DNA of 64,000 nt from Xanthomonas sp. CFBP 8443 (GTDB taxonomy: Bacteria; Pseudomonadota; Gammaproteobacteria; Xanthomonadales; Xanthomonadaceae): contig NZ_CP102592.1 in assembly GCF_025666195.1 (NCBI RefSeq), positions 2,480,001 through 2,544,000 on the forward strand, in the 5' to 3' direction. This document shows positions 1-64,000 of this stretch, piece after piece. The number at the start of each line of letters is the position of its first letter. Positions within the stretch are counted from its first letter, which is position 1. The notes beneath the pieces were generated by a model. It did not search any database, was not told where the DNA came from, and saw only the letters and a program-made list of their open reading frames with translations. The position numbers were made by a program, and so were the translations under genes.

Positions 1-787
1 CGCCGGCGGGAACGTGGGCGAAATCGTCCCATTCTATCGCCACCGAACGCATCCGGTCGCTGAAATTAGCCGCCGTACTGATTGACTGCGTGATAGATGC
101 CTGGCCGCCGGCCGCGCGAACGCGCCATAGATATACCAGTTCGGGGATGATCGCGGTGCGTCGGCTTAGGAAGTAGGCTTTATGCACGAACGGGCGATCC
201 GCATAGAGCAGGCCGGGAACCATGCCCAGCTGGTGTTCACGCAAGAACGTGGTGCGGAACACCTTGTTCCAATAAAAGCCGTCGTGAATGATGTCGGGGA
301 ACTCTGTCACCGAATCGATCACCCTGCGCCGGCTCCACACGAACGGCTCGTATAAGAATGCGACAGAAGAGTGAGCGCCATCATCGGTGAGTCGCGCGGC
401 GCGTCCGATGACGATGTCGGCGTCACAGCGCAGCGCCTCGGCGATCAGCAGTGCATAGCCATCGGACGTCACCACATCGTCCGAATCGACCAGCGCCACG
501 TACTCACCGCGCGCCATCGCGATGCCTAGGTTGCCCGACACTGCGCCGCCTTCGTTGTCTTTGGTCAGGCAGCGGAAGTTTGGATGGCGTGCCTCGTAGT
601 CGCGGCAGATCGCCAGGCTGTCGTCGCTGCTGGAGTCGTCGATTGCCAGGATCTCGATGTTGGTGTAGCGCTGCGTCAGTAGCGAGTCGAAACATGCCGG
701 AAGGTAGGGGGCCGTGTTGTAGACCAGCACCACAAGCGAAAGCAGCGGCGTAGCATCGGGTTCAGATGCCGCTTGGATCGGGTTCAT
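1..787 (-). CDS. Family-2 glycosyltransferase, 3' end outside window
   Basis: The reading frame is open from ATG at 787 to the window edge, so about 262 N-terminal residues are visible and the C-terminus is missing. The N-terminus has the GT-A fold pattern of family 2: SLVVLVYN, then EILAIDDSSSD, then a nucleotide-sugar/metal motif VALVDSDD (DxD type). Enzymes of this family transfer an activated sugar to a glycan, lipid or protein acceptor in the cytoplasm; the donor and acceptor cannot be read here. Its ATG overlaps the stop of the ATP-grasp/HAD gene (ATGA at 784-787), so it belongs to the same operon and probably acts on the same glycerol-phosphate-containing glycan. Confidence 0.85.
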   Translation of the reverse strand, partial: MNPIQAASEPDATPLLSLVVLVYNTAPYLPACFDSLLTQRYTNIEILAIDDSSSDDSLAICRDYEARHPNFRCLTKDNEGGAVSGNLGIAMARGEYVALVDSDDVVTSDGYALLIAEALRCDADIVIGRAARLTDDGAHSSVAFLYEPFVWSRRRVIDSVTEFPDIIHDGFYWNKVFRTTFLREHQLGMVPGLLYADRPFVHKAYFLSRRTAIIPELVYLWRVRAAGGQASITQSISTAANFSDRMRSVAIEWDDFAHVPAG

Positions 788-2064
788 GCGCGCCACTCCA
801 GCAGTTGTTCTATGGCGTCCACGTCGAAAACCGGGATGCCATGGGTATCGAGTACGTCGCATCGCTCGCGGTAGGAGTCGTCGATGAACAAGGCTCCTTT
901 GGTGTGCGTGACGTACCGGCTCTTTGGCGCGCCATCCTCGATATGCAGTATTTCGTCGAACAGTTCGGCGCTGATGCGGTAGTGCGCCAGCGTCTGTCGC
1001 GGACAGTGCGCATGGCGGGTGATCAGGCTGACCCTGACGCCGCGGTTGGACCACTGGTAAAGCAGCGCCATCAGCAGCGGGTTGACCCGGTCATCGATTA
1101 TCAAAGTATCATCCAGATCCAGGTATACCCGCTCGTAGCGTAGCCCGGTACGGAACCGGCTGTGCAGGGCGCGGTCCATTTGGATTGGGTAGTTTTGCGC
1201 GCAGACACTGAAAGGCATGCTCAAGTGCGCATAGATGCTCAGTAGCGGGTAGTTGACGCCGAGGTTGCGTGACAGTCCCATCGAACCTGCTATGCGCGGC
1301 GCCACTTCGAGCAACTTGGGCACGCCTTGCGCATCTCGGCGCGCTTGGAAGAACCATGCGCCGCGCAGCCTCAGTTCTGCAGCGATCGAAGCGGCCATCG
1401 CGTCGATCGACGGATCGGTAGCGACCGGCTCGGTGCGCACGCTGATGCCACCCTTGATCCGGCTACGCACGCGCGGGGCGGCATGCAGCAGAGCGCCGGC
1501 GTGGTCGGAGATGCAGTCCACGGTATATTCTGCGCCAGGAAGATATTCGCTGAAAACGTACTCGATGGGGCTGTCGCGCAGTTGGCGATGGCGGGCCGCG
1601 TTGTCTACGCGTTCCGCGCCCTGGCTGCCTTGGCCGACCGCTGGCTTGGCGAAGATCGGATAACCCGGCGTTGCACTATCGATATCGGCAGGCACTATGC
1701 CCAGCGGACGTAGCCGTGCGTAGGCGAGGTTCTTGTTGCGGCATAGTGCTGCGGTTTCGGCGTCTGGGACCATTGCCGCGGCCCGCAATTTCGAATGATG
1801 CTGGGCCAGCACTGGAATCACGCTGTCATGTGCGGGAAGCACGATGTCGATTTTCCATTCATCGATCAGCTGATTGAGCTGCTCGATGAAGTCGGTCGAT
1901 GCGACATGTGCGTCTATCTGCCGATAGCGCGCGTAGACGAACTCCCCGTGATCGGATACCGACGAAGCGCCGTGAACGCGCACAACCTTGCTGTACTTCA
2001 ACGCTGCGTGGATCTCCAGACCTATTTCCGAACCACAGGGGAAGACGAGCGCATTTAGGATCAA
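784..2064 (-). CDS. ATP-grasp / HAD two-domain fusion protein
   Basis: 426 residues in two recognisable halves. Residues about 1-290 are ATP-grasp-like: glycine-rich loop KPAVGQGSQG at 140-149, SEYLPGAEYTVD near 172-183 and the metal-site strand LLEVAPRIAGS near 251-261. Residues about 313-426 are a HAD phosphatase-type domain with all four motifs: DLDDT (316-320), Thr in ITRH near 349, Lys in PKS near 381, and FIDDS near 393. ATP-grasp enzymes join a carboxylate to an amine or thiol through an acyl phosphate; HAD domains usually hydrolyse phosphate esters. The combination suggests a ligase and phosphatase acting on one pathway intermediate, but no substrate is evident. Start overlaps the upstream stop by 4 nt, as does its stop with the next gene. 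Confidence 0.8.
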   Translation of the reverse strand: MILNALVFPCGSEIGLEIHAALKYSKVVRVHGASSVSDHGEFVYARYRQIDAHVASTDFIEQLNQLIDEWKIDIVLPAHDSVIPVLAQHHSKLRAAAMVPDAETAALCRNKNLAYARLRPLGIVPADIDSATPGYPIFAKPAVGQGSQGAERVDNAARHRQLRDSPIEYVFSEYLPGAEYTVDCISDHAGALLHAAPRVRSRIKGGISVRTEPVATDPSIDAMAASIAAELRLRGAWFFQARRDAQGVPKLLEVAPRIAGSMGLSRNLGVNYPLLSIYAHLSMPFSVCAQNYPIQMDRALHSRFRTGLRYERVYLDLDDTLIIDDRVNPLLMALLYQWSNRGVRVSLITRHAHCPRQTLAHYRISAELFDEILHIEDGAPKSRYVTHTKGALFIDDSYRERCDVLDTHGIPVFDVDAIEQLLEWRA

Positions 2065-3620
2065 GGAGCGCCTCCAAATACGGCTTCAATCACGCGCCGT
2101 GCCACGTTTCCGTCGTTCAATGCGCAGTAGCGACGACGAAAGGCGGCGTAGCGCCCTGCATATGCCTCAGTGACCGTCGGCAGATCGCCGAATAGCGCTA
2201 CCAACTCCGCTGTGGTGCGCGCCAGCGGGCCGGGCAGGTCGCGCTCCACGTCTAGGTAGAAACCACGGATCTCCGACGCGTACAGCTCCAAGTCGTAGCA
2301 GTAGAACAGGATCGGTTTTCCAGTGACGGCATAGTCGAAGAGTACCGAAGAATAGTCGGTGATGAGCACGTCGGCGAGCAGGCACAGCTCGTTAATGTCA
2401 TCCAAGTGCGAAAGGTCTACCACGTTGGCCGGTAGAGCGTCAGGATCCAGGCGCGCGGCGACCAAATGGTGAGCTTTGACCAGCAACGTCTGCTTCGGCG
2501 CCAGCGCCGAAGACAACGCCTGCAGGTCCAACTGTAGGTCAAAATCGAAACGCCATGCCCCGATTGGCTTGTGGTCGCGCCACGTTGGCGCATACAGCAC
2601 GAAGCTGTGATCCGAAGACAGGCCCAGGCGCGCTGCCAACGCGGCTCGGTCTAGGACGGGATTGAACAATGGATCGGTCAACGGATAGCCGGTCTCCAGG
2701 ATTGGCCCGCAGTAGCGGAAGGCGCGGCGGAAGATTTCGGTGGAGTAAGAGTTCTCGCTGAGCAGTACGCTCCAGCCGCGCGATTCGCGGTAGAAATTCT
2801 CGCGCGCGTCGGCTTCCGGCCCGGCGACCTCGATGTCGTAGGAAAGTCGCTTTAACGGCGTGCCATGCCAAGTCTGTAAGTACACGGTCTCCGGCTTGCG
2901 CCCAGGCGCGGCGAAGAGCACGTTGTTGACCCGGTACTTGGCCTGTGCCAGCAGCCGGTAGTAGTCGGGTGAGCCACGCACCACCCGCGGTGGATCGCCT
3001 GGAATCGGCTGATTGCCGCTGTAGGCCCAGGCGCAGCGCAGGTCCGGGCGAAGCTCACGCAAGGCTTCGTAGACATAGCGCGGATTGCCGGCGTAGCTCT
3101 TGCCGAGGAAGCTCTCGAACAGGACCAGATCTTCCTGCAGTGGCAGCTCCCGCAGCCAGTCCCCGAAACGGGCCTTGGCGTTCTCTGCGGCCACCATGCG
3201 CTGGTGCTGTGCGTGCGGAGCAACGTACAACACCAGTGAGCCCACGCTATCACTCAGATAGGCCGACAAACCGTGCGCGCCAACGCGCTGCTCAAGGAAA
3301 TGCCGCGGGTGACCGGGACTCGGCGACGAGATCAGTGGCAGCACCGTTTCGCCGTTGGACTGTCTGCGGCACAACTGCACATCCCAGCGGCCGGCCGGCG
3401 CGTCGAGCAGCGGATGAATCGGAACTGCAGCACGCAGCTCGCCGGCTACGGCCTCACACGCGGCAACGAGCGTATCGCCGCCATCGCGCCTAACCAGGCG
3501 CAGTTCCCATGCCTCGGCACGCCGCGACGGCACCCACTGAAGCGCTACGCGCAACACATTGTCATGCAGCGACAACCCACTCGGCACATCGAAAGCGAGT
3601 TCCCGCACACTCGGCTCCAT
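2061..3620 (-). CDS. CDP-glycerol glycerophosphotransferase, TagB/TagF family
   Basis: About 519 residues. The C-terminal two thirds carry the poly(glycerol-phosphate) transferase signatures: TWHGTPLKRLSYD, ETGYPLTDPLF, the catalytic-region LVKAHH, and ADVLITDYSSVLFDY. These enzymes transfer glycerol-phosphate from CDP-glycerol to a glycan acceptor at the inner face of the membrane. The N-terminal 150 residues look like a separate accessory region. A longer frame opens at 3761, but that would overlap the cytidylyltransferase gene by 133 nt; the ATG at 3620 sits 8 nt after that gene's stop and is preferred. It makes a natural pair with the TagD-like gene just upstream, which would supply CDP-glycerol. 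Confidence 0.85.
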   Translation of the reverse strand: MEPSVRELAFDVPSGLSLHDNVLRVALQWVPSRRAEAWELRLVRRDGGDTLVAACEAVAGELRAAVPIHPLLDAPAGRWDVQLCRRQSNGETVLPLISSPSPGHPRHFLEQRVGAHGLSAYLSDSVGSLVLYVAPHAQHQRMVAAENAKARFGDWLRELPLQEDLVLFESFLGKSYAGNPRYVYEALRELRPDLRCAWAYSGNQPIPGDPPRVVRGSPDYYRLLAQAKYRVNNVLFAAPGRKPETVYLQTWHGTPLKRLSYDIEVAGPEADARENFYRESRGWSVLLSENSYSTEIFRRAFRYCGPILETGYPLTDPLFNPVLDRAALAARLGLSSDHSFVLYAPTWRDHKPIGAWRFDFDLQLDLQALSSALAPKQTLLVKAHHLVAARLDPDALPANVVDLSHLDDINELCLLADVLITDYSSVLFDYAVTGKPILFYCYDLELYASEIRGFYLDVERDLPGPLARTTAELVALFGDLPTVTEAYAGRYAAFRRRYCALNDGNVARRVIEAVFGGAP

Positions 3621-3628
3621 GGCGCGCG

Positions 3629-4075
3629 TCAGCGCGAGGAACGCAGCGGTAGCACGGCGACATCGACGGCAGCTTGCGACGCTGGCGCATTCTCGCGCGC
3701 AAGCGCTTTCAGTGAAGAGCTGGAGATGTTCTCGGTGCGCGGCAGATAGCGCACCTGACAATAGCGGGAGAGGAAATCAAACTCACCTTGCCAGTCCGAT
3801 CCCATCACCAGCAGGTCGCCGTGGTACTTGCGGATGTCGTTGGCCTTTTGCTCCCAACTATCTTCGACAAAAACGTCGTCAACGTAGCGGATCGCGCGCA
3901 ATACTGCTTCGCGGCTGGCATAGTCCTGCAGAGCGCTCTTGTGCTTGAGCGCGTTGAACGTATCGCTGGAAAGTCCGACCAACAGCCTGTCGCCTAGCTC
4001 GCGCGCGCCGCGCAGCAGATTTATGTGGCCCACATGCAGGAGATCGAAGGTGCCGTAGGTCAGAACGACGGTCAT
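3629..4075 (-). CDS. Glycerol-3-phosphate cytidylyltransferase-like (TagD family)
   Basis: 148 residues, the usual size of TagD. The nucleotidyltransferase signature GTFDLLHVGH (HxGH) is at residues 7-16, and the second signature appears as RTENISSSSLK, in place of the usual RTxGISTT. The predicted reaction is CTP plus glycerol-3-phosphate giving CDP-glycerol and pyrophosphate. It heads the four-gene operon and has a Shine-Dalgarno sequence (AGGAG, about 8 nt upstream). A 59-nt gap separates it from fleQ and holds no promoter I recognise, so it may be read through from the rpoN2-fleQ operon. A related polyol phosphate cannot be excluded as substrate. Confidence 0.87.
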   Translation of the reverse strand: MTVVLTYGTFDLLHVGHINLLRGARELGDRLLVGLSSDTFNALKHKSALQDYASREAVLRAIRYVDDVFVEDSWEQKANDIRKYHGDLLVMGSDWQGEFDFLSRYCQVRYLPRTENISSSSLKALARENAPASQAAVDVAVLPLRSSR

Positions 4076-4134
4076 GCGAGAAGCTCCTGGGTCACAGTTG
4101 CGGTGGCCGCTGGGGTGAATGTCGACGTGCCGGC

Positions 4135-5621
<1,487 letters not shown>

Positions 5622-5625
<4 letters not shown>

Positions 5626-6005
5626 GCCGGTACTCCCTCTGTGCGTAAGCCCTCCAGGATCGGCATCACTTCCTGGATGTAGGACAGCTTGCTGACGAAG
5701 TTGTCGGCACCGGCGCGCATGGCGTGCTCGCGGTGTTCGGCATCGTCGAAATGGCTGGCGATCACGATGTACGGGGCCTGGTCCTGGGTCTTGATCAGGC
5801 GCGTGGCCTGCAGCCCGCCCATCTCGGGCATGGCCAGGTCCATCAGCACCACCTGCGGGCGTAGCGACTCGGAGCGTTCGATCGCCTCCAGGCCGTTGGC
5901 GGCGCTGCCGATCACCTCCATCCAGTCGAGCTTGCGGAAGTGGCGCATCGCGGCATTGATGAAGCCTTCGTGGTCGTCGACCAGAAGCACGGACAGTTTG
6001 TTCAT
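5622..6005 (-). CDS. Single-domain response regulator (receiver only)
   Basis: 127 residues, consisting only of a CheY-like receiver: acidic pocket VDDHE, phosphoacceptor Asp in [13 protein letters not shown], a Ser/Thr-region ASHFDD and Lys in VSKLS. No output domain, so it must act by protein contact. ATG at 6005 gives the usual [11 protein letters not shown] start; an in-frame ATG at 6011 is also possible and is closer to the AAGGA Shine-Dalgarno at 6014-6018. It lies between rpoN2 and fleQ and overlaps fleQ, which suggests a role in tuning FleQ or flagellar gene activation. Its kinase is not identifiable from position alone. Confidence 0.88.
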
Positions 6006-6018
6006 ATGCATTGTTTCC

Positions 6019-7416
6019 TTAGCTCGCGCGGGCCAGCAGCGGTTTGGCGCGACGGCGTTCGCGGGCGGGGGCGATATCCAGTTGTTCACGGTACTTGGCC
6101 ACGGTGCGCCGGGCCACGTTCACGCCCTGGCGCGCCAGCAAGCCGGCGATCGCCTCGTCGGCCAGCGGCCGCCCCGACGGCTCGGATTCGATCAGGCGCC
6201 GCACCATCGCGCGCACCGCCTGTCCCGAGACCGCGGCGCCTTCCAGGCGCACGGCGAAGAAATGCTTCAGTTCGAAGGTACCACGCGGCGTCTGCAGGTA
6301 TTTGCCGGTGGTGATGCGCGACACGGTGGATTCGTGCATGCCGATCGCGTCGGCCACTTCCTTCAGGGTCAGCGGCGCCATCGCTTCCTCGCCCTTGACC
6401 AGGAACGCGGCCTGGCGCTCGACGATGGCGCGGGTGGTGCGCAGCAGGGTCTCGTAGCGCATCGACAGGCCGCGGGTCAGCCAGCGCGCTTCCTGCAGCA
6501 TCTCGCGCAGCGGCGCCGCCGCCTCGCCGGCCTCGGCCAGGGCGCGCTCGTGCATCGGGTTGACGGTGACGCGGTGGGTGGTGGCCGGGTTCAGCGCGAC
6601 CCGCCAGGTGCCGTCGCTGTGCCAGGCGACCACGTCCGGGATCACGTGGCCCAGGTTTTCCGGCAGCAGGCTGTCGCCGGGACGCGGCTGCAGCGACAGG
6701 ATCAGCCGCACCGCTTCGCGCACGTCGTCGGCTTCGGCGTCGAGCTGGCGCGCCAGCAGCGGGTAGTCGTGGCTGGCGAGCAGGTTCAGGTCGCCGGCCA
6801 GGATGCGCGCGGCCAGGTGGCGGCCGGCGACGCGGCCGGGTAGGGCGGCCAGCTGCACGCTCAGGCATTCGCGCAGGTCGCAGGCGGCCAGGCCGGCGGG
6901 GTCGCCGTGCAGCAGCCGCTGGCGGACCGCCTCCACCTGCGCGGCGGGCTGGTCGAAGCGCGCGCAGGCGAGCAGGGTCAGCGTGTCCAGCGCGCCGTCG
7001 AGGTAGCCGGCATCGTCGCTGTGCTCCAGCCAGAACGCGGCCACTTCCAGCTGGCGCTCGTCCAGTTCCAGCGCCAGGCGCTGCAACACCCGCACCTGCG
7101 GGTCGGTGGATTCGCCGGCAGCGATGCGCTGCATGCGGTCGTCCTCGCCTTCGCTCCAGCCGGCGACGGGGATATCCCACATCGAGGATTCGGGCAGCTC
7201 GTCGAACGCGGCGGTTTCCAACGCGTTGTCGTGATCGACGACCGGCTCGAGCACGCCTTCCGGCTCTTCCAGTTCCAGCAGCGGGTTGTTCTCCAGCGCG
7301 CGCCGGACTTCCAGTTCCAGTTGCATCCCGTCCAGCTGCAGCAATCGGATCGACTGCAGCAACTGCGGCGTCAGGTGGAGGTGCTGGCCTAGCTGGGCGG
7401 AGACGGTCGGCTTCAT
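6019..7416 (-). CDS. rpoN2: RNA polymerase sigma-54 factor RpoN2
   Basis: 465 residues with the full sigma-54 layout: Gln/Leu-rich region I (QLGQHLHLTPQLLQSIRLLQL-type stretch at residues 8-28) that is held by activators, an acidic region II, a core-binding middle, a helix-turn-helix (TLKEVADAIGMHESTVSRIT) and the C-terminal RpoN box ARRTVAKYRE that reads the -24 element. Location in the flagellar cluster next to fleQ matches the second, flagellar copy known in Xanthomonas, hence rpoN2. Its own upstream region carries two sigma-54 promoters, implying autoregulation or control by a second RpoN elsewhere. Confidence 0.93.
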   Translation of the reverse strand: MKPTVSAQLGQHLHLTPQLLQSIRLLQLDGMQLELEVRRALENNPLLELEEPEGVLEPVVDHDNALETAAFDELPESSMWDIPVAGWSEGEDDRMQRIAAGESTDPQVRVLQRLALELDERQLEVAAFWLEHSDDAGYLDGALDTLTLLACARFDQPAAQVEAVRQRLLHGDPAGLAACDLRECLSVQLAALPGRVAGRHLAARILAGDLNLLASHDYPLLARQLDAEADDVREAVRLILSLQPRPGDSLLPENLGHVIPDVVAWHSDGTWRVALNPATTHRVTVNPMHERALAEAGEAAAPLREMLQEARWLTRGLSMRYETLLRTTRAIVERQAAFLVKGEEAMAPLTLKEVADAIGMHESTVSRITTGKYLQTPRGTFELKHFFAVRLEGAAVSGQAVRAMVRRLIESEPSGRPLADEAIAGLLARQGVNVARRTVAKYREQLDIAPARERRRAKPLLARAS

Positions 7417-7460
7417 GCGAACTTCCTCGGTTTGGCGCCAAGCCTCTGGCGCCCGTGGAA

Positions 7461-7476
7461 TGCATAGTGCTTGCCA
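7461..7476 (-). promoter_or_regulatory. Sigma-54 promoter proximal to rpoN2
   Basis: Minus-strand sequence TGGCAAG-CACT-ATGCA has the -24 GG and -12 GC separated by 10 nt, the invariant spacing of sigma-54 promoters. It ends 45 nt before the rpoN2 ATG. A palindrome lies about 60-75 nt further upstream, the usual distance for an activator site. Confidence 0.65.
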
Positions 7477-7533
7477 TCCGACGGTAACAGAATCGGGAGG
7501 TTCCTGAGCGAGGTAGTCAAATTCCCGACAGTC

Positions 7534-7552
7534 TGTAGGGAAAATCCCTACA
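7534..7552. promoter_or_regulatory. Perfect palindrome, likely activator site for rpoN2
   Basis: TGTAGGGAAAATCCCTACA: two 8-nt arms around AAA, followed on the plus strand by a third half-site TGTAGGG at 7557-7563. It stands between the two sigma-54 promoters of rpoN2. Candidates for binding are the LuxR-type regulator encoded at 7703-8335 (similar in setting to FsnR of Stenotrophomonas) or FleQ. The symmetry is seen directly; the binding protein is inference. Confidence 0.55.
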
Positions 7553-7638
7553 TGCGTGTAGGGGGTGCCGGTCGACCGGCGCTGCAGAGCCAGTGCTGGC
7601 GGGCTTCGCCAGGTTCACGGCGGCAGCTGACCGGTTAA

Positions 7639-7654
7639 GGCAAGCGCCATGCCA
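7639..7654 (-). promoter_or_regulatory. Sigma-54 promoter distal to rpoN2
   Basis: Minus-strand TGGCATG-GCGC-TTGCC matches the consensus TGGCACG-N4-TTGCW closely, with GG-N10-GC spacing. It lies 48 nt after the stop codon of the LuxR-type regulator gene and 222 nt before rpoN2, so its transcript would carry the TGTAGGG palindrome in a long leader. Confidence 0.65.
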
Positions 7655-7702
7655 GTGCGGCGTGTCGGGAATCCGTTGCGCGCTGCTTCGGTTGCCCGCG
7701 AC

Positions 7703-8335
7703 TCAGGTCAGTTCGTTCTGATGACGCGCGGCCAGCAGCACCAGGTCGTTGGCGCGCCGGCAGCCCAGCGATTCCATCATCCGCGCGCGGTGGGTCTCGA
7801 CCGTCTTGACGCTGATGCCCAGGTCTGAGGCGATTTCCTTGTTGCTCTGGCCGCGGCCGATCTGGCGCAGGATCTCGCGCTGCCGCGGCGACAGCGCGGC
7901 GATGCCGACCGGGCGTTCGCGGCCGAGCATCGGCGCGATCATCTTCGAGGAGATCTGCGGACTCAGGAACACCTGGTTGGCGCTGGCCGCACGCAGCGCC
8001 AGTTCCAGTTCCAGCGGCGCCGCATCCTTGACCACGAAGCCGGTGGCGCCACGGTCCAGCGCGTCGCGCACGTGCACCGGGTCGTCGTGCATCGACATCA
8101 TCACCACACGGGTCTTGGGCGAGGTCTGCAGCACGTCGCTCAGTGCGTCCAGGCCGCTGCGCCCGGGCAGCGACAGGTCCATCAGCACCAGGTCGGGGCG
8201 GTGCAGGGTGGTCAGGTCCACCGCCTGCTGCGCGTTGCTGGCCTCGGCGACCACGTCGACGTCGGCGAACGCCTGCAACAGCCGGCTCAGGCCGGCGCGA
8301 ACCAGGGTGTGATCGTCGACGATGATGACTCGCAC
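7703..8335 (-). CDS. NarL/LuxR-family response regulator, FsnR-like
   Basis: 210 residues: receiver at 1-120 (VDDHT, phosphoacceptor in LVLMDLSLPG, MSMHDD, Lys in VVKDA) and a LuxR-type DNA-binding domain at about 148-205 (LSPRQREILRQIGRGQSNKEIA, then SVKTVETHRARMM). It is the last gene of the fliD-fliS-fliT-PilZ string and lies directly upstream of the rpoN2 promoters. In Stenotrophomonas the NarL-type regulator FsnR in an equivalent setting activates flagellar operons; the equivalence here is by family and position only. The NarL-type kinase at 30919-33018 is a possible partner. Confidence 0.85.
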   Translation of the reverse strand: MRVIIVDDHTLVRAGLSRLLQAFADVDVVAEASNAQQAVDLTTLHRPDLVLMDLSLPGRSGLDALSDVLQTSPKTRVVMMSMHDDPVHVRDALDRGATGFVVKDAAPLELELALRAASANQVFLSPQISSKMIAPMLGRERPVGIAALSPRQREILRQIGRGQSNKEIASDLGISVKTVETHRARMMESLGCRRANDLVLLAARHQNELT

Positions 8336-8404
8336 GGTGGAAGTCCCTCTCTACTAGTACCGCACCTTAGCCGAGCGCGCCGCTGCCGCCAACCTCGCCG
8401 CCGC

Positions 8405-9004
8405 TCACGGCGCGGGCGGCGCCCGCTCGGCCGCACGCCGGTTGTCGGCGATCTGGCGCCGGTGCAGGCGGAACAGGTGGCGCTCCAGGGCTTCTTCCAT
8501 GCCCGCCGGCTGGGTTTCGAAGCGCAGCCACAGGTAGAAACCGCTGCCGGCGACGGCTTCGGCCAGCACCTGCACCGGCAGTTCCAGGTAGTCGGGCAGC
8601 CAGTCGGAGGGCTGCAGGCGCAGCAGGCCGGCGGCGCCGGGGGCGGCACCGGAGCGCGAACCCAGCTCCAATCTCAGTCCGCGACGCGACCAGCGCAATG
8701 GACGCAGCGGCAGGGTGTCTTCGTGTTGCCGCGCCAGCCGGCCGAGCAGTACCAGCATCAGGTCGAGCTTGGCGTCCATGCGCTGCAGTTGCAGCGGCTG
8801 GTCGCCGCGTTCCTCGCTGCCGTCGTCGCTGCGCAGGTCCTCGATCTGGGCCAGGCCGCGCAGCAGCGCTTCGCCGGCGCCGAAGCGGCCGATGCCGTTG
8901 CCGAGCTTGAAATCGGCCGGCAGCGCCAGTTCGCAGCTGAGCGTGTCGTGGAACAGCTCGGTCTCGGCGGGATGGTGCGCGGTGCCGTCGGACACGCTGT
9001 TCAT
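8405..9004 (-). CDS. Atypical PilZ-domain-like protein of the flagellar cluster
   Basis: 199 residues, no signal peptide or membrane segment. The N-terminal part resembles the helical/beta start of YcgR-like proteins (LFHDTLSCELALPADFKLGN), and the second half (LPLRPLRWSRRGLRLELGSR...GLLRLQPSDWLPDYLELPVQV) has the spacing of a PilZ barrel, but the RxxxR and D/NxSxxG c-di-GMP signature is not clear. Xanthomonas has a divergent PilZ protein encoded in its flagellar cluster, and this is probably it. ATG at 9004 overlaps the stop of the FliT-like gene by 4 nt. c-di-GMP binding is not supported by the residues seen. Confidence 0.6.
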   Translation of the reverse strand: MNSVSDGTAHHPAETELFHDTLSCELALPADFKLGNGIGRFGAGEALLRGLAQIEDLRSDDGSEERGDQPLQLQRMDAKLDLMLVLLGRLARQHEDTLPLRPLRWSRRGLRLELGSRSGAAPGAAGLLRLQPSDWLPDYLELPVQVLAEAVAGSGFYLWLRFETQPAGMEEALERHLFRLHRRQIADNRRAAERAPPAP

Positions 9005-9300
9005 CTCAGCGATCCGGCCTGCGAATAGGCGCGTGCGGCATTGTTGGATTGGCGGTTGGCGCGCAGCCAGTCGCCGGCTTCGTCGCGCGCCTGGCACATC
9101 TGCGCGATCACCGCCTGTTGCAGCGTCAGCAGCGAGGCCAGGCCATCGCGTGCGGCGTCGGCGCCGGTCTGTTGCAGGTAGTGGCGCAGATGCTGGTCGT
9201 GCTCGGCGACCAGGCGCTCGGCCAGCGCGTGCTCGTCGCTATCGAGCGCCTGCTGCAGCTGCTGCAGTTCGGCGTGCAGCGAGTCGAGGCTGACGGTCAT
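9001..9300 (-). CDS. FliT-like flagellar export chaperone
   Basis: 99 residues, almost entirely helical and rich in Leu, Gln and Ala (LDSLHAELQQLQQALDSDEH). Size, helical make-up and position after fliS match FliT-type chaperones, which bind the cap protein FliD before export. Sequence similarity to FliT is too weak to be certain by eye. The start overlaps the fliS stop by 4 nt. Confidence 0.6.
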   Translation of the reverse strand: MTVSLDSLHAELQQLQQALDSDEHALAERLVAEHDQHLRHYLQQTGADAARDGLASLLTLQQAVIAQMCQARDEAGDWLRANRQSNNAARAYSQAGSLR

Positions 9301-9716
9301 AGCGCGGCGACCGGCGCCAGTTCGCGCTGCTGCAGCGGAATGGCATTCCAGGCCGCGTCGATCTCGCTGAGCAATTCCAGCGATTCGACCAGCGCGCTTT
9401 CGTCGTTGTGCAGGTTGGCTTCGGTGAGCCGGTGCATCACGTAGTCGTACAGCGCCGAGAGGTTGTTGGCGATCTCGCCGCCGGCCTCGTGGTCCAGCGA
9501 GCCGTTGAGGTGGCCGACGATGGCGCAGGCTTCGCCGATCGCCTTGCCCTTGCGCGCCTGATCGCCCTGCGCCAGGCAGGCCTGGGCCTGACGGATGCGC
9601 TGGCAGGCGCCGGCGAACAGCAGCGCGACCAGCTTGTGCGGGTCGGCATCGGTGATGCTGGTGGACACGCTCATCTTGCGGTATTGCTCGGCGTATTGGC
9701 GACTGGAACCGTGCAT
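9297..9716 (-). CDS. fliS: Flagellin export chaperone FliS
   Basis: 139 residues with the FliS pattern: an early YAEQYRK, DPHKLVALLFAGACQRIRQA, then GHLNGSLDHEAGGEIANNLSALYDYVMHRL. FliS binds the C-terminal disordered end of flagellin in the cytoplasm and delivers it to the export gate. ATG at 9716 is preceded by GGGAG at 8-12 nt; an in-frame extension to 9818 lacks this. It lies 163 nt after fliD in the same direction. Confidence 0.93.
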   Translation of the reverse strand: MHGSSRQYAEQYRKMSVSTSITDADPHKLVALLFAGACQRIRQAQACLAQGDQARKGKAIGEACAIVGHLNGSLDHEAGGEIANNLSALYDYVMHRLTEANLHNDESALVESLELLSEIDAAWNAIPLQQRELAPVAAL

Positions 9717-9879
9717 GGAAAACTCCCTCGGGTGGCGTAGCGGCCGCTTGCCGCCGTACGTGGCGATGGCGCCACGGCGGCGGTATTCGGAGCTGGGCCG
9801 GAATGACTGTCGATACACACGTTATCGGCCACTGGGCGGTCCGACTTGAGTCCCGTGAAGAGCATCTCGATAACGATTA

Positions 9880-11220
9880 TCAGTTGTTGGAAGAGAACTG
9901 CTTGGCCAAGTAGTCGCTGGTGCTCTGCATCTTCGCGACGATGGTGTCCATCGCGGTGAACCTGTCGGTGTACTGCTTGGTCAGCGTTTCCATCCGCTTG
10001 TCCAGGTTGCTGAGCTGGTTGGTCAGGTCGGTGATGTGCTTGTTGAGCGAGGCGGTGCGCTGGGTGATGGTGCCGCTGGTGGTATCCAGGTTGCTGTTCA
10101 ACAGCGTGGTCATGCCCGCGGTGAAGCCGCCGTCGGTGCCGAACATGGCCTTGGCCGACGTCGGGTCGCTGGCGACGGCGCTGTCGAACTTGGCGCTGTC
10201 GAAGCTCATCGCCCCGTTCTTGTCGATGGTCACGCCCAGCGCCTTGAGATCGACCACGTTTTCGCTGACCTGCTTGCGCAGCGACTGCTGCAGCCCGCGC
10301 ACCATCGAGTCGCCGGTCAGCGCCGAGGACTTGTCGTTGGTGGCGTCGTAGGCGCTGGAAGATTTCAGTAGGGTGTTGGCGGTGTTGTAGGCGGTGACGA
10401 ACGCGGTGATGTTCGCCTTCAGGCTGGTGCTGTCGTTGGCGATGGTCAGGCTGTACTTGGTGCCTTCCGCGGCCTTGGTCAGATTCAAGGTGATGCCAGG
10501 GACGAGGTCGGCCACCGCATTGCTGCTGGAGGTGCGCTCGAAACCGTCCACGCGCACGATCGCGTCGGCCGCGGCCACGGTCTGGGTCAGGCCGCCGCCG
10601 TTGCCGCTGCCGTAGGTCAGCGCGCTGAGTCCGCCGTTGCCGCCGGCGCTGCTGATGGTCAGCGCGCCCTTGGTCCCGGAATCGACCGCGTTGAGCACCA
10701 GGTGGTCGCCGTCGTCGGCGCTCACCACGCTGGCGGTCACGCCGTTGCCGCCGGCGGCCTTGTTGATCGCTGCGGCGACATCGCTGAGCTTGCTGCCTGC
10801 GGCCACGGTGACGTTCAGCGACTTGTCGCCGTACCCGATCGTCAACGTGCCGTCGCCGACCACGGCCTTGTCGGCATAGGCGGCCGAGGTCAGCTTCTGC
10901 CGTTCGGCCAGCTTCACCACCTCGATGCTGTAGTTGCCGGCGGTGGCGCTGTCGGTGACGCTGGCGGTATAGCCGGCGCCGTCGGCGACGGTGGCCTTGA
11001 CCGCGCTCTTGTCGGCGCTCTTGGCGATCGCGTTCATCGCCGTCTGCAGGTTGGACAGCGCGCCCTTGATCGTGCTCAGCGCCGAAAGCTTGGCGCTGGA
11101 TGCGGTGCCGTCCGCGTTGATCCGGTTTTCCTGCGGCGCGCGCTGCGCGGCGACCAAGGTTTTGACCACGGCGGCGACGTCCATACCGGAGCCGACGGCA
11201 AAAAGCGATGAAGTAGCCAT
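9880..11220 (-). CDS. fliD: Flagellar filament cap protein FliD
   Basis: 446 residues. The N-terminal FliD_N part (GSGMDVAAVVKTLVAAQRAPQ) and the C-terminal coiled coil (TASLNKHITDLTNQLSNLDKRMETLTKQYTDRF region) are both clear, with a Ser/Thr/Ala-rich middle typical of the exposed part. FliD caps the filament tip and promotes flagellin folding there. An AAGGAAG Shine-Dalgarno lies just before the ATG, and its own sigma-28 promoter lies 49-76 nt upstream. It is also adjacent to its likely chaperone gene. Confidence 0.94.
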   Translation of the reverse strand: MATSSLFAVGSGMDVAAVVKTLVAAQRAPQENRINADGTASSAKLSALSTIKGALSNLQTAMNAIAKSADKSAVKATVADGAGYTASVTDSATAGNYSIEVVKLAERQKLTSAAYADKAVVGDGTLTIGYGDKSLNVTVAAGSKLSDVAAAINKAAGGNGVTASVVSADDGDHLVLNAVDSGTKGALTISSAGGNGGLSALTYGSGNGGGLTQTVAAADAIVRVDGFERTSSSNAVADLVPGITLNLTKAAEGTKYSLTIANDSTSLKANITAFVTAYNTANTLLKSSSAYDATNDKSSALTGDSMVRGLQQSLRKQVSENVVDLKALGVTIDKNGAMSFDSAKFDSAVASDPTSAKAMFGTDGGFTAGMTTLLNSNLDTTSGTITQRTASLNKHITDLTNQLSNLDKRMETLTKQYTDRFTAMDTIVAKMQSTSDYLAKQFSSNN

Positions 11221-11269
11221 GGGTGGGCTTCCTTACGATAGCGGGCACGGAGGCCAGCGGTAGATAGGG

Positions 11270-11296
11270 GTATCGGCGGCGGACGGCGGTTCTTGA
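11270..11296 (-). promoter_or_regulatory. Sigma-28 (FliA) promoter of fliD
   Basis: On the minus strand, -35 TCAAGAAC (11289-11296), 11-nt spacer, -10 GCCGATAC (11270-11277). The FliA consensus is TAAAGTTT-N11-GCCGATAA. Placed between the fliC terminator and fliD, it makes fliD a late gene. Confidence 0.8.
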
Positions 11297-11360
11297 GCCG
11301 TCCGCGCATGTCGGGAATGCCCCGACCCCAATGCAAGTCCTGTGCCGGCCGGGCGGCGGA

Positions 11361-11393
11361 AAACGAAAAGGCCCCTCCTTGCGGAGGGGCCTT
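11361..11393 (-). terminator. Rho-independent terminator after fliC
   Basis: Perfect 11-bp stem: AAGGCCCCTCC (11368-11378) and GGAGGGGCCTT (11383-11393) around a 4-nt loop. Read on the minus strand it is followed by TTTTCGTTTT. It begins 24 nt after the fliC stop and insulates fliD from fliC transcription. Confidence 0.88.
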
Positions 11394-11417
11394 CGATCGT
11401 TGCGTGTGCGCTTGCTG

Positions 11418-12596
11418 TTACTGCAGCAGGCTCAGCACGTTCTGCGGGACCGACTTGGCCTGCGCCAGCATCGCGGTACCGGCCTGCTGCAGGATCTGGG
11501 TGCGGGTCAGCTCGGCGGTTTCCTTGGCGTAGTCGGTATCGCGGATGCGGCTGCGCGAGGCCGACAGGTTCTCCGAGGTGGAGCTCAGGTTGGCGATGGT
11601 GGAGGTGAAGCGGTTCTGCACCGCACCCATGTCGGCGCGCGAGGAGTTGACCGAGGTCAGCGCCTTGTCGACGATTTCCAGGGCACGCTGGGCGCCGGAG
11701 AAGCTGGAGATGTCCAGGTCTTCCAGGGTGCTGGTGCTGCCGGCCACCGCGGTGGCGGTGGCAGCAACGCCACCGAAAGCCACGGTCACGCCAGTGGCGC
11801 TGCTGGTGCCGGCGGTGAACGAGAAGTCCGTGCCAGCCTTCAGCGATTCCAGCTTCAGCTTGCCTGCGTTGTCGACCGAGGCGTACACGCCGGTCTGGTC
11901 CAGCTTGTCGTTGATCGACGCGGCGACCTTCTTCTGGATGTCGGCGGCGGTGTCGCCGACGGCGACGCTGACGCTGGCAATCGACTTGCCGTTAACCGAG
12001 ATGCCCGAGATGCTGCCCGAAGCGGTCGCGGTGCCGGCGACGAAGGCGGCGGTGCTGGTCTGGTCGGCGGCGAAGCCGGCCTTGCCCAGCGAATCGACAT
12101 TGGCGTCGACGATGCTGTTGATGCCGATGGTCTGGCCGGCATCCGCGCCGACCTGGAACAGGGCGCCAGAGAAATCGCCGTTCAGCAGCTTGGTGCCGTT
12201 GAAGCTGGTCTGGTTGGCAACACGATCGATTTCCGAGGTGAGCTGCTTGACTTCCGAGTTCAGCGCCTCGCGGTCGGTGTCGGAGTTGGTGGCGTTGGCC
12301 GACTGCACCGACAGCTCGCGGATACGCTGCAGGTTGTTGCCGATTTCGACCATCGCGCCTTCAGCGGTCTGGGCCAGCGAGATGCCGTCGTTGGCGTTGC
12401 GCGAGGCGACGTCCAGGCCACGGATCTGGGTGGTGAAGCGCTCGGAGATCGCCAGACCGGCGGCGTCGTCCTTCGCACTGTTGATGCGCAGGCCCGAGGA
12501 CAGACGCTGGATCGACGTCGCCATGCTCGAGCTGGTGCTGTTGAGGTTACGCTGAGCGTTCAGCGACATTACGTTGGTGTTGATTACCTGTGCCAT
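11418..12596 (-). CDS. fliC: Flagellin FliC
   Basis: 392 residues with the conserved D0/D1 ends: [18 protein letters not shown] at the N-terminus and [20 protein letters not shown] plus PQNVLSLLQ at the C-terminus. The central 150 residues are Ala/Ser/Thr/Gly-rich and surface exposed. The flg22-type epitope at residues 30-51 keeps [12 protein letters not shown] with Asp at residue 43. ATG at 12596 follows GAGGAGATATC; an upstream in-frame ATG at 12629 would add 11 atypical residues. Single flagellin gene in the window, transcribed from its own sigma-28 promoter and ended by a strong terminator. Confidence 0.97.
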
Positions 12597-12692
12597 TTTG
12601 ATATCTCCTCTAAGCGATTTATCCGGCAACCTGTCGGTGCCTGGAGCCTCCGCAGGGGGGCCATCAATTGGCCGTTGCCGCTGCTGAGATAA

Positions 12693-12719
12693 ATAACGGC
12701 GGGAGGGTCACAACCTTTA
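12693..12719 (-). promoter_or_regulatory. Sigma-28 (FliA) promoter of fliC
   Basis: Minus strand -35 TAAAGGTT (12712-12719), spacer GTGACCCTCCC (11 nt), -10 GCCGTTAT (12693-12700). The leader to the fliC ATG is about 90 nt. Confidence 0.88.
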
Positions 12720-13148
12720 GCGATTCGCTGCGGAAAATATCGCGATGCGGCGAACCGGGAGCCTGTGGCACTCGCGGCGAAGAGCTTGTTTCGGCCGCGG
12801 TTTGCCAAACTTTAGGGTTCCGGCGCAGGGGCCGTGCGCAGCCGATGGCAATGACGAACTCGGTATAAAAGAAGCGTCGCGGCGGTCCGGACGAAGGAGG
12901 GCTTCACCGGATTGCGGATAAGCGGCAAGAAAGCCGCCCGGAGATCGGCGCAAAGAGACAATGCTTAAAAGGCGGGCAAAGATCATCAAGGCGGCGTCGA
13001 GGCAGGATCCGGCCCAGGCGCGGATAAAGAAGGCGCTACGCCAGGAAAGGGCGCCGAGAGCCTACGGCGTAACGCCGGTGGCATCGTTGTATCCGCGGCC
13101 CTGTGGCCAGTGGCAGTCCTGTGGCCAGGGGCAGTGAAGTCCAGGCGA
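12720..13148. other. 429-bp intergenic region upstream of fliC
   Basis: No convincing coding frame. It separates fliC from the membrane-protein gene, which points the same way. A tandem duplication of an 18-mer (CCTGTGGCCAGTGGCAGT, then the same with one change) is at 13100-13135, close to the stop of that gene. The part nearest fliC may hold further regulatory sites, but I recognise none. Confidence 0.5.
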
Positions 13149-13979
13149 TCAGCGCGCCGTGGCAGGCACCGGCGCCGGTTTCGCCGCCGTTGCCGGAGCC
13201 GGGCGCTTGGCCGGCACCACGCCCGACTGCAGTCGGCGGATCGAGGCGATCGGCACCGCTTCGGCGCGACGCTGCTCGGGCCACCACAGGAAGACGAACG
13301 CGCTGCTGGACCCCAGCAATTTCGCGTTGCCCGGCAGCGCCGCACTGTCGCCGCTGAGCACCACCTGCACCGGCGTGCCCGCGCGGCCATCGCGGATCTT
13401 CTCGGCCGTGTTCATGGCATACAGTGCCGCACCAAAGGCCATGAAGCAGACCACCGCCATGCACATGCCGGTCAACGGCCGCAGTCCCAACAGTTCCCAG
13501 TTCATCCACGGCGAATGCGAGAACAGCAACCGCCAGCCCCAATGCCGCGCGCGCAGGCGTTCCACCTTGGCCGGGTTGCGGCGGCGCAGCGTCTCCGGCC
13601 AGCCGAGCACGACCGCCATCAGGATGCCCAGCAGCAGGATCAGGATGTAGGCCGGATCGCGCAGGCCGGCGACCAGAAAGTCGCTCACCTGCAGGTAGTC
13701 CAGGATCGACAACTGGAAACGCAGGTAGAAGAAGTAACTCGACCACAGCCCCAGCGCGGACAGGAACACGTAGCCGGCACTGACCATCAACGCCGGCTCC
13801 TGCCGCAGCAGGCGCCAGATCTCCGCGACCATCGAGTCTTGGTTGACGTGCTTGACCGGCAGCAGCGACCAATCGGTCGGCGCCTGCTCGATCGCATCGG
13901 CCTGCGGCCCGCCGCCAGAAGCGGCCGCGGCGCCCGCCGGCACATCGGCGTGGGCGCCGTCCTGTTCCCTGGTTGTCAT
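13149..13979 (-). CDS. Predicted three-helix inner-membrane protein, unknown function
   Basis: 276 residues. Three hydrophobic segments: LMVSAGYVFLSALGLWSSYFF, AYILILLLGILMAVVLGW and TGMCMAVVCFMAFGAALYAM, followed by a soluble C-terminal part of about 90 residues ending in a Pro/Ala/Lys-rich tail. No enzyme motif. ATG at 13979 has GGGGAG five nt upstream; a longer in-frame start at 14120 has no such site. Its location between flgL and fliC suggests, but does not prove, a link to motility. Codon use looks like its neighbours. Confidence 0.75.
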   Translation of the reverse strand: MTTREQDGAHADVPAGAAAASGGGPQADAIEQAPTDWSLLPVKHVNQDSMVAEIWRLLRQEPALMVSAGYVFLSALGLWSSYFFYLRFQLSILDYLQVSDFLVAGLRDPAYILILLLGILMAVVLGWPETLRRRNPAKVERLRARHWGWRLLFSHSPWMNWELLGLRPLTGMCMAVVCFMAFGAALYAMNTAEKIRDGRAGTPVQVVLSGDSAALPGNAKLLGSSSAFVFLWWPEQRRAEAVPIASIRRLQSGVVPAKRPAPATAAKPAPVPATAR

Positions 13980-14145
13980 GCATTCTCCCCGTTCGGCAGA
14001 GCATCGCGCAATTTCGTGGCCGATGAAAGCCATCCCGGGGTTGGAGCGGCGGCGCTGCAGTTGCGCCTGGATTGCGTCGAGGTCCGCCCGGACCGCAGCG
14101 CCGTCGGCGCGGGCCGGCATGCGCGCAAGAAGAGAATGCGGGGAT

Positions 14146-15351
14146 TCAGCGGATCATGTTGAACAATGACATCGACTGCATCTGGGTGAAGATGGTCTGC
14201 GCCGCCTTGAGCGCGGACTGCTCCAGCTGATACTGGCCGATCGCATCGGCGTAGTCCAGATCGCGCAGCGAGGACAGCGTGGTCTTCAGCGTCACTTCGT
14301 TGGAGGCGCGCAACTCGGCGGCGTTGTCGATCGCCGACAGCTGCGCGCCGCCGGACGCGCGCGCGTCGATCATCTTCGCCGAGGCCTGGCTGATGTCGCG
14401 CATCGACGACTGCAGGGTGTTCTGCAGCGCGGCCTTGTCGGTGGCGGTGATCGGGTCCGTGTTCAGCGCGGCGGCCAGGGTGCTGATGGTGGAGAACACA
14501 TCCTTGTTGGTGGCGGCGCCGATCTGGAAGCTGTCGCCGACCGCCGGCGCGCCGTCCAGGCGCATCTTCAGGCCGTCGAAGCTGATGGTCTCGCCGGCGG
14601 CGTAGGTGCCGGTCTTGACCACGGTGCCGGCGCCATCGCGCACTTCATAGGTGTCGGTGGCGGTAAAGGCGACGCTGTAGCTGCCGCCGTTCCAGGTTCC
14701 GGAGGTCGCGTCGCGGCTGAAGTCCAGCAACAGCCCGGTGCCGGTGTTGGCGCCGGCCGCGTGCGCGTCGACGGTGCCGTCGCCGGTGCGGATGCGCATG
14801 AAGATCTCGCTGCCGGGCAGGGCGTCGGCAACCAGGGTGTCGGCGGCCACCTCCACGCTGCGCTGGGTCTGGTCGCCGTTGTAGACCACCTGGCCGCCGA
14901 CCACCGCGAACGGTGCGTTGGCGTCGGCGGCGCCGGCGAACAGGTAGCGGCCGCTGCCGTCGGTGCTGTTGGACAGGCTCAGCAGGCTGTCGTGCAGCGA
15001 GGTGAGTTCGGAGGCGATCGCCTTGCGGTTGTCGGTGGTCAGCGCCGAACTGTTCGCCTGCACGGTCAGATCGCTGACCCGCGCCATCAGCTCGCCGGCC
15101 TGCGCCAGCGCGTTCTCCTGCAGGCCCAGGCGGTTCTGCACGTTGTTGGCGTTCTCGCCGAAACGCGCCAGCTCGGCCACCGCGCGGTCCAGGTTGACCG
15201 CGGTGCCGGAGGCGACCGGATCGTCGGCCGCGGTGACCAGGCGCTTGCCGGTGGCCAGCTGCTGTTCCAGGTGCGAGATCTTGGCCTGCTTGCCCAGCAT
15301 GTTGTTGACCGACTGGCTGAACATCATGCCGGTGGAAATGCGGTTGCTCAT
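14146..15351 (-). CDS. flgL: Hook-filament junction protein FlgL (HAP3)
   Basis: 401 residues with flagellin-like ends: MSNRISTGMMFSQSVNNMLGKQAKISHLEQQL and, near the C-terminus, SLRDLDYADAIGQYQLEQSALKAAQTIFTQMQSMSLFNMI-type helix. It forms the second junction ring between hook and filament. The start overlaps the flgK stop (ATGA, 15348-15351). Confidence 0.94.
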   Translation of the reverse strand: MSNRISTGMMFSQSVNNMLGKQAKISHLEQQLATGKRLVTAADDPVASGTAVNLDRAVAELARFGENANNVQNRLGLQENALAQAGELMARVSDLTVQANSSALTTDNRKAIASELTSLHDSLLSLSNSTDGSGRYLFAGAADANAPFAVVGGQVVYNGDQTQRSVEVAADTLVADALPGSEIFMRIRTGDGTVDAHAAGANTGTGLLLDFSRDATSGTWNGGSYSVAFTATDTYEVRDGAGTVVKTGTYAAGETISFDGLKMRLDGAPAVGDSFQIGAATNKDVFSTISTLAAALNTDPITATDKAALQNTLQSSMRDISQASAKMIDARASGGAQLSAIDNAAELRASNEVTLKTTLSSLRDLDYADAIGQYQLEQSALKAAQTIFTQMQSMSLFNMIR

Positions 15352-17222
15352 CGGATCGCACCCAGGATGGACTGGAACATCGTATCGGCGGTGGAAATCA
15401 GTTGCGACGCGGCTTGGTAGGCCTGCTGCAGGCGCAACATGTTCGAGGCTTCCTCGTCCAGGTTGACGCCGGACACCGAGTCGCGCGCGTCTTGCGCATT
15501 GGTGTGGATCACGTCCTGGGCGTCGGCCGCGTACTTGGCCTGCCGCGCCGCCGAGCCGATCGTGGTGGTCAGGCCGGACACCGCACCGTTGAGGGTGATG
15601 GTGCCGCCATTGAACGCCTTGGCATCGTCCAGGTTGGACAGGGTCAGCGCGTTGCCGTTGTTGCTGGAGCCGGCGCCGGTGGGGCCGACCGCGAAGGTGT
15701 CGCCGGCCACCGGCGCGCCGTCCAGGGTCAGGCTCCAGCCGTTGGCGCTGATGGTCTGCCCGGCGGTGTAGGCGAACGGGCCGGCGCCGTCGATGGTGTA
15801 CTGGTTGGCGTCGATGAAGGCGATGCTGGACGGGTTCAGCAGGTTGGGATTGGCGGCGTTGCTGGCGCGCACGTTGCTGACCTTGCCGGTGCCCAGGTTG
15901 TCCAGGTCGGTCTTGGCGGTGATCGGCGTGGCCGCGGCGATGCGCGACGGATCGGTGATCGCCACGCCCAGGTGGGTGACCGCGTCGGCGGTGGGCTGCA
16001 GCAGGAACTTGTCGCCGGCGGCGGCGGTGCCCGACAGCTGCAGCGTCACCCCGTTGACCACGAACGGGTCGGCACTGCTGCCGGTGCCGGTCATGGCCAC
16101 GCTGGCGCCGGTGTCGGCGCGGGCGGCGGTCCAGGTGCTGCCGTCGAACTTCAGCAGCAGGTTCTTGCCGTCGAGCTTGCTCAGGTCGCTGACTGCGGCG
16201 CTGAAGCTGGCGCTGCCGGTATTGGCGGCGTTGGAGTTCACGCTGGGGGCGGACAGCGAGAAGAAGTCGCCGCCCAGGTTGCCGTACAGGTCGACGCCGG
16301 CCTTGTGCTGCTGGTTGTAGGTGACCGCCAGGCCGGTGGCCAGGCGCCCCAGTTCGGCCTTGGTCGGATCCAGCACGTCGCTGCGGAACTCGAGCAGGCC
16401 GCCGATCTGGCCGCCCATCGCGCTGTCGCCCAGGGCGATGGTGGCGCCTTGCGCCTGCAGCGCGACCTGCAGGCGCCCTGGCTGGTAGGGATCGGTGACG
16501 GTGGTCAGGGTCGAGGCGGTGGTGCCGACCACCAGCGCCTGGCCGCCGGCGGTGTAGACGTTGATCGCGCCGCCGTCCTGCTGCACCGCGCTGCCGCCGG
16601 TGTAGCCCACCAGCTGCGTGATCAGCTGGTCGCGGCGGTCGAGCAGGTCCGGCGCGGCCGCGGCGGCGTTGCTGCCGATCTGGCCGTTGATCTTGGCCAC
16701 TTCGGCGGCCACGCGGTTGGCTTCCGTGGTCGCGGACAGCAGGCCGTTGTTGACCTCGTTGCCGAGCGCGTCCATCTGCCCGTTGAGCTGCTTGAAGCGG
16801 GTCACCAGCGAGCCGGCGTTGTCCAGCAGGTTCTGCCGGCTGGCGGTGGCCGAGGCGTTGGCGGACAGGCCGGTGCTGGCGTCGAAGAACTTCGACCATT
16901 GGCCGGAGATATTGGTGGCGGTGTCGGAGAACAGCCCGTCGACGCGGTCGGACAAGGCCGACAGCTGCTTCAGCCGCGCCAGTTCGCCGCCGCTGTCCAG
17001 CAGCCGCGAGGTCGCCAGCTGGTCGGCGACGCGCGAGATGTCGGTGATCTTGGTGCCGTTGCCGATGTAGTCCGAGCCGTACCGGGTCGGCGTGGTGGTC
17101 GCGAACGCGACCCGCTGCCGGCTGTAGCCATCGGTGTTGATGTTGGCGACGTTGTGGCTCACGGTCGCCAGCGCCCGCTGGAAGGCGATGAGGGCGCTGG
17201 TGCCGGTGGAGAGGACGGACAT
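15348..17222 (-). CDS. flgK: Hook-filament junction protein FlgK (HAP1)
   Basis: 624 residues. N-terminal rod/hook signature LATVSHNVANINTDGYSRQRV and C-terminal GVNLDEEASNMLRLQQAYQAASQLISTADTMF-type helix. FlgK forms the first junction ring at the hook tip. It is 11 nt from the flgJ stop and coupled to flgL, at the end of the flgB-flgL series. Confidence 0.95.
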   Translation of the reverse strand: MSVLSTGTSALIAFQRALATVSHNVANINTDGYSRQRVAFATTTPTRYGSDYIGNGTKITDISRVADQLATSRLLDSGGELARLKQLSALSDRVDGLFSDTATNISGQWSKFFDASTGLSANASATASRQNLLDNAGSLVTRFKQLNGQMDALGNEVNNGLLSATTEANRVAAEVAKINGQIGSNAAAAAPDLLDRRDQLITQLVGYTGGSAVQQDGGAINVYTAGGQALVVGTTASTLTTVTDPYQPGRLQVALQAQGATIALGDSAMGGQIGGLLEFRSDVLDPTKAELGRLATGLAVTYNQQHKAGVDLYGNLGGDFFSLSAPSVNSNAANTGSASFSAAVSDLSKLDGKNLLLKFDGSTWTAARADTGASVAMTGTGSSADPFVVNGVTLQLSGTAAAGDKFLLQPTADAVTHLGVAITDPSRIAAATPITAKTDLDNLGTGKVSNVRASNAANPNLLNPSSIAFIDANQYTIDGAGPFAYTAGQTISANGWSLTLDGAPVAGDTFAVGPTGAGSSNNGNALTLSNLDDAKAFNGGTITLNGAVSGLTTTIGSAARQAKYAADAQDVIHTNAQDARDSVSGVNLDEEASNMLRLQQAYQAASQLISTADTMFQSILGAIR

Positions 17223-17233
17223 GGACGGCTACC

Positions 17234-18460
17234 TCAGCGCAGGGCGCTGTTGGACGGATCGGAGGTGCTGGCGAACGCGCGGCCGATGCCGCTGGCGGCG
17301 GCATTGCCGATCGCGGCGACGGCGCGGCCGATGGTCGGGCCGCCGGCGATCGCGGCGATCTTGGCCGCATAGGACGGATCGGTGGCATAGCCGGCGCGCT
17401 GCAGGCCCTGCGCGAAGCCGCGGATGTCGGTGCCGGCGTTCAGCGCCTGCTGGTAGCGCGGATTGGTCTTCAGCAGGCGCACGTAGTCGGCGAAGCTCTC
17501 GGCCGGCGAGGCGTAGGCGCGGAAGTCCGCACTCTGCGACTGCTTGACCCCATTGACGTATTCGTGGGTGCCGGTGGTGACGCGCTCGCCGCTCCAGCCG
17601 GTGGCCTTGATCCCGAACAGGTTGTTGGAACTGGCGCCGTCGCCGCGGGAAATGCCGCGGCGTCCCCAGCCGGTTTCCAGCGCGGCCTGCGCGACCAGCG
17701 CCCGCGCGTCCACGCCCAGTTCCTTGGCCGCCTTCTGCGCATGCGTCCAGATCTGCGCGACGAAGCCTTCCGGGGTGCGCGTGCCGAGGCTGGCCGCGGC
17801 CGCGTTGGCCGCCGCGGCGGCGCCGGCATCGATGCTCTTGTCGTCGTCGGCCGCGGTGGCGGCCAGGTTCGGCCAGCGGTCGTCGGTGCCGGTCCACGGC
17901 AGCGTGGCGCTGCCGTCGGCAGGGTTGCTGCCCAGCGCTTCGTGCATCGCGCTGGTCTCGCGGCCGGCGATCAGGTCGAGCACGCGCGCGACCTGCTGCT
18001 GCGACGCATCCGCCGCCTCCATGCCGCTCCAGGCGCCGGCGCCGGCGATCGCCGCAGCGTCGGTATCGGCCGGCGCGGATGCGCCGGCGATCGCGCCGTT
18101 GCCGACGCTGCCGCCGCCCTGGCCGGACACCAGCGAATACGCCTTGGCCGCCTGCGCGGCGCCGATCGAGGTAGTGGTCGGCGGGGTGTCGGCGCTCTTG
18201 CCGCCCAGCTGCTTGGCGATCATCGCCGCCAGGCCCAGCCCCTTGCCCTCGGTCAGCGCCTTGGCCATCTGCTGGTCGTACATGTCGCGGAAAGTCTGGT
18301 TCTCGCCCGGGAACAGGGAATCGCCGAAGCTGGCGTCGCGCATGCTCTTGACGAGCAGGTTGGCGAACTGTCCTTCCAACTGGCGCGACACCTTGTCGAT
18401 CCGGGCCGGATCGTTCGGGGTGGTCGCGTTCAGTTCGATCGGGGAGGCCGAGATGCGCAT
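17234..18460 (-). CDS. flgJ: FlgJ, rod cap and peptidoglycan hydrolase
   Basis: 408 residues, longer than the roughly 313 of enterobacterial FlgJ. Residues about 1-100 are the rod-binding domain (SMRDASFGDSLFPGENQTFRDMYDQQMAKAL). A low-complexity Ala/Gly/Asp linker of about 100 residues follows. The C-terminal glucosaminidase-type domain has the catalytic-region LVAQAALETGWGR, then NNLFGIKATGWSG. The protein is exported to the periplasm, caps the growing rod and cuts the wall for it. One nucleotide separates its ATG from the flgI stop. Confidence 0.93.
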   Translation of the reverse strand: MRISASPIELNATTPNDPARIDKVSRQLEGQFANLLVKSMRDASFGDSLFPGENQTFRDMYDQQMAKALTEGKGLGLAAMIAKQLGGKSADTPPTTTSIGAAQAAKAYSLVSGQGGGSVGNGAIAGASAPADTDAAAIAGAGAWSGMEAADASQQQVARVLDLIAGRETSAMHEALGSNPADGSATLPWTGTDDRWPNLAATAADDDKSIDAGAAAAANAAAASLGTRTPEGFVAQIWTHAQKAAKELGVDARALVAQAALETGWGRRGISRGDGASSNNLFGIKATGWSGERVTTGTHEYVNGVKQSQSADFRAYASPAESFADYVRLLKTNPRYQQALNAGTDIRGFAQGLQRAGYATDPSYAAKIAAIAGGPTIGRAVAAIGNAAASGIGRAFASTSDPSNSALR

Positions 18461-18461
18461 G

Positions 18462-19580
18462 TCAGATGACCTCTAGCTCCGCGCTCAGCGCGCCGGCCTG
18501 CTTGAGTGCTTCCAGGATCGCGATCAGGTCGCCCGGCGCGGCGCCGACTTCGTTGACCGCGCGCACGATCTGGTCCAGCGAGGTGCCGCCCTCGAACTTG
18601 AACATGCGGCTGCCTTCGTTGGTGGCGGTGATGGTCGACTTCGGCGCGACCACGGTCTGGCCGTTGCTCAGCGCGTTGGGCTGGCTGACCTGGCTGCCTT
18701 CGCTGATGGTGACGGTCAGCGAGCCGTGCGAGATCGCCGCCGGGCTGACCCGCACCTGCGCGCCGATCACCACGGTGCCGGTGCGGGCGTTGACCACCAC
18801 CTTGGCCGCCGCCGCGCCCGGCGACAGCTCGATGTTCTCGATCCGCGCCAGCAGGCCGACGCGCGCGCCGGGGTCGGTCGGCGAGCGCACCGCGACGGTG
18901 GCGCCGTCAACCGCATGCGCGCTGCCCGGGCCGAACGCGTTCTCCAGCGCCGCGACCATCCGCGACACCGTGGTGAAATCGTTCTGGTGCAGGTTCAGGG
19001 TGATCTCGTTGCTGCCGCCGAACACGTCCGGCAGTGCGCGCTCCACCGTGGCGCCGTTGGGAATGCGGCCGACGCTGGGCACGTTCACCGAAATCCGCGA
19101 GCCGTCCTTGCCCTGCGCGCCGAAGCCGCCGACGATCAGGCTGCCTTGGGCGATTGCGTAGACCTGGCCGTCGGCGCCCTTCAGCGGCGCCATCAGCAGC
19201 GAGCCGCCGCGCAGCGAGACCGCGTTGCCGATCGAGGAGACGGTGATGTCGATCGGCTGGCCGGGCTTGGCGAACGGCGGCAGTTCGGCGTGGATCGCCA
19301 CCGCGGCCACGTTCTTCAGCTGCGGATTGACGTTCGACGGAACATTGACGCCCAGCTCGCCGAGCATGTTCTTCAGGCTCTGCACGGTGAAGGGTGCCTG
19401 GCTGGTGCGGTCGCCGCTGCCGTCCAAGCCGACCACCAGGCCGTAGCCGACCAGCGCGTTGCCGCGCACGCCGCCGACCTGGGCCAGGTCCTTGATGCGT
19501 TCGGCGGCGGCCGGGGCGGCCAGGCCGACACACAGCGCGAACGCGGCGAGCAGGCGGCAGGGCAGGGACGAAAGATTCAT
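18462..19580 (-). CDS. flgI: Flagellar P-ring protein FlgI
   Basis: 372 residues, standard length. A Sec signal peptide ([17 protein letters not shown]) precedes the mature start [31 protein letters not shown], which is diagnostic. FlgI assembles the periplasmic ring around the rod in peptidoglycan, with FlgA as chaperone. It lies 8 nt after flgH. Confidence 0.96.
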
Positions 19581-19588
19581 GGCAGGCC

Positions 19589-20293
19589 TCAGTACGGCGA
19601 GATGCGCGAGTTGAAGAAGCGGCTCAGCCAGCCCATCGCGTTGGATTGGGCGACGGCGCCGCGGCCGCCGTAGGCGATGCGCGCGTCGGCGACCTTGCTG
19701 GAAGGAATGGTGTTGTCCGGGGCGATGTCGGCGGCGCGGACGATGCCTTGCACCTGCACCAGTTCGTCGCCCTGGTTCAGACGCAGGTTCTTCTGCCCCT
19801 GGATCACCAGGTTGCCGTTGGGCAGGCGCTGCATCACGGTCACGGTGATGCTGCCCTGCATGGTGTTGCTCTGCGCGGTGTTGCCCTTGCCGGCGAAGCT
19901 GCGGTCGCCGCTGGTGGAGTTGTTGAGCACGTTGATGCCGTTGACCGTCAGCGGCGCGCCGAGCAGGGTCGGCGTGGCCATCGTCACCGCGTCCTTCTTG
20001 GTGATGCTGGTGTTGGCGGTGGTGCTGGCGTTGGTGCTTTCGACCAGGGTGATGGTCAGCAGGTCGCCGACATCGCGGGCGCGCCGGTCCGAATACAGCG
20101 ACAGGCTTGGGCCGGCGGCATAGATCGCGCCGGCGCTGGGCTGTGCGGCCTGCGCCACCACCGGCACGATCGGCGCCATCGGCGCATACGGGCGCACATC
20201 GCCGGCGGCGATGCCCAGGCTGGTGCAGCCGCCGAGCAGCGCCGGCAGGAGCAGCGCGGCGGTGACGAGAGAGAGAGAGGACAGACGCGACAT
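19589..20293 (-). CDS. flgH: Flagellar L-ring lipoprotein FlgH
   Basis: 234 residues. Lipoprotein signal with lipobox LLGGC (Cys 23), then [19 protein letters not shown] and the C-terminal [21 protein letters not shown], both typical of FlgH. It forms the outer-membrane ring. ATG at 20293 was chosen because it begins a complete lipoprotein signal; it is 23 nt from flgG. Confidence 0.95.
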
Positions 20294-20316
20294 GGCGGTT
20301 TCCAGGAAAGTCGGGA

Positions 20317-21102
20317 TCAGACGTTGTTGTTCAGATAGCCGAGCATCGAATCGGTGGTGGAGATCGCCTTGGCGTTCATCTCGTAGGCGCGCTGGGTCTC
20401 GATCATGCTGACCAGCTCCTCGACCACGTTGACGTTGCTGCCTTCCAGCGAGGCCTGCACGGTGGTACCGAGGCCGTTGAGGCCGGGCGTGCCGTTCTGC
20501 GCCGGGCCGGAGGCGGCCGTTTCCGCGTACAGGTTCTCGCCCTTGGCCTGCAGGCCCGAGGGGTTGATGAAATCGCTCAGCGTCAACGAACCGATCTCCA
20601 GCGCCGCGGCGGTACCGGCGACCTGCACGCTGACCGTGCCATCGGTGCCGATGGTCAGCGACTGCGCGCCTTCCGGGACCTGGATGCCGGGCTGGATCGC
20701 ATAGCCGCTGTTGGTGACCAGTTCGCCCTGCGCATTGATCTGGAAGCTGCCGTCGCGGGTATAGGCCGAGGTGCCGTCGGGCATCTGCACTTCGAAGAAG
20801 CCGCGGCCGTTGACCATCACGTCCAGCGCGCGCCCGGTCTGCTGCGGGTTGCCCTGCTCGAAATCCTTGGAGGTGGAGACCACGCGCACGCCGGTGCCCA
20901 GCTGCAGGCCGGACGGCAGTTGGGTCTGCGCCGAAGTCGCGCCGCCGGGCTGACGCACCTGTTGGTACAGCAGGTCCTCGAAGCTGGCGCGGTCGCGCTT
21001 GAAGCCGGTGGTGTTGGTGTTGGCCAGGTTGTTGGAGACGACGGACATGCGCGTCTGCTGCGCATCCAGTCCGGTCTTGGCGACCCACAAAGCCTGATTC
21101 AT
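20317..21102 (-). CDS. flgG: Distal rod protein FlgG
   Basis: 261 residues, exactly the family length. [47 protein letters not shown] at the N-terminus and [32 protein letters not shown] at the C-terminus are rod signatures. It has its own sigma-54 promoter 55 nt upstream, so flgG-flgH-flgI-flgJ-flgK-flgL can be transcribed separately from flgB-flgF. Confidence 0.96.
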
Positions 21103-21156
21103 GACCCGATTCCTCTAGATGGTGGCCCCGTGATCCGCGAGGGGCAGGGAGACTGA

Positions 21157-21172
21157 TGCATGTGCCGTGCCA
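21157..21172 (-). promoter_or_regulatory. Sigma-54 promoter of flgG
   Basis: Minus strand TGGCACG-GCAC-ATGCA: 7 of 7 in the -24 block and ATGCA in the -12 block, GG-N10-GC spacing. It lies in the 107-bp gap between flgF and flgG. Confidence 0.78.
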
Positions 21173-21209
21173 CAAATGCGCCGGCTTTCCGTCTGCGCCG
21201 GCCGCGGGC

Positions 21210-21965
21210 TTAGCCGTTCAGGCGCAGCATGGTGTTGGCCGACTGCGCGTTCTCGTCGCCGTGCTTGATCACCTTCACCTGCATCTCGAACTGGCGCTGC
21301 AGCTGGATCATCTGCACCAGCGCGCCGGCGGCGTCGACATTGCTGCCTTCCAGCGCGCCGGTGTGGACCGGGCTGCCGGCGGACAGGGCGAACGCCTGGG
21401 TCGGATCGTCGCTGATGTTGCGCATCAGCCCGTCGGGGCGGCGCTCCAGGCGTTCGGCCGGCGCCTGCACCACCTTCATCTTGCCGACCACGGTCATCGC
21501 CTGCGGACCTTCGCCCAGCGGCACGATCGACACGGTGCCGTCGCCGCCGATCTCCAGCGCTTGGTGCGGCGGGATCGCCATCGGATTGCCCTGGTCGTCC
21601 AGCACCGCGCGGCCGCTGGAGGTGACCAGCTGGCCGTTCGCGGTCAACGCCAGTTCGCCGCCGCGCGTATACGCCTCCTTGCCATCGCTGGCCTGCACGG
21701 CCAGCCAGTTGTCGGCGCTGAGCGAGACGTCCAGCGCATTGCCGGTCACCTGCTGCGCGCCGACGTCGCGGTTGAAGCCCTGGTCGACGTGCAGCGCATC
21801 GATCCGCGACGGATAGCCTGCGCCCTGGATGCGGAACGCCTCGGTATTGGCCAGCGCGGCCTTGAAACCGGCGGTGTCGACATTGGCCAGATTGTGCGAG
21901 ACCGTACCCTGCGCCTGCAGCGAAGCGCGGGCGCCGGTCATGGCGACGTAGAGTGCTTTGTCCAT
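21210..21965 (-). CDS. flgF: Proximal rod protein FlgF
   Basis: 251 residues. N-terminal MDKALYVAMTGARASLQAQGTVSHNLANVDTAGFKAAL and C-terminal NVDAAGALVQMIQLQRQFEMQVKVI place it in the rod family, and length and order identify FlgF. It is separated from flgE by a 149-bp gap filled by a repeat element. Confidence 0.93.
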   Translation of the reverse strand: MDKALYVAMTGARASLQAQGTVSHNLANVDTAGFKAALANTEAFRIQGAGYPSRIDALHVDQGFNRDVGAQQVTGNALDVSLSADNWLAVQASDGKEAYTRGGELALTANGQLVTSSGRAVLDDQGNPMAIPPHQALEIGGDGTVSIVPLGEGPQAMTVVGKMKVVQAPAERLERRPDGLMRNISDDPTQAFALSAGSPVHTGALEGSNVDAAGALVQMIQLQRQFEMQVKVIKHGDENAQSANTMLRLNG

Positions 21966-21973
21966 GGATGTGA

Positions 21974-22112
21974 GCCGTGATTCGGGATGGGGGGATTCGG
22001 GATTCGAAGAAGCGGCGGTGCCGCAAACGATCAGGGGTGGCGTGCAAGGCTGGCTTCCGATCGACGGAATGCCAGCCGTTGCGAATCACCAATCCCGAAT
22101 CACCAATCCCGG
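21974..22112. repeat. Intergenic repeat with GGGATTC-type ends, copy 1
   Basis: About 139 bp between flgE and flgF. The left end has GATTCGGGATGG then GGATTCGGGATTC; the right end has the complementary series AATCACCAATCCCGAATC and CCAATCCCGG. The middle holds an inverted pair around the GCTGGC/GCCAGC motif. The same architecture recurs at 29055-29184, so this is a small dispersed non-coding element, comparable to short intergenic repeats common in Xanthomonas. Confidence 0.7.
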
Positions 22113-22114
22113 CT

Positions 22115-23338
22115 TTAACGGATATTGATGATGGTCTGCGTGACCTGATCCTGGGTGGAGATCATCTGCGAGTTGGCCTGGAAGTTGCGCTGCGCGACGA
22201 TCATGTTGACCAGCTGTTCGGTGAGGTCCACGGTCGAGGCTTCGAGCGCGCCGGACTGGATGTCGCCGAAGTCCGAGGTCGACGGCGCGCCGGTGCGCGC
22301 ATTGCCCGAGGCCGAGCTTTCCGCCCACACGTTGTCGCCGAGCGAGCTCAGCCCCTGCGGGTTGACGAAGTTGGTCATCGCGACCTGGCCCAGCGCCTTG
22401 TCGGCGTTGTTGGAGTAGCGCGCGTAGACCACGCCGGTGGCGTCGATGCTGATCGAGTTGAGCTTGCCGCTGGCGTAGCCGTCCTGGCGCGCGTCGCGCA
22501 GGGCGAAGGCTTCGCCGTACTGGGTCGAGCCGCTCACGTCCAGGGTCAGGTTGAGGGTGCCGGCGCCGGTGCTCGGGGTGAACGTGCTCAGTGCGATGCG
22601 GCCGTCGGCGGGCGTGGTGAGCTTGCCGTTGCCGTCGAACTGCAGCGTGCTCGGCGTGCCGACCGCGACGCCGTCGACGTAGTTGTGCACCTGCCACTGG
22701 TTGGCGGTGGCGGTCTTGACGAAATACGAGGTCTGGGTGTGGCTGACGCCCAGCGAATCGTAGACGGTGATGCCGCCGGTGGAGTGGTTGTAGCTGTTGG
22801 CGTCGGTCGGGGCGAAGGTGGCCACGGTCGGCACGTTGGCGTTGCCGGGCAGGGTGAACATCAGGTTCACCATTTCGCTCTGCTTGGGCGAGCTGTCGGT
22901 GGTCAGCAGCTGCAGGTCGGTCAGCGTGCCGACCGCGAAGCCGTTGCCGTTGGCCGCCGGCGGGAACACCTGCAGCTTGGCGCCCTGCGGGTTGACCACG
23001 TAGCCGTCGGCGTCGGTCTGGAAGTTGCCGGCGCGCGAATAGACCTTGGCGCCGTTGCTGGTCATGGTGAAGAAGCCGTCGCCGGAGATCGCCAGGTCCA
23101 GGTTGCGCCCGGTCGGGTCGACGTTGCCCTGCGAGAACTGCTGGGCGACGTTGCTGACCCGCACGCCGGCGCCGATCGCGTTGCGCGCGATGCCGTAGCC
23201 GGTGGCGGAGAACAGGTCGGCGAACTCGGCGCGCGATTCCTTGAAGCCGGTGGTGTTGACGTTGGCGATGTTGTTGGCGGTGACGTTGAGGTCGGAATTG
23301 GCCGCTTTGATGCCGGACAGCGAAGTGTTGAAACCCAT
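22115..23338 (-). CDS. flgE: Flagellar hook protein FlgE
   Basis: 407 residues. MGFNTSLSGIKAANSDLNVTANNIANVNTTGFKESRAEFADLF at the start, and STVDLTEQLVNMIVAQRNFQANSQMISTQDQVTQTIINI at the end. It polymerises into the hook, guided by FlgD. It is 25 nt from flgD in the same transcript. Confidence 0.95.
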   Translation of the reverse strand: MGFNTSLSGIKAANSDLNVTANNIANVNTTGFKESRAEFADLFSATGYGIARNAIGAGVRVSNVAQQFSQGNVDPTGRNLDLAISGDGFFTMTSNGAKVYSRAGNFQTDADGYVVNPQGAKLQVFPPAANGNGFAVGTLTDLQLLTTDSSPKQSEMVNLMFTLPGNANVPTVATFAPTDANSYNHSTGGITVYDSLGVSHTQTSYFVKTATANQWQVHNYVDGVAVGTPSTLQFDGNGKLTTPADGRIALSTFTPSTGAGTLNLTLDVSGSTQYGEAFALRDARQDGYASGKLNSISIDATGVVYARYSNNADKALGQVAMTNFVNPQGLSSLGDNVWAESSASGNARTGAPSTSDFGDIQSGALEASTVDLTEQLVNMIVAQRNFQANSQMISTQDQVTQTIINIR

Positions 23339-23363
23339 GATGGACTCCTGTGGATTGGCCGGC

Positions 23364-24035
23364 TCAGCTGACGCGGAGCACGTTGGCGAGCGGGGCGGTG
23401 CCCAGCCCGGTCAGGTCGAGGTAGATGCCGTCGGAGCCGATGGTGGCGCTCTCGACCGGGGCCTGGATGTAGGTGGACAGCGTGCTGTTGGTACCGCTGC
23501 TGTCGGTATGCGTGGCGGTGACGCTGTACTTGCCGGCGGCCTGGCGGATGCCGTTGGTATCGGTGCCGTCCCAGCTGAAATTGACCTCGCCGGCCTTGCT
23601 GGCGTTGACGCTGATCTGCTTGACCGCGTTGCCGTTGGCGTCGCTGACGGTGAGGTTGACGATGCCCGCGCCGGGCGCGGCGATCACGCCGTTGACGCCG
23701 CCCTCGGCGCCCAGCGGCATCGTCGCCGACGGCACCAGCACCTTGTGCCCGACCAGCTGGGCGCCGCGCAGGATCTGGTCGGTGCTCATCGAATCGGACA
23801 GCGCGGTCACGGTCTTGTTGAGGTCGCCGATGCCCTGCACGGTGGACAGCTGCGCCATCTGCGAGACCATCTGGCTGTTGTCCATCGGCTTGAGCGGGTC
23901 CTGGTGCTGCAACTGCTCGGTCATCAGCTTCAGGAAGTCGGCCTGGTTCAGCGACGCCGACTTGGAGGCGGTGTTGCTGGTGCTGGAGCCGGTCAGCCCG
24001 AGGCTGGAATAGATGTCGCTGGAAACGGTACTCAT
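23364..24035 (-). CDS. flgD: Hook-cap assembly protein FlgD
   Basis: 223 residues. The N-terminal signature NQADFLKLMTEQLQHQDPLKPMDNSQMVSQMAQLSTVQGI is diagnostic; the C-terminal half is the FlgD Ig-like/Tudor part (VNASKAGEVNFSWDGTDTNG). It caps the growing hook. It lies between flgC and flgE. Confidence 0.95.
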   Translation of the reverse strand: MSTVSSDIYSSLGLTGSSTSNTASKSASLNQADFLKLMTEQLQHQDPLKPMDNSQMVSQMAQLSTVQGIGDLNKTVTALSDSMSTDQILRGAQLVGHKVLVPSATMPLGAEGGVNGVIAAPGAGIVNLTVSDANGNAVKQISVNASKAGEVNFSWDGTDTNGIRQAAGKYSVTATHTDSSGTNSTLSTYIQAPVESATIGSDGIYLDLTGLGTAPLANVLRVS

Positions 24036-24076
24036 CAGTACGTCCTAGGCCGGGAAGCGGCGGGAGGGAGGGGCGC

Positions 24077-24484
24077 TTAGCGGCCCATGGTCAAGGTGGA
24101 CAACGCCAGTTCCTTGGCGGTGTTGAGGATTTCCACGCCTGCCTGGTAATTGCGCGAGGCGGAGATCAGGTTGACCATCTGCGCCACCGGATCCACGTCC
24201 GGCGAGTAGATGTAGCCGTCGGCATCGGCGAGCGGGTGGCCGGGCTCGTAGCGCTTGAGCGGCGGATCCTTGCTCTGGGCGATTTCCTTGACGTTGACCG
24301 AGGTCAGGCTGCTGTCGTGCGGGTTGCGCACCGCCTGGAAGATCGGTTCGATCGGCTTGTAGGCGGCCTCGGCCGAGCCGGCCACCGAGTCGGCGTTGGC
24401 CAGGTTGCTGGCGATGGTGCTCAGTCGCACCGACTGCGCCTGCAGCGCGGAGCCGGCGACATCGAAGATCGGCAGATTGCTCAT
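24077..24484 (-). CDS. flgC: Proximal rod protein FlgC
   Basis: 135 residues, standard size. MSNLPIFDVAGSALQAQSVRLSTIASNLANADS and MVNLISASRNYQAGVEILNTAKELA are typical. The ATG at 24484 is 2 nt after the flgB stop. A longer in-frame opening overlaps flgB entirely and is ignored. Confidence 0.95.
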   Translation of the reverse strand: MSNLPIFDVAGSALQAQSVRLSTIASNLANADSVAGSAEAAYKPIEPIFQAVRNPHDSSLTSVNVKEIAQSKDPPLKRYEPGHPLADADGYIYSPDVDPVAQMVNLISASRNYQAGVEILNTAKELALSTLTMGR

Positions 24485-24486
24485 GC

Positions 24487-24888
24487 TTATTGGCCTGTGA
24501 TCGCGGTGAGCATGCTGCGCACCTTGGATTCGACGAAGCTCAGCGAGGCGCGGTATTCCAGCGCGGCGCGGCCGTAGGCGGCGCGCTCGGCGTCCGCATC
24601 GACGGTGTTGCCGTCGAGGCTGGGCTGGCTGGCCTGGCGGGTGAGCTGGAACGGATTGAGGCCGGTGGCGCCGCCGACCGCGAGGTGGCGGCTGTCGGTG
24701 ACCGCCATCTGGCTGCCGTCGCGCTGGCCCTGCGCGGCGCGCATGGCCGCGTCGAAGTCCAGGTCCTGGGCCTTGTAGCCGGGCGTGTCGACGTTGCTGA
24801 GGTTGCTGGCGATCAGCTTCATCCGTTGCTCGCGCAGCGGCAGGGCGTCGCCGTGGACCCCCAGGTAGGATGAAATCAGATTGGACAT
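24487..24888 (-). CDS. flgB: Proximal rod protein FlgB
   Basis: 133 residues. MSNLISSYLGVHGDALPLREQRMKLIASNLSNVDTPGYKAQDLDF at the start is typical of FlgB. It is the first gene of the rod-hook operon, with a sigma-54 promoter 33-48 nt before its ATG. Confidence 0.95.
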   Translation of the reverse strand: MSNLISSYLGVHGDALPLREQRMKLIASNLSNVDTPGYKAQDLDFDAAMRAAQGQRDGSQMAVTDSRHLAVGGATGLNPFQLTRQASQPSLDGNTVDADAERAAYGRAALEYRASLSFVESKVRSMLTAITGQ

Positions 24889-24920
24889 GGCGCGCTCCCG
24901 CGGTTCGTTGCAGGAGAACA

Positions 24921-24936
24921 GGCAAGGCCTGTGCCA
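24921..24936 (-). promoter_or_regulatory. Sigma-54 promoter of the flgB operon
   Basis: Minus strand TGGCACA-GGCC-TTGCC: near-consensus -24 and -12 blocks with GG-N10-GC spacing. It ends 33 nt before flgB, in the 171-bp gap after cheV. Confidence 0.8.
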
Positions 24937-25059
24937 AAACCGGGGACCAACGCGCCGGGCGGGGTGGGATCACCCGCTTTCCGGCATGCCACAGGGCCGG
25001 GGCGGCGCTGCTGCGGCGCCCCAGGCAGGCTCCCGGCGTCGCGCCGGGGCCGCGGAGAA

Positions 25060-26013
25060 CTAGGCGGCCTGGGCCGCGGCGACCACCCGCAACCGCGCCA
25101 GCACGTAGTCGGCCAGCTCGTGCGGGCTGTACTTGGCGACGAAGGCGTTGGCGCCGACGCGCTCGACCATGGCGTTGTTGAACACGCCCGACAGCGAGGT
25201 GTGCAGCAGCACGTACAGGCCGGCCAGGCCGGGGTGGCGCCGGATTTCCGTCGTCAGCGTGTAGCCGTCCATCGCCGGCATCTCGATGTCGGAGATCACC
25301 ATGGCGTAGCGGTCGGCCGGATTCTCGCCGCCGGCGTGGATCTGCAAGAGATGGTCCAGGGCCTGGCGGCCGTCGGACAGCAGGGTCGCGCCGACCCCGA
25401 GCTGGTCGAGCACGCTGCGGATCTGCTGCCGGGCCACGCGCGAGTCGTCCACCACCAGCACCTGCAGCTGCGAACCGGTGAGCGCCAGCGACGGGTCGAT
25501 CTGCGCCTCCACCCGGGTCTGGGCGATGTCGGCGAGCACGCTTTCCACGTCGATGACCTGGATCAGCTCGCCCTGGAAGCGGGTCACCGCGGTCAGGTAG
25601 CTGGATTCGGCGCCCAGTTCCGGCGGCGGATGGATGTCCTCCACCGCGATGTTGACGATGCGCTCCACGCCGCTGACCAGGAAGCCCTGGACCGAACGGT
25701 TGAACTCGGTGACCACCAGGTAGCCGGGCGCCTTGTCGGCCTGCGTCTCGCGCTCCGGGTGGCCGATCGCCAGGCCCAGGTCGAGCACCGGCACCGAACG
25801 GCCGCGGACGTCGGCGACGCCGGAGAATTGCAGTGGCAGCCCTGGCACCTGGAACAGATCCGGACGGCGCAGCACTTCCTGCACCTTGAAGACGTTCACG
25901 CCAAAAAGCTGACGACCGCCCAGCCGGAACAGCAGCAGGGCAAGCCGGTTGTGGCCCGCCAAGCGGGTGCGCTGGTCGATTCGGTTGAGCAGGTCATGAG
26001 ACATGGCGTTCAT
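25060..26013 (-). CDS. cheV: Chemotaxis coupling protein CheV
   Basis: 317 residues, or 314 from the second ATG at 26004. Residues about 25-170 are a CheW domain (LLLFRLGGRQLFGVNVFKVQEVL, GVADVRGRSVPVLDLGLAIG). Residues about 180-310 are a receiver (LVVDDSRVARQQI, phosphoacceptor in VISDIEMPAMDG, HTSLSG, Lys in VAKYS). CheV couples receptors to CheA and adapts through phosphorylation. A sigma-28-like element overlaps the first ATG, so the downstream ATG may be the true start. It faces flgA divergently. Confidence 0.93.
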   Translation of the reverse strand: MNAMSHDLLNRIDQRTRLAGHNRLALLLFRLGGRQLFGVNVFKVQEVLRRPDLFQVPGLPLQFSGVADVRGRSVPVLDLGLAIGHPERETQADKAPGYLVVTEFNRSVQGFLVSGVERIVNIAVEDIHPPPELGAESSYLTAVTRFQGELIQVIDVESVLADIAQTRVEAQIDPSLALTGSQLQVLVVDDSRVARQQIRSVLDQLGVGATLLSDGRQALDHLLQIHAGGENPADRYAMVISDIEMPAMDGYTLTTEIRRHPGLAGLYVLLHTSLSGVFNNAMVERVGANAFVAKYSPHELADYVLARLRVVAAAQAA

Positions 26014-26039
26014 ATCGGCGCATTCGCGGCGGAACTTGA
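26012..26039 (-). promoter_or_regulatory. Possible sigma-28 promoter at the cheV start
   Basis: Minus strand TCAAGTTC (26032-26039) and GCCGATAT (26012-26019), but with a 12-nt spacer instead of 11, and the -10 includes the first cheV ATG. If used, the mRNA would start near 26005 and cheV would be read, nearly leaderless, from 26004. Confidence 0.35.
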
Positions 26040-26361
26040 GGCCTAACTCCTCAGGAGCTGTCGACGCGATGGCGATGGCCCCGCTGCGCCTGACGCGTGC
26101 GCGCAGGGCAACGTATAGGGAAGGTGTGTCCGAAGCGGTCGGTGACGATGCTGATTTGTCCCGTCCAAGCGCAACCCGCAAGTCGCCGCGCCGTCCGCGC
26201 AGGGCTTGGCGCGAGGCCAGGACCGGCGGCCAGCCGCGCCATGGGGCCCGGCACGGCCGCACCGCAGCGTGCCTAGCCCCGTCGCCAGGCTTTCGGAGCG
26301 CCGATACGTCGATCGCGGCACGGGCTTTGCATGAGGTTTGGCGAATCATCCATTTTGAGAG
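26014..26361. other. 348-bp divergent promoter region between cheV and flgA
   Basis: No credible gene. It contains the flgA sigma-54 promoter at its right end and the sigma-28-like element at its left end. A half-site-like ATAGGGAA at 26116-26123 resembles the arm of the rpoN2 palindrome, but is not symmetrical. The rest shows nothing I recognise. Confidence 0.5.
26316..26331 (+). promoter_or_regulatory. Sigma-54 promoter of flgA
   Basis: CGGCACG-GGCT-TTGCA: GG-N10-GC spacing and a perfect TTGCA -12 block. It ends 30 nt before the flgA ATG. Confidence 0.75.
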
Positions 26362-27012
26362 ATGGCCATGCGCCTGATCCTGTTAGTGGTCCTGCTGGCG
26401 GCGCTGCCGGCCTGGGCCGCGGAATTCCAACCGGTCGACTCGATCCGCGCCGCGGCGCTGTCTACGCTCGGGCCCGATGCCACGGCCGAGGCGACGCTGG
26501 ATCCGTCGGTGCGGGTGCCGCTGTGCCCGGTGCCGTTGCAGGCGCAGCCCACCGGCACCACCACGGTGGAGGTGAGCTGCCCGCGCGAGGCCGGCTGGCG
26601 CCTGTTCGTGCCGGTCAAGGTGCGGCGCCTGCAGGACGTGCTGGTCCTGAGCCGCGGCCTGGCGGCTGGAGAGACCGTCGGGGCCGCCGATATGGTGTCG
26701 GAGAAGCGCGACGTGGCGCGGATCGTCGGTGCGGCCATGACCGATCCGGCGGTGGCGATCGGCCGGGTGGTGCGGCGCACGCTGCCGGCCGGTACGCTGC
26801 TGTCGGCCAGCGATCTGGTCGCGCAGCGGCTGGTGCGGCGCGGCGACAATGTGGCGCTGGTGGCGCGCAGCGGGGCGCTGGAAGTGCGGATGGCGGGCCG
26901 CGCGCTCAGCGACGGCGGCGAAAACGAGCGGGTGACCGTCGAGAACCTGTCGTCACGCCGCGTCGTTCATGGAACTGTGTCACAAAATGGCGACGTTTTA
27001 GTGACGCGCTGA
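26362..27012 (+). CDS. flgA: FlgA, P-ring assembly chaperone
   Basis: 216 residues. Sec signal MAMRLILLVVLLAALPAWA, then a mature protein ending in an SAF-type domain (VLVLSRGLAAGETVGAADM, GRVVRRTLPAGTLLSASDL, ENLSSRRVVHGTVSQNGDVLV). FlgA acts in the periplasm to help FlgI form the ring. It is transcribed away from cheV and leads into flgM-flgN, though flgM also has its own promoter. Confidence 0.93.
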   Translation: MAMRLILLVVLLAALPAWAAEFQPVDSIRAAALSTLGPDATAEATLDPSVRVPLCPVPLQAQPTGTTTVEVSCPREAGWRLFVPVKVRRLQDVLVLSRGLAAGETVGAADMVSEKRDVARIVGAAMTDPAVAIGRVVRRTLPAGTLLSASDLVAQRLVRRGDNVALVARSGALEVRMAGRALSDGGENERVTVENLSSRRVVHGTVSQNGDVLVTR

Positions 27013-27021
27013 GATCCGGCC

Positions 27022-27048
27022 TAAAGTTCCGTGGGGTAACGCCGTTAC
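27022..27048 (+). promoter_or_regulatory. Sigma-28 (FliA) promoter of flgM
   Basis: TAAAGTTC (27022-27029), 11-nt spacer, GCCGTTAC (27041-27048). It starts 9 nt after the flgA stop, so flgM is made both from the flgA transcript and as a late gene, the usual anti-sigma feedback design. Confidence 0.85.
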
Positions 27049-27078
27049 CTACACCGAACCCGTAACAGGATTTCCGCC

Positions 27079-27396
27079 ATGAGCCAGAAAATCGAGGGGA
27101 GCCTGCCCAGCCAGGCGGCGCTCCGCACCACCTCCGTCAACACCAAGGCCGCCTCCGGCGCGTCCGAGGAAGGACAGGCACGCCCGGTGGATGCCACGGC
27201 CGCTGCCGACAGCCTGCGCCTGACCGGCGAGGCGTCCGGCCTGCAGACCTTGCAGCGCGAGCTGTCGACCGCGCCGGCGGTGGACAACAGCCGCGTCGAG
27301 TCGGTGCGCGCCGCATTGCAGAACGGCAGCTACAAGATCAATCCCGACGCCATCGCCAGCCGTATGCTCGACCTGGACCAGCAGCTCAGCGCATGA
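27079..27396 (+). CDS. flgM: Anti-sigma-28 factor FlgM
   Basis: 105 residues. The N-terminal half is disordered and Ser/Ala/Thr-rich; the C-terminal VDNSRVESVRAALQNGSYKINPDAIASRMLDLD is the conserved FliA-binding part. FlgM holds FliA until the hook is finished and FlgM is exported. Its stop overlaps the flgN start (ATGA). Confidence 0.94.
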   Translation: MSQKIEGSLPSQAALRTTSVNTKAASGASEEGQARPVDATAAADSLRLTGEASGLQTLQRELSTAPAVDNSRVESVRAALQNGSYKINPDAIASRMLDLDQQLSA

Positions 27397-27737
27397 ACAC
27401 CTCCGTGACCAACCCCTTGCAACAGCTCAGCGACGCGCTCGCCGGCGAACGGCAGGCCTTGTTGGATCACAACGTGGAGGAACTGATGCGGGCGACCAGC
27501 GACAAGCTGGCCGCGCTGCGCGCGCTGGAGGCCGACGTGCCGGCCGGTGCCGAGGCCGAGTCGCGGCTGCGCGAACTGGCCGACGCCAACCGCGCCAACG
27601 GCGCGCTGCTGTCGCGGCGGCGGCGCGAAGTGAACTGGGCGCTGCGTCACCTGGGCCGCAGCGAGAGCGCCTCGTCCTACGATGCCAACGGCCAGTCCAG
27701 CAGCCTGCGGACCAGCCGGCACCTGGCGATCGCCTGA
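27393..27737 (+). CDS. flgN: FlgN-type export chaperone
   Basis: 114 residues, helical, with LQQLSDALAGERQALLDHNVEELMRATSDKLAAL and ANGALLSRRRREVNWALRHLG, the pattern of FlgN. FlgN escorts FlgK and FlgL to the export apparatus. Overlap with flgM by 4 nt and the order flgA-flgM-flgN support the call. Confidence 0.88.
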   Translation: MNTSVTNPLQQLSDALAGERQALLDHNVEELMRATSDKLAALRALEADVPAGAEAESRLRELADANRANGALLSRRRREVNWALRHLGRSESASSYDANGQSSSLRTSRHLAIA

Positions 27738-27821
27738 GCATCGCGTGCCGGCTTGGCCGGCGTCGCACCTGACCAGGGCATCGGCGTATATTGAGCGTCC
27801 GCTCGTTACCCGTTGCCTGTC

Positions 27822-29051
27822 GTGAATCTCGCCGATCCCGATTACACCGCTGCGGTGCCATTGCCTTCGCGCACAAGCCTGCTCGCGCTCAGCGAGCTGA
27901 TCGACGAAGGACTGGTGCTGTTCCGCGCCGATGGCCGCCTGCTGCTGGCCAACCGCGCCGCGCGCGGCCACCTGTGCAATGCCGACACCGTCGACGACCG
28001 TGCGCTGGGCGAACGCCTGGCGCAGTGGCTGCCCGACGATGCGCGCTCGCAGGCGCGCAGCAGCGGCCGCTGGAGCGGCAGCCTGCCGACCGAGGAGCAC
28101 GTGGTGCTGGCGCACCTGTATTTCCATGGCGATGGCGACGACGGCCACTACCTGGCGCTGATCCAGGGCATCGAAGGCCAGCAGGACTACGAACAGGAAT
28201 TGCAGCAGCGCCACGCCGAACTGCGCCAGGCCTACCTGCGCCTCAACGGCGCACAGGAAAAGCTGCTGCAGTCGGAGAAGATGGCCTCCATCGGCCAGCT
28301 TGCCGCCGGTGTCGCGCACGAGATCAACAACCCGATCGGCTACGTGCACTCCAACCTGGGCAGCCTGCAGGAATACCTGCGCAGCCTGTTCACCCTGATC
28401 GAGGCCTACGAACGCGCCCTGCGCGCGCCGGACCCGAAGGCGCTGATCCCCGAGATCGACGACATCCGCAACCGCTTCGACATCGACTTCATCAGCCGCG
28501 ACCTGCCGCAGCTGATGGCCGAGTCGCGCGAGGGCATCGAGCGGGTGACGCGCATCGTGCGCGACCTCAAGGATTTCTCGTACTCCGGCCGCGAGGAATC
28601 GTGGAAGCTGGTGGACCTGCATTCCGGGCTCGAATCCACGATCAACATCATCTGGAACGAGCTCAAGTACAAGGTCACGCTGGACCGCCACTACGGCAAC
28701 CTGCCGCTGGTCGAGTGCCTGCCGTCCGAGCTCAACCAGGTGTACATGAACCTGCTGCTCAACGCCGGTCAGGCGATCGGCGAGCGCGGCACCATCGTGG
28801 TCAGCACCGGCCAGGACGGCGAGGACGTGTGGATCGAGTTCAAGGACTCCGGCGCCGGGATCCCGGCGGACCTGCTGCAGCGCATCTTCGACCCGTTCTT
28901 CACCACCAAGCCGGTCGGCAGCGGCACCGGCCTGGGCCTGTCGATCTCCTACGGCATCATCAACAAGCACCACGGCCGCATCGACGTGACCAGCACCGTC
29001 GGCGAGGGCTCAAGCTTCAGGATCGTGATTCCGGTGCGGCAGCCGAAGTAG
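27822..29051 (+). CDS. PAS-containing sensor histidine kinase (cytoplasmic)
   Basis: 409 residues from GTG at 27822; TTG at 27813 is an alternative and neither has a clear Shine-Dalgarno. No membrane segment. PAS domain at about 20-125 ([22 protein letters not shown]), a coiled coil ([21 protein letters not shown]), the H box [16 protein letters not shown], and ATPase motifs N ([16 protein letters not shown]), G1 (FKDSGAGIP) and G2 ([13 protein letters not shown]). It lies beside the RavR-like gene, convergently, and could be one of the RavA/RavS-type kinases described in Xanthomonas. Confidence 0.85.
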
Positions 29052-29054
29052 TTG

Positions 29055-29184
29055 CCGGGATTTGGGATTCGGGATTGGGGATTCGCAAGAGCGGTTTTGC
29101 GCTTGCTGTTCCAGTCCGTGCGTGTCGAGGAGGGGCAGGAATCGCTGCTTTTGCCAATCCCTAATCCCGAATGCCCAATCCCGG
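29055..29184. repeat. Intergenic repeat with GGGATTC-type ends, copy 2
   Basis: 130 bp bounded by CCGGGATT (29055-29062) and AATCCCGG (29177-29184). Series of GGGATTNG on the left are mirrored by CCCTAATCCCGAATGCCC on the right. Same family as 21974-22112. It fills the whole gap between two convergent genes and could act as a bidirectional transcript end. Confidence 0.75.
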
Positions 29185-29188
29185 CCCC

Positions 29189-30913
29189 TCAGGGCCCCGC
29201 ATCCCGCCGCTGCTCGTCATGCGTGCGGAACGCCTGGCGGATGTGCTCGCGTAGTTCGTCGTCGTTCCAGGGCTTGGTCAGGAAGCGGTAGATTGCGCCG
29301 CGGTTGATCGCGTCGGTGACGGTGGCCAGGTCGGTGTAGCCGGACAGCACCAGGCGGATGGTGTCCGGGTAGAGCATCTTCACCCGGCCCAGGAACTCGG
29401 TGCCGCTCATGTCGGACATGCGCTGGTCGGACAGGATCACCTGCACGTCGTTGGTGGCCAGCAGGTCGAAGGCGTCGCGCACGTTGCCGGCGGCCAGGAT
29501 CCGGTAGCCGTCGCGGCGGAACAGGCGCACCAGCGAGCGCAGCACGTTCTCCTCGTCGTCGAGCAGCAGCAGGGTGCGGTCCGGGCGGGTCTCGGTGAAC
29601 GATTCCGGGCGCAGGTAGCGGCGCCGCAGCGCCATGCCGGCGGCCTCGGCCGACATCGGCTCGCCGAACAGGTAGCCCTGGAAGATGTCGCAGTCGTTGC
29701 GGCGCAGGAAGCCCAGCTGCGCCTGCGACTCCACGCCGTTGGCGATCACCACCATGCCCAGCTGGTGGCCCATGGCGATGATGGCGCGGGCGATCGCCGC
29801 CTCGCGGTTGCCGGCCGGCGCGCTCTTGATGAAGCTGCGGTCGATCTTCAGCTTGTCCACCGGATAGCGCACCAGCGCGCTGAGGCTGGAATCGCCGGTG
29901 CCGAAGTTGTCCAGGCTCAGACTGATGCCTTCGCGGCACAGGTTGGCCAGGGTCTCGTGGACGAAGTTGACGTTGTTGGTCAGCGCGCTTTCGTTGATCT
30001 CCAGCACCATCATCTGCGGCGGCACCCCGGCCGCCTGCAGCGCCGACATCACTTCGTTGAAGAAGGTCGGGCGCAGCAGCTGCAGGGTGGAGACGTTGAC
30101 CGCGATGGTGAAGTCGTCGAAGCCCTGGTCGCGCCACAGCCGCGCCTGGCGCAGCGCGCCTTCCATCACCCAGGTGCCGATCTGCACGATCACGCCCAGC
30201 CGCTCGGCGGTGCGCATGAAGCGCTCCGGCACCAGGATGCCCAGCGTCGGCGACTGCCAGCGCAGCAGCGATTCCATGCCGACCACGCGGCCGTCGCGGG
30301 CGCTGACCATCGGCTGGTAGCGCAGGCGCAGCTCGCCGTTGGGGATCGCATCGACGATCTGCCGCGAGATGATGCTCTCGCTGTGCGCGCTGGGCGGGCC
30401 GTCGGCCGCGTACAGGCGCACCATGTTGCCGCCTTCGCGCGCGGCCTGGTAGACCGCGTCCTCGGCATAGTCGAGCAGCGTGGACAGCCGCGTGGAGTGT
30501 TCCGGGCACAGGCTCACGCCGATCTTGCCGGTCATGAACAAGGTGTACGGCAGCACCGACAGCGGCAGTTCGATCTGCTGCCGGATCTCCTCGGCGAAGG
30601 CCTCCGGCGGCGGCACGTCGGCGGTGCGCGGCACCGCCATGACCAGCTCGTCGCTGCCGTGGCGCCACAGCAGCCCGCGCCCGCCCAGGTGCGCCTGCAG
30701 CCGGTGCGCCAGCAGCGCCAGCGCGTGGTCGCCCACTTCCGCGCTCATGTTCTCGTTGATCGAGGCGAAGTGGTCGATATCGATGTGCAGCAGCATCACG
30801 CCCGGGCCGCCGGCCAGCGCCTCGGCGATCATGCCGGTCAGCGCCGGATGGCCGGCGCCCAGGCGCGACGGCAGTTCGTCGTCAGGCGGCACGGGGACAG
30901 CGGGATTCCACAT
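29189..30913 (-). CDS. ravR: GGDEF-EAL-receiver response regulator, RavR-like
   Basis: 574 residues: GGDEF domain (about 20-185), EAL domain (about 190-430) and a C-terminal receiver (about 440-560; LLLLDDEENVLRSL, phosphoacceptor in VILSDQRMSDMSG, LSGYTD, KPW). This order matches RavR of Xanthomonas campestris, a c-di-GMP virulence regulator. The GGDEF site reads HGSDEL, so cyclase activity is unlikely. In the EAL domain the motif is ESL, the DDFGTG loop reads DNFGTG and AEGVE reads ANGVE, so catalysis may be impaired. It begins 5 nt after the kinase gene upstream, its likely partner. Confidence 0.82.
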   Translation of the reverse strand: MWNPAVPVPPDDELPSRLGAGHPALTGMIAEALAGGPGVMLLHIDIDHFASINENMSAEVGDHALALLAHRLQAHLGGRGLLWRHGSDELVMAVPRTADVPPPEAFAEEIRQQIELPLSVLPYTLFMTGKIGVSLCPEHSTRLSTLLDYAEDAVYQAAREGGNMVRLYAADGPPSAHSESIISRQIVDAIPNGELRLRYQPMVSARDGRVVGMESLLRWQSPTLGILVPERFMRTAERLGVIVQIGTWVMEGALRQARLWRDQGFDDFTIAVNVSTLQLLRPTFFNEVMSALQAAGVPPQMMVLEINESALTNNVNFVHETLANLCREGISLSLDNFGTGDSSLSALVRYPVDKLKIDRSFIKSAPAGNREAAIARAIIAMGHQLGMVVIANGVESQAQLGFLRRNDCDIFQGYLFGEPMSAEAAGMALRRRYLRPESFTETRPDRTLLLLDDEENVLRSLVRLFRRDGYRILAAGNVRDAFDLLATNDVQVILSDQRMSDMSGTEFLGRVKMLYPDTIRLVLSGYTDLATVTDAINRGAIYRFLTKPWNDDELREHIRQAFRTHDEQRRDAGP

Positions 30914-30918
30914 TCGTG

Positions 30919-33018
30919 TCAGGGTCCAGGTGGGTGCGTCGGCGTCGCCGCCGTGGTGTAGGGCAGGCACAGCGTCACCCGCGTGCCGGCGCCGGGCGCG
31001 GTATCGATCTGCAGGGTACCGCCTGCGCTCTGCGCGCGCTCGCGCATCACGATCAGGCCCAGCCCGCGCGGTCCGGCCGGATCGAAGCCGTCGCCGTCGT
31101 CGACCACCTCCAGGCGCAGCTGCCGGTGCTGCTCGTCGCTCAGCGCCATGCGCACTTCTCCAGCGCAGGCATGCCGCAGCACGTTGGTCAGGCTTTCCTG
31201 GGCGATGCGGAAGCAGGCCTGCTCGACCTCGCCGCTGGGCCGCGCGGGCAGGGTGGCGATGTCCAGCTGCAGGCGCACCGGCGAGGCGCGGAACAGCATC
31301 CCGGCCTGCCAGCGCAATGCCGCTTCCAGGCCGAGCGCGTCCAGCTGCGGCGGGCGCAGCAGGGTCGACAGGTTGCGAAGCTTGGTGATGCTGCTGTCGG
31401 CCAACTGCACGATCTCGTTGAGGTCCTCGCGGCGGCGCTCGGCGTCGGCCTCGTCCAGCGCCGCGTGCGCGGACAGCTTCATCGCGGTGATCGCCTGGCC
31501 GATGTCGTCGTGCAGGTCGCGCGAGATCGCGCGGCGTTCGTCCTCCTGCAGCGAGAACAGCCGCCGCGCCATCGCCTGCAGCTCGCGGTTGCTCAGCGCC
31601 AGCGCGTCGCGCATGCGCTCGGGTTCGCTCAGGTCGCGCACGATCAGCAGCTTGCAGTCGCGGCCGCTGTAGCGCACGTTGCCGAACGACAGCCCGGCGT
31701 GGAACAGCGAGCCGTCGCGGCGGCGCATGCGCGCCGCGGCGCCGCGCTCGCCCCTGTCGCCGGCATCGCGCATCTGCTCGCGCACCTGTTGCAGGTCGCT
31801 GGCGTGAACCAGCCCCTGCAACGGTTCGCCGAGCAGGTTCTCGCCCTCGTGGCCGAACTGCCCGGCGCAGGCCGCGTTGGCGTACAGCACGTGTTCCTGG
31901 TGCAGGATCGCCACCCCGTCGGGCAGCACCCGCACCAGTTCGCGGAACTGTTCCTCGCGTTCGTGCAGCAGGCGCCGCGAACGCTCGTGCTCGGTCACGT
32001 CCTGCAGGGTGCCGCGCACGCAGGCCGCGCCGGCGTCGTCGCAGGCGGTTTCGGCGCGCAGATGCAGCATCCGCGCTTGGCCGTCGGCGGCCAGCACCGG
32101 CAGCAGCATGTCCAGCTGCACCGGCGCCGGGCCGCACAGTTCCTCGAGCATGCGCTGGATGCGCGCCTGCGAGGCCAGGTCGGCCGGGACCAGCAGTTCT
32201 TCCAGGCGATGCTCGCGCGCCTGCTCCGGCACGCGCCGGCCGAGCATCCGGTAGACCTGGTCCGAATAGCGGCCCAGGCCGCTGCCCGGATCCAGCTCCC
32301 AGGAGCCGAGGCGGGCGATCGCCTGCGCCTCTTCCAGCCGTTGCAGGGCTTGGTCGCGGCGCTGCTGCGCCTGGTGCTCGGCGCTGCGGTCGCTGATCAC
32401 CACCAGCCGCGCGTCGCGGCCGCGGTAGTCCAGGCCGGTGCTGCGCGACTCGACCATGCGCTGGCTGCCATCGCGCAGGCGCAGCGGCTCGGCCACCACG
32501 CAGACCTTGGATGGCGTGTCGCGGATGGCCTGGATCACCTCGCGCATGCGCGCGGCCGCGTCCGCCGGCCACAGCCGCTCCAGTTCCATGCCGATGAATT
32601 GGTCGTGCGTCCAGCCGAAGAAGGCCACCGCCGCCGGATTGACGTCGGCGATCCGCAGGGTTTCCAGGTCGTAGACCAGCATCGGGCTGGGATTGGCCTG
32701 GAACATCTGCCGGTAGCCGGCCTCGGACAGCGCCAGCCGCGCGTGCACCTGCAACGCCCCGCGCACCAGCGGGCGCAGCAGCAAGTACAGGGCGATGGCG
32801 GTCAGCAACAGGAACACCGCATCGTTGAGCAGGTTCAGCAGGGCCAGGGTCCGCGGGTCGTTCACGAATCGGGCCAGCAGCAGGTCGCTGCCCAGCGACC
32901 AGGCCAGGCCCAGCAGCAGGTACAGCAGCGCGGTCCGCCAGATGCCGCGGTCCAGCCGTTGCGCCAGGCGCATGTCCGAGGACGGGTGGGGCGGGGGGAG
33001 ATCGAGTTGTGGTTGCAT
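30919..33018 (-). CDS. Membrane PAS sensor kinase, NarL-type (HisKA_3)
   Basis: 699 residues from ATG at 33018 (GTG at 33087 and ATG at 32973 are alternatives). Two membrane segments near the N-terminus (TALLYLLLGLAWSLG and FLLLTAIALYLLLRPLV), then three PAS/PAC units (YRQMFQANPSPMLVYDLETL; RLGSWELDPGSGLGRYSDQV; FRELVRVLPDGVAILHQEHV). The phosphoacceptor helix is RAISRDLHDDIGQAITAMKL (HisKA_3), followed by an ATPase domain (VVDDGDGFD, GLGLIVMRERA). Kinases of this subfamily normally serve NarL/LuxR regulators, but this one is coupled to the RavR-like gene, as described for RavS-type kinases; it could also serve the regulator at 7703. Confidence 0.85.
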   Translation of the reverse strand: MQPQLDLPPPHPSSDMRLAQRLDRGIWRTALLYLLLGLAWSLGSDLLLARFVNDPRTLALLNLLNDAVFLLLTAIALYLLLRPLVRGALQVHARLALSEAGYRQMFQANPSPMLVYDLETLRIADVNPAAVAFFGWTHDQFIGMELERLWPADAAARMREVIQAIRDTPSKVCVVAEPLRLRDGSQRMVESRSTGLDYRGRDARLVVISDRSAEHQAQQRRDQALQRLEEAQAIARLGSWELDPGSGLGRYSDQVYRMLGRRVPEQAREHRLEELLVPADLASQARIQRMLEELCGPAPVQLDMLLPVLAADGQARMLHLRAETACDDAGAACVRGTLQDVTEHERSRRLLHEREEQFRELVRVLPDGVAILHQEHVLYANAACAGQFGHEGENLLGEPLQGLVHASDLQQVREQMRDAGDRGERGAAARMRRRDGSLFHAGLSFGNVRYSGRDCKLLIVRDLSEPERMRDALALSNRELQAMARRLFSLQEDERRAISRDLHDDIGQAITAMKLSAHAALDEADAERRREDLNEIVQLADSSITKLRNLSTLLRPPQLDALGLEAALRWQAGMLFRASPVRLQLDIATLPARPSGEVEQACFRIAQESLTNVLRHACAGEVRMALSDEQHRQLRLEVVDDGDGFDPAGPRGLGLIVMRERAQSAGGTLQIDTAPGAGTRVTLCLPYTTAATPTHPPGP

Positions 33019-33138
33019 GCCCCGACAGCCTGGTGCGGCGGTATTCGTCCACTGCCATCTTAGCGGCAAGCGCTCGCCGCGGCCCACCGGCGGGCCGGCC
33101 CGCCAGGCCGGCGCAGCGGCATCCGGCCCCCCTCGCGC

Positions 33139-33165
33139 TCAACTAATGGCGCCAGGTGCCGTTAT
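33139..33165 (+). promoter_or_regulatory. Sigma-28 (FliA) promoter of the PAS-GGDEF-EAL gene
   Basis: TCAACTAA (33139-33146), 11-nt spacer, GCCGTTAT (33158-33165). The -10 is identical to that of fliC; the -35 has one unusual base. Transcription would begin near 33172, which rules out the in-frame ATG at 33146 and supports the GTG at 33215. Confidence 0.6.
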
Positions 33166-33214
33166 CTCCTTCGTCCGCCGGCCTCAGCGCGGTAGAAAAA
33201 CGGAGCACTTCGGC

Positions 33215-36004
33215 GTGGATCAAGGCGTCATCGCAAGCTTGCTGCAGCATCCGCTCACCTCGGCTGTGGTCCTGTTGGACGCCGAAGGGCGGCCGCTGGC
33301 CGCGAACCGGGCCGCGCAGGCGCTGGAGCTGCCGCGCACCGTGGAGGCGTATGCCGAGCTGATGCGCGACGTGCGCGAGCGCCTGCTCGATGGCGAGGGC
33401 ATGCTCGCCTGTGCCTTGCCCGGCACCGCCGGGCGGCGCCTGGACGGCTGGCTGCGCGCGGTCCGCGACGATGCCGGCGCGTTGTTGGCCTACACCCTGA
33501 GCGTGCCCGAGCCGGTCGACGGCAACGGCGCCACGCGCTGGGAAATCGCCCTGGACAGCGCCGAACACGGCCTGTGGGACTGGGATATCCCCAGCGACAC
33601 GATCTTCCGTTCCGAGCGCTGGAAGCAGATGCTCGGCTACACCGGCGACGCGCCGGACTACGGGCTCAACACGTTGCTGCCGCTGGTCCACAGCGAGGAC
33701 CAGACGCGCCTGCGCGAGGCGATCCGCGCCCATTTCGAAGGCCGCACGGCGACCTACGTCTGCGAATTCAGGCTGCGCCAGCAGGACGGTCAGTGGCGCT
33801 GGATCCTGGACCGCGGCCGCATCGTCGCGCGCACCGCCGACGGCAGCCCGCTGCGCATGGTCGGCACGCATACCGACATTCACGAGCAGAAGCTGCTCGA
33901 ACAGCGCCTGCGCGACCAGCAGACCCTGCTGCGCGAGGCGCAGCGCATGACCCGCATGGGCAGCTGGTCGTGGGATCCGCTGCAGAACCGGATCTGGTGG
34001 TCGCGCGAGTTCCTGAGCGTGACCGGGCTGGCCGAGGACCAGGTGCCGAGCGGCCGCGGCTGGCTGCGCCTGCTCAGCCGCGAGTCGGCCGCGCAGGTGA
34101 TCGCCATCTGGCGGCGCATGCAGCGCGACGGCAAGCAGGCCAACTTCGAGGTCGAGCTGATACGCGGCAGCGAAGCGCCGCTGCACCTGCGGGTCTGGGC
34201 GCAGCCGCAGCCGGAAGCAGACGGCCGCATCCAGCGCGTGCTCGGCCAGGTGCAGAACATCACCGAACAGCGCCAGACCGATGCGCTGATCCGCTGGCGC
34301 ACCGAACTGCTCAATCGCGTCTCGGCGCTGGGCAAGATCGGCGGCTGCGAGATCGAGGTCGGCACCCGGCGCATGCAGTGGACCGAGGAGTGCTATCGCA
34401 TCCACGGCCTGCGCAAGGAAAACATCGACCTGGACCATGCGCTGGCGCTGTACACCCAGGACTCGCGCGACGCGTTCGAGGCGGCACTGGTGCGGATCGC
34501 CCATGGCGGGCTGCCGGAGCAGCTGGACCTGTGCTTCCACCGCCCGTCCGGGCACCGCGTGTGGGTGCAGGTGCTGATCGAACTGGACGACCGCGACGGC
34601 CTGCCGCCGCGCTTCGTGGTGCTGTTCCGCGACATCACCCGCGAACGCGAGGCCAGCGAGCGCATCGAACTACTTGCCCACTACGACCTGCTGACCGGGC
34701 TGCCGAACCGGCAGCTGCTGCGCGAGCAGGCCGAGAAGGCGATGCACGACGCGGTGGAGCGCGGCAGCACCCTGGCGATGCTGTTCGTGGACCTGGACGG
34801 CTTCAAGAGCATCAACGATTCCTTCGGCCACGCCACCGGCGATGCGCTGCTGAAGCTGGCCGCCACGCGCATGCACCAGCAGCTGCGCACCAGCGACCTG
34901 TTCGGGCGCTTCAGCGGCGACGAGTTCGTGGTGGTGCTGCGCGACCTGGCCGAGCCGGGCGATGCCGGCCATGTGGCGCGCAAGCTGATCGCGGCGCTGG
35001 CCGAGCCGCTGCACAACGGCGAAAACGTGATCAAGATCGGCGCCAGCATCGGCATCGCCTTGATGGAGGAGGGGCGCCAGGACTTCGACAGCCTGCTGCG
35101 CGCCGCCGATGCGGCGATGTACGCGGCCAAGGAATCCGGCCGCAACACCTGCCACTACTACAGCCAGGACGTACTGCTGCGCGCGCAGCGGCGCCTGGAG
35201 ATCGAGCATGCGCTGCACGGCGCGCTGGACCGCGAGGAGTTCTCGCTGGTGTACCAGCCGCTGGTGCATGCGGCCGGGGAACGCGCGCCGGCGGTCGAGG
35301 CGCTGCTGCGCTGGCACCGCCCCGGCCATGGCCACTGCAATCCGGCCGAGTTCATTCCCATCGCTGAGGAATGCGGCGAGATCGTGCGCCTGGGCGACTG
35401 GGTGATCAACGAGGCCTGCCGCCAGGCCGCGGCCTGGGACGCGGCGGGGCTGAGCTTCGACCGCATCTCGGTCAACGTCTCGGCGATGCAGCTGCGCGAC
35501 CGCGGCTTCGCCGAACGGGTGATCGAACTGTGCCTGCGCAACGGCTGGTCGCCGAAGCGGCTGGAACTGGAACTGACCGAGTCGGCGCTGATCCGCGACA
35601 CCGAGTCGCTGCGCCGCTGCTTCGAGCTGTTCGAGCAGGAAGGCGTGCTGCTGGCGGTGGACGATTTCGGTACCGGCTTCTCCAACCTGCATTACCTCAA
35701 CCGCTTCCCGGTGCAGCGGCTGAAGATCGACCGCAGCTTCGTGCAGGACATGCTGCACGACAGCGGCACCGCCAAGGTCACCCAGGCGATCGTGCAGCTC
35801 GGCCATGCGCTGGGCATGCAGGTGGTGGCCGAGGGCGTGGAAACCGCGCAGGAAGAAACCCTGCTGCGCGAGCAGGGCTGCGACGAGATCCAGGGCTATC
35901 TGCACTCGCGGCCGCTGCCGCCGCGCGAACTGGCGGCGTGGTTGCGCGCCCGCCACAGCACGCTGCCGGCGACGCAGCCGCGGCTGGTGCTTGCTGGCCA
36001 GTGA
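33215..36004 (+). CDS. Multi-PAS GGDEF-EAL c-di-GMP enzyme
   Basis: 929 residues from GTG at 33215, which has GGAG 9 nt upstream; the frame is open further but a promoter overlaps the next ATG. No membrane segments. Three or four PAS/PAC units (including WEIALDSAEHGLWDWDIPSD and TRMGSWSWDPLQNRIWWS) precede a GGDEF domain with SGDEF and an RxxD product-inhibition site (RTSD, five residues before it). The EAL domain is intact: EALLRW, NVSAMQL, ELTESAL, DDFGTGFSNL, KIDRSFV, AEGVET. Phosphodiesterase activity is therefore likely and cyclase activity possible. The sigma-28 promoter puts it in the late flagellar regulon. Confidence 0.87.
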   Translation: MDQGVIASLLQHPLTSAVVLLDAEGRPLAANRAAQALELPRTVEAYAELMRDVRERLLDGEGMLACALPGTAGRRLDGWLRAVRDDAGALLAYTLSVPEPVDGNGATRWEIALDSAEHGLWDWDIPSDTIFRSERWKQMLGYTGDAPDYGLNTLLPLVHSEDQTRLREAIRAHFEGRTATYVCEFRLRQQDGQWRWILDRGRIVARTADGSPLRMVGTHTDIHEQKLLEQRLRDQQTLLREAQRMTRMGSWSWDPLQNRIWWSREFLSVTGLAEDQVPSGRGWLRLLSRESAAQVIAIWRRMQRDGKQANFEVELIRGSEAPLHLRVWAQPQPEADGRIQRVLGQVQNITEQRQTDALIRWRTELLNRVSALGKIGGCEIEVGTRRMQWTEECYRIHGLRKENIDLDHALALYTQDSRDAFEAALVRIAHGGLPEQLDLCFHRPSGHRVWVQVLIELDDRDGLPPRFVVLFRDITREREASERIELLAHYDLLTGLPNRQLLREQAEKAMHDAVERGSTLAMLFVDLDGFKSINDSFGHATGDALLKLAATRMHQQLRTSDLFGRFSGDEFVVVLRDLAEPGDAGHVARKLIAALAEPLHNGENVIKIGASIGIALMEEGRQDFDSLLRAADAAMYAAKESGRNTCHYYSQDVLLRAQRRLEIEHALHGALDREEFSLVYQPLVHAAGERAPAVEALLRWHRPGHGHCNPAEFIPIAEECGEIVRLGDWVINEACRQAAAWDAAGLSFDRISVNVSAMQLRDRGFAERVIELCLRNGWSPKRLELELTESALIRDTESLRRCFELFEQEGVLLAVDDFGTGFSNLHYLNRFPVQRLKIDRSFVQDMLHDSGTAKVTQAIVQLGHALGMQVVAEGVETAQEETLLREQGCDEIQGYLHSRPLPPRELAAWLRARHSTLPATQPRLVLAGQ

Positions 36005-36034
36005 ACGCCCGTTGCGCGGGCGCACGCCGCGGTG

Positions 36035-36062
36035 TTGCGGTGCCGCATTTGCTGGCTATACT
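36035..36062 (+). promoter_or_regulatory. Possible sigma-70 promoter before a long leader
   Basis: TTGCGG (36035-36040), 16-nt spacer, TATACT (36057-36062). Transcription would start near 36069 and give a leader of about 235 nt before the gene at 36305. Confidence 0.45.
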
Positions 36063-36089
36063 GCGCGCCGATCGCACCCGGCCAGAGGC

Positions 36090-36240
36090 CACTTCCTTGG
36101 ACAGTCACCCTAGACCGACACTGCAGCTGTTGAGCTGACAGGACCGCCAAGGTCTGGGTTCGTCCCAGATGGGTCCCGTCCGCTCAGGACGGGATCGTTC
36201 GCCACCGCCGCACCGGCGCTGGCGGCATTTCCGCAGTATG
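36090..36240 (+). other. Structured leader, unassigned (riboswitch-like)
   Basis: Within the 300-bp gap after the PAS-GGDEF-EAL gene. Hairpins visible on the plus strand: CTGGG-TTCGT-CCCAG at about 36156-36170, CCCGTCC-GCTCA-GGACGGG at about 36175-36193, and a GCC-rich stem around 36198-36223. A hairpin CGCCCG/CGGGCG also follows the stop codon at 36006-36022. The density of stems suggests a cis-acting RNA; the conserved cores of classes I know by eye are not evident. Confidence 0.35.
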
Positions 36241-36304
36241 CATGCCCGATCCGCGAGGACATCCGAGCGTCGCCCCTGGCGTTTTCCGCATTCCGGAGCC
36301 GCCC

Positions 36305-36967
36305 ATGCATCTGTCGTCGTTGTTGTTGCTGTGCGCCCTGTGCGCGTTGCCGGTCGCGCGCGCGCATGCCGGGGCCAGTCTGTGGGTGGACGACGCCTCG
36401 ATCACTGCCGCCGGCCACTGCCAAGTGGAATCGTGGTGGCGCGCCGCCGGTGCCGGCGAACTCACCGCCGCCCCCGCCTGCGCCTGGGCGTCGACCGAAG
36501 TCGGGCTCACCCTGAGCCATGGCCTGGGCGCTGCCGCCTCCGCGTTCGCGATCGGCGTCAAGCAGTCGCTGCGCGATCCGGAGCAGGGCAGGTGGGGCGC
36601 GGCGCTGTCGCTGGAATCGAGCTGGCAGGCGCGTTCGCCGCGCTATGCCGAGAGCACGCTCAACCTGCCGCTGAGCTTCGCCCTGGACCCGCGGCGGCGC
36701 ACGCTGCTGCACGTCAACCTGGGCTGGTCGCAGCCGCGCGGCGGCGTCGGCAGCGCGCATGCCGGGCTGGGCCTGGAGCGCGCCGCCGGCGGCAACTGGA
36801 CCTGGCTCGGCGAGTGCTACCGCGAACGCGCCGCAACCTTGACCGAAGCCGGCGCACGCTACGCGTTCAACGGCGCGGCGAGCGTCGACCTGCTGGCCGG
36901 GCGCCGCAGCGCCGATCCGGCGCAGAACTGGCTGACGCTCGGCTTGAATGTCGCCTTACCGGACTGA
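36305..36967 (+). CDS. Secreted, probably outer-membrane beta-barrel protein
   Basis: 220 residues. Sec signal MHLSSLLLLCALCALPVARAHA. The mature protein shows alternating hydrophobic/polar strands (AALSLESSWQARS, TLLHVNLGWSQPRG, AGLGLERAAGGNWTWLGECY) and ends in NWLTLGLNVALPD, suggesting a small beta-barrel of the kind labelled transporter or phenol-degradation MetA-like. No enzyme motif. It sits 76 nt before the ABC permease gene, so it may belong to the same transport function. Function unknown. Confidence 0.65.
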   Translation: MHLSSLLLLCALCALPVARAHAGASLWVDDASITAAGHCQVESWWRAAGAGELTAAPACAWASTEVGLTLSHGLGAAASAFAIGVKQSLRDPEQGRWGAALSLESSWQARSPRYAESTLNLPLSFALDPRRRTLLHVNLGWSQPRGGVGSAHAGLGLERAAGGNWTWLGECYRERAATLTEAGARYAFNGAASVDLLAGRRSADPAQNWLTLGLNVALPD

Positions 36968-37043
36968 GTCGCCGTCCCACGCTGGTTCCACCATCTCCCC
37001 CACCCGCGGCGCATCCGCTGCGCCGTCCTGCCGGAAACGTCCC

Positions 37044-38798
37044 ATGGTGCTATTTCCCCGCGATCGCAATGCGCCCGGCGCCGTCGCCGCACGTCCCGGC
37101 GTGCTGCCCAATTTCCACGACCTGGCGGTGTTCGCGCTGCTGCTGGCGCTGGGCGTGCTGCTGCTGCACGGCGCCGCCGACATGCGCGCGCCGCTGCCGC
37201 CGCCCGGCACCGCGGCGGTCTCGCTGGACCTGCGGCAGCTGCCCGAATACGGCCTGCGCACCACCTTGCGCATGTTCGCGGCGATGGCCGCCTCGCTGCT
37301 GTTCACCTTCGTGGTGGCGACGCTGGCGGCCAAGAGCCGCCGCGCCGAGCGGCTGATCGTGCCGGCGCTGGACATCCTGCAGTCGGTGCCGGTGCTGGGC
37401 TTTCTGACCTTCACCGTGACCTTCTTCCTTGGCCTGTTTCCCGGTCGCCAAGTTGGCGCCGAGCTGGCCTCGATCTTCGCCATCTTCACCAGCCAGGCCT
37501 GGAACATGGCGTACTCGTTCTACCAGTCGCTGCGCAGCGTGCCGCGCGATCTGGACGAGGTCGCGCGCGGTTTCGGCCTGTCGCCGTGGCAGCGCTTCTG
37601 GCGGCTGGAAGCGCCGTACGCGACGCCGGCGCTGATCTGGAACATGATGATGTCGATGTCCGGCGGCTGGTTCTTCGTGGTCGCCTCCGAGGCGATCACG
37701 GTCGGCGACCACACCCTGGAACTGCCCGGCATCGGCTCCTACCTGGCGCTGGCGATCGCGCAGCGCGACTTCGCCGCGGTCGGCTGGGCGGTGCTGGCGA
37801 TGGGCGTGCTGATCGTGCTGTACGACCAGTTGCTGTTCCGTCCCATCGTCGCCTGGTCGGACAAGTTCCGCGCCGAACTCACCGCCTCGCAGGACAAGCC
37901 GCAGTCGTGGCTGTACGACCTGTTGCGGCGCACGCGGCTGGCCAAGCGCGCGGTTGCGCCGCTGGCCTGGGTCTGGCAGCGCGCATTGCTGCTGCGTTGG
38001 ACCCCGCGGCAGGCGCGTCCGCCGGCAGCGGCGGTGCAGGGCGGCCGCGGCAACGTCTGGGGCGACCGGCTGTGGAGCGCGGCGCTGGCGATCGCGGCCG
38101 CGGCCGCGGCCTGGTTCGCGTTCGACTACGGCCGCCGCCACCTCGGCCTGCACGACCTGGCCGAGGCGTTCGGCGGCGGCCTGGCCACGCTGGCGCGGGT
38201 GGTGGTGCTGATCGCGCTGGCCAGCGTGGTGTGGGTGCCGATCGGCGTGTGGATCGGACTGCGCCCGAAGGTCGCGCAGCGGGTGCAGCCGCTGGCGCAG
38301 TTCCTGGCCGCGTTCCCGGCCAACGTGCTGTTTCCGTTCGCGGTGCTGGCGATCGTCGCCACCGGCGCCAACCCGAACATCTGGCTGTCGCCGCTGATGG
38401 TGCTGGGCACGCAGTGGTACATCCTGTTCAACGTGATCGCCGGCGCCAGCGCGTTCCCCACCGACTTGCGCGAGGCGGCCACGGTGTACCAGCTGCGCTC
38501 GTGGACCTGGTGGCGGCGGGTGATCCTGCCGGGCATCTTCCCGTACTACATCACCGGCGCGTTGACCGCCTCCGGCGGCTCGTGGAACGCCAGCATCGTC
38601 GCCGAACTCGCCAACTGGGGCGACACCCAGGTGCAGGCCTACGGGCTCGGCTCCTACATCGCCCGCGCCACCGCCGCCGGCGACGGCGCGCGGGTGCTGC
38701 TCGGGGTGGCGGTGATGTCGCTGTTCGTGACCTTCTTCAACCGTGCGGTGTGGCGGCGCCTGTACGCCTTCGCCGAACGCCGCCTGCGCTTCGACTGA
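37044..38798 (+). CDS. ABC transporter permease with two fused permease domains
   Basis: 584 residues. Two copies of the nitrate/sulfonate/taurine-type permease domain in tandem, each with an EAA loop: EVARGFGLSPWQRFWRLEAP at about 175-195 and EAATVYQLRSWTWWRRVILPG at about 470-490. Roughly 10-12 hydrophobic segments. A fused pair would form the whole membrane pore by itself. No periplasmic binding protein gene is adjacent. The ATPase gene follows after 20 nt. Substrate not readable; anions such as nitrate, sulfonate or bicarbonate are family precedents only. Confidence 0.85.
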   Translation: MVLFPRDRNAPGAVAARPGVLPNFHDLAVFALLLALGVLLLHGAADMRAPLPPPGTAAVSLDLRQLPEYGLRTTLRMFAAMAASLLFTFVVATLAAKSRRAERLIVPALDILQSVPVLGFLTFTVTFFLGLFPGRQVGAELASIFAIFTSQAWNMAYSFYQSLRSVPRDLDEVARGFGLSPWQRFWRLEAPYATPALIWNMMMSMSGGWFFVVASEAITVGDHTLELPGIGSYLALAIAQRDFAAVGWAVLAMGVLIVLYDQLLFRPIVAWSDKFRAELTASQDKPQSWLYDLLRRTRLAKRAVAPLAWVWQRALLLRWTPRQARPPAAAVQGGRGNVWGDRLWSAALAIAAAAAAWFAFDYGRRHLGLHDLAEAFGGGLATLARVVVLIALASVVWVPIGVWIGLRPKVAQRVQPLAQFLAAFPANVLFPFAVLAIVATGANPNIWLSPLMVLGTQWYILFNVIAGASAFPTDLREAATVYQLRSWTWWRRVILPGIFPYYITGALTASGGSWNASIVAELANWGDTQVQAYGLGSYIARATAAGDGARVLLGVAVMSLFVTFFNRAVWRRLYAFAERRLRFD

Positions 38799-38818
38799 CG
38801 ACCACTGGAGAGACGACC

Positions 38819-40138
38819 ATGACCTTTTCCGCAACCGCGCCCGAGCGCGCTCCGCTGGTCCGCGTGCAGGGCGTGCGCAAGAGCTACGACAAGGGCGGGG
38901 CGACGCCGCTGGTGGTGCTGGACGACGTGGACCTGACCCTGCATTCGGGCCAGATCGTCGGCCTGCTCGGGCGCTCCGGCTCCGGCAAGTCCACCTTGCT
39001 GCGCGCCATCGCCGGGCTGCTGCAGCCCAGCGCCGGCAGCATCGTGTTCCGCGACGCCACGCCGACCCAGGCGATCGACGACATCGCGATGGTGTTCCAG
39101 AGCTTCGCGCTGTTCCCGTGGCTGACCGTGCTGCAGAACGTGGAAGTCGGCCTGGAGGCGCGCGGCGTGGCCGCCGACGAACGCCGCCGGCGCGCGCTGG
39201 CGGCGATCGACCTGATCGGCCTGGACGGCTACGAGGGCGCCTATCCGAAGGAGCTGTCCGGCGGCATGCGCCAGCGCGTGGGCCTGGCGCGTGCGCTGGT
39301 GGTGCGGCCGAAACTGCTGCTGATGGACGAGCCGTTCTCGGCGCTGGACGTGCTGACCGCCGAGACCCTGCGCACCGACCTGCTCGACCTGTGGTCGGAA
39401 GGGCGCATGCCGATCGAATCGATCCTGATGGTCACCCACAACATCGAGGAAGCGGTGCTGATGTGCGACCGCATCGTGATCTTCGGCGCCAATCCGGGCC
39501 GGGTGATCGGCGAGATCCAGGTGACCCTGCCGCAGCCGCGCAACCGCCTGGCGCCGGCGTTCCGCGCCCTGGTCGACGACATCTACGCGCGCATGACCGC
39601 CAGCCCGCAGCGGCCGCAGGTGCGCGAGGGCGTGTTCCCCGGCAGCGGCATCGCGATGGTGCTGCCGCGGGTGTCGAGCAACCTGCTGGCCGGCCTGGTC
39701 GAGGCGGTGGCGGCCGAGCCCTACCATGGCCGCGCCGACCTGCCGCCGCTGGCCGCCGGCCTGCAGCTGGAAGTAGACGAGCTGTTCCCGATCGCCGAGA
39801 CCCTGCAGTTGCTGCGCTTGGCGGTGTTCGAGCAGGGCGACCTGCAGCTGACCCCGGCCGGGCAGCGCTTCGCCGAACTCGGCACCGACGCGCGCAAGCA
39901 ACTGTTCGCCCAGCACCTGGCCACCTACGTGCCGCTGGCCGCGCACATCCGCCGCGTGCTCGACGAACGCCCGACCCACCACGCCCCTGCGCGGCGCTTC
40001 CGCGACGAGCTGGAAGACCACATGTCCGAGGACTACGCGGCGGAAACCGTGCAGGCGGTGACCAGCTGGGCGCGCTACGCCGAATACTTCGCCTACGACA
40101 AGCAGGCGGACCTGTTCTCGCTGGAGAACCCCAGCTAG
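38819..40138 (+). CDS. ABC transporter ATPase with AAA-associated C-terminal domain
   Basis: 439 residues. ATPase part (about 10-250): Walker A GRSGSGKST, Q-loop VFQSFALFPW, signature LSGGMRQRVGLARAL, Walker B LLLMDEPFSALD, H-switch VTHN. The C-terminal 150 residues (LPRVSSNLLAGLVEAVAAEPYHGRADL through AETVQAVTSWARYAEYFAYD) match the AAA-associated domain appended to some nitrate/sulfonate-type ATPases, thought to be regulatory. It pairs with the fused permease upstream. The nearest recognisable element downstream is a REP-like palindrome. Confidence 0.88.
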   Translation: MTFSATAPERAPLVRVQGVRKSYDKGGATPLVVLDDVDLTLHSGQIVGLLGRSGSGKSTLLRAIAGLLQPSAGSIVFRDATPTQAIDDIAMVFQSFALFPWLTVLQNVEVGLEARGVAADERRRRALAAIDLIGLDGYEGAYPKELSGGMRQRVGLARALVVRPKLLLMDEPFSALDVLTAETLRTDLLDLWSEGRMPIESILMVTHNIEEAVLMCDRIVIFGANPGRVIGEIQVTLPQPRNRLAPAFRALVDDIYARMTASPQRPQVREGVFPGSGIAMVLPRVSSNLLAGLVEAVAAEPYHGRADLPPLAAGLQLEVDELFPIAETLQLLRLAVFEQGDLQLTPAGQRFAELGTDARKQLFAQHLATYVPLAAHIRRVLDERPTHHAPARRFRDELEDHMSEDYAAETVQAVTSWARYAEYFAYDKQADLFSLENPS

Positions 40139-40177
40139 CGCGTCGCATCGATTGGCAAACGACGACGGCACCTTGTA

Positions 40178-40240
40178 GGAGCGGCTTCAGCCGCGACCGG
40201 GGCGTTCCTGGTAAGGCCCGGTCGCGGCTGAAGCCGCTCC
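40178..40240. repeat. REP-like palindrome, perfect 24-bp inverted repeat
   Basis: Arms at 40178-40201 and 40217-40240 are exact reverse complements over 24 bp; each begins or ends with GGAGCGGCTTCAGCCGCG, and a 15-nt loop lies between. The GTAGGAGCGGCTTCAGCCGC core is a common REP type in Xanthomonas. It follows the ABC ATPase gene and can fold into a very stable transcript end. The IS110 element begins just beyond it. Confidence 0.9.
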
Positions 40241-40483
40241 TTGTATCTGGACATGGCGCCCCTGAAGGCGTTATGTCTTCCGACTGATCATCGGGGGAGG
40301 TGCGGGAAGTCCAGTCGCTCCTGAAGCTTCGAGCTTGTGCTGTAGATCGGCTCCCGCCCTCCATCTGCTGGCCCTGTGGTGTCCGCACGGTATCCAGAGT
40401 CCGCCGCTGGCGTGAACTCGCATCCACAAGGCAGGACCGGGCGCAGCGATGATCGTGATCACCCATCCGATGGAGGAGTCCTT
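40241..40483 (+). ncRNA. IS110 left-end region, candidate bridge RNA
   Basis: 243 bp with no coding potential, between the REP palindrome and the transposase ATG. Elements of the IS110 family carry a non-coding end from which a bridge RNA is transcribed; it pairs with target and donor DNA and guides the recombinase. The region has several potential stems (for example around 40278-40300 and 40355-40385). Exact ends of the element and of the RNA cannot be set by eye. Confidence 0.45.
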
Positions 40484-41455
40484 ATGTCCCCAGTCGTCGG
40501 CATTGACGTCGCCAAGCGCAGTTTCGATCTGGCCATCGACCTGGCCAACGGCAAGTACCGCACCAAGGCCAAGCTTCCCAACGATCCGAAGGGCTTCCAG
40601 GCCCTGCACGCGTGGCTGCAGACGCACGCGCAGGCGGACAGCTGGATCGTGATGGAAGCCACCGGCACCTACCACGAGGCGCTAGCCGAGTTCGTGCATG
40701 GGTTGGGCTACCGCGTGTGCGTACTCAACCCAGCGCAGATGGCGCTGTATGCACGCAGCCAGCTGACCCGGGTCAAGACCGACCGCAGCGATGCCAAGCT
40801 GATCGCCAGCTACGGCCAGCGCCATGCGGCGCAGCTGCGGCCCTGGCAGCCCGACCCGCCGGCGCTCAAGCAGCTCAAGGCGCTGGTGCGGCGCCGGGAC
40901 GACCTGCTGCAAATGCTGCAGATGGAGCGCAACCGCCTGGACGTGGCCGCGCCGGTGGTGCGCGACTCGCTCCTGGAGAACATCGGCCAGTTGCAGGCGC
41001 GCATCGCGCAGATTGAACGGGCCATCGACGACCAGATCGACCAGGACCCGACCTTGCGCGGGCAGCGCGACCTGCTGGTGAGCATCGATGGGATCGCCGA
41101 CACCAGCGCGGCGTTGATGCTGGCCGAACTTGGCAATGTGGAGCGCTTCGCCCACGCCTCGGCGGTGACCGCCTTTGCCGGGCTCAACCCCCGGCTGCAG
41201 GAGTCCGGCAAGCGCCAGGGCCAGGTCTGCATCTCCCGCACCGGCTCCCCGCGGCTGCGCGCGGGCCTGTACATGCCGGCCCTGGTCGCCATGACCCACA
41301 ATCCGGTCGTCCGTGCGCTGAAGCAGCGCCTGCGCGAACGCGGCAAAGCCGGCAAGCAAATCGTCTGCGCCGCCATGCGCAAGTTGCTGCATCTTGCCTA
41401 CGGCGTCCTCAAATCAAACACGCCCTTCGATCCTCAAAAGGCCATTGCCTGTTAG
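40484..41455 (+). CDS. IS110-family transposase (DEDD recombinase), intact
   Basis: 323 residues. The N-terminal RuvC-like DEDD domain shows GIDVAKRSFD, then MEATGTYHE, then KTDRSDAKLIA. The C-terminal transposase_20 domain contains LVSIDGIADTSAALMLAELGN, AFAGLNPRLQESG and the serine-bearing SRTGSPRLRAGLY. GGAGGAG lies 6-12 nt before the ATG. The frame is full length, so the element may be active. Insertion beside a REP palindrome resembles the target preference of some IS110 elements. Confidence 0.93.
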   Translation: MSPVVGIDVAKRSFDLAIDLANGKYRTKAKLPNDPKGFQALHAWLQTHAQADSWIVMEATGTYHEALAEFVHGLGYRVCVLNPAQMALYARSQLTRVKTDRSDAKLIASYGQRHAAQLRPWQPDPPALKQLKALVRRRDDLLQMLQMERNRLDVAAPVVRDSLLENIGQLQARIAQIERAIDDQIDQDPTLRGQRDLLVSIDGIADTSAALMLAELGNVERFAHASAVTAFAGLNPRLQESGKRQGQVCISRTGSPRLRAGLYMPALVAMTHNPVVRALKQRLRERGKAGKQIVCAAMRKLLHLAYGVLKSNTPFDPQKAIAC

Positions 41456-42014
41456 ACGGGAAGACGGTATCTACAAATTTGTGGCGTTTAGAGAATGTCG
41501 AAAAAACCGTCAGCTCGGCAGCCGCGAGAATATCGCGATGCACTCGCGGCGCAGTGCGGCGAACGCGCAGCCGGTTTCAGTCGTTCTCGCAAAGCCCTGC
41601 ATAGCCAGGCAGCGGCGCCGCCGTGCCGGCCGCGGCGATGCCGCTCCCGCTCAGGCCCATGTCCCAGGCCAGTCCGGCCCAGACCGGATCGGCGATGCCG
41701 CCGTGCAGCGCCGCACGCTCGCCGAGCATGCGCCGTAGCTCGCCCTGCGCCCCCGTCTCCAGCTGCCGCAGCGCGCTGCCCGGCCGACGCCGCGTCATGC
41801 CGGACGTGGCGCCGCTGTCCGCGACCGCGGCCGAATGCGGCTGGGCGGGCACGGTCTCGTGCGTGGCGTTCGGGTCGTCGCAGGGCATGGCCTCGACTCG
41901 GGGCTGGGACTGGAAAGGCATCGACTCGGCCGGGCGGGGAAGGGCGGATACGACAAGCCCCGGCCGGGGCCGGGGACTGGTCGCTTCATGATGCGGCGGG
42001 GAACACGGCCTCGG
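41456..42014. other. 559-bp region between IS110 transposase and chemoreceptor
   Basis: The first 100 bp or so should contain the right end of the IS110 element; I cannot fix it because this family lacks clear inverted repeats. The rest is GC-rich and holds one possible small gene on the minus strand (41577-41921). No promoter was recognised. Confidence 0.4.
41577..41921 (-). CDS. Hypothetical small protein downstream of chemoreceptor gene
   Basis: 114 residues, no signal peptide. The first half is Pro/Ala-rich, and the second half contains QLETGAQGELRRML and IADPVWAGLAWDMGLSGSG. Spacing of hydrophobic residues there vaguely recalls the rod-binding domain of FlgJ, but similarity is too weak for a call. 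It is 93 nt beyond the chemoreceptor stop in the same direction. It may be a chance frame. Confidence 0.35.
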   Translation of the reverse strand: MPFQSQPRVEAMPCDDPNATHETVPAQPHSAAVADSGATSGMTRRRPGSALRQLETGAQGELRRMLGERAALHGGIADPVWAGLAWDMGLSGSGIAAAGTAAPLPGYAGLCEND

Positions 42015-43205
42015 TCAGAACAACTCGACCGTGCCGGCGCCCATGCCCTGCTGCGCCACCGGCTTGTGCGGCGGACGCTCCCACTCCACGCGCATCTCGC
42101 GCAGGCGGCTGCCGACGCGCTGCAGGGCCTCGACCAGCTCGCTGTCGAACACGCCGCCGTTGCGATGCAGCAGTTCCTGCAGGGCCACGGCCTCGCGGTT
42201 GATCGCGGTCAGGCGGTCCAGGTGGGTATGCACGCCGCCCAGAGCCTGGGTCGCGATGTCCTCGAACTGCAGGGCGCGCACCGCTTCGGCGACGCTGCTG
42301 TCGATGGCGCGGCCGCACTCGGAGATCTCGCGCATGCCTTCGCCCAGCGAGTTGTTGATCGCCGCCACGTTGTCCAGCATCGACGCGGCCTCGGCACGCG
42401 CCTCGCGGGAGCGGTCCATGTCGCGCGAGGCCATGTGCGAGACCGTCTCGCGGACCTTGGCGATGGCGTCCTTGGAGCTGTGCGCCAGCTTGCGGATCTG
42501 CTCGTTGAAGGTGGTCGAGCGTTCGGACAGGTTGCGCACCTCGTCGGCCACCACCGCGAAGCCGCGGCCCGCCTCGCCGGCACGCGCCGCTTCGATCGCC
42601 GCGTTCAACGCCAACAGATTGGTCTGGTCGGCGATCGACTTGACGTCCTCCAGCAGCGCGAAGATGCCATCCAGGTGCTGCGACATGTCGTCGATGTAGT
42701 GCACCGTGGCGCTGCTCTGGCCGCTGACCTGTTCCAGCGCCTCGACCAGTTGCTCCATGCGCTGGCTGGCGTGCTGGGCGAAGCGCGCCACGTCGACCCC
42801 GGCACCGCCGTCGTCGCCGGCGCGGTCCACGATCCGGGCCAGCGCCACGCTCTGCTGCCGCGACTTGCGGTTCATCGCCTCGAAGCTGCCGCCCAGGCCG
42901 CTGACCGCCTGGCGGATCAGTTCGCGGGCCCGTTCGATCTCGCTGCGCGAGCCGTCGATCTCGTTGCCGACGAAGTTGCGCAGTTCCGACAGCAGCTGAT
43001 CCTGCTCGCGCATGATCTTGGACTGCTCCGGCGATCGCCGGCTCTGGCTGTAGGCTGTCCAGGCGGCAAAGCCCAGCCAGCTCAACGTCATCGTGGTGAG
43101 GATGGCCCAACGGACCGGGGCCGGCCAATCGAAACCGGCGGCGATGGGGAACAGCAGCGTCAGGGCGAGCGGGGCGGCCAGACGGATTAGGAGGCGTGAG
43201 TACAT
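42015..43205 (-). CDS. Methyl-accepting chemotaxis protein without periplasmic domain
   Basis: 396 residues. Two close membrane segments (about 7-24 and 33-51) leave only a tiny periplasmic loop, so sensing must be cytoplasmic or in the membrane. The signalling tip [21 protein letters not shown] is at residues 190-210, followed by [20 protein letters not shown]. The protein ends in VELF. A sigma-28 promoter at 43234-43260 fixes the start: a GTG at 43226 would lie at the transcription start, so ATG at 43205 is preferred. It is far from other chemotaxis genes but in the late flagellar regulon. Confidence 0.92.
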
Positions 43206-43233
43206 GGACGTTCTCGGCAGATTCACGATTGCT

Positions 43234-43260
43234 GTATCGGCCGTACCCCCTCGGTCTTTA
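43234..43260 (-). promoter_or_regulatory. Sigma-28 (FliA) promoter of the chemoreceptor gene
   Basis: Minus strand TAAAGACC (43253-43260), 11-nt spacer, GCCGATAC (43234-43241). It gives a leader of about 22 nt to ATG 43205. Confidence 0.85.
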
Positions 43261-43340
43261 GCCGCGGTGTGGCGTCGATCGTGTCCGCATTGCGAAACGT
43301 GCCCTGCGTCGAGAAGCGCAAGACCCGGCGGCGCCCGCGC

Positions 43341-43955
43341 TCAGCGCAGCGCCCGGTCCACCGCCTCGAGCATGCGCCGCTTGGCCAGCAGGAAGTCCCA
43401 CAGGCTGCCGCCCATCTGTCGCCACAGCACCGCCGAGCGCATCGCCGCCAGCAGCAGCGCGCGGATCTCGGCGACCACCCCGGCCTGGCCCAGGTAGTGC
43501 GGGTTGCCCTGCACCATCACCCGCGGGCGCAGGTGGCTGATGGTGTCGGCATACAGCTGGCCCAGCGCGCCGATCACCTCCGGGTGCGCGCTGTCGGCGT
43601 GTTCGTCCAGCATCGGCGCGATCCGGGCGATGCCGTCGGTGACCTTGGCGCTGGTCTCGGTGTCGCGCACGAAGCGCCGCTCCAGTTGCAGCACCGCCAG
43701 CGCCAGCCGCGGCAGCGCCTCGTCCTGGCCCTGGTTGCGGAAATAGTTGTGCAGCAGGCGCAGCCCCGGCGCCACGTCGCCGGCGCGGCCGTAGACCGCC
43801 TCCGGGGTGGCGGCGTCGGTGCGGAACACGCTGTCGAGCAGGGTCCGCACCAGCGACGCCTCCGACTGCCCGGTCTCGGCGATGCGGCGGACCTGCTGCA
43901 GGGCCTGGGCAACGCCGGCCAGCGCCAGTACGCGCGCGTCCATGGAATCGGTCAT
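43341..43955 (-). CDS. hflD: HflD family protein (lysogenization regulator homologue)
   Basis: 204 residues, helical, no membrane segment. [21 protein letters not shown] at the start and [39 protein letters not shown] near the end are typical of HflD. In E. coli HflD is membrane-associated and antagonises phage lambda CII; its housekeeping role is unknown. It is coupled to mnmA by a 4-nt overlap, the standard order in gammaproteobacteria. Confidence 0.92.
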
Positions 43956-45094
43956 CGGATGGTTTCCTCGTGTAGTGCGGGGTGCTGCTGCGCCAGGCGG
44001 CGTTCCAGCGGGGCATCGGTGGTGGCGATCACGGCGCCGCCCAGGCAGTCGTCGCCCTGATACAGCACCAGCGACTGGCCGGGGGTGACGGCACGCTGCG
44101 GCCGCGCGAAACGCACCGCCAGGGTGCCGTCGTCGCCGACCTCGACCGTGCAAGGCTCGTCGGCCTGGCGGTAGCGGGTCTGTGCGGTGCAGTCGAAGCG
44201 CCGCGCCGGCGGCGACCCGGCGATCCAGTGCGCGGTTTCCGAGTGCAGCTGCGCGGACATCAAATGCGGGCTGTCGCGATCCTGATCCACGTACAGCACG
44301 TTGCGCGCCACGTCCTTGCCGACCACGTACCACGGCGCCGCCGCGCGCCCGCGCACGCCGCCGATGTTCAGGCCTTCGCGCTGGCCCAGGGTGAAATAGA
44401 ACACGCCGGGGTGCTCGGCCACGACCTGCTCGTGCGGATCGCGGATCTCGCCGCGCCGGGCCGGCAGGTAGCGGCCGAGGAACTCACGGAAGTCGCGCTC
44501 GCCGATGAAGCAGATGCCGGTGGAGTCCTTCTTCGCGTGGGTCGGCAGGCCGGCCTCGCGGGCGATGCGCCGCACCTGCTCCTTGGGCAGCTCGCCGACC
44601 GGGAACAGGGTCGCGGCCAGCTGCGCCTGGCCGAGCTGGTGCAGGAAATAGCTCTGGTCCTTGTTGCGGTCCACGCCGCGCAGCAGCCGCCAACGGCCGT
44701 CGGCGAAGGCGACCCGGGCGTAGTGGCCGGTGGCGATGCGCTCGGCGCCCAGCGCGCGCGCCGCATCCAGGAAATGCTTGAACTTGACCTCGCGGTTGCA
44801 CAGTACGTCCGGGTTGGGCGTGCGCCCGGCGGCGTACTCGGCCAGGAAATGCGCGAACACGCCCTGCCAGTATTCCTGCGAGAAGTCGCGGAAGTGGAAC
44901 GGCATGCCGAGCAGGCCGCACACCGCCACCGCGTCGCGGCGGTCGTCCTCGGCGCGGCAGTCGCCGCTGCCGTCGTCGGCCCAGTTCTGCATGAACAGGC
45001 CGGCCACGTCGGCGCCTTGCTGCACCAGCTGCCAGGCCGCCACCGACGAATCCACGCCGCCGGAGACGCCGACCATGATCCGTGCGCCGCTCAT
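43952..45094 (-). CDS. mnmA: tRNA-specific 2-thiouridylase MnmA
   Basis: 380 residues. PP-loop GVSGGVDSS at the N-terminus, catalytic Cys in [12 protein letters not shown] and the second Cys in [12 protein letters not shown], and the C-terminal RNA-binding beta-barrel. It thiolates U34 of tRNA for Lys, Glu and Gln using sulfur from the Tus relay. Overlaps both neighbours by 4 nt (Nudix upstream, hflD downstream). Confidence 0.96.
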
Positions 45095-45549
45095 GCCAGC
45101 TGCCGCACCAGGTCCAGCGGATAGCGCTTGCCGGCGAGGAAATCGGCGGCCACCTGCCACACCAGCGGGCTGCGCCAGCGCGGCGCGGCGGCCTCCAGCT
45201 CGGCCGGGGTCATCCACAGCGCGCGCACGATGCCTTCGTCCAATGGCCGCTGCGGGTCGTGCGCGAGCGGGTCGGCGGCGAAGGCGAAGCGCAGGTAGTG
45301 GCGGCCGTTGTCGGCCTTCCACTGGTAGGCGCCGATGAACGCGGTCAGCCGCACCTGCCAGCCGGTTTCCTCCAGCGTCTCGCGCAGCGCCGCCTGCAGC
45401 AGGCTCTCGTCCGGCTCCAGATGCCCGGCCGGCTGGTTCAGCACGAGTGTGCCGGCGATGGATTCCTCCACCTGCAGCAGGCGGCCGTCGCGGACCACCA
45501 CCGTGGCCACGGTCACGTCGGGCTGCCAGGGGCCGGGGGCCAGCGCCAT
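45091..45549 (-). CDS. nudJ: Nudix hydrolase, NudJ-like
   Basis: 152 residues with a full Nudix box [22 protein letters not shown]. NudJ-type enzymes hydrolyse nucleoside di- and triphosphates and thiamine pyrophosphate precursors. The nudJ-mnmA-hflD order is conserved in gammaproteobacteria and supports the subfamily. Confidence 0.87.
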
Positions 45550-46040
45550 CAGAACGCGTCCTTGCCGGCGTTGAGTTCGGCGTCCATCGCGTCGGCGCCG
45601 CGCGCCGCCGCTTCCAGCGCCTCGCGCAACGCGGTGTCGTCGGCATCGGCGGCGAGCTTGACCACGAACACCGCGGTGCCGCCCTGGCGCACCCAGCCGC
45701 CGAGGATGTCGGCCTGCGCGTCTTCCAGCAGGCGGTTGGCGACCGCCGCCGGCAAGGTGCCGCCCTTGGCCTGGTAGGCCGGCGACCAGATCTCGCGGAT
45801 GCGGTGGCTGCCGAAGGTCTCCACAGGCGAGCGCACGTAGATCAGTTGCTGGCGCTCGCGGCCCTGCTCGCGCAGCCCGAACAGCAACTGGTAGTCGCCG
45901 TCGGCATCGGCCTGGACGTCGTAACCCATCGCCTGCAGGCGCTTGCCCAGCGCCTGGTCGGGCGCGGCCAATGCCGGCGCGACGGTACCGGCCAGGAGCG
46001 CGGCGAGCAGGGCGGCCGTACGGAAAGTCGTCGAATGCAT
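45549..46040 (-). CDS. Secreted protein of unknown function
   Basis: 163 residues. Sec signal [25 protein letters not shown], then a compact mixed alpha/beta protein ([42 protein letters not shown]). No family recognised. Its stop overlaps the Nudix ATG by 1 nt (TGATG), so it is the first gene of that operon. It faces clpS divergently. Confidence 0.7.
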
Positions 46041-46115
46041 GCGTTGCGCCGTCAAAGAAGGGGAATTGTGCGGGCAGGATCGGCGATCGTCCAATCCGGG
46101 CCGACAGCCGCCGTA

Positions 46116-46121
46116 TATAAT
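46116..46121 (+). promoter_or_regulatory. -10 element of clpS, implying a leaderless mRNA
   Basis: TATAAT ends 6 nt before the clpS ATG, so transcription would begin at or next to the A of the start codon. No Shine-Dalgarno is present. A -35 match is weak. Confidence 0.5.
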
Positions 46122-46127
46122 TGGCGC

Positions 46128-46448
46128 ATGCCTCGCAAGAATTCTTCAGATCACGATCACGGCGTCATGGTGGAGACCGGCAAGCCCGAAGTCGCCCGCC
46201 CGCCGATGTACCAAGTGCTGTTGCTGAACGACGATTACACCCCGATGGACTTCGTGGTGACCGTGTTGCAGCAGTTTTTCTCGCTGGACCTGGAACGGGC
46301 CACGCAGGTGATGCTGCATGTGCATACCCGCGGCCGCGGCGTTTGCGGGGTCTATACCCGCGAAGTGGCTGAATCCAAGGTGGCTCAGGTGAACGAGTTT
46401 TCCCGGATGAACCAGCATCCGCTGTTGTGCACGATGGAAAAAGCCTGA
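46128..46448 (+). CDS. clpS: ClpS, N-end rule adaptor of ClpAP
   Basis: 106 residues. [23 protein letters not shown] and [20 protein letters not shown] are the conserved substrate-pocket and ClpA-contact regions. ClpS hands proteins with destabilising N-terminal residues to ClpA. clpA follows after 123 nt and aat, which adds such residues, is 3.2 kb downstream. Confidence 0.96.
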
Positions 46449-46571
46449 TATTGGTAGGCGTCGGTCACCGGTCTGCCCGGACTAACGCGGTCTGAACACA
46501 CTGATCCGATAGGGTTGTGGAAATCCGCAACTCCAGCCGCATATTGTTGGTATCAGACGTCGGAGTGAACC

Positions 46572-48854
46572 ATGTTCAGCAAAGATCTCGAGCAAACCAT
46601 CGGCCAGTGCTACAAGCGCGCCCGGGAAGCCCGCCATGAATTCATGACGGTCGAACACCTGTTGTTGGCATTGCTCGACAACCCCTCGGCGCAGGCGGTG
46701 CTCAAGGCCTGCGGCGCCGACGCCGAGCGCTTGCGCGGCGAACTGGAGCAGGCGATCGAGGCCTCGGTGTCGCGCCTGGCCGAAGACGATGGCCGCGATA
46801 CGCAACCCACGCTGGGCTTCCAGCGGGTGTTGCAGCGGGCGGTCTACCACGTGCAGTCCTCGGGCAAGAAGGAGGTCACCGGCGCCAACGTGTTGGTCGC
46901 GATCTTCGGCGAAAAGGACTCGCATGCGGTGTATTTCCTGAATCAGCAGGACATCACCCGGCTCGACATCGTCAACTACCTGTCGCATGGCATCGCCAAG
47001 CTGGGCGAGGAGGGCGAGAGCCCGGCACCGTCCGACGGCGAGCCCAAGGGCGAAGCGGGCGAGGGCGAAGCCAAGGGCGACGCGCTGGCCGAGTACGCCA
47101 GCAACCTGAACGAGCAGGCGCGCAACGGCCGCATCGACCCGCTGGTCGGCCGTGCCGACGAGATCGAGCGCACCATCCAGGTGCTGTGCCGCCGGCGCAA
47201 GAACAACCCGCTGTACGTGGGTGAGGCCGGCGTCGGCAAGACCGCGATCGCCGAGGGCCTGGCCAAGCGCATCGTCGAAGGCAGCGTGCCCGAAGTACTG
47301 GCGGACGCGGTCATCTACTCGCTGGACCTGGGCGCCCTGGTCGCCGGCACCAAGTACCGCGGCGACTTCGAAAAGCGCCTGAAGGGCGTGCTGACCGCGC
47401 TGAAGAAGGTGCCCAACGCGGTGCTGTTCATCGACGAGATCCACACCATCATCGGCGCCGGCTCGGCGTCGGGCGGCACCATGGATGCGTCCAACCTGAT
47501 CAAGCCGGCGCTGGCCTCCGGCGATCTGCGCTGCATCGGTTCGACCACCTTCCAGGAATACCGCGGCATCTTCGAGAAGGACCGTGCGCTGGCGCGGCGC
47601 TTCCAGAAGATCGACATCGTCGAGCCGACCGTCGGCGAGACCTTCGAGATCCTGCAGGGGCTCAAGCCCAAGTACGAGGCGCATCACGGCGTGACCTACG
47701 CCGACGACGCGCTGCAGGCGGCGGTGGACCTGTCAGTCAAGCACATCGGCGACCGCCTGCTGCCGGACAAGGCGATCGACGTGATGGACGAGGCCGGCGC
47801 GCGCCAGCGGCTGCTGCCGCAGGGCGTGCGCAAGGAGCTGATCGACATCGAGGAGATCGAGACCATCGTCGCCAAGATGGCGCGGATCCCGGCCAAGCAG
47901 GTCAGCGCCACCGACAAGGACGTGCTGCAGCACCTGGAGCGCAACCTGAAGATGGTGATCTTCGGCCAGGATCCGGCGATCGAGACGCTGGCCTCGTCGA
48001 TCAAGCTGGCGCGTTCGGGCCTGGCCAATCCGGAGAAGCCGATCGGCAACTTCCTGTTCTCCGGTCCCACCGGCGTCGGCAAGACCGAGGTGACCAAGCA
48101 GCTGGCGCTGCAGCTGGGCATCGAACTGGTGCGCTTCGACATGTCCGAGTACATGGAGCCGCATTCGATCAGCCGCCTGATCGGCGCGCCTCCGGGCTAT
48201 GTCGGCTTCGACCAGGGCGGGCTGCTGACCGAGAAGATCGTCAAGACCCCGCACTGCGTGCTGCTGCTGGACGAGGTCGAGAAGGCGCATCCGGACATCT
48301 TCAACATCCTGTTGCAGGTCATGGACCGCGGCGTGCTGACCGACACCAACGGCCGCGAAGCCAACTTCAAGAACGTGATCCTGGTGATGACCACCAATGC
48401 CGGTGCCACCCAGGCCTCGCGGCGCTCGATCGGCTTCACCAAGCAGGACCATTCCACCGACGCGATGGAAACCATCCGCCGCAGCTTCACCCCGGAGTTC
48501 CGCAACCGCCTGGACGCGGTGGTGCAGTTCCAGCCGCTGGCGTTCAGCCACATCCTGCGCGTGGTCGACAAGTTCATCATCGAACTGGAGATGCTGCTGC
48601 AGGAGAAGCACGTGTCGCTGTCGGCCACCCCGACCGCGCGCGACTGGCTGGCCCAGCACGGCTTCGACCCGCTGATGGGCGCGCGGCCGATGGCGCGGGT
48701 GATCCAGGACAAGGTCAAGCGCCCGCTGGCGGACGAGCTGCTGTTCGGCAAGCTGGTCGGCGGCGGCCGCGTCACCATCGACGTGCGCGACGGCGAGCTG
48801 GTGGTGGAGACCCAGGCCGAGCCGGAGCGCCTGCTGCCGGCGACCGTGGAATGA
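46572..48854 (+). CDS. clpA: ClpA, ATPase subunit of the ClpAP protease
   Basis: 760 residues. Clp N-domain ([31 protein letters not shown]), an acidic Gly/Glu/Pro linker at about 145-170, AAA domain 1 ([25 protein letters not shown]) and AAA domain 2 ([25 protein letters not shown]). It unfolds substrates and feeds them to ClpP. Standard length and order after clpS. Confidence 0.97.
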
Positions 48855-48943
48855 GGCCGGGGCCGGCGATTCGCTAGAACGCCAGGCACGACAAAAGGCG
48901 GCTGCAGCACCTGCAGTCGCCTCGCGATGTCACCGATTCAGAC

Positions 48944-48971
48944 GAGAAGGCGGCCCATGGCCGCCTTTCTC
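48944..48971. terminator. Bidirectional terminator between clpA and infA
   Basis: GAGAAGGCGGCC and GGCCGCCTTTCTC around CAT form a stem flanked by A- and T-rich ends, usable in both directions for the convergent clpA and infA. A second hairpin (GGCGGCTGCAG/CTGCAGTCGCC) lies at 48896-48921. Confidence 0.7.
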
Positions 48972-48989
48972 ACAACCGCTGCGAGGCGA

Positions 48990-49208
48990 TCACTTCATGC
49001 GGTAGGTGATACGGCCCTTGGTCAGGTCGTACGGGGTCATCTCGACCTTCACCCGGTCGCCGGTCAGGATGCGGATGTAGTTCTTGCGCATGCGTCCGGA
49101 GATGTGGGCGATGATCTCGTGCCCGTTTTCCAGCTTGACCCGGAAGGTGGTATTGGGCAACGTCTCGCTGACGGTGCCTTCGAATTCGATGGAGTCGTCT
49201 TTCGACAT
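48990..49208 (-). CDS. infA: Translation initiation factor IF-1
   Basis: 72 residues, exact family length. [30 protein letters not shown] and [30 protein letters not shown] are typical of the OB-fold factor that blocks the ribosomal A site during initiation. Convergent with clpA. Confidence 0.98.
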
Positions 49209-49302
49209 GTATTCCTGTGCGATTTCGCGTGCGGCCAAAGGCCTTAAGAGCGAGGATTTTACTCGCCTCGGCCGCCGCATGCAAAGTTTGCGTTAACCCC
49301 GC

Positions 49303-50040
49303 TCAGGGCAAGGCCAGTTCCGCGGCCGCCAGTTCGCCGAAATTCCGCGTCCACGGGCCGGCAGGGACGGGATCGGCGACCAGCGCGGCGATCGCCTCGA
49401 GGAAGGCGGCCCGTGGCCAGCGCTCCGCGCCGAGGCTGAGCAGGTGGTCGTTCTCGACCTGGGCGTCGATCAGCGGCCAGCCCCAGCCGTGCAGGCGCCG
49501 GGCCAGCGCCGCCAGCGCCACCTTGGAGCCGCCGCTGCGGGCGCTGAACATGCTCTCGCCGAAGAACATGCGTCCGCGCGCCACCCCGTAGATGCCGCCG
49601 ACCAGGTCCTCGCCGTCGAACACTTCCACCGAGTGCGCGTACCCGGCAAGGTGCAGGGCGAGGTAGGCGGCGCGCATCTCGGCGGTGATCCAGGTGCCGT
49701 CCTGGCCGCGGCGCGGCGCCTGCGCACAGGCCTGCATCACCTGCGCGAACGCGGTATCGGCGCGTACCTGCCATGGCGAGCGGCGCAGCGAACGGCGGAA
49801 GCGCGAGGACAGCCGCACCCCGTCGCTGTGGAACAGGACGCGCGGGTCTGGGCTCCACCACATGATCGGATCGCCGTCCGAGTACCACGGGAAGATGCCG
49901 TGCGCGTAGGCGTTGAGCAGGCGCGTGGGGGTCAAATCGCCGCCGATCGCGAGCAGGCCTTCCGGTTCGCGCAGCGCGCCCGCCGCGGGCGGGAACGGGG
50001 CGGCTGGGTCGGCGGCGAGCAGGGCGGGGAGACGGCGCAT
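49303..50040 (-). CDS. aat: Leucyl/phenylalanyl-tRNA-protein transferase Aat
   Basis: 245 residues. Conserved motifs [22 protein letters not shown]-type stretch, [21 protein letters not shown] and FFGESMFS are present. It attaches Leu or Phe to proteins with N-terminal Lys or Arg, marking them for ClpS/ClpAP. The cluster clpS-clpA-infA-aat is the usual gammaproteobacterial group. Confidence 0.96.
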   Translation of the reverse strand: [245 protein letters not shown]

Positions 50041-50070
50041 CGGGCGCAGCGTAGCCGATCGGGCGCCGCT

Positions 50071-51188
50071 TCAGTCCTGGCGGAACGGCGAGTGCCGCAA
50101 CAGCGTTGCCGCGTGCTGGCGCACCGCCTCGCGCTCTTCCGCGCACCAGTCGGCCAGCGGCGCGCGGAAGCCCGGATCGGCGATCCAGTGGCGGCTGCGC
50201 ACCAGCCGCGGCAGGAAGCCGCGGGCGATCTTGTGCTCGCCCTGTGCGCCGGGTTCGAAACGCGTCAGGCCTTCGCGCAGGCAGTAGTCGATGCCCTGGT
50301 AATAGCAGGTCTCGAAATGCAGGCCGGGCAGGGCGTCGCCGCCCCAGTAGCGGCCGTACAAGGTGTCACCACCGCGCAGGCACAAGGCGCCGGCCACAGG
50401 TGCGCCGTCCTGCATGGCTAGGAATATCAAAAAGTTACGCGGCATTTCTCGCGCAAGATGCGAGAAAAACTCCAGGGTCAGCGCCGGCGAATTGCCGTAG
50501 TCCTCGAAGGTGCGCAGGTAGAAGCCATACATCGCCTGCAGGTCGTCCGCGCTGGCCTCGTCGCCATGCACGATGCGGAAGCCGATGCCGGCGCGCTGCA
50601 CCTTGGCCCGCTCCTGGCGGATGTTCTTGCGCCGCTTGTGGTCCATCGCGCCGAGATAGGCGTCGAAATCGGTCCAGCCGGCCTCGTTGTGCCACTGGTA
50701 CTGCACGTCGCTGCGCGGCAGCCAGTCGTCGCCGAAGGCGGCATCCTCGTCGGCGCCGTGGAAGTTCACGTGCGCCGAGGACAGCCCGCTGGCCTGGGCC
50801 AGCGCCTGCATCGCGGCCAGCAGCGTCTGACGCCCGGCGGCGTCGCGCGCCAGCAGCCGCGGCCCGGTCACCGGCGAATACGGCACCGCGCACAGCCATT
50901 TCGGGAAGTAGTCCTGGCCGTAGCGTGCGTAGGCGTGCGCCCAGGCATGGTCGAACACGAACTCGCCGTGCGAGTTGCTCTTCAGGTAGCCGGGCGCGGC
51001 GGCGACCAGGGCGTCGCCGTCCCACAAGGTCAGGTGCAGCGGGCTCCAGCCCCAGTCCGGGCGCAGGCAGCCATGCCGTTCCAGGCCGGCCAGGAAGGCA
51101 TGCGCGACGAACGGGTTGCGGCCGTCGTGCAGGGCGTCCCAGTCGGCGGCGGCGACCTCGTCGAGCCGGTGCAGCCAGCGTACCTGGG

Positions 51189-51192
<4 letters not shown>
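50071..51192 (-). CDS. FemAB/GNAT-fold peptidogalycan-type protein (COG3146)
   Basis: 373 residues. HDGRNPFVAHAFLAGLERHG, the HVNFHGADED segment, WHNEAGWTDFDAYLGAMDHKRRKNIRQER and RFEPGAQGEHKIARGFLP are typical of the COG3146/DUF482 family, which has a tandem GNAT-like fold related to FemAB aminoacyltransferases. The reaction is not established. Its ATG overlaps the stop of the upstream secreted protein by 4 nt and lies close to aat, another aminoacyl-tRNA-using GNAT-like enzyme. Confidence 0.82.
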
Positions 51193-53131
<1,939 letters not shown>

Positions 53132-53326
53132 TCAAGCCGCGTGGCGAGAACGCTGCGGCCTGCGACCCGCGCCCCGTCTTCCGATGCCGCGCGTGCGTGC
53201 CGCCGCGCCAGGGTCGAAGCGTGCCGGGGAAGAGGCTGGGGCGGTTCAGGCTCCGACTGCTGAAATGCCAGGCCGATTCGTTTATTATCAATCACTAACG
53301 GTGTATTCCTAAGGTCTGGTCAGAGC

Positions 53327-55684
<2,358 letters not shown>

Positions 55685-55785
55685 CGCGCGCGACGCGGCC
55701 CGCATCCCGGTTCGAGCTGGCGGCGGCCGCCCGGCGCCGCGACATGTGCGACGCTGGCGGCCGCTTCCGTTCGCCGCCGTTGCCG

Positions 55786-57738
55786 ATGCCCCGAACCGCC
55801 TGGGTCTTGCGCCCGCTGCTGTACGCCCTGTTGGCCACGGCCTGCGCCACCGCCGTGGCCCAGCCGACGCCTGCCGCCACGGCGGGCGCCCGGGCTCCGG
55901 CCGCCGCCACGCCCGAGGTCGCCAACAACTACAGCTACGTGCGCTACCGCGCCGACTACGAAGTGCGCGACGACGCCAGCAGCGTGGAGACCGACGAGTA
56001 CGAGCTGCTGCTGAAGACCAAGGCTGGCGTGGACAAGTTCAGCCAGGTGCGGCTGAGCTACAGCGAGAAGCTGGAGACGCTGGAGGTGCTGGCCGCCTAC
56101 GCGATCACCCCGGACGGGCTGCGCCACGACGTGCCGGCCGACAAGATCTATACCCAGGAAAGCTATTCCAGCGCCTCGGCGGCGATGTACGCCGACCGCA
56201 AGGTCAAGGTGGTGGTGTTCCCCAACCTGATGCCGGGCACGCGGCTGGTGTACCGGGTGCGCCGCACCCAGACCGTGCCGTACTTCCCCGGCTACTTCAG
56301 CCTGTGGGAGACCTTCAGCGTGTTTTCCCAGTACGACGACGCCACGGTGACCCTGGTCGCGCCGCGGCGCATGCCGATGCACCTGTACACGCGCGGTGTG
56401 GACGGCGGCAACAAGCCCAGGATCGACGGCGAACAGGCGCGCTGGGAATGGCGCTACCAGCGCCGCGAGCCGATGAAGAGCCAGAACTGGGCGGCGGCGA
56501 CCTGGGAATTCAGCCCGACCATCATGGCCAGCAGCTTCCGCCGCTGGTCGCAGATGGGTCAGGCCTACCAGCGCAGCAGCGGCGTCGCCGCGCAGGTCAC
56601 CCCCAAGGTGCGCGCGCGCGCCGAGCAGATCACCGTCGGCATCGACGACCGCCGCGCGCAGGCGGCCGCGCTGTACGAGTGGGTGGCGCGCAACATCCGC
56701 TACGTGGCGGTGTACCTGGGCAACGGCGGGCTGGAACCGAACAGCGCCGACAGCATCCTCGACAACCACTACGGCGACTGCAAGGACCACACCGTGGTGC
56801 TGGAGGCGCTGCTGGCGGCCAAGGGCATCGCCAGCACGCCGGTGCTGATCGGCGCCGAGGGCGGGCCGACCCTGCCCGAGGTGCCGGTGCTCGGCCGCTT
56901 CAACCACGCCATCACCTACCTGCCCGAGTTCAAGCTGTACGTGGACTCGACCAATCCCTACGCGCGCTTCGGCCAGTTGCCGGCGGGCGATCTGGGCGTG
57001 CCGGTGCTGCATACGGTGGACGGCGCCGTGGCGCGCACCCCGCCCAACGACGCGCGGGTGAACCTGTACCGCGCCGAGGCCGACTATCGCTTCGCCGCCG
57101 ACGGCAGCCTGAGCGGCACGACCAAGCTGGACAGCGGCCAGATCGGCGAGATCGGCCTGCGCACGATGTTCGTGCAACTCAACACGCAGAACCGCACCCG
57201 CATCGAGGAATCGATCCTGGCCACGTCCGGCTTCGACGGCAGCGGCGAACTGGTGCTGCAGGGCGCGCCGCAGGACCTGAGCCAGCCGTTCGGCTACGCC
57301 TACCGGTTCCGCGCCAGCGACTACGTCGACTTCGGCGTGGTCGGCGGCATGACCCTGCCGCAGATGCCCGGCGCCGACTCGGTGCGCGGGGTCTACGCGA
57401 CCACCTCGGCCGAGCGCAACCTGACCCCGTTCTACTGCAACGACAACGCGCGCAGCGAGACCTACCGGCTGACCTTCCCGGACAGCGTGCCGATCATCGC
57501 GATTCCCGCCGACACCCGCTTCCGCAATGCCGCCGGCGAATACACGGCGACCTGGGTGCGCGACGGGCAAACCGTGGTCGCCACGCACGCGCTGCACCGG
57601 CGCGCGGTGCATGGACCGCAGGCGCTGTGCCAGCCGCAGGACTACGCGGCGTTCCGTGAGCTGTACCAACAGGTGCGGCGCGGCTTCCGCGGGCAGATCC
57701 TGTACGGCGACCTCGGCCGCATGCAGACCGGGCCATGA
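55786..57738 (+). CDS. DUF3857 / transglutaminase-like secreted protein
   Basis: 650 residues with signal MPRTAWVLRPLLYALLATACATAVAQ. DUF3857 domain (about 60-230: YVRYRADYEVRDDASSVETDEYELLLKT), then a transglutaminase-like core with Cys-His-Asp arrangement: NHYGDCKDHTVVLEALLAAKGI, FNHAITYLPEFKLYVDST. Predicted to act in the periplasm, as peptidase, transglutaminase-like or scaffold; the substrate is unknown. ATG 55786 chosen because it starts the signal peptide. It lies between ftsK and lolA, an insertion relative to the usual ftsK-lolA pair. Confidence 0.83.
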   Translation: MPRTAWVLRPLLYALLATACATAVAQPTPAATAGARAPAAATPEVANNYSYVRYRADYEVRDDASSVETDEYELLLKTKAGVDKFSQVRLSYSEKLETLEVLAAYAITPDGLRHDVPADKIYTQESYSSASAAMYADRKVKVVVFPNLMPGTRLVYRVRRTQTVPYFPGYFSLWETFSVFSQYDDATVTLVAPRRMPMHLYTRGVDGGNKPRIDGEQARWEWRYQRREPMKSQNWAAATWEFSPTIMASSFRRWSQMGQAYQRSSGVAAQVTPKVRARAEQITVGIDDRRAQAAALYEWVARNIRYVAVYLGNGGLEPNSADSILDNHYGDCKDHTVVLEALLAAKGIASTPVLIGAEGGPTLPEVPVLGRFNHAITYLPEFKLYVDSTNPYARFGQLPAGDLGVPVLHTVDGAVARTPPNDARVNLYRAEADYRFAADGSLSGTTKLDSGQIGEIGLRTMFVQLNTQNRTRIEESILATSGFDGSGELVLQGAPQDLSQPFGYAYRFRASDYVDFGVVGGMTLPQMPGADSVRGVYATTSAERNLTPFYCNDNARSETYRLTFPDSVPIIAIPADTRFRNAAGEYTATWVRDGQTVVATHALHRRAVHGPQALCQPQDYAAFRELYQQVRRGFRGQILYGDLGRMQTGP

Positions 57739-57812
57739 GCGCAGCTGCGTCTGATCGCCTATTCAGCTTCGCCGCGGCACACTTCCCACACTCCATCCGG
57801 AACTCCATCCGC

Positions 57813-58439
57813 ATGCTTCGCACACTCCGCTACACCGTCCTCGCCACCGCCTTGCTGGCCGGCAGCGCCTTCGCCGGCGCGCGCGAGGACCTGAACACCT
57901 TCACCCGCGGCCTCAAGGGCCTGGACGGGCAGTTCGCGCAGAAGGTCTACGACGGCAAGGGCGCGCTGAAGGAAACCGCCAGCGGCCGCGTCGCGTTGTC
58001 GGCGCCGCGCCTGTTCCGCTGGGAATACCGCAAGCCATACGAGCAGCTGATCGTCGCCGACGGCGGCAAGGTCTGGGTCTACGATCCGGACCTGAAGCAG
58101 GTCACCGTGCGCACCCAGGGCGCCGAGGAGCAGAACAGCCCGCTGACCGCGCTGATCGACCCGAGCAAGCTGGACCGCCAGTACGACGTCAGCGAGGAAG
58201 CGGTGGCCCGCGACGGCCTGCAGTGGCTGTCGATGACGCCGAAGGTGGACACCGAGGCCAGCTTCCAGATCGCCAAGCTCGGCTTCGACGGCAACGGCCT
58301 GGCCAGGATGGAAGTGGTCGACGCGGTCGGCCAGCGCACCGAGATCAGCTTCAGCGGTTGGAAGCGCAATCCGGCCTTCGCCGCCGGCACCTTCCGCTAC
58401 GTGCCGGACAAGGACGTGGACGTGGTCGGCGACCGCTGA
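57813..58439 (+). CDS. lolA: Outer-membrane lipoprotein carrier LolA
   Basis: 208 residues. Signal MLRTLRYTVLATALLAGSAFA; mature part with LKGLDGQFAQKVYDGKGALKETASGRVALSAPRLFRWEYRKPYEQLIVADG, typical of LolA. It ferries lipoproteins across the periplasm from LolCDE to LolB. The ftsK-lolA-rarA order is conserved, here with two extra genes inserted. Confidence 0.95.
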   Translation: MLRTLRYTVLATALLAGSAFAGAREDLNTFTRGLKGLDGQFAQKVYDGKGALKETASGRVALSAPRLFRWEYRKPYEQLIVADGGKVWVYDPDLKQVTVRTQGAEEQNSPLTALIDPSKLDRQYDVSEEAVARDGLQWLSMTPKVDTEASFQIAKLGFDGNGLARMEVVDAVGQRTEISFSGWKRNPAFAAGTFRYVPDKDVDVVGDR

Positions 58440-58473
58440 CGCGCGCGGCCGGCCGCGGCCATGCCGCGCCGGC

Positions 58474-59547
58474 TCAATCGGGGCAGGTCTGCACTTCGAT
58501 GCTGACGTGCCCCAGCGTCGCCACGCCCTGCAGGCGCGCGTGGTAGAACGCCGCCGGCCGCGGCCGGTGGGTCACCAGCGACACGATCGCCGCGTGCTGG
58601 CCGGGACCGACCCGCCACACGTGCAGGTCGGCGATGCGCTCGTCGTCCTGTTGCAGACGCTCGCGGATCTGCGCCTGCAGCGCCGCCGGTGCCGAGGCGT
58701 CGAGCAGCACCGCGCCGGTATCGCGCAGCAGCCCGCTCGACCAGCGCGCGATGACGATGGCGCCGACGATGCCCATCAACGCATCCAGCCACAGCCAGCC
58801 CAGTTGCCTGGCCAGCAGCAGCGCGACGATCGCCATCACCGAGGTCATCGCGTCCGCCAGCACGTGCATGTAGGCCGAGCGCAGGTTGTGGTCGGTGTGC
58901 GCGTGGCGGTCGTGGGCGCCGCCGGCATGCGCGTGGTTGTGCCCATGGTCATGGTCATGGGCGTGCTCCTGCCCGCGGTGATCGTGATCGTGATGGTGAT
59001 CGTGGCGATGCGCATGGCGTTGCGCGGCGGGGGCGGGCGAATGCGCGTGCGACGGATGGCCATGTCCGTGCTCGTGCCCATGGTGATGGTCGGCGCCGAG
59101 CATCCAGGCGCTGAGGAGGTTCACCAGCAGGCCCAGCGCGGCGATCCACAGCGCCTCGTCGTAGGCGATCTGCACCGGCTGCGCCAGGCGCAGCGCCGAC
59201 TCCACGCCGATGCCCAGGGCGATCAGCGCCAGGATCAGCGCGCTGGAGAACCCGGCCAGGTCGCCGACCTTGCCGGTGCCGAAGCTGAAGCGCGGATTGT
59301 GCCGGTGGCGGCGTGCGAACCAATAGGCGAAGCCGGCCAGCGACAGCGCGCCGGCATGGGTGGCCATGTGGATGCCGTCGGCGAGCAGCGCCATCGATCC
59401 GGTCCACCAGCCGGCGACGATCTCCACCACCATCATCGCCGCAGTCAACCCGACCACCGCCCAGGTCCGGCGCGCATTGCGTTCGTGACGCTCGCCGAGG
59501 AAGTCGTGCGCATGGGTGAAGGCATCCAGCGTGCGATGGTGGCTCAT
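58474..59547 (-). CDS. Cation diffusion facilitator with a very His-rich loop
   Basis: 357 residues. Six membrane segments of the CDF fold; metal-site motifs SMALLADGIHMATHAGAL in segment 2 and YMHVLADAMTSVMAI in segment 5. A cytoplasmic loop at about residues 150-222 is packed with HxHxH and DHDH repeats, longer than usual. Exports Zn or similar divalent metals by proton antiport. Gene runs against lolA and rarA, so it is an insertion in that conserved order. Confidence 0.92.
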   Translation of the reverse strand: MSHHRTLDAFTHAHDFLGERHERNARRTWAVVGLTAAMMVVEIVAGWWTGSMALLADGIHMATHAGALSLAGFAYWFARRHRHNPRFSFGTGKVGDLAGFSSALILALIALGIGVESALRLAQPVQIAYDEALWIAALGLLVNLLSAWMLGADHHHGHEHGHGHPSHAHSPAPAAQRHAHRHDHHHDHDHRGQEHAHDHDHGHNHAHAGGAHDRHAHTDHNLRSAYMHVLADAMTSVMAIVALLLARQLGWLWLDALMGIVGAIVIARWSSGLLRDTGAVLLDASAPAALQAQIRERLQQDDERIADLHVWRVGPGQHAAIVSLVTHRPRPAAFYHARLQGVATLGHVSIEVQTCPD

Positions 59548-59652
59548 GGCGCGGACACTCGGCGGAGGAGGGGCGTGCGATTGTAGCGCTGCGCCGGCCC
59601 GCGTCTGCGCCGCGCAGGCGCACCGCGACGCGCGGCGCACGGGCGCCGGCGA

Positions 59653-59658
59653 TAGAAT
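59653..59658 (+). promoter_or_regulatory. -10 element of rarA, implying a leaderless mRNA
   Basis: TAGAAT ends 6 nt before a GTG at 59665. The layout is the same as at clpS. No Shine-Dalgarno is seen. Confidence 0.4.
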
Positions 59659-59664
59659 GTGCAG

Positions 59665-61038
59665 GTGGCCAAACGCAGACTCCTCGCCCCCGATACCCCC
59701 GACCTGCTGAGCGTCGATCGCGATGCGATGCGTCCGCTGGCCGAGCGCATGCGCCCGCGCATGCTCGACGAGATGGTCGGGCAGAAGCGCCTGCTGGCGC
59801 CGGCCAGCGCGCTGCGCCGCGCGGTCGAGTCCGGGCGTGTGCATTCGATGATCCTGTGGGGGCCGCCGGGCTGCGGCAAGACCACGCTGGCGCTGCTGCT
59901 GGCGCAGTACGCCGAGGCCGAATTCAAGGCGATCTCGGCGGTACTGTCCGGGCTGCCGGAGGTGCGGCTGGTGCTGGCCGAGGCCGCGCAGCGCTTCGCC
60001 GACGGGCGCCGCACCGTGCTGTTCGTCGACGAGGTGCATCGCTTCAACAAGGCGCAGCAGGATGCGTTCCTGCCGCACATCGAGCGCGGCACCATCCTGT
60101 TCGTCGGCGCCACCACCGAGAACCCGTCGTTCGAACTGAACTCGGCGCTGCTGTCGCGCTGCCGCGTGCACGTGCTGGAACCGGTGTCGCCGCAGGACAT
60201 CGTCGAGGCGCTGCAGCGGGCGCTGCACGACAGCGAGCGCGGCCTGGGCGGCGAGGCGATCCAGGTGTCGGACGCGGCGCTGCTGGAGATCGCCGGCGCC
60301 GCCGACGGCGACGTGCGGCGCGCCTTGACCCTGCTGGAGATCGCCGCGGAACTGGCCCAGGGCGAGGGCGGCGAGATCACCCCGCAGACCCTGCTGCAGG
60401 TGCTGGCCGACCGCACCCGCCGCTTCGACAAAGGCGGCGAGCAGTTCTACGACCAGATCTCGGCGCTGCACAAATCGGTGCGCAGTTCCAATCCGGATGC
60501 CGCGCTGTACTGGCTGACGCGCATGCTCGACGGCGGCTGCGATCCGTCCTACCTGGCGCGGCGCCTGACCCGCATGGCGATCGAGGACATCGGCCTGGCC
60601 GATCCGCGCGCGCAGCAGATGGCGCTGGAAGCCTGGGACATCTACGAACGGTTGGGTAGCCCGGAAGGCGAACTGGCCTTCGCGCAGCTGGTGCTGTACC
60701 TGGCCAGCACCGCCAAGTCCAACGCCGGCTACGCCGCCTTCAACCAGGCCAAGGCCGAAGTGCGCGAGAGCGGCACCCAGGAGGTGCCGCTGCATCTGCG
60801 CAACGCGCCGACCAAGCTGATGAAGAACCTCGGTTACGGCGAGCACTATCAATACGACCACGACGCCGAGGGCGGCATCGCCCTGGACCAGACCGGGTTT
60901 CCGGATGCGATGGGCGAGCGCGTGTACTACCGGCCGGTCGAGCGCGGCCTGGAGATCAAGCTCAAGGACAAGCTGGATCGCCTGCGCGCCGCGCGCGAGC
61001 AGGCGCGGGCTGACAAGGCCAAGCTGCCGCGGCCATAA
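59665..61038 (+). CDS. rarA: Replication-associated recombination protein RarA (MgsA)
   Basis: 457 residues from GTG 59665; an in-frame GTG at 59659 is also possible. [15 protein letters not shown] at the start, Walker [13 protein letters not shown], Walker [18 protein letters not shown], sensor 1 [12 protein letters not shown] and the C-terminal MgsA domain ([13 protein letters not shown] [11 protein letters not shown]). AAA+ ATPase acting at stalled replication forks. Part of the conserved ftsK-lolA-rarA group. Confidence 0.96.
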
Positions 61039-61043
61039 TCGGG

Positions 61044-61106
61044 CCCAGGAGATGGCATTCCTCCTCGAACCGCCCGCAGCACCTGCGCGCTGATGATGCC
61101 TGCCCA
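61044..61106 (+). ncRNA. Fluoride riboswitch (crcB motif)
   Basis: Hallmarks of the crcB motif in order: GGAGATGGCATTCCTCC, then AACCGCC, a variable stem, then GCTGATGATGCCTGCC with the conserved CTGATG-x-GCCT segment. It lies directly upstream of crcB, the fluoride channel gene it typically controls. Fluoride binding should permit expression. Confidence 0.88.
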
Positions 61107-61112
61107 ACCCTC

Positions 61113-61149
61113 GCCGGGGCGGCAGGCCTGCGCCTCGGCATCGCCTTTT
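61113..61149 (+). terminator. Probable expression-platform terminator of the fluoride riboswitch
   Basis: GCCGGGGCG (61113-61121) and CGCCTCGGC (61131-61139) form a 9-bp stem with one G-U pair, followed 4 nt later by a run of five T. The overlapping pair GCCTGCC/GGCAGGC could compete with it. That fits transcription attenuation, though translational control is not excluded. Confidence 0.5.
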
Positions 61150-61217
61150 TCGGAGACCACGATGCCGCCCTTCGTCCTTGCCTTTCCACGCGCTGCCGCC
61201 GCATGCCGGAGCCACCC

Positions 61218-61637
61218 ATGAACGTCGCCCTGTGGTGGCAGCAACTGCTGCTGGCGATGGCCGGCGGCGCGGTCGGTTCCGGGCTGCGTTTCGCCGTCGG
61301 CAGCGCACTGCTGCAGCGCTACGGCGCCGGCTTTCCGTGGGGCACGCTGGCGGTGAACCTGGTCGGCGCGTTCTTCGGCGGCTTCCTGCTGGTCTGGATC
61401 GAAGGCAAGGGCGCCAGCGCACCGTACTGGCGGGCGCTGCTGATCGTCGGCCTGCTCGGTGGCCTGACCACGTTCTCCTCGCTGATGATGGAGAGCCTGG
61501 TGTTCCTGCGCGGCGGGCGCGGCGGCATGGTGCCGGTGTACCTGGCGATCACACTGGCGGCGGGCCTGCTGCTGGTGATCGGCGGCGCCCGCGTGGCGAC
61601 GGAACTGCGTCCGCCGGTCGTCGGGGTCGACAAGTGA
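61218..61637 (+). CDS. crcB: Fluoride ion channel CrcB (Fluc)
   Basis: 139 residues with four membrane segments. [33 protein letters not shown] and [16 protein letters not shown] carry the conserved Asn and the Phe-containing TTFS motif that line the Fluc pore. It works as an antiparallel dimer to expel fluoride. Controlled by the riboswitch upstream. Confidence 0.95.
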
Positions 61638-61656
61638 GTGGCGCTGGCCAGACGCG

Positions 61657-61989
61657 CTAGGACAACAGCGCGGCGACCAGGCCCAGCGGCGGTGCGGCCA
61701 GCGCCAGCGGCACCATGGCGCGGGGCCGATAGGGGAGCAGTCCGTAGGTCAGCAGCGCGGCGCTGGCGCTGAGCGTGCCCAGCCACAGTACCGGGCCGAT
61801 GGTCCAGCCCAGCGCCGTCACGCAACACGCGAACGCCGCGGCCAGCAGCAGCCAGCCGACGATCCGCAGCTGGCGCATCCGTGCCGGCGCGGCGCGGCGC
61901 GCACCGTGCAGCTCCAACTGGTGTTTCTCCATCGCCAGGCACAGCGCGACGAAACCGGAGAAGGCCAGACACAGGCCGAGCGAGCTCAT
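61657..61989 (-). CDS. DUF3325 family small membrane protein
   Basis: 110 residues with three or four hydrophobic segments (LGLCLAFSGFVALCLAM, IVGWLLLAAAFACCVTALGW, AALLTYGLLPY). The gene order DUF3649-PepSY-DUF3325 next to TonB-dependent receptors is common in pseudomonads and xanthomonads and points to siderophore or iron-chelate use. Its ATG overlaps the PepSY gene's stop by 4 nt. Confidence 0.75.
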   Translation of the reverse strand: MSSLGLCLAFSGFVALCLAMEKHQLELHGARRAAPARMRQLRIVGWLLLAAAFACCVTALGWTIGPVLWLGTLSASAALLTYGLLPYRPRAMVPLALAAPPLGLVAALLS

Positions 61990-63608
61990 TGCGCTTCCAG
62001 CGCCGCGGCCGACGCCGGCTGCGCCGATGCCGCGCGTTCGCGGGCACGGCGTTCGGCCGCCGACAGCGGCGGCTGCCAGCGCTGCATGCGCCGCGCGGCG
62101 ACCGCCAGCGCGCAGCCCAGCCCGAAGCACACCAGATCCACCGAGGCCAGCGCCCAATCGCCGGCCGGCAACGTCATGCCCAGATGCGCATCGGTGGTCA
62201 GCGCGTTGAGCACCGGCAGCAGCGCAAACATGGCCGCGCCCAGGTACAACTGCCAGGCCCACATCGCGCGCCTGGGCCAGACGAAGGCCGCGAGCAGCGC
62301 CGCCGCCCAGGCAAGGAAGAACACCGCCGCTTCCTGGTCCAGACGCTCGGCCACCTGCAGCGGGATCAGCCGATTGCCCCAGAAATAGGCGGCGAAGGCG
62401 ATCGGCAGCCCGGCCACCGCGCCGATGTTCAACGCGTCGACCAGGCGCAGGCCGAAGCCGATCCTGCCGGCCTTGGCATGCTTGGGCCGCTCCTTGACCG
62501 CCCACAGGATCACCCCGCTGGCGACCATCAGGCAGCCGAGCAGGCCCGACCCGAAGAACAGCCAGCGCAGCCCGGACCCGGCGAAGTGGGCCAAGTGCAG
62601 GCCGTACAAGGTGCTGCGGGTCTGCGCGGCGGCGCCGGGCTGGCCGCTGCGCGCCAGGACCTGCCCGTTGCCGGCGTCGAGCAGCAGCGACGGCGGATCG
62701 TAGGCCAGGCGCTGACCGCCGCCCTGGCGGATCTCGATCACCGCCGCGGCGTCGGCAGGGTTGTACAGCGAGAACCCGGCGATCTGCGCCTGCGCGCCCC
62801 ATTCGGCCCGCGCCACGTCCAGCAGCCGCGCGATCGGCAGGCGCCGGCCGGGCTCGCCGCTGGCCTCGCGGGTATTTTCCGGCTGCTGGAAGGCCTCGGC
62901 GTAGAACGCCGCTTCGGCATCCGGATAGGCGACCTTGATGCCCCACGGCAAGTACATCAGCATCAGCGTGACCAGCCCGGTGTAGGTGATCATCGCGTGG
63001 TAGGGCAGGGCCAGCACCGCACTGACGTTGTGGAAATCCAGCCACGAGCGCTGCCCCTTGGCCGGGCGGAAGGTGAAGAAGTCCTTGAAGATCTTCTTGT
63101 GGGTGATGACCCCGGTGATGATCGCCACCAGCATGAACATCGCGCAGAAGCCGACGATGTAGCGCGCCCACGTCACCGGGATGTAGTGCAGATCGAAGTG
63201 CAGGCGATAGAAGAAGTCGCCGCCGCGCGTGTCGCGCGCGGCGCTGGCGCGGCCGCTGAGCGGATCCAGCAAGGCGTCGCCGAATCTCTGCTTGCGGCTC
63301 TGCTTGCTGCCGTCGGCCGGCGGCGGATTGCGCCAGAACACCTGGGTCACCGACGAACGCGCGCCCGGCAGCGCCACCGTCCATTGCGGCGACTGCGGTG
63401 CTTCGCGTTCCAGCAGCGCGATCGCGCGCGCGGCGACGGCGTCGGTACTCAGCTGCGCATGCGGCAGCTCCGGACGCATCCAGCGGCTGATCTCGTCGCG
63501 GAAATAGCTGGCGGTGCCGGCCATGAAGATCAGCAGCAGCACCCAGCCGACCAGCAGCCCGGTCCAGGTATGCAGCCAGGCCATCGACTGGCGGAATCCC
63601 TGCTTCAT
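61986..63608 (-). CDS. PepSY-domain iron-regulated membrane protein
   Basis: 540 residues. FRQSMAWLHTWTGLLVGWVLLLIFMAGT at the start, PepSY repeats in the periplasmic parts (DVARAEWGAQAQIAGFSLYNP), and GVITHKKIFKDFFTFRP plus SWLDFHNVSAVLALPYHAMITYTG with membrane His pairs. Proteins of this family (PiuB-like) are thought to reduce or release iron from siderophores at the inner membrane. Overlaps both neighbours by 4 nt. Confidence 0.88.
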   Translation of the reverse strand: MKQGFRQSMAWLHTWTGLLVGWVLLLIFMAGTASYFRDEISRWMRPELPHAQLSTDAVAARAIALLEREAPQSPQWTVALPGARSSVTQVFWRNPPPADGSKQSRKQRFGDALLDPLSGRASAARDTRGGDFFYRLHFDLHYIPVTWARYIVGFCAMFMLVAIITGVITHKKIFKDFFTFRPAKGQRSWLDFHNVSAVLALPYHAMITYTGLVTLMLMYLPWGIKVAYPDAEAAFYAEAFQQPENTREASGEPGRRLPIARLLDVARAEWGAQAQIAGFSLYNPADAAAVIEIRQGGGQRLAYDPPSLLLDAGNGQVLARSGQPGAAAQTRSTLYGLHLAHFAGSGLRWLFFGSGLLGCLMVASGVILWAVKERPKHAKAGRIGFGLRLVDALNIGAVAGLPIAFAAYFWGNRLIPLQVAERLDQEAAVFFLAWAAALLAAFVWPRRAMWAWQLYLGAAMFALLPVLNALTTDAHLGMTLPAGDWALASVDLVCFGLGCALAVAARRMQRWQPPLSAAERRARERAASAQPASAAALEAQ

Positions 63609-63952
63609 GGCGCGTGCTGCTGCAGCCAAGCGATGGCCAGCGCCATCGGCGCCAGCACCGCGAGAATGCCCAGCCAGGCGCGCGCCGCACTGCGCGTGGC
63701 GAACGCCCACAGCGCGGTGCAGGCGCAGACCAGGATGCCCAGCATCATGCCGCTCAGCACTGCCTGCGCGCGCAGCGACGGCCACAGCAGCGGCAACAGC
63801 GCAGAGGTCGCCGCGGCCAGCGCATAGCCGCCGAAGATCGCCGCCACGCTGCGCGAAAGCACGCCCAACCAGGGCGGCAACGGACGCCGCGGCGTGGCGG
63901 TCGTGCCCGGGACGCGGGGATCGTGCAGGGGGGCGGGAGCAACTGGATGCAT
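63605..63952 (-). CDS. DUF3649-like small membrane protein
   Basis: 115 residues with three hydrophobic segments (LGVLSRSVAAIFGGYALAAATSALLPLL, AVLSGMMLGILVCACTALWAFA, WLGILAVLAPMALAIAWL). First visible gene of the PepSY operon; a TonB-dependent receptor gene often precedes it and would lie outside the window. ATG at 63952 preferred over an in-frame GTG at 63976. Confidence 0.72.
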   Translation of the reverse strand: MHPVAPAPLHDPRVPGTTATPRRPLPPWLGVLSRSVAAIFGGYALAAATSALLPLLWPSLRAQAVLSGMMLGILVCACTALWAFATRSAARAWLGILAVLAPMALAIAWLQQHAP

Positions 63953-64000
63953 GGAAGCCTTGTCGGGGAAAAGCACCGGCTTGGCATCGGCTAGGCGGGA

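What the first reader, a model, noticed from the sequence alone, without database searches (positions are those of the whole stretch)
1..4075. Glycerol-phosphate operon with an ATP-grasp/HAD fusion attached to the flagellar regulators
Four genes overlap or nearly touch: TagD-like, TagB/TagF-like, an ATP-grasp/HAD fusion and a GT2. The first two are hallmarks of teichoic-acid-type poly(glycerol phosphate) synthesis, yet this is a Gram-negative genome. Position directly after rpoN2-fleQ suggests a phosphoglycerol-containing glycan on flagellin or a cell-surface polymer. Both halves of the fusion keep their catalytic motifs, so one protein may both ligate and dephosphorylate an intermediate. The system as a whole looks undescribed to me; that is inference.
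Basis: partly seen in the sequence, partly recalled or inferred. Interest (0 to 1): 0.75.

Follow-up and report, generated by a model that had tools for sequence, protein, structure and literature searches.

The report
Flagellin glycan island, ligase-phosphatase variant
The genes are part of a seven-gene island inside the flagellar locus that probably decorates the flagellum protein with an amino sugar and glycerol phosphate, with an unusual ligase-phosphatase enzyme standing where related bacteria keep an acyl-transfer pathway.

Summary
The four genes are real, on the minus strand, touching, and directly follow rpoN2-fleQ. Extending left in the same genome shows three more: a DegT sugar aminotransferase, a second TagF-like protein and a 1182-aa glycosyltransferase. 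Then come fliE-fliF-fliG; no LPS or capsule locus follows. Best reading: a flagellin-glycosylation island, a known kind, in a variant not found in my literature searches. The comparison does not tie the ATP-grasp/HAD protein to glycerol-phosphate chemistry. Across 33 distinct loci its constant neighbour is DegT (32 of 33; the exception is cut by a contig end); a CDP-polyol synthase is present in 27 of 33. In the family, 48 of 297 genomes carry this DegT: 30 with KASIII and a PglD-like acyltransferase, 12 with the ATP-grasp/HAD protein, none with both KASIII and that protein. I propose that it makes an amide on the DegT-made amino sugar, while TagD/TagF add phosphoglycerol (perhaps phosphoribitol in some sister islands). 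The HAD half rests on motifs and weak matches; the ATP-grasp half lacks one usual metal ligand. Substrates are unknown; no structure could be computed.

The parts
3629..4075 (-). TagD-like cytidylyltransferase, 148 aa (HVGH and RTENISSS motifs)
   Evidence: PF01467 6.4e-21; TIGR01518 158.2 bits, cut-off 165.4; PDB 2b7l 1.2e-42, 1coz 8.4e-41
2061..3620 (-). TagF-type CDP-glycerol glycerophosphotransferase, 519 aa from ATG at 3620 (longer frame begins TTG 3761); TWHGTPLKR, KAHHLVA, ITDYSSVLFDY present
   Evidence: PF04464 1.4e-98; PDB 3l7i TagF 8.4e-75
784..2064 (-). ATP-grasp (PF15632) fused to a short HAD-like domain, 426 aa, TTG start
   Evidence: PF15632 1.2e-21; invariant motif columns in 20 relatives; HAD half by motifs and weak matches only
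1..787 (-). GT2 glycosyltransferase, 3' part beyond the window; full 505 aa at L003:14270-15787
   Evidence: PF00535 1.2e-27, full length 5e-27
4135..5625 (-). fleQ, right-hand conserved flank of the island
   Evidence: beside the island in relatives
6019..7416 (-). rpoN2
11418..12596 (-). fliC flagellin, the probable target protein (ATG at 12596 read from the frame that starts TTG 12629)
   Evidence: relatives matched

Best explanation
A flagellin O-glycosylation island of seven genes between fleQ and fliE. DegT (VioA/DesI-like) aminates a dTDP-4-keto-6-deoxyhexose (an RmlB relative is elsewhere in the genome). The ATP-grasp/HAD protein then makes an amide on that new amine, using ATP and a free, possibly phosphorylated, carboxylic or amino acid; the HAD half removes a phosphate from the product. 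This step stands where most relatives use KASIII/SDR/PglD-like acylation. The large GT and the GT2 put the sugars on flagellin in the cytoplasm. TagD makes CDP-glycerol and the two TagF-like proteins add one or a few glycerol phosphates. Shown: gene content, order, location, conservation, module replacement. Inferred from families: each reaction. Guessed: the acid that is ligated, and that the HAD half acts on the ligated product.
For: Location: all 12 family islands with the protein have flagellar genes in the fetched stretch; 27 of 33 distinct loci overall. DegT near it in 32 of 33; an RmlB-like gene, DegT and ATP-grasp/HAD are consecutive in L043, without TagD or TagF. Module replacement: 48 DegT genomes of 297: 30 KASIII+PglD-like, 10 TagD+ATP-grasp/HAD, 2 IspD-SDR+ATP-grasp/HAD, 0 with both KASIII and ATP-grasp/HAD. 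Two further islands have, next to DegT, a stand-alone PF15632 ATP-grasp (G035) or a 393-aa protein with an E-V-N-P-R stretch but no Pfam match (G205). PglD_N plus hexapeptide and KASIII confirmed by Pfam on representatives. DegT's best solved relative is 2po3, 7.5e-68 (that this is DesI is recalled). TagD is the only copy in the genome at E 1e-12 and PF04464 has, besides the two island proteins, one weak hit; RmlB relative at C1:951694. Precedents: the C. difficile type B flagellin locus has an ATP-grasp and an FdtB-like aminotransferase gene (PMC5207246, passage), and its glycan an amino sugar with a taurine, alanine and glycine cap (PMC5207245, abstract). C. jejuni ligates a phosphorylated amine and then dephosphorylates it with two separate proteins (PMC12409886, PMC13276843, passages).
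Against: No chemistry, mass or mutant data. The usual Asn of the ATP-grasp metal site is Ala or Ser in 20 of 20 relatives, though BL00235 (3vot) reads E-V-G-A-R there. The HAD half has no confident family or PDB match. G094 has a weak PglD-like hit (35%) as well as the ATP-grasp/HAD protein. G199 has the ATP-grasp/HAD island but no large-GT hit in it. TagD and TagF1 fall below their NCBIfam equivalog cut-offs. DegT specificity is by similarity only. Three of the 48 DegT genomes (G092, G137, G196) show neither module. The protein's distance matrix correlates about as well with TagD (0.64, 21 loci) as with DegT (0.70, 29 loci).
Confidence: 0.6

Rival explanations
1. The ATP-grasp/HAD protein belongs to the polyol-phosphate branch: it ligates and dephosphorylates a glycerol-phosphate intermediate.
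For: Polyol synthase near it in 27 of 33 loci; TagD in 10 of 10 close-type family islands; distance correlation with TagD 0.64.
Against: No polyol synthase detected in L043, L058, L111, L112 and L115 (nor in L113, which is cut), while DegT is there in all five; 4 loci have an IspD-SDR protein (ribitol-type, recalled) instead of TagD; TagD with TagF-like genes occurs without it in L045-L050 and L054.
Confidence: 0.12
2. The island makes a cell-surface polymer (teichoic-acid-like, LPS or capsule) and only happens to sit beside flagellar genes.
For: TagF-type enzymes make polymers in Gram-positives; relatives of the ATP-grasp/HAD protein occur in O-antigen-like clusters L043 and L044 (read by eye).
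Against: No flippase, polymerase or ABC-exporter family matched any of the seven proteins in Pfam and NCBIfam at E 0.001; flagellar genes flank the island in 12 of 12 family islands and fliC is near it in most Pseudomonadaceae loci.
Confidence: 0.1
3. As in C. difficile type A and P. aeruginosa b-type glycans, the nucleotidyltransferase activates a phospho-amino acid and the TagF-like protein adds it, so there is no glycerol.
For: Those systems use a TagF-like transferase on flagellin, and CD0242 is also said to resemble CTP:phosphocholine cytidylyltransferase (PMC10714395, PMC11833859, passages).
Against: CD0242 is modelled there on GDP-mannose pyrophosphorylase; the protein here is closest to solved TagD chains, and sister islands carry an IspD-SDR protein in its place, which points to a polyol.
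Confidence: 0.08
4. The ATP-grasp half has lost catalysis (Asn to Ala) and only binds substrate; the HAD half is the enzyme.
For: Asn replaced in 20 of 20 relatives.
Against: K111, K140, Q240, E253, R257 and N271 are invariant in 20 of 20; 3vot, named an L-amino acid ligase in the PDB, also lacks that Asn.
Confidence: 0.1

Closest known systems
Xanthomonas oryzae ten-gene flagellin glycosylation island (Yu et al. 2018; title seen in a reference list, paper not held) and PXO_00987 acetyltransferase (Li et al. 2015; one citing sentence and the title seen)
   Same: A flagellin-glycosylation island in what I infer is the same genus. That it is the KASIII/PglD-type island seen here beside fleQ in relatives is my inference.
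   Different: KASIII/PglD-like module in 30 of 48 DegT genomes of the family; here ATP-grasp/HAD plus TagD and TagF.
Enterobacterales flag-2 variable region 1 (PMC6993521, outline and one passage)
   Same: TagD (235 strains) and TagB (65 strains) in a flagellar modification region; the authors suggest teichoic-type glycopolymers on flagellin.
   Different: The word ATP-grasp does not occur in the text; a different flagellar system.
C. difficile type B flagellin (PMC5207246 passages, PMC5207245 abstract)
   Same: FdtB-like aminotransferase and ATP-grasp genes in a flagellin locus, which the authors say may take part; amino sugar with a taurine, alanine and glycine cap.
   Different: FemAB-like and ornithine-cyclodeaminase-like genes there; no HAD fusion in the passages read, and CDP is not mentioned in the text.
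C. jejuni capsule ligase Cj1438C and phosphatase Cj1435 (PMC12409886, PMC13276843, passages)
   Same: ATP-dependent amide formation with a phosphorylated partner, then dephosphorylation.
   Different: Two separate proteins; the sugar supplies the carboxylate (GlcA), not the amine; capsule, not flagellin.
C. difficile type A / P. aeruginosa b-type flagellin glycans (PMC10714395, PMC11833859, passages)
   Same: A TagF-like phosphotransferase is proposed to add a phosphodiester-linked group to a flagellin sugar.
   Different: The group is a methylated threonine, from a proposed CDP-threonine, not a polyol.

Membership tests
Flagellin glycosylation island | Lies inside or beside the flagellar gene cluster | tested here: met
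   Between fleQ and fliE; flagellar genes in 12 of 12 family islands with the protein
Flagellin glycosylation island | Glycosyltransferase plus nucleotide-sugar modifying genes | tested here: met
   Two GT2 proteins and DegT
Flagellin glycosylation island | Flagellin actually modified | not testable with these tools
   Needs mass spectrometry
Glycerol-3-phosphate cytidylyltransferase (TagD, TIGR01518) | Score over the curated equivalog cut-off | tested here: not met
   158.2 bits against 165.4; nearest PDB chains are TagD
Teichoic glycerol-phosphate transferase TarF (NF041712) | Score over the curated cut-off | tested here: not met
   262.2 against 550; PF04464 itself is met, 330.7 against 22.1
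Wall-teichoic-acid pathway | Lipid-linked initiation and ABC export genes with TagD/TagF | tested here: not met
   None among the seven island proteins by Pfam and NCBIfam; the rest of the genome was not searched for them
ATP-grasp, ATPgrasp_Ter (PF15632) | Pfam gathering score | tested here: met
   77.3 against 29.1
ATP-grasp ligase | Metal-site residues Q/D, E, N | tested here: not met
   Q240 and E253 kept; N replaced by A (17) or S (3) in 20 of 20; N also absent in 3vot. The ligand roles are recalled from carbamoyl phosphate synthetase
HAD phosphatase | Motifs DxD, T, K, DD | tested here: met
   D316, D318, T349, K381, D395 in 20 of 20; D396 in 18 of 20; motif roles recalled
HAD phosphatase | Match over a curated HAD family cut-off, or to a solved HAD chain by sequence | tested here: not met
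   Best TIGR01487 E 7e-4, listed for 2 of 9 pieces; Cof-type for 4 of 9; PDB profile search at chance level, NagD E 0.44
C. difficile type A / P. aeruginosa b-type | Methyltransferase gene (CD0243/PA1088 type) with the TagF-like gene | tested here: not met
   No methyltransferase family among the seven proteins. Their phosphoserine-phosphatase-like gene has at most the fused HAD-like domain as a counterpart

The most novel reading that the evidence does not exclude
One polypeptide both ligates a phosphorylated acid (for example a phosphoglycerate or phospho-amino acid) to the amine of dTDP-4-amino-4,6-dideoxyhexose with ATP, and then strips the phosphate: an acyl-carrier-free way of N-acylating amino sugars that has replaced, or been replaced by, the KASIII/PglD route in flagellin glycans, with CDP-glycerol or CDP-ribitol decoration as a second exchangeable module.
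Probability: 0.33. Interest if true: 0.68.

Novelty: new variant of a known kind. Interest (0 to 1): 0.5.

Why it matters
It gives a widespread enzyme family without an assigned reaction (3538 protein hits at E 0.001 or less among 7998 scored candidates; those below the 120 listed may share only the ATP-grasp half) a concrete, testable reaction. It shows two chemistries filling one slot of a flagellin glycan. It also predicts phosphoglycerol, and in some relatives phosphoribitol, on the flagella of Gram-negative bacteria, in a family where flagellin modification has been tied to motility (PXO_00987, title seen).

Tried and rejected
Rejected: an LPS or capsule locus continuing to the left (fliE follows). 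Rejected: a 1794-aa ATP-grasp fusion in G016; it is a frame extension over a separate 1294-aa TPR-TagF-GT4 gene. Rejected as the main role: glycerol-phosphate chemistry for the fusion. Considered: an FkbH-like HAD half, because of a recalled resemblance of the last motif; no FkbH model appeared in the Pfam and NCBIfam scans at E up to 5. Considered: dropping the HAD label for want of matches; kept on motifs, marked weak. Led nowhere: literature searches for ATP-grasp with HAD and glycerophosphotransferase (0 papers) and for phosphoglycerol with flagellin (34 papers, 15 listed, none relevant by title). The profile search of the HAD half in the PDB was at chance level. No structure model was obtained, so no fold search was run.
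Full report
The observation. The window is G000:C1:2480001-2544000 of a single-contig 5.24 Mb genome. It belongs to the family of Pseudoxanthomonas and Stenotrophomonas: contigs of its family members G028, G062 and G276 have the same lengths as the named records of L034, L031 and L036. That it is Xanthomonas is my inference; no call names it. On the minus strand, after rpoN2, a response-regulator gene and fleQ, come a TagD-like cytidylyltransferase, a TagF-type protein, an ATP-grasp/HAD protein and a GT2. The fleQ-TagD gap is 59 bp, TagD-TagF 8 bp, then two 4-bp overlaps.

Extension to the left. L003 holds the next 15 kb. The GT2 is 505 aa in full. It is followed by a DegT aminotransferase (385 aa, PF01041 1.3e-100), a second Glyphos_transf protein (442 aa from GTG, 1.3e-44) and a 1182-aa protein with two GT2 stretches, then fliE, fliF and fliG. 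This is one seven-gene unit within the flagellar cluster, not the edge of a surface-polysaccharide locus. TagD has one match in the genome at E 1e-12. PF04464 has two strong hits, both in the island, and one weak hit elsewhere. An RmlB relative is present once, at C1:951694.

The proteins. TagD is nearest to solved TagD chains (1.2e-42) but is 7 bits under the equivalog cut-off. The first TagF-like protein aligns with a solved TagF over residues 208-557. The ATP-grasp half matches PF15632 and, as a profile of 20 relatives, 2pn1 (1.1e-17), the L-amino acid ligase BL00235 (3vot, 6.8e-8) and PylC (1.6e-5). K111, K140, Q240, E253 and R257 are invariant in 20 of 20. The Asn of E-x-N-P-R is Ala in 17 and Ser in 3; 3vot also lacks it. 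So two of the three usual ligands (roles recalled) remain. The last 117 residues carry DxDDT, T, K and (F)IDD; each catalytic position is invariant in 20 of 20 except the second D of the last motif (18 of 20). No curated family recognises them with confidence: 1 of 20 full-length members has a weak Hydrolase_6 hit, and of 9 cut pieces 2 list a phosphoglycolate phosphatase model (best 7e-4) and 4 Cof-type (best 0.031). 'HAD' is thus likely, but on motifs.

Distribution. The ATP-grasp/HAD protein is in 2 of 20 genus genomes (E 1e-20), 12 of 297 family genomes (E 1e-40), 5 of 369 class genomes, 5 of 398 phylum genomes and 13 of 278 genomes of the family of G459; the first four counts include the window's own genome and all the samples overlap. 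A scan of genome contigs with the single sequence gave 8 loci. In the family, the ten TagD matches of 69% identity or more are exactly the ten genomes with a close ATP-grasp/HAD protein. The two genomes with a divergent one (38-39%) have no TagD match and carry an IspD-SDR protein instead, with a Glyphos_transf (L026) or LicD (L025) protein. IspD-SDR fusion as a CDP-ribitol enzyme is recalled from capsule pathways.

Who goes with whom. I compared 34 loci, of which one (L106) repeats L029: 33 distinct. DegT is within about 8 kb, centre to centre, in 32; the exception, L113, ends at a contig end. Thirty of the 32 match the window DegT at 58% or more and two (L043, L044) at 38-40%. TagD (23) or IspD-SDR (4) is present in 27; flagellar genes in 27 (not in L043, L044, L105, L111, L113, L114). 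In L043 the order is an RmlB-like gene (58% identical to the window genome's own), DegT and ATP-grasp/HAD, next to genes that read by eye as a Wzx-type flippase and glycosyltransferases, with no TagD or TagF match. So the fusion's most constant partner is the aminotransferase. Distance matrices correlate at 0.70 with DegT (29 loci), 0.64 with TagD (21) and 0.41 with the large GT (24); this alone would not decide between DegT and TagD.

The slot comparison. I took all 48 DegT genomes of the 297 (E 1e-115 or less), fetched each locus and tallied neighbours. 30 have KASIII and a PglD-like protein, with an ACP-like 120-aa frame, SDR and Rieske proteins; 24 of these 30 also show the large GT in the stretch fetched. 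The ACP label is by eye and Pfam gives none. 10 have ATP-grasp/HAD plus TagD. 2 have ATP-grasp/HAD plus IspD-SDR, one of them (G094) with a weak PglD-like hit too. The large GT is seen in 11 of these 12, not in G199. 1 has IspD-SDR plus PglD-like (G222). 2 have other proteins beside DegT: in G035 a stand-alone PF15632 ATP-grasp, in G205 a 393-aa protein with an EVNPR stretch that no Pfam model recognises. 3 have neither module (G092, G137, G196). None of 48 has both KASIII and ATP-grasp/HAD. PglD_N/hexapeptide proteins are N-acyltransferases of 4-amino sugars (established knowledge), so the simplest reading is that the ATP-grasp/HAD protein does the N-acylation by another chemistry. In a DegT tree of 63 rows (of 65; L085 and L109 dropped) the 30 KASIII-type DegTs form one clade (100/96), drawn inside ATP-grasp/HAD-linked DegTs under a midpoint root; the root is not tested.

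Movement. Against G016, the other carrier among the 20 genus genomes, nucleotide identity is 97.6% for DegT, 97.9% for the large GT and 92.9% for the second TagF, yet 92.1% for fleQ, 90.6% for fliE and 90.5% for fliF, and only 76% for TagD and 70% for ATP-grasp/HAD. Against the KASIII-type G008 it is 93.3% fleQ, 96.1% fliE, 93.6% fliF but 80.7% DegT and 72.6% large GT.

Comparison with print. TagD and TagB in flagellar modification regions were described in flag-2 loci (PMC6993521) and TagD in Geobacillus (PMC5109656), each read as passages. The C. difficile type B locus has an aminotransferase and an ATP-grasp gene (PMC5207246, passage), and its glycan an amino sugar with a taurine, alanine and glycine cap (PMC5207245, abstract). 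C. jejuni uses a ligase followed by a phosphatase (passages). RpoN2 and FleQ are said to regulate flagellin modification in X. oryzae (PMC7970052, passage). I found no paper on the ATP-grasp/HAD fusion in flagellar islands in the searches; these cover open-licence papers only, and I read listings and some passages, not all papers.

Verdict. A flagellin-glycosylation island, a known kind, in a variant with an exchanged acylation module. The flagellin target is likely (about 0.85); amide formation on the DegT product is probable (about 0.7); phosphoglycerol is probable (about 0.7); the ligate-then-dephosphorylate order is a guess (about 0.4).

Noticed in passing
L029:8189-9823, L030:8189-9823, L042, L105: A 544-aa protein (no Pfam match for the L029 copy) or a 41% relative stands between TagD and the ATP-grasp/HAD gene where TagF1 is expected; one stretch resembles sialyltransferase (GT29) motifs by eye, from memory.
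   Followed up: no
L059, L062, L065 and the other KASIII-type islands (30): The common island of the family includes a Rieske oxygenase beside KASIII and a PglD-like acyltransferase, suggesting an oxidised acyl group on the flagellin sugar.
   Followed up: partly
L045-L050, L054: TagD (62-67% identity) with TagF-like and TPR proteins in family genomes, with no match to the flagellar reference genes in the 20 kb fetched: a second home for CDP-glycerol enzymes in this family.
   Followed up: no
L044:12129-13652: An asparagine-synthase-like gene (by eye) lies between TagF-like and TagD genes in an O-antigen-like cluster with DegT and ATP-grasp/HAD.
   Followed up: no
L025, L026, L058, L107-L110: A WbqC-like gene (label recalled, not scanned) accompanies DegT in these 7 of 33 loci, whose ATP-grasp/HAD proteins are 38-40% identical to the window's; six other loci at 38-44% lack it.
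   Followed up: no
G276:C163 and G276:C229 (L018, L028): Two ATP-grasp/HAD copies, each with its GT2, in one incomplete genome; could be two islands or mixed sequence.
   Followed up: no
L022 (G199): The ATP-grasp/HAD island lacks a match to the large GT that the 11 other family islands with the protein have.
   Followed up: no
L027 (G294): The island is broken by many frame changes in a 57% complete genome, probably sequencing error.
   Followed up: no
G000:C1:4561856-4562404: A third, weak Glyphos_transf match (27.5 bits) elsewhere in the window's genome.
   Followed up: no
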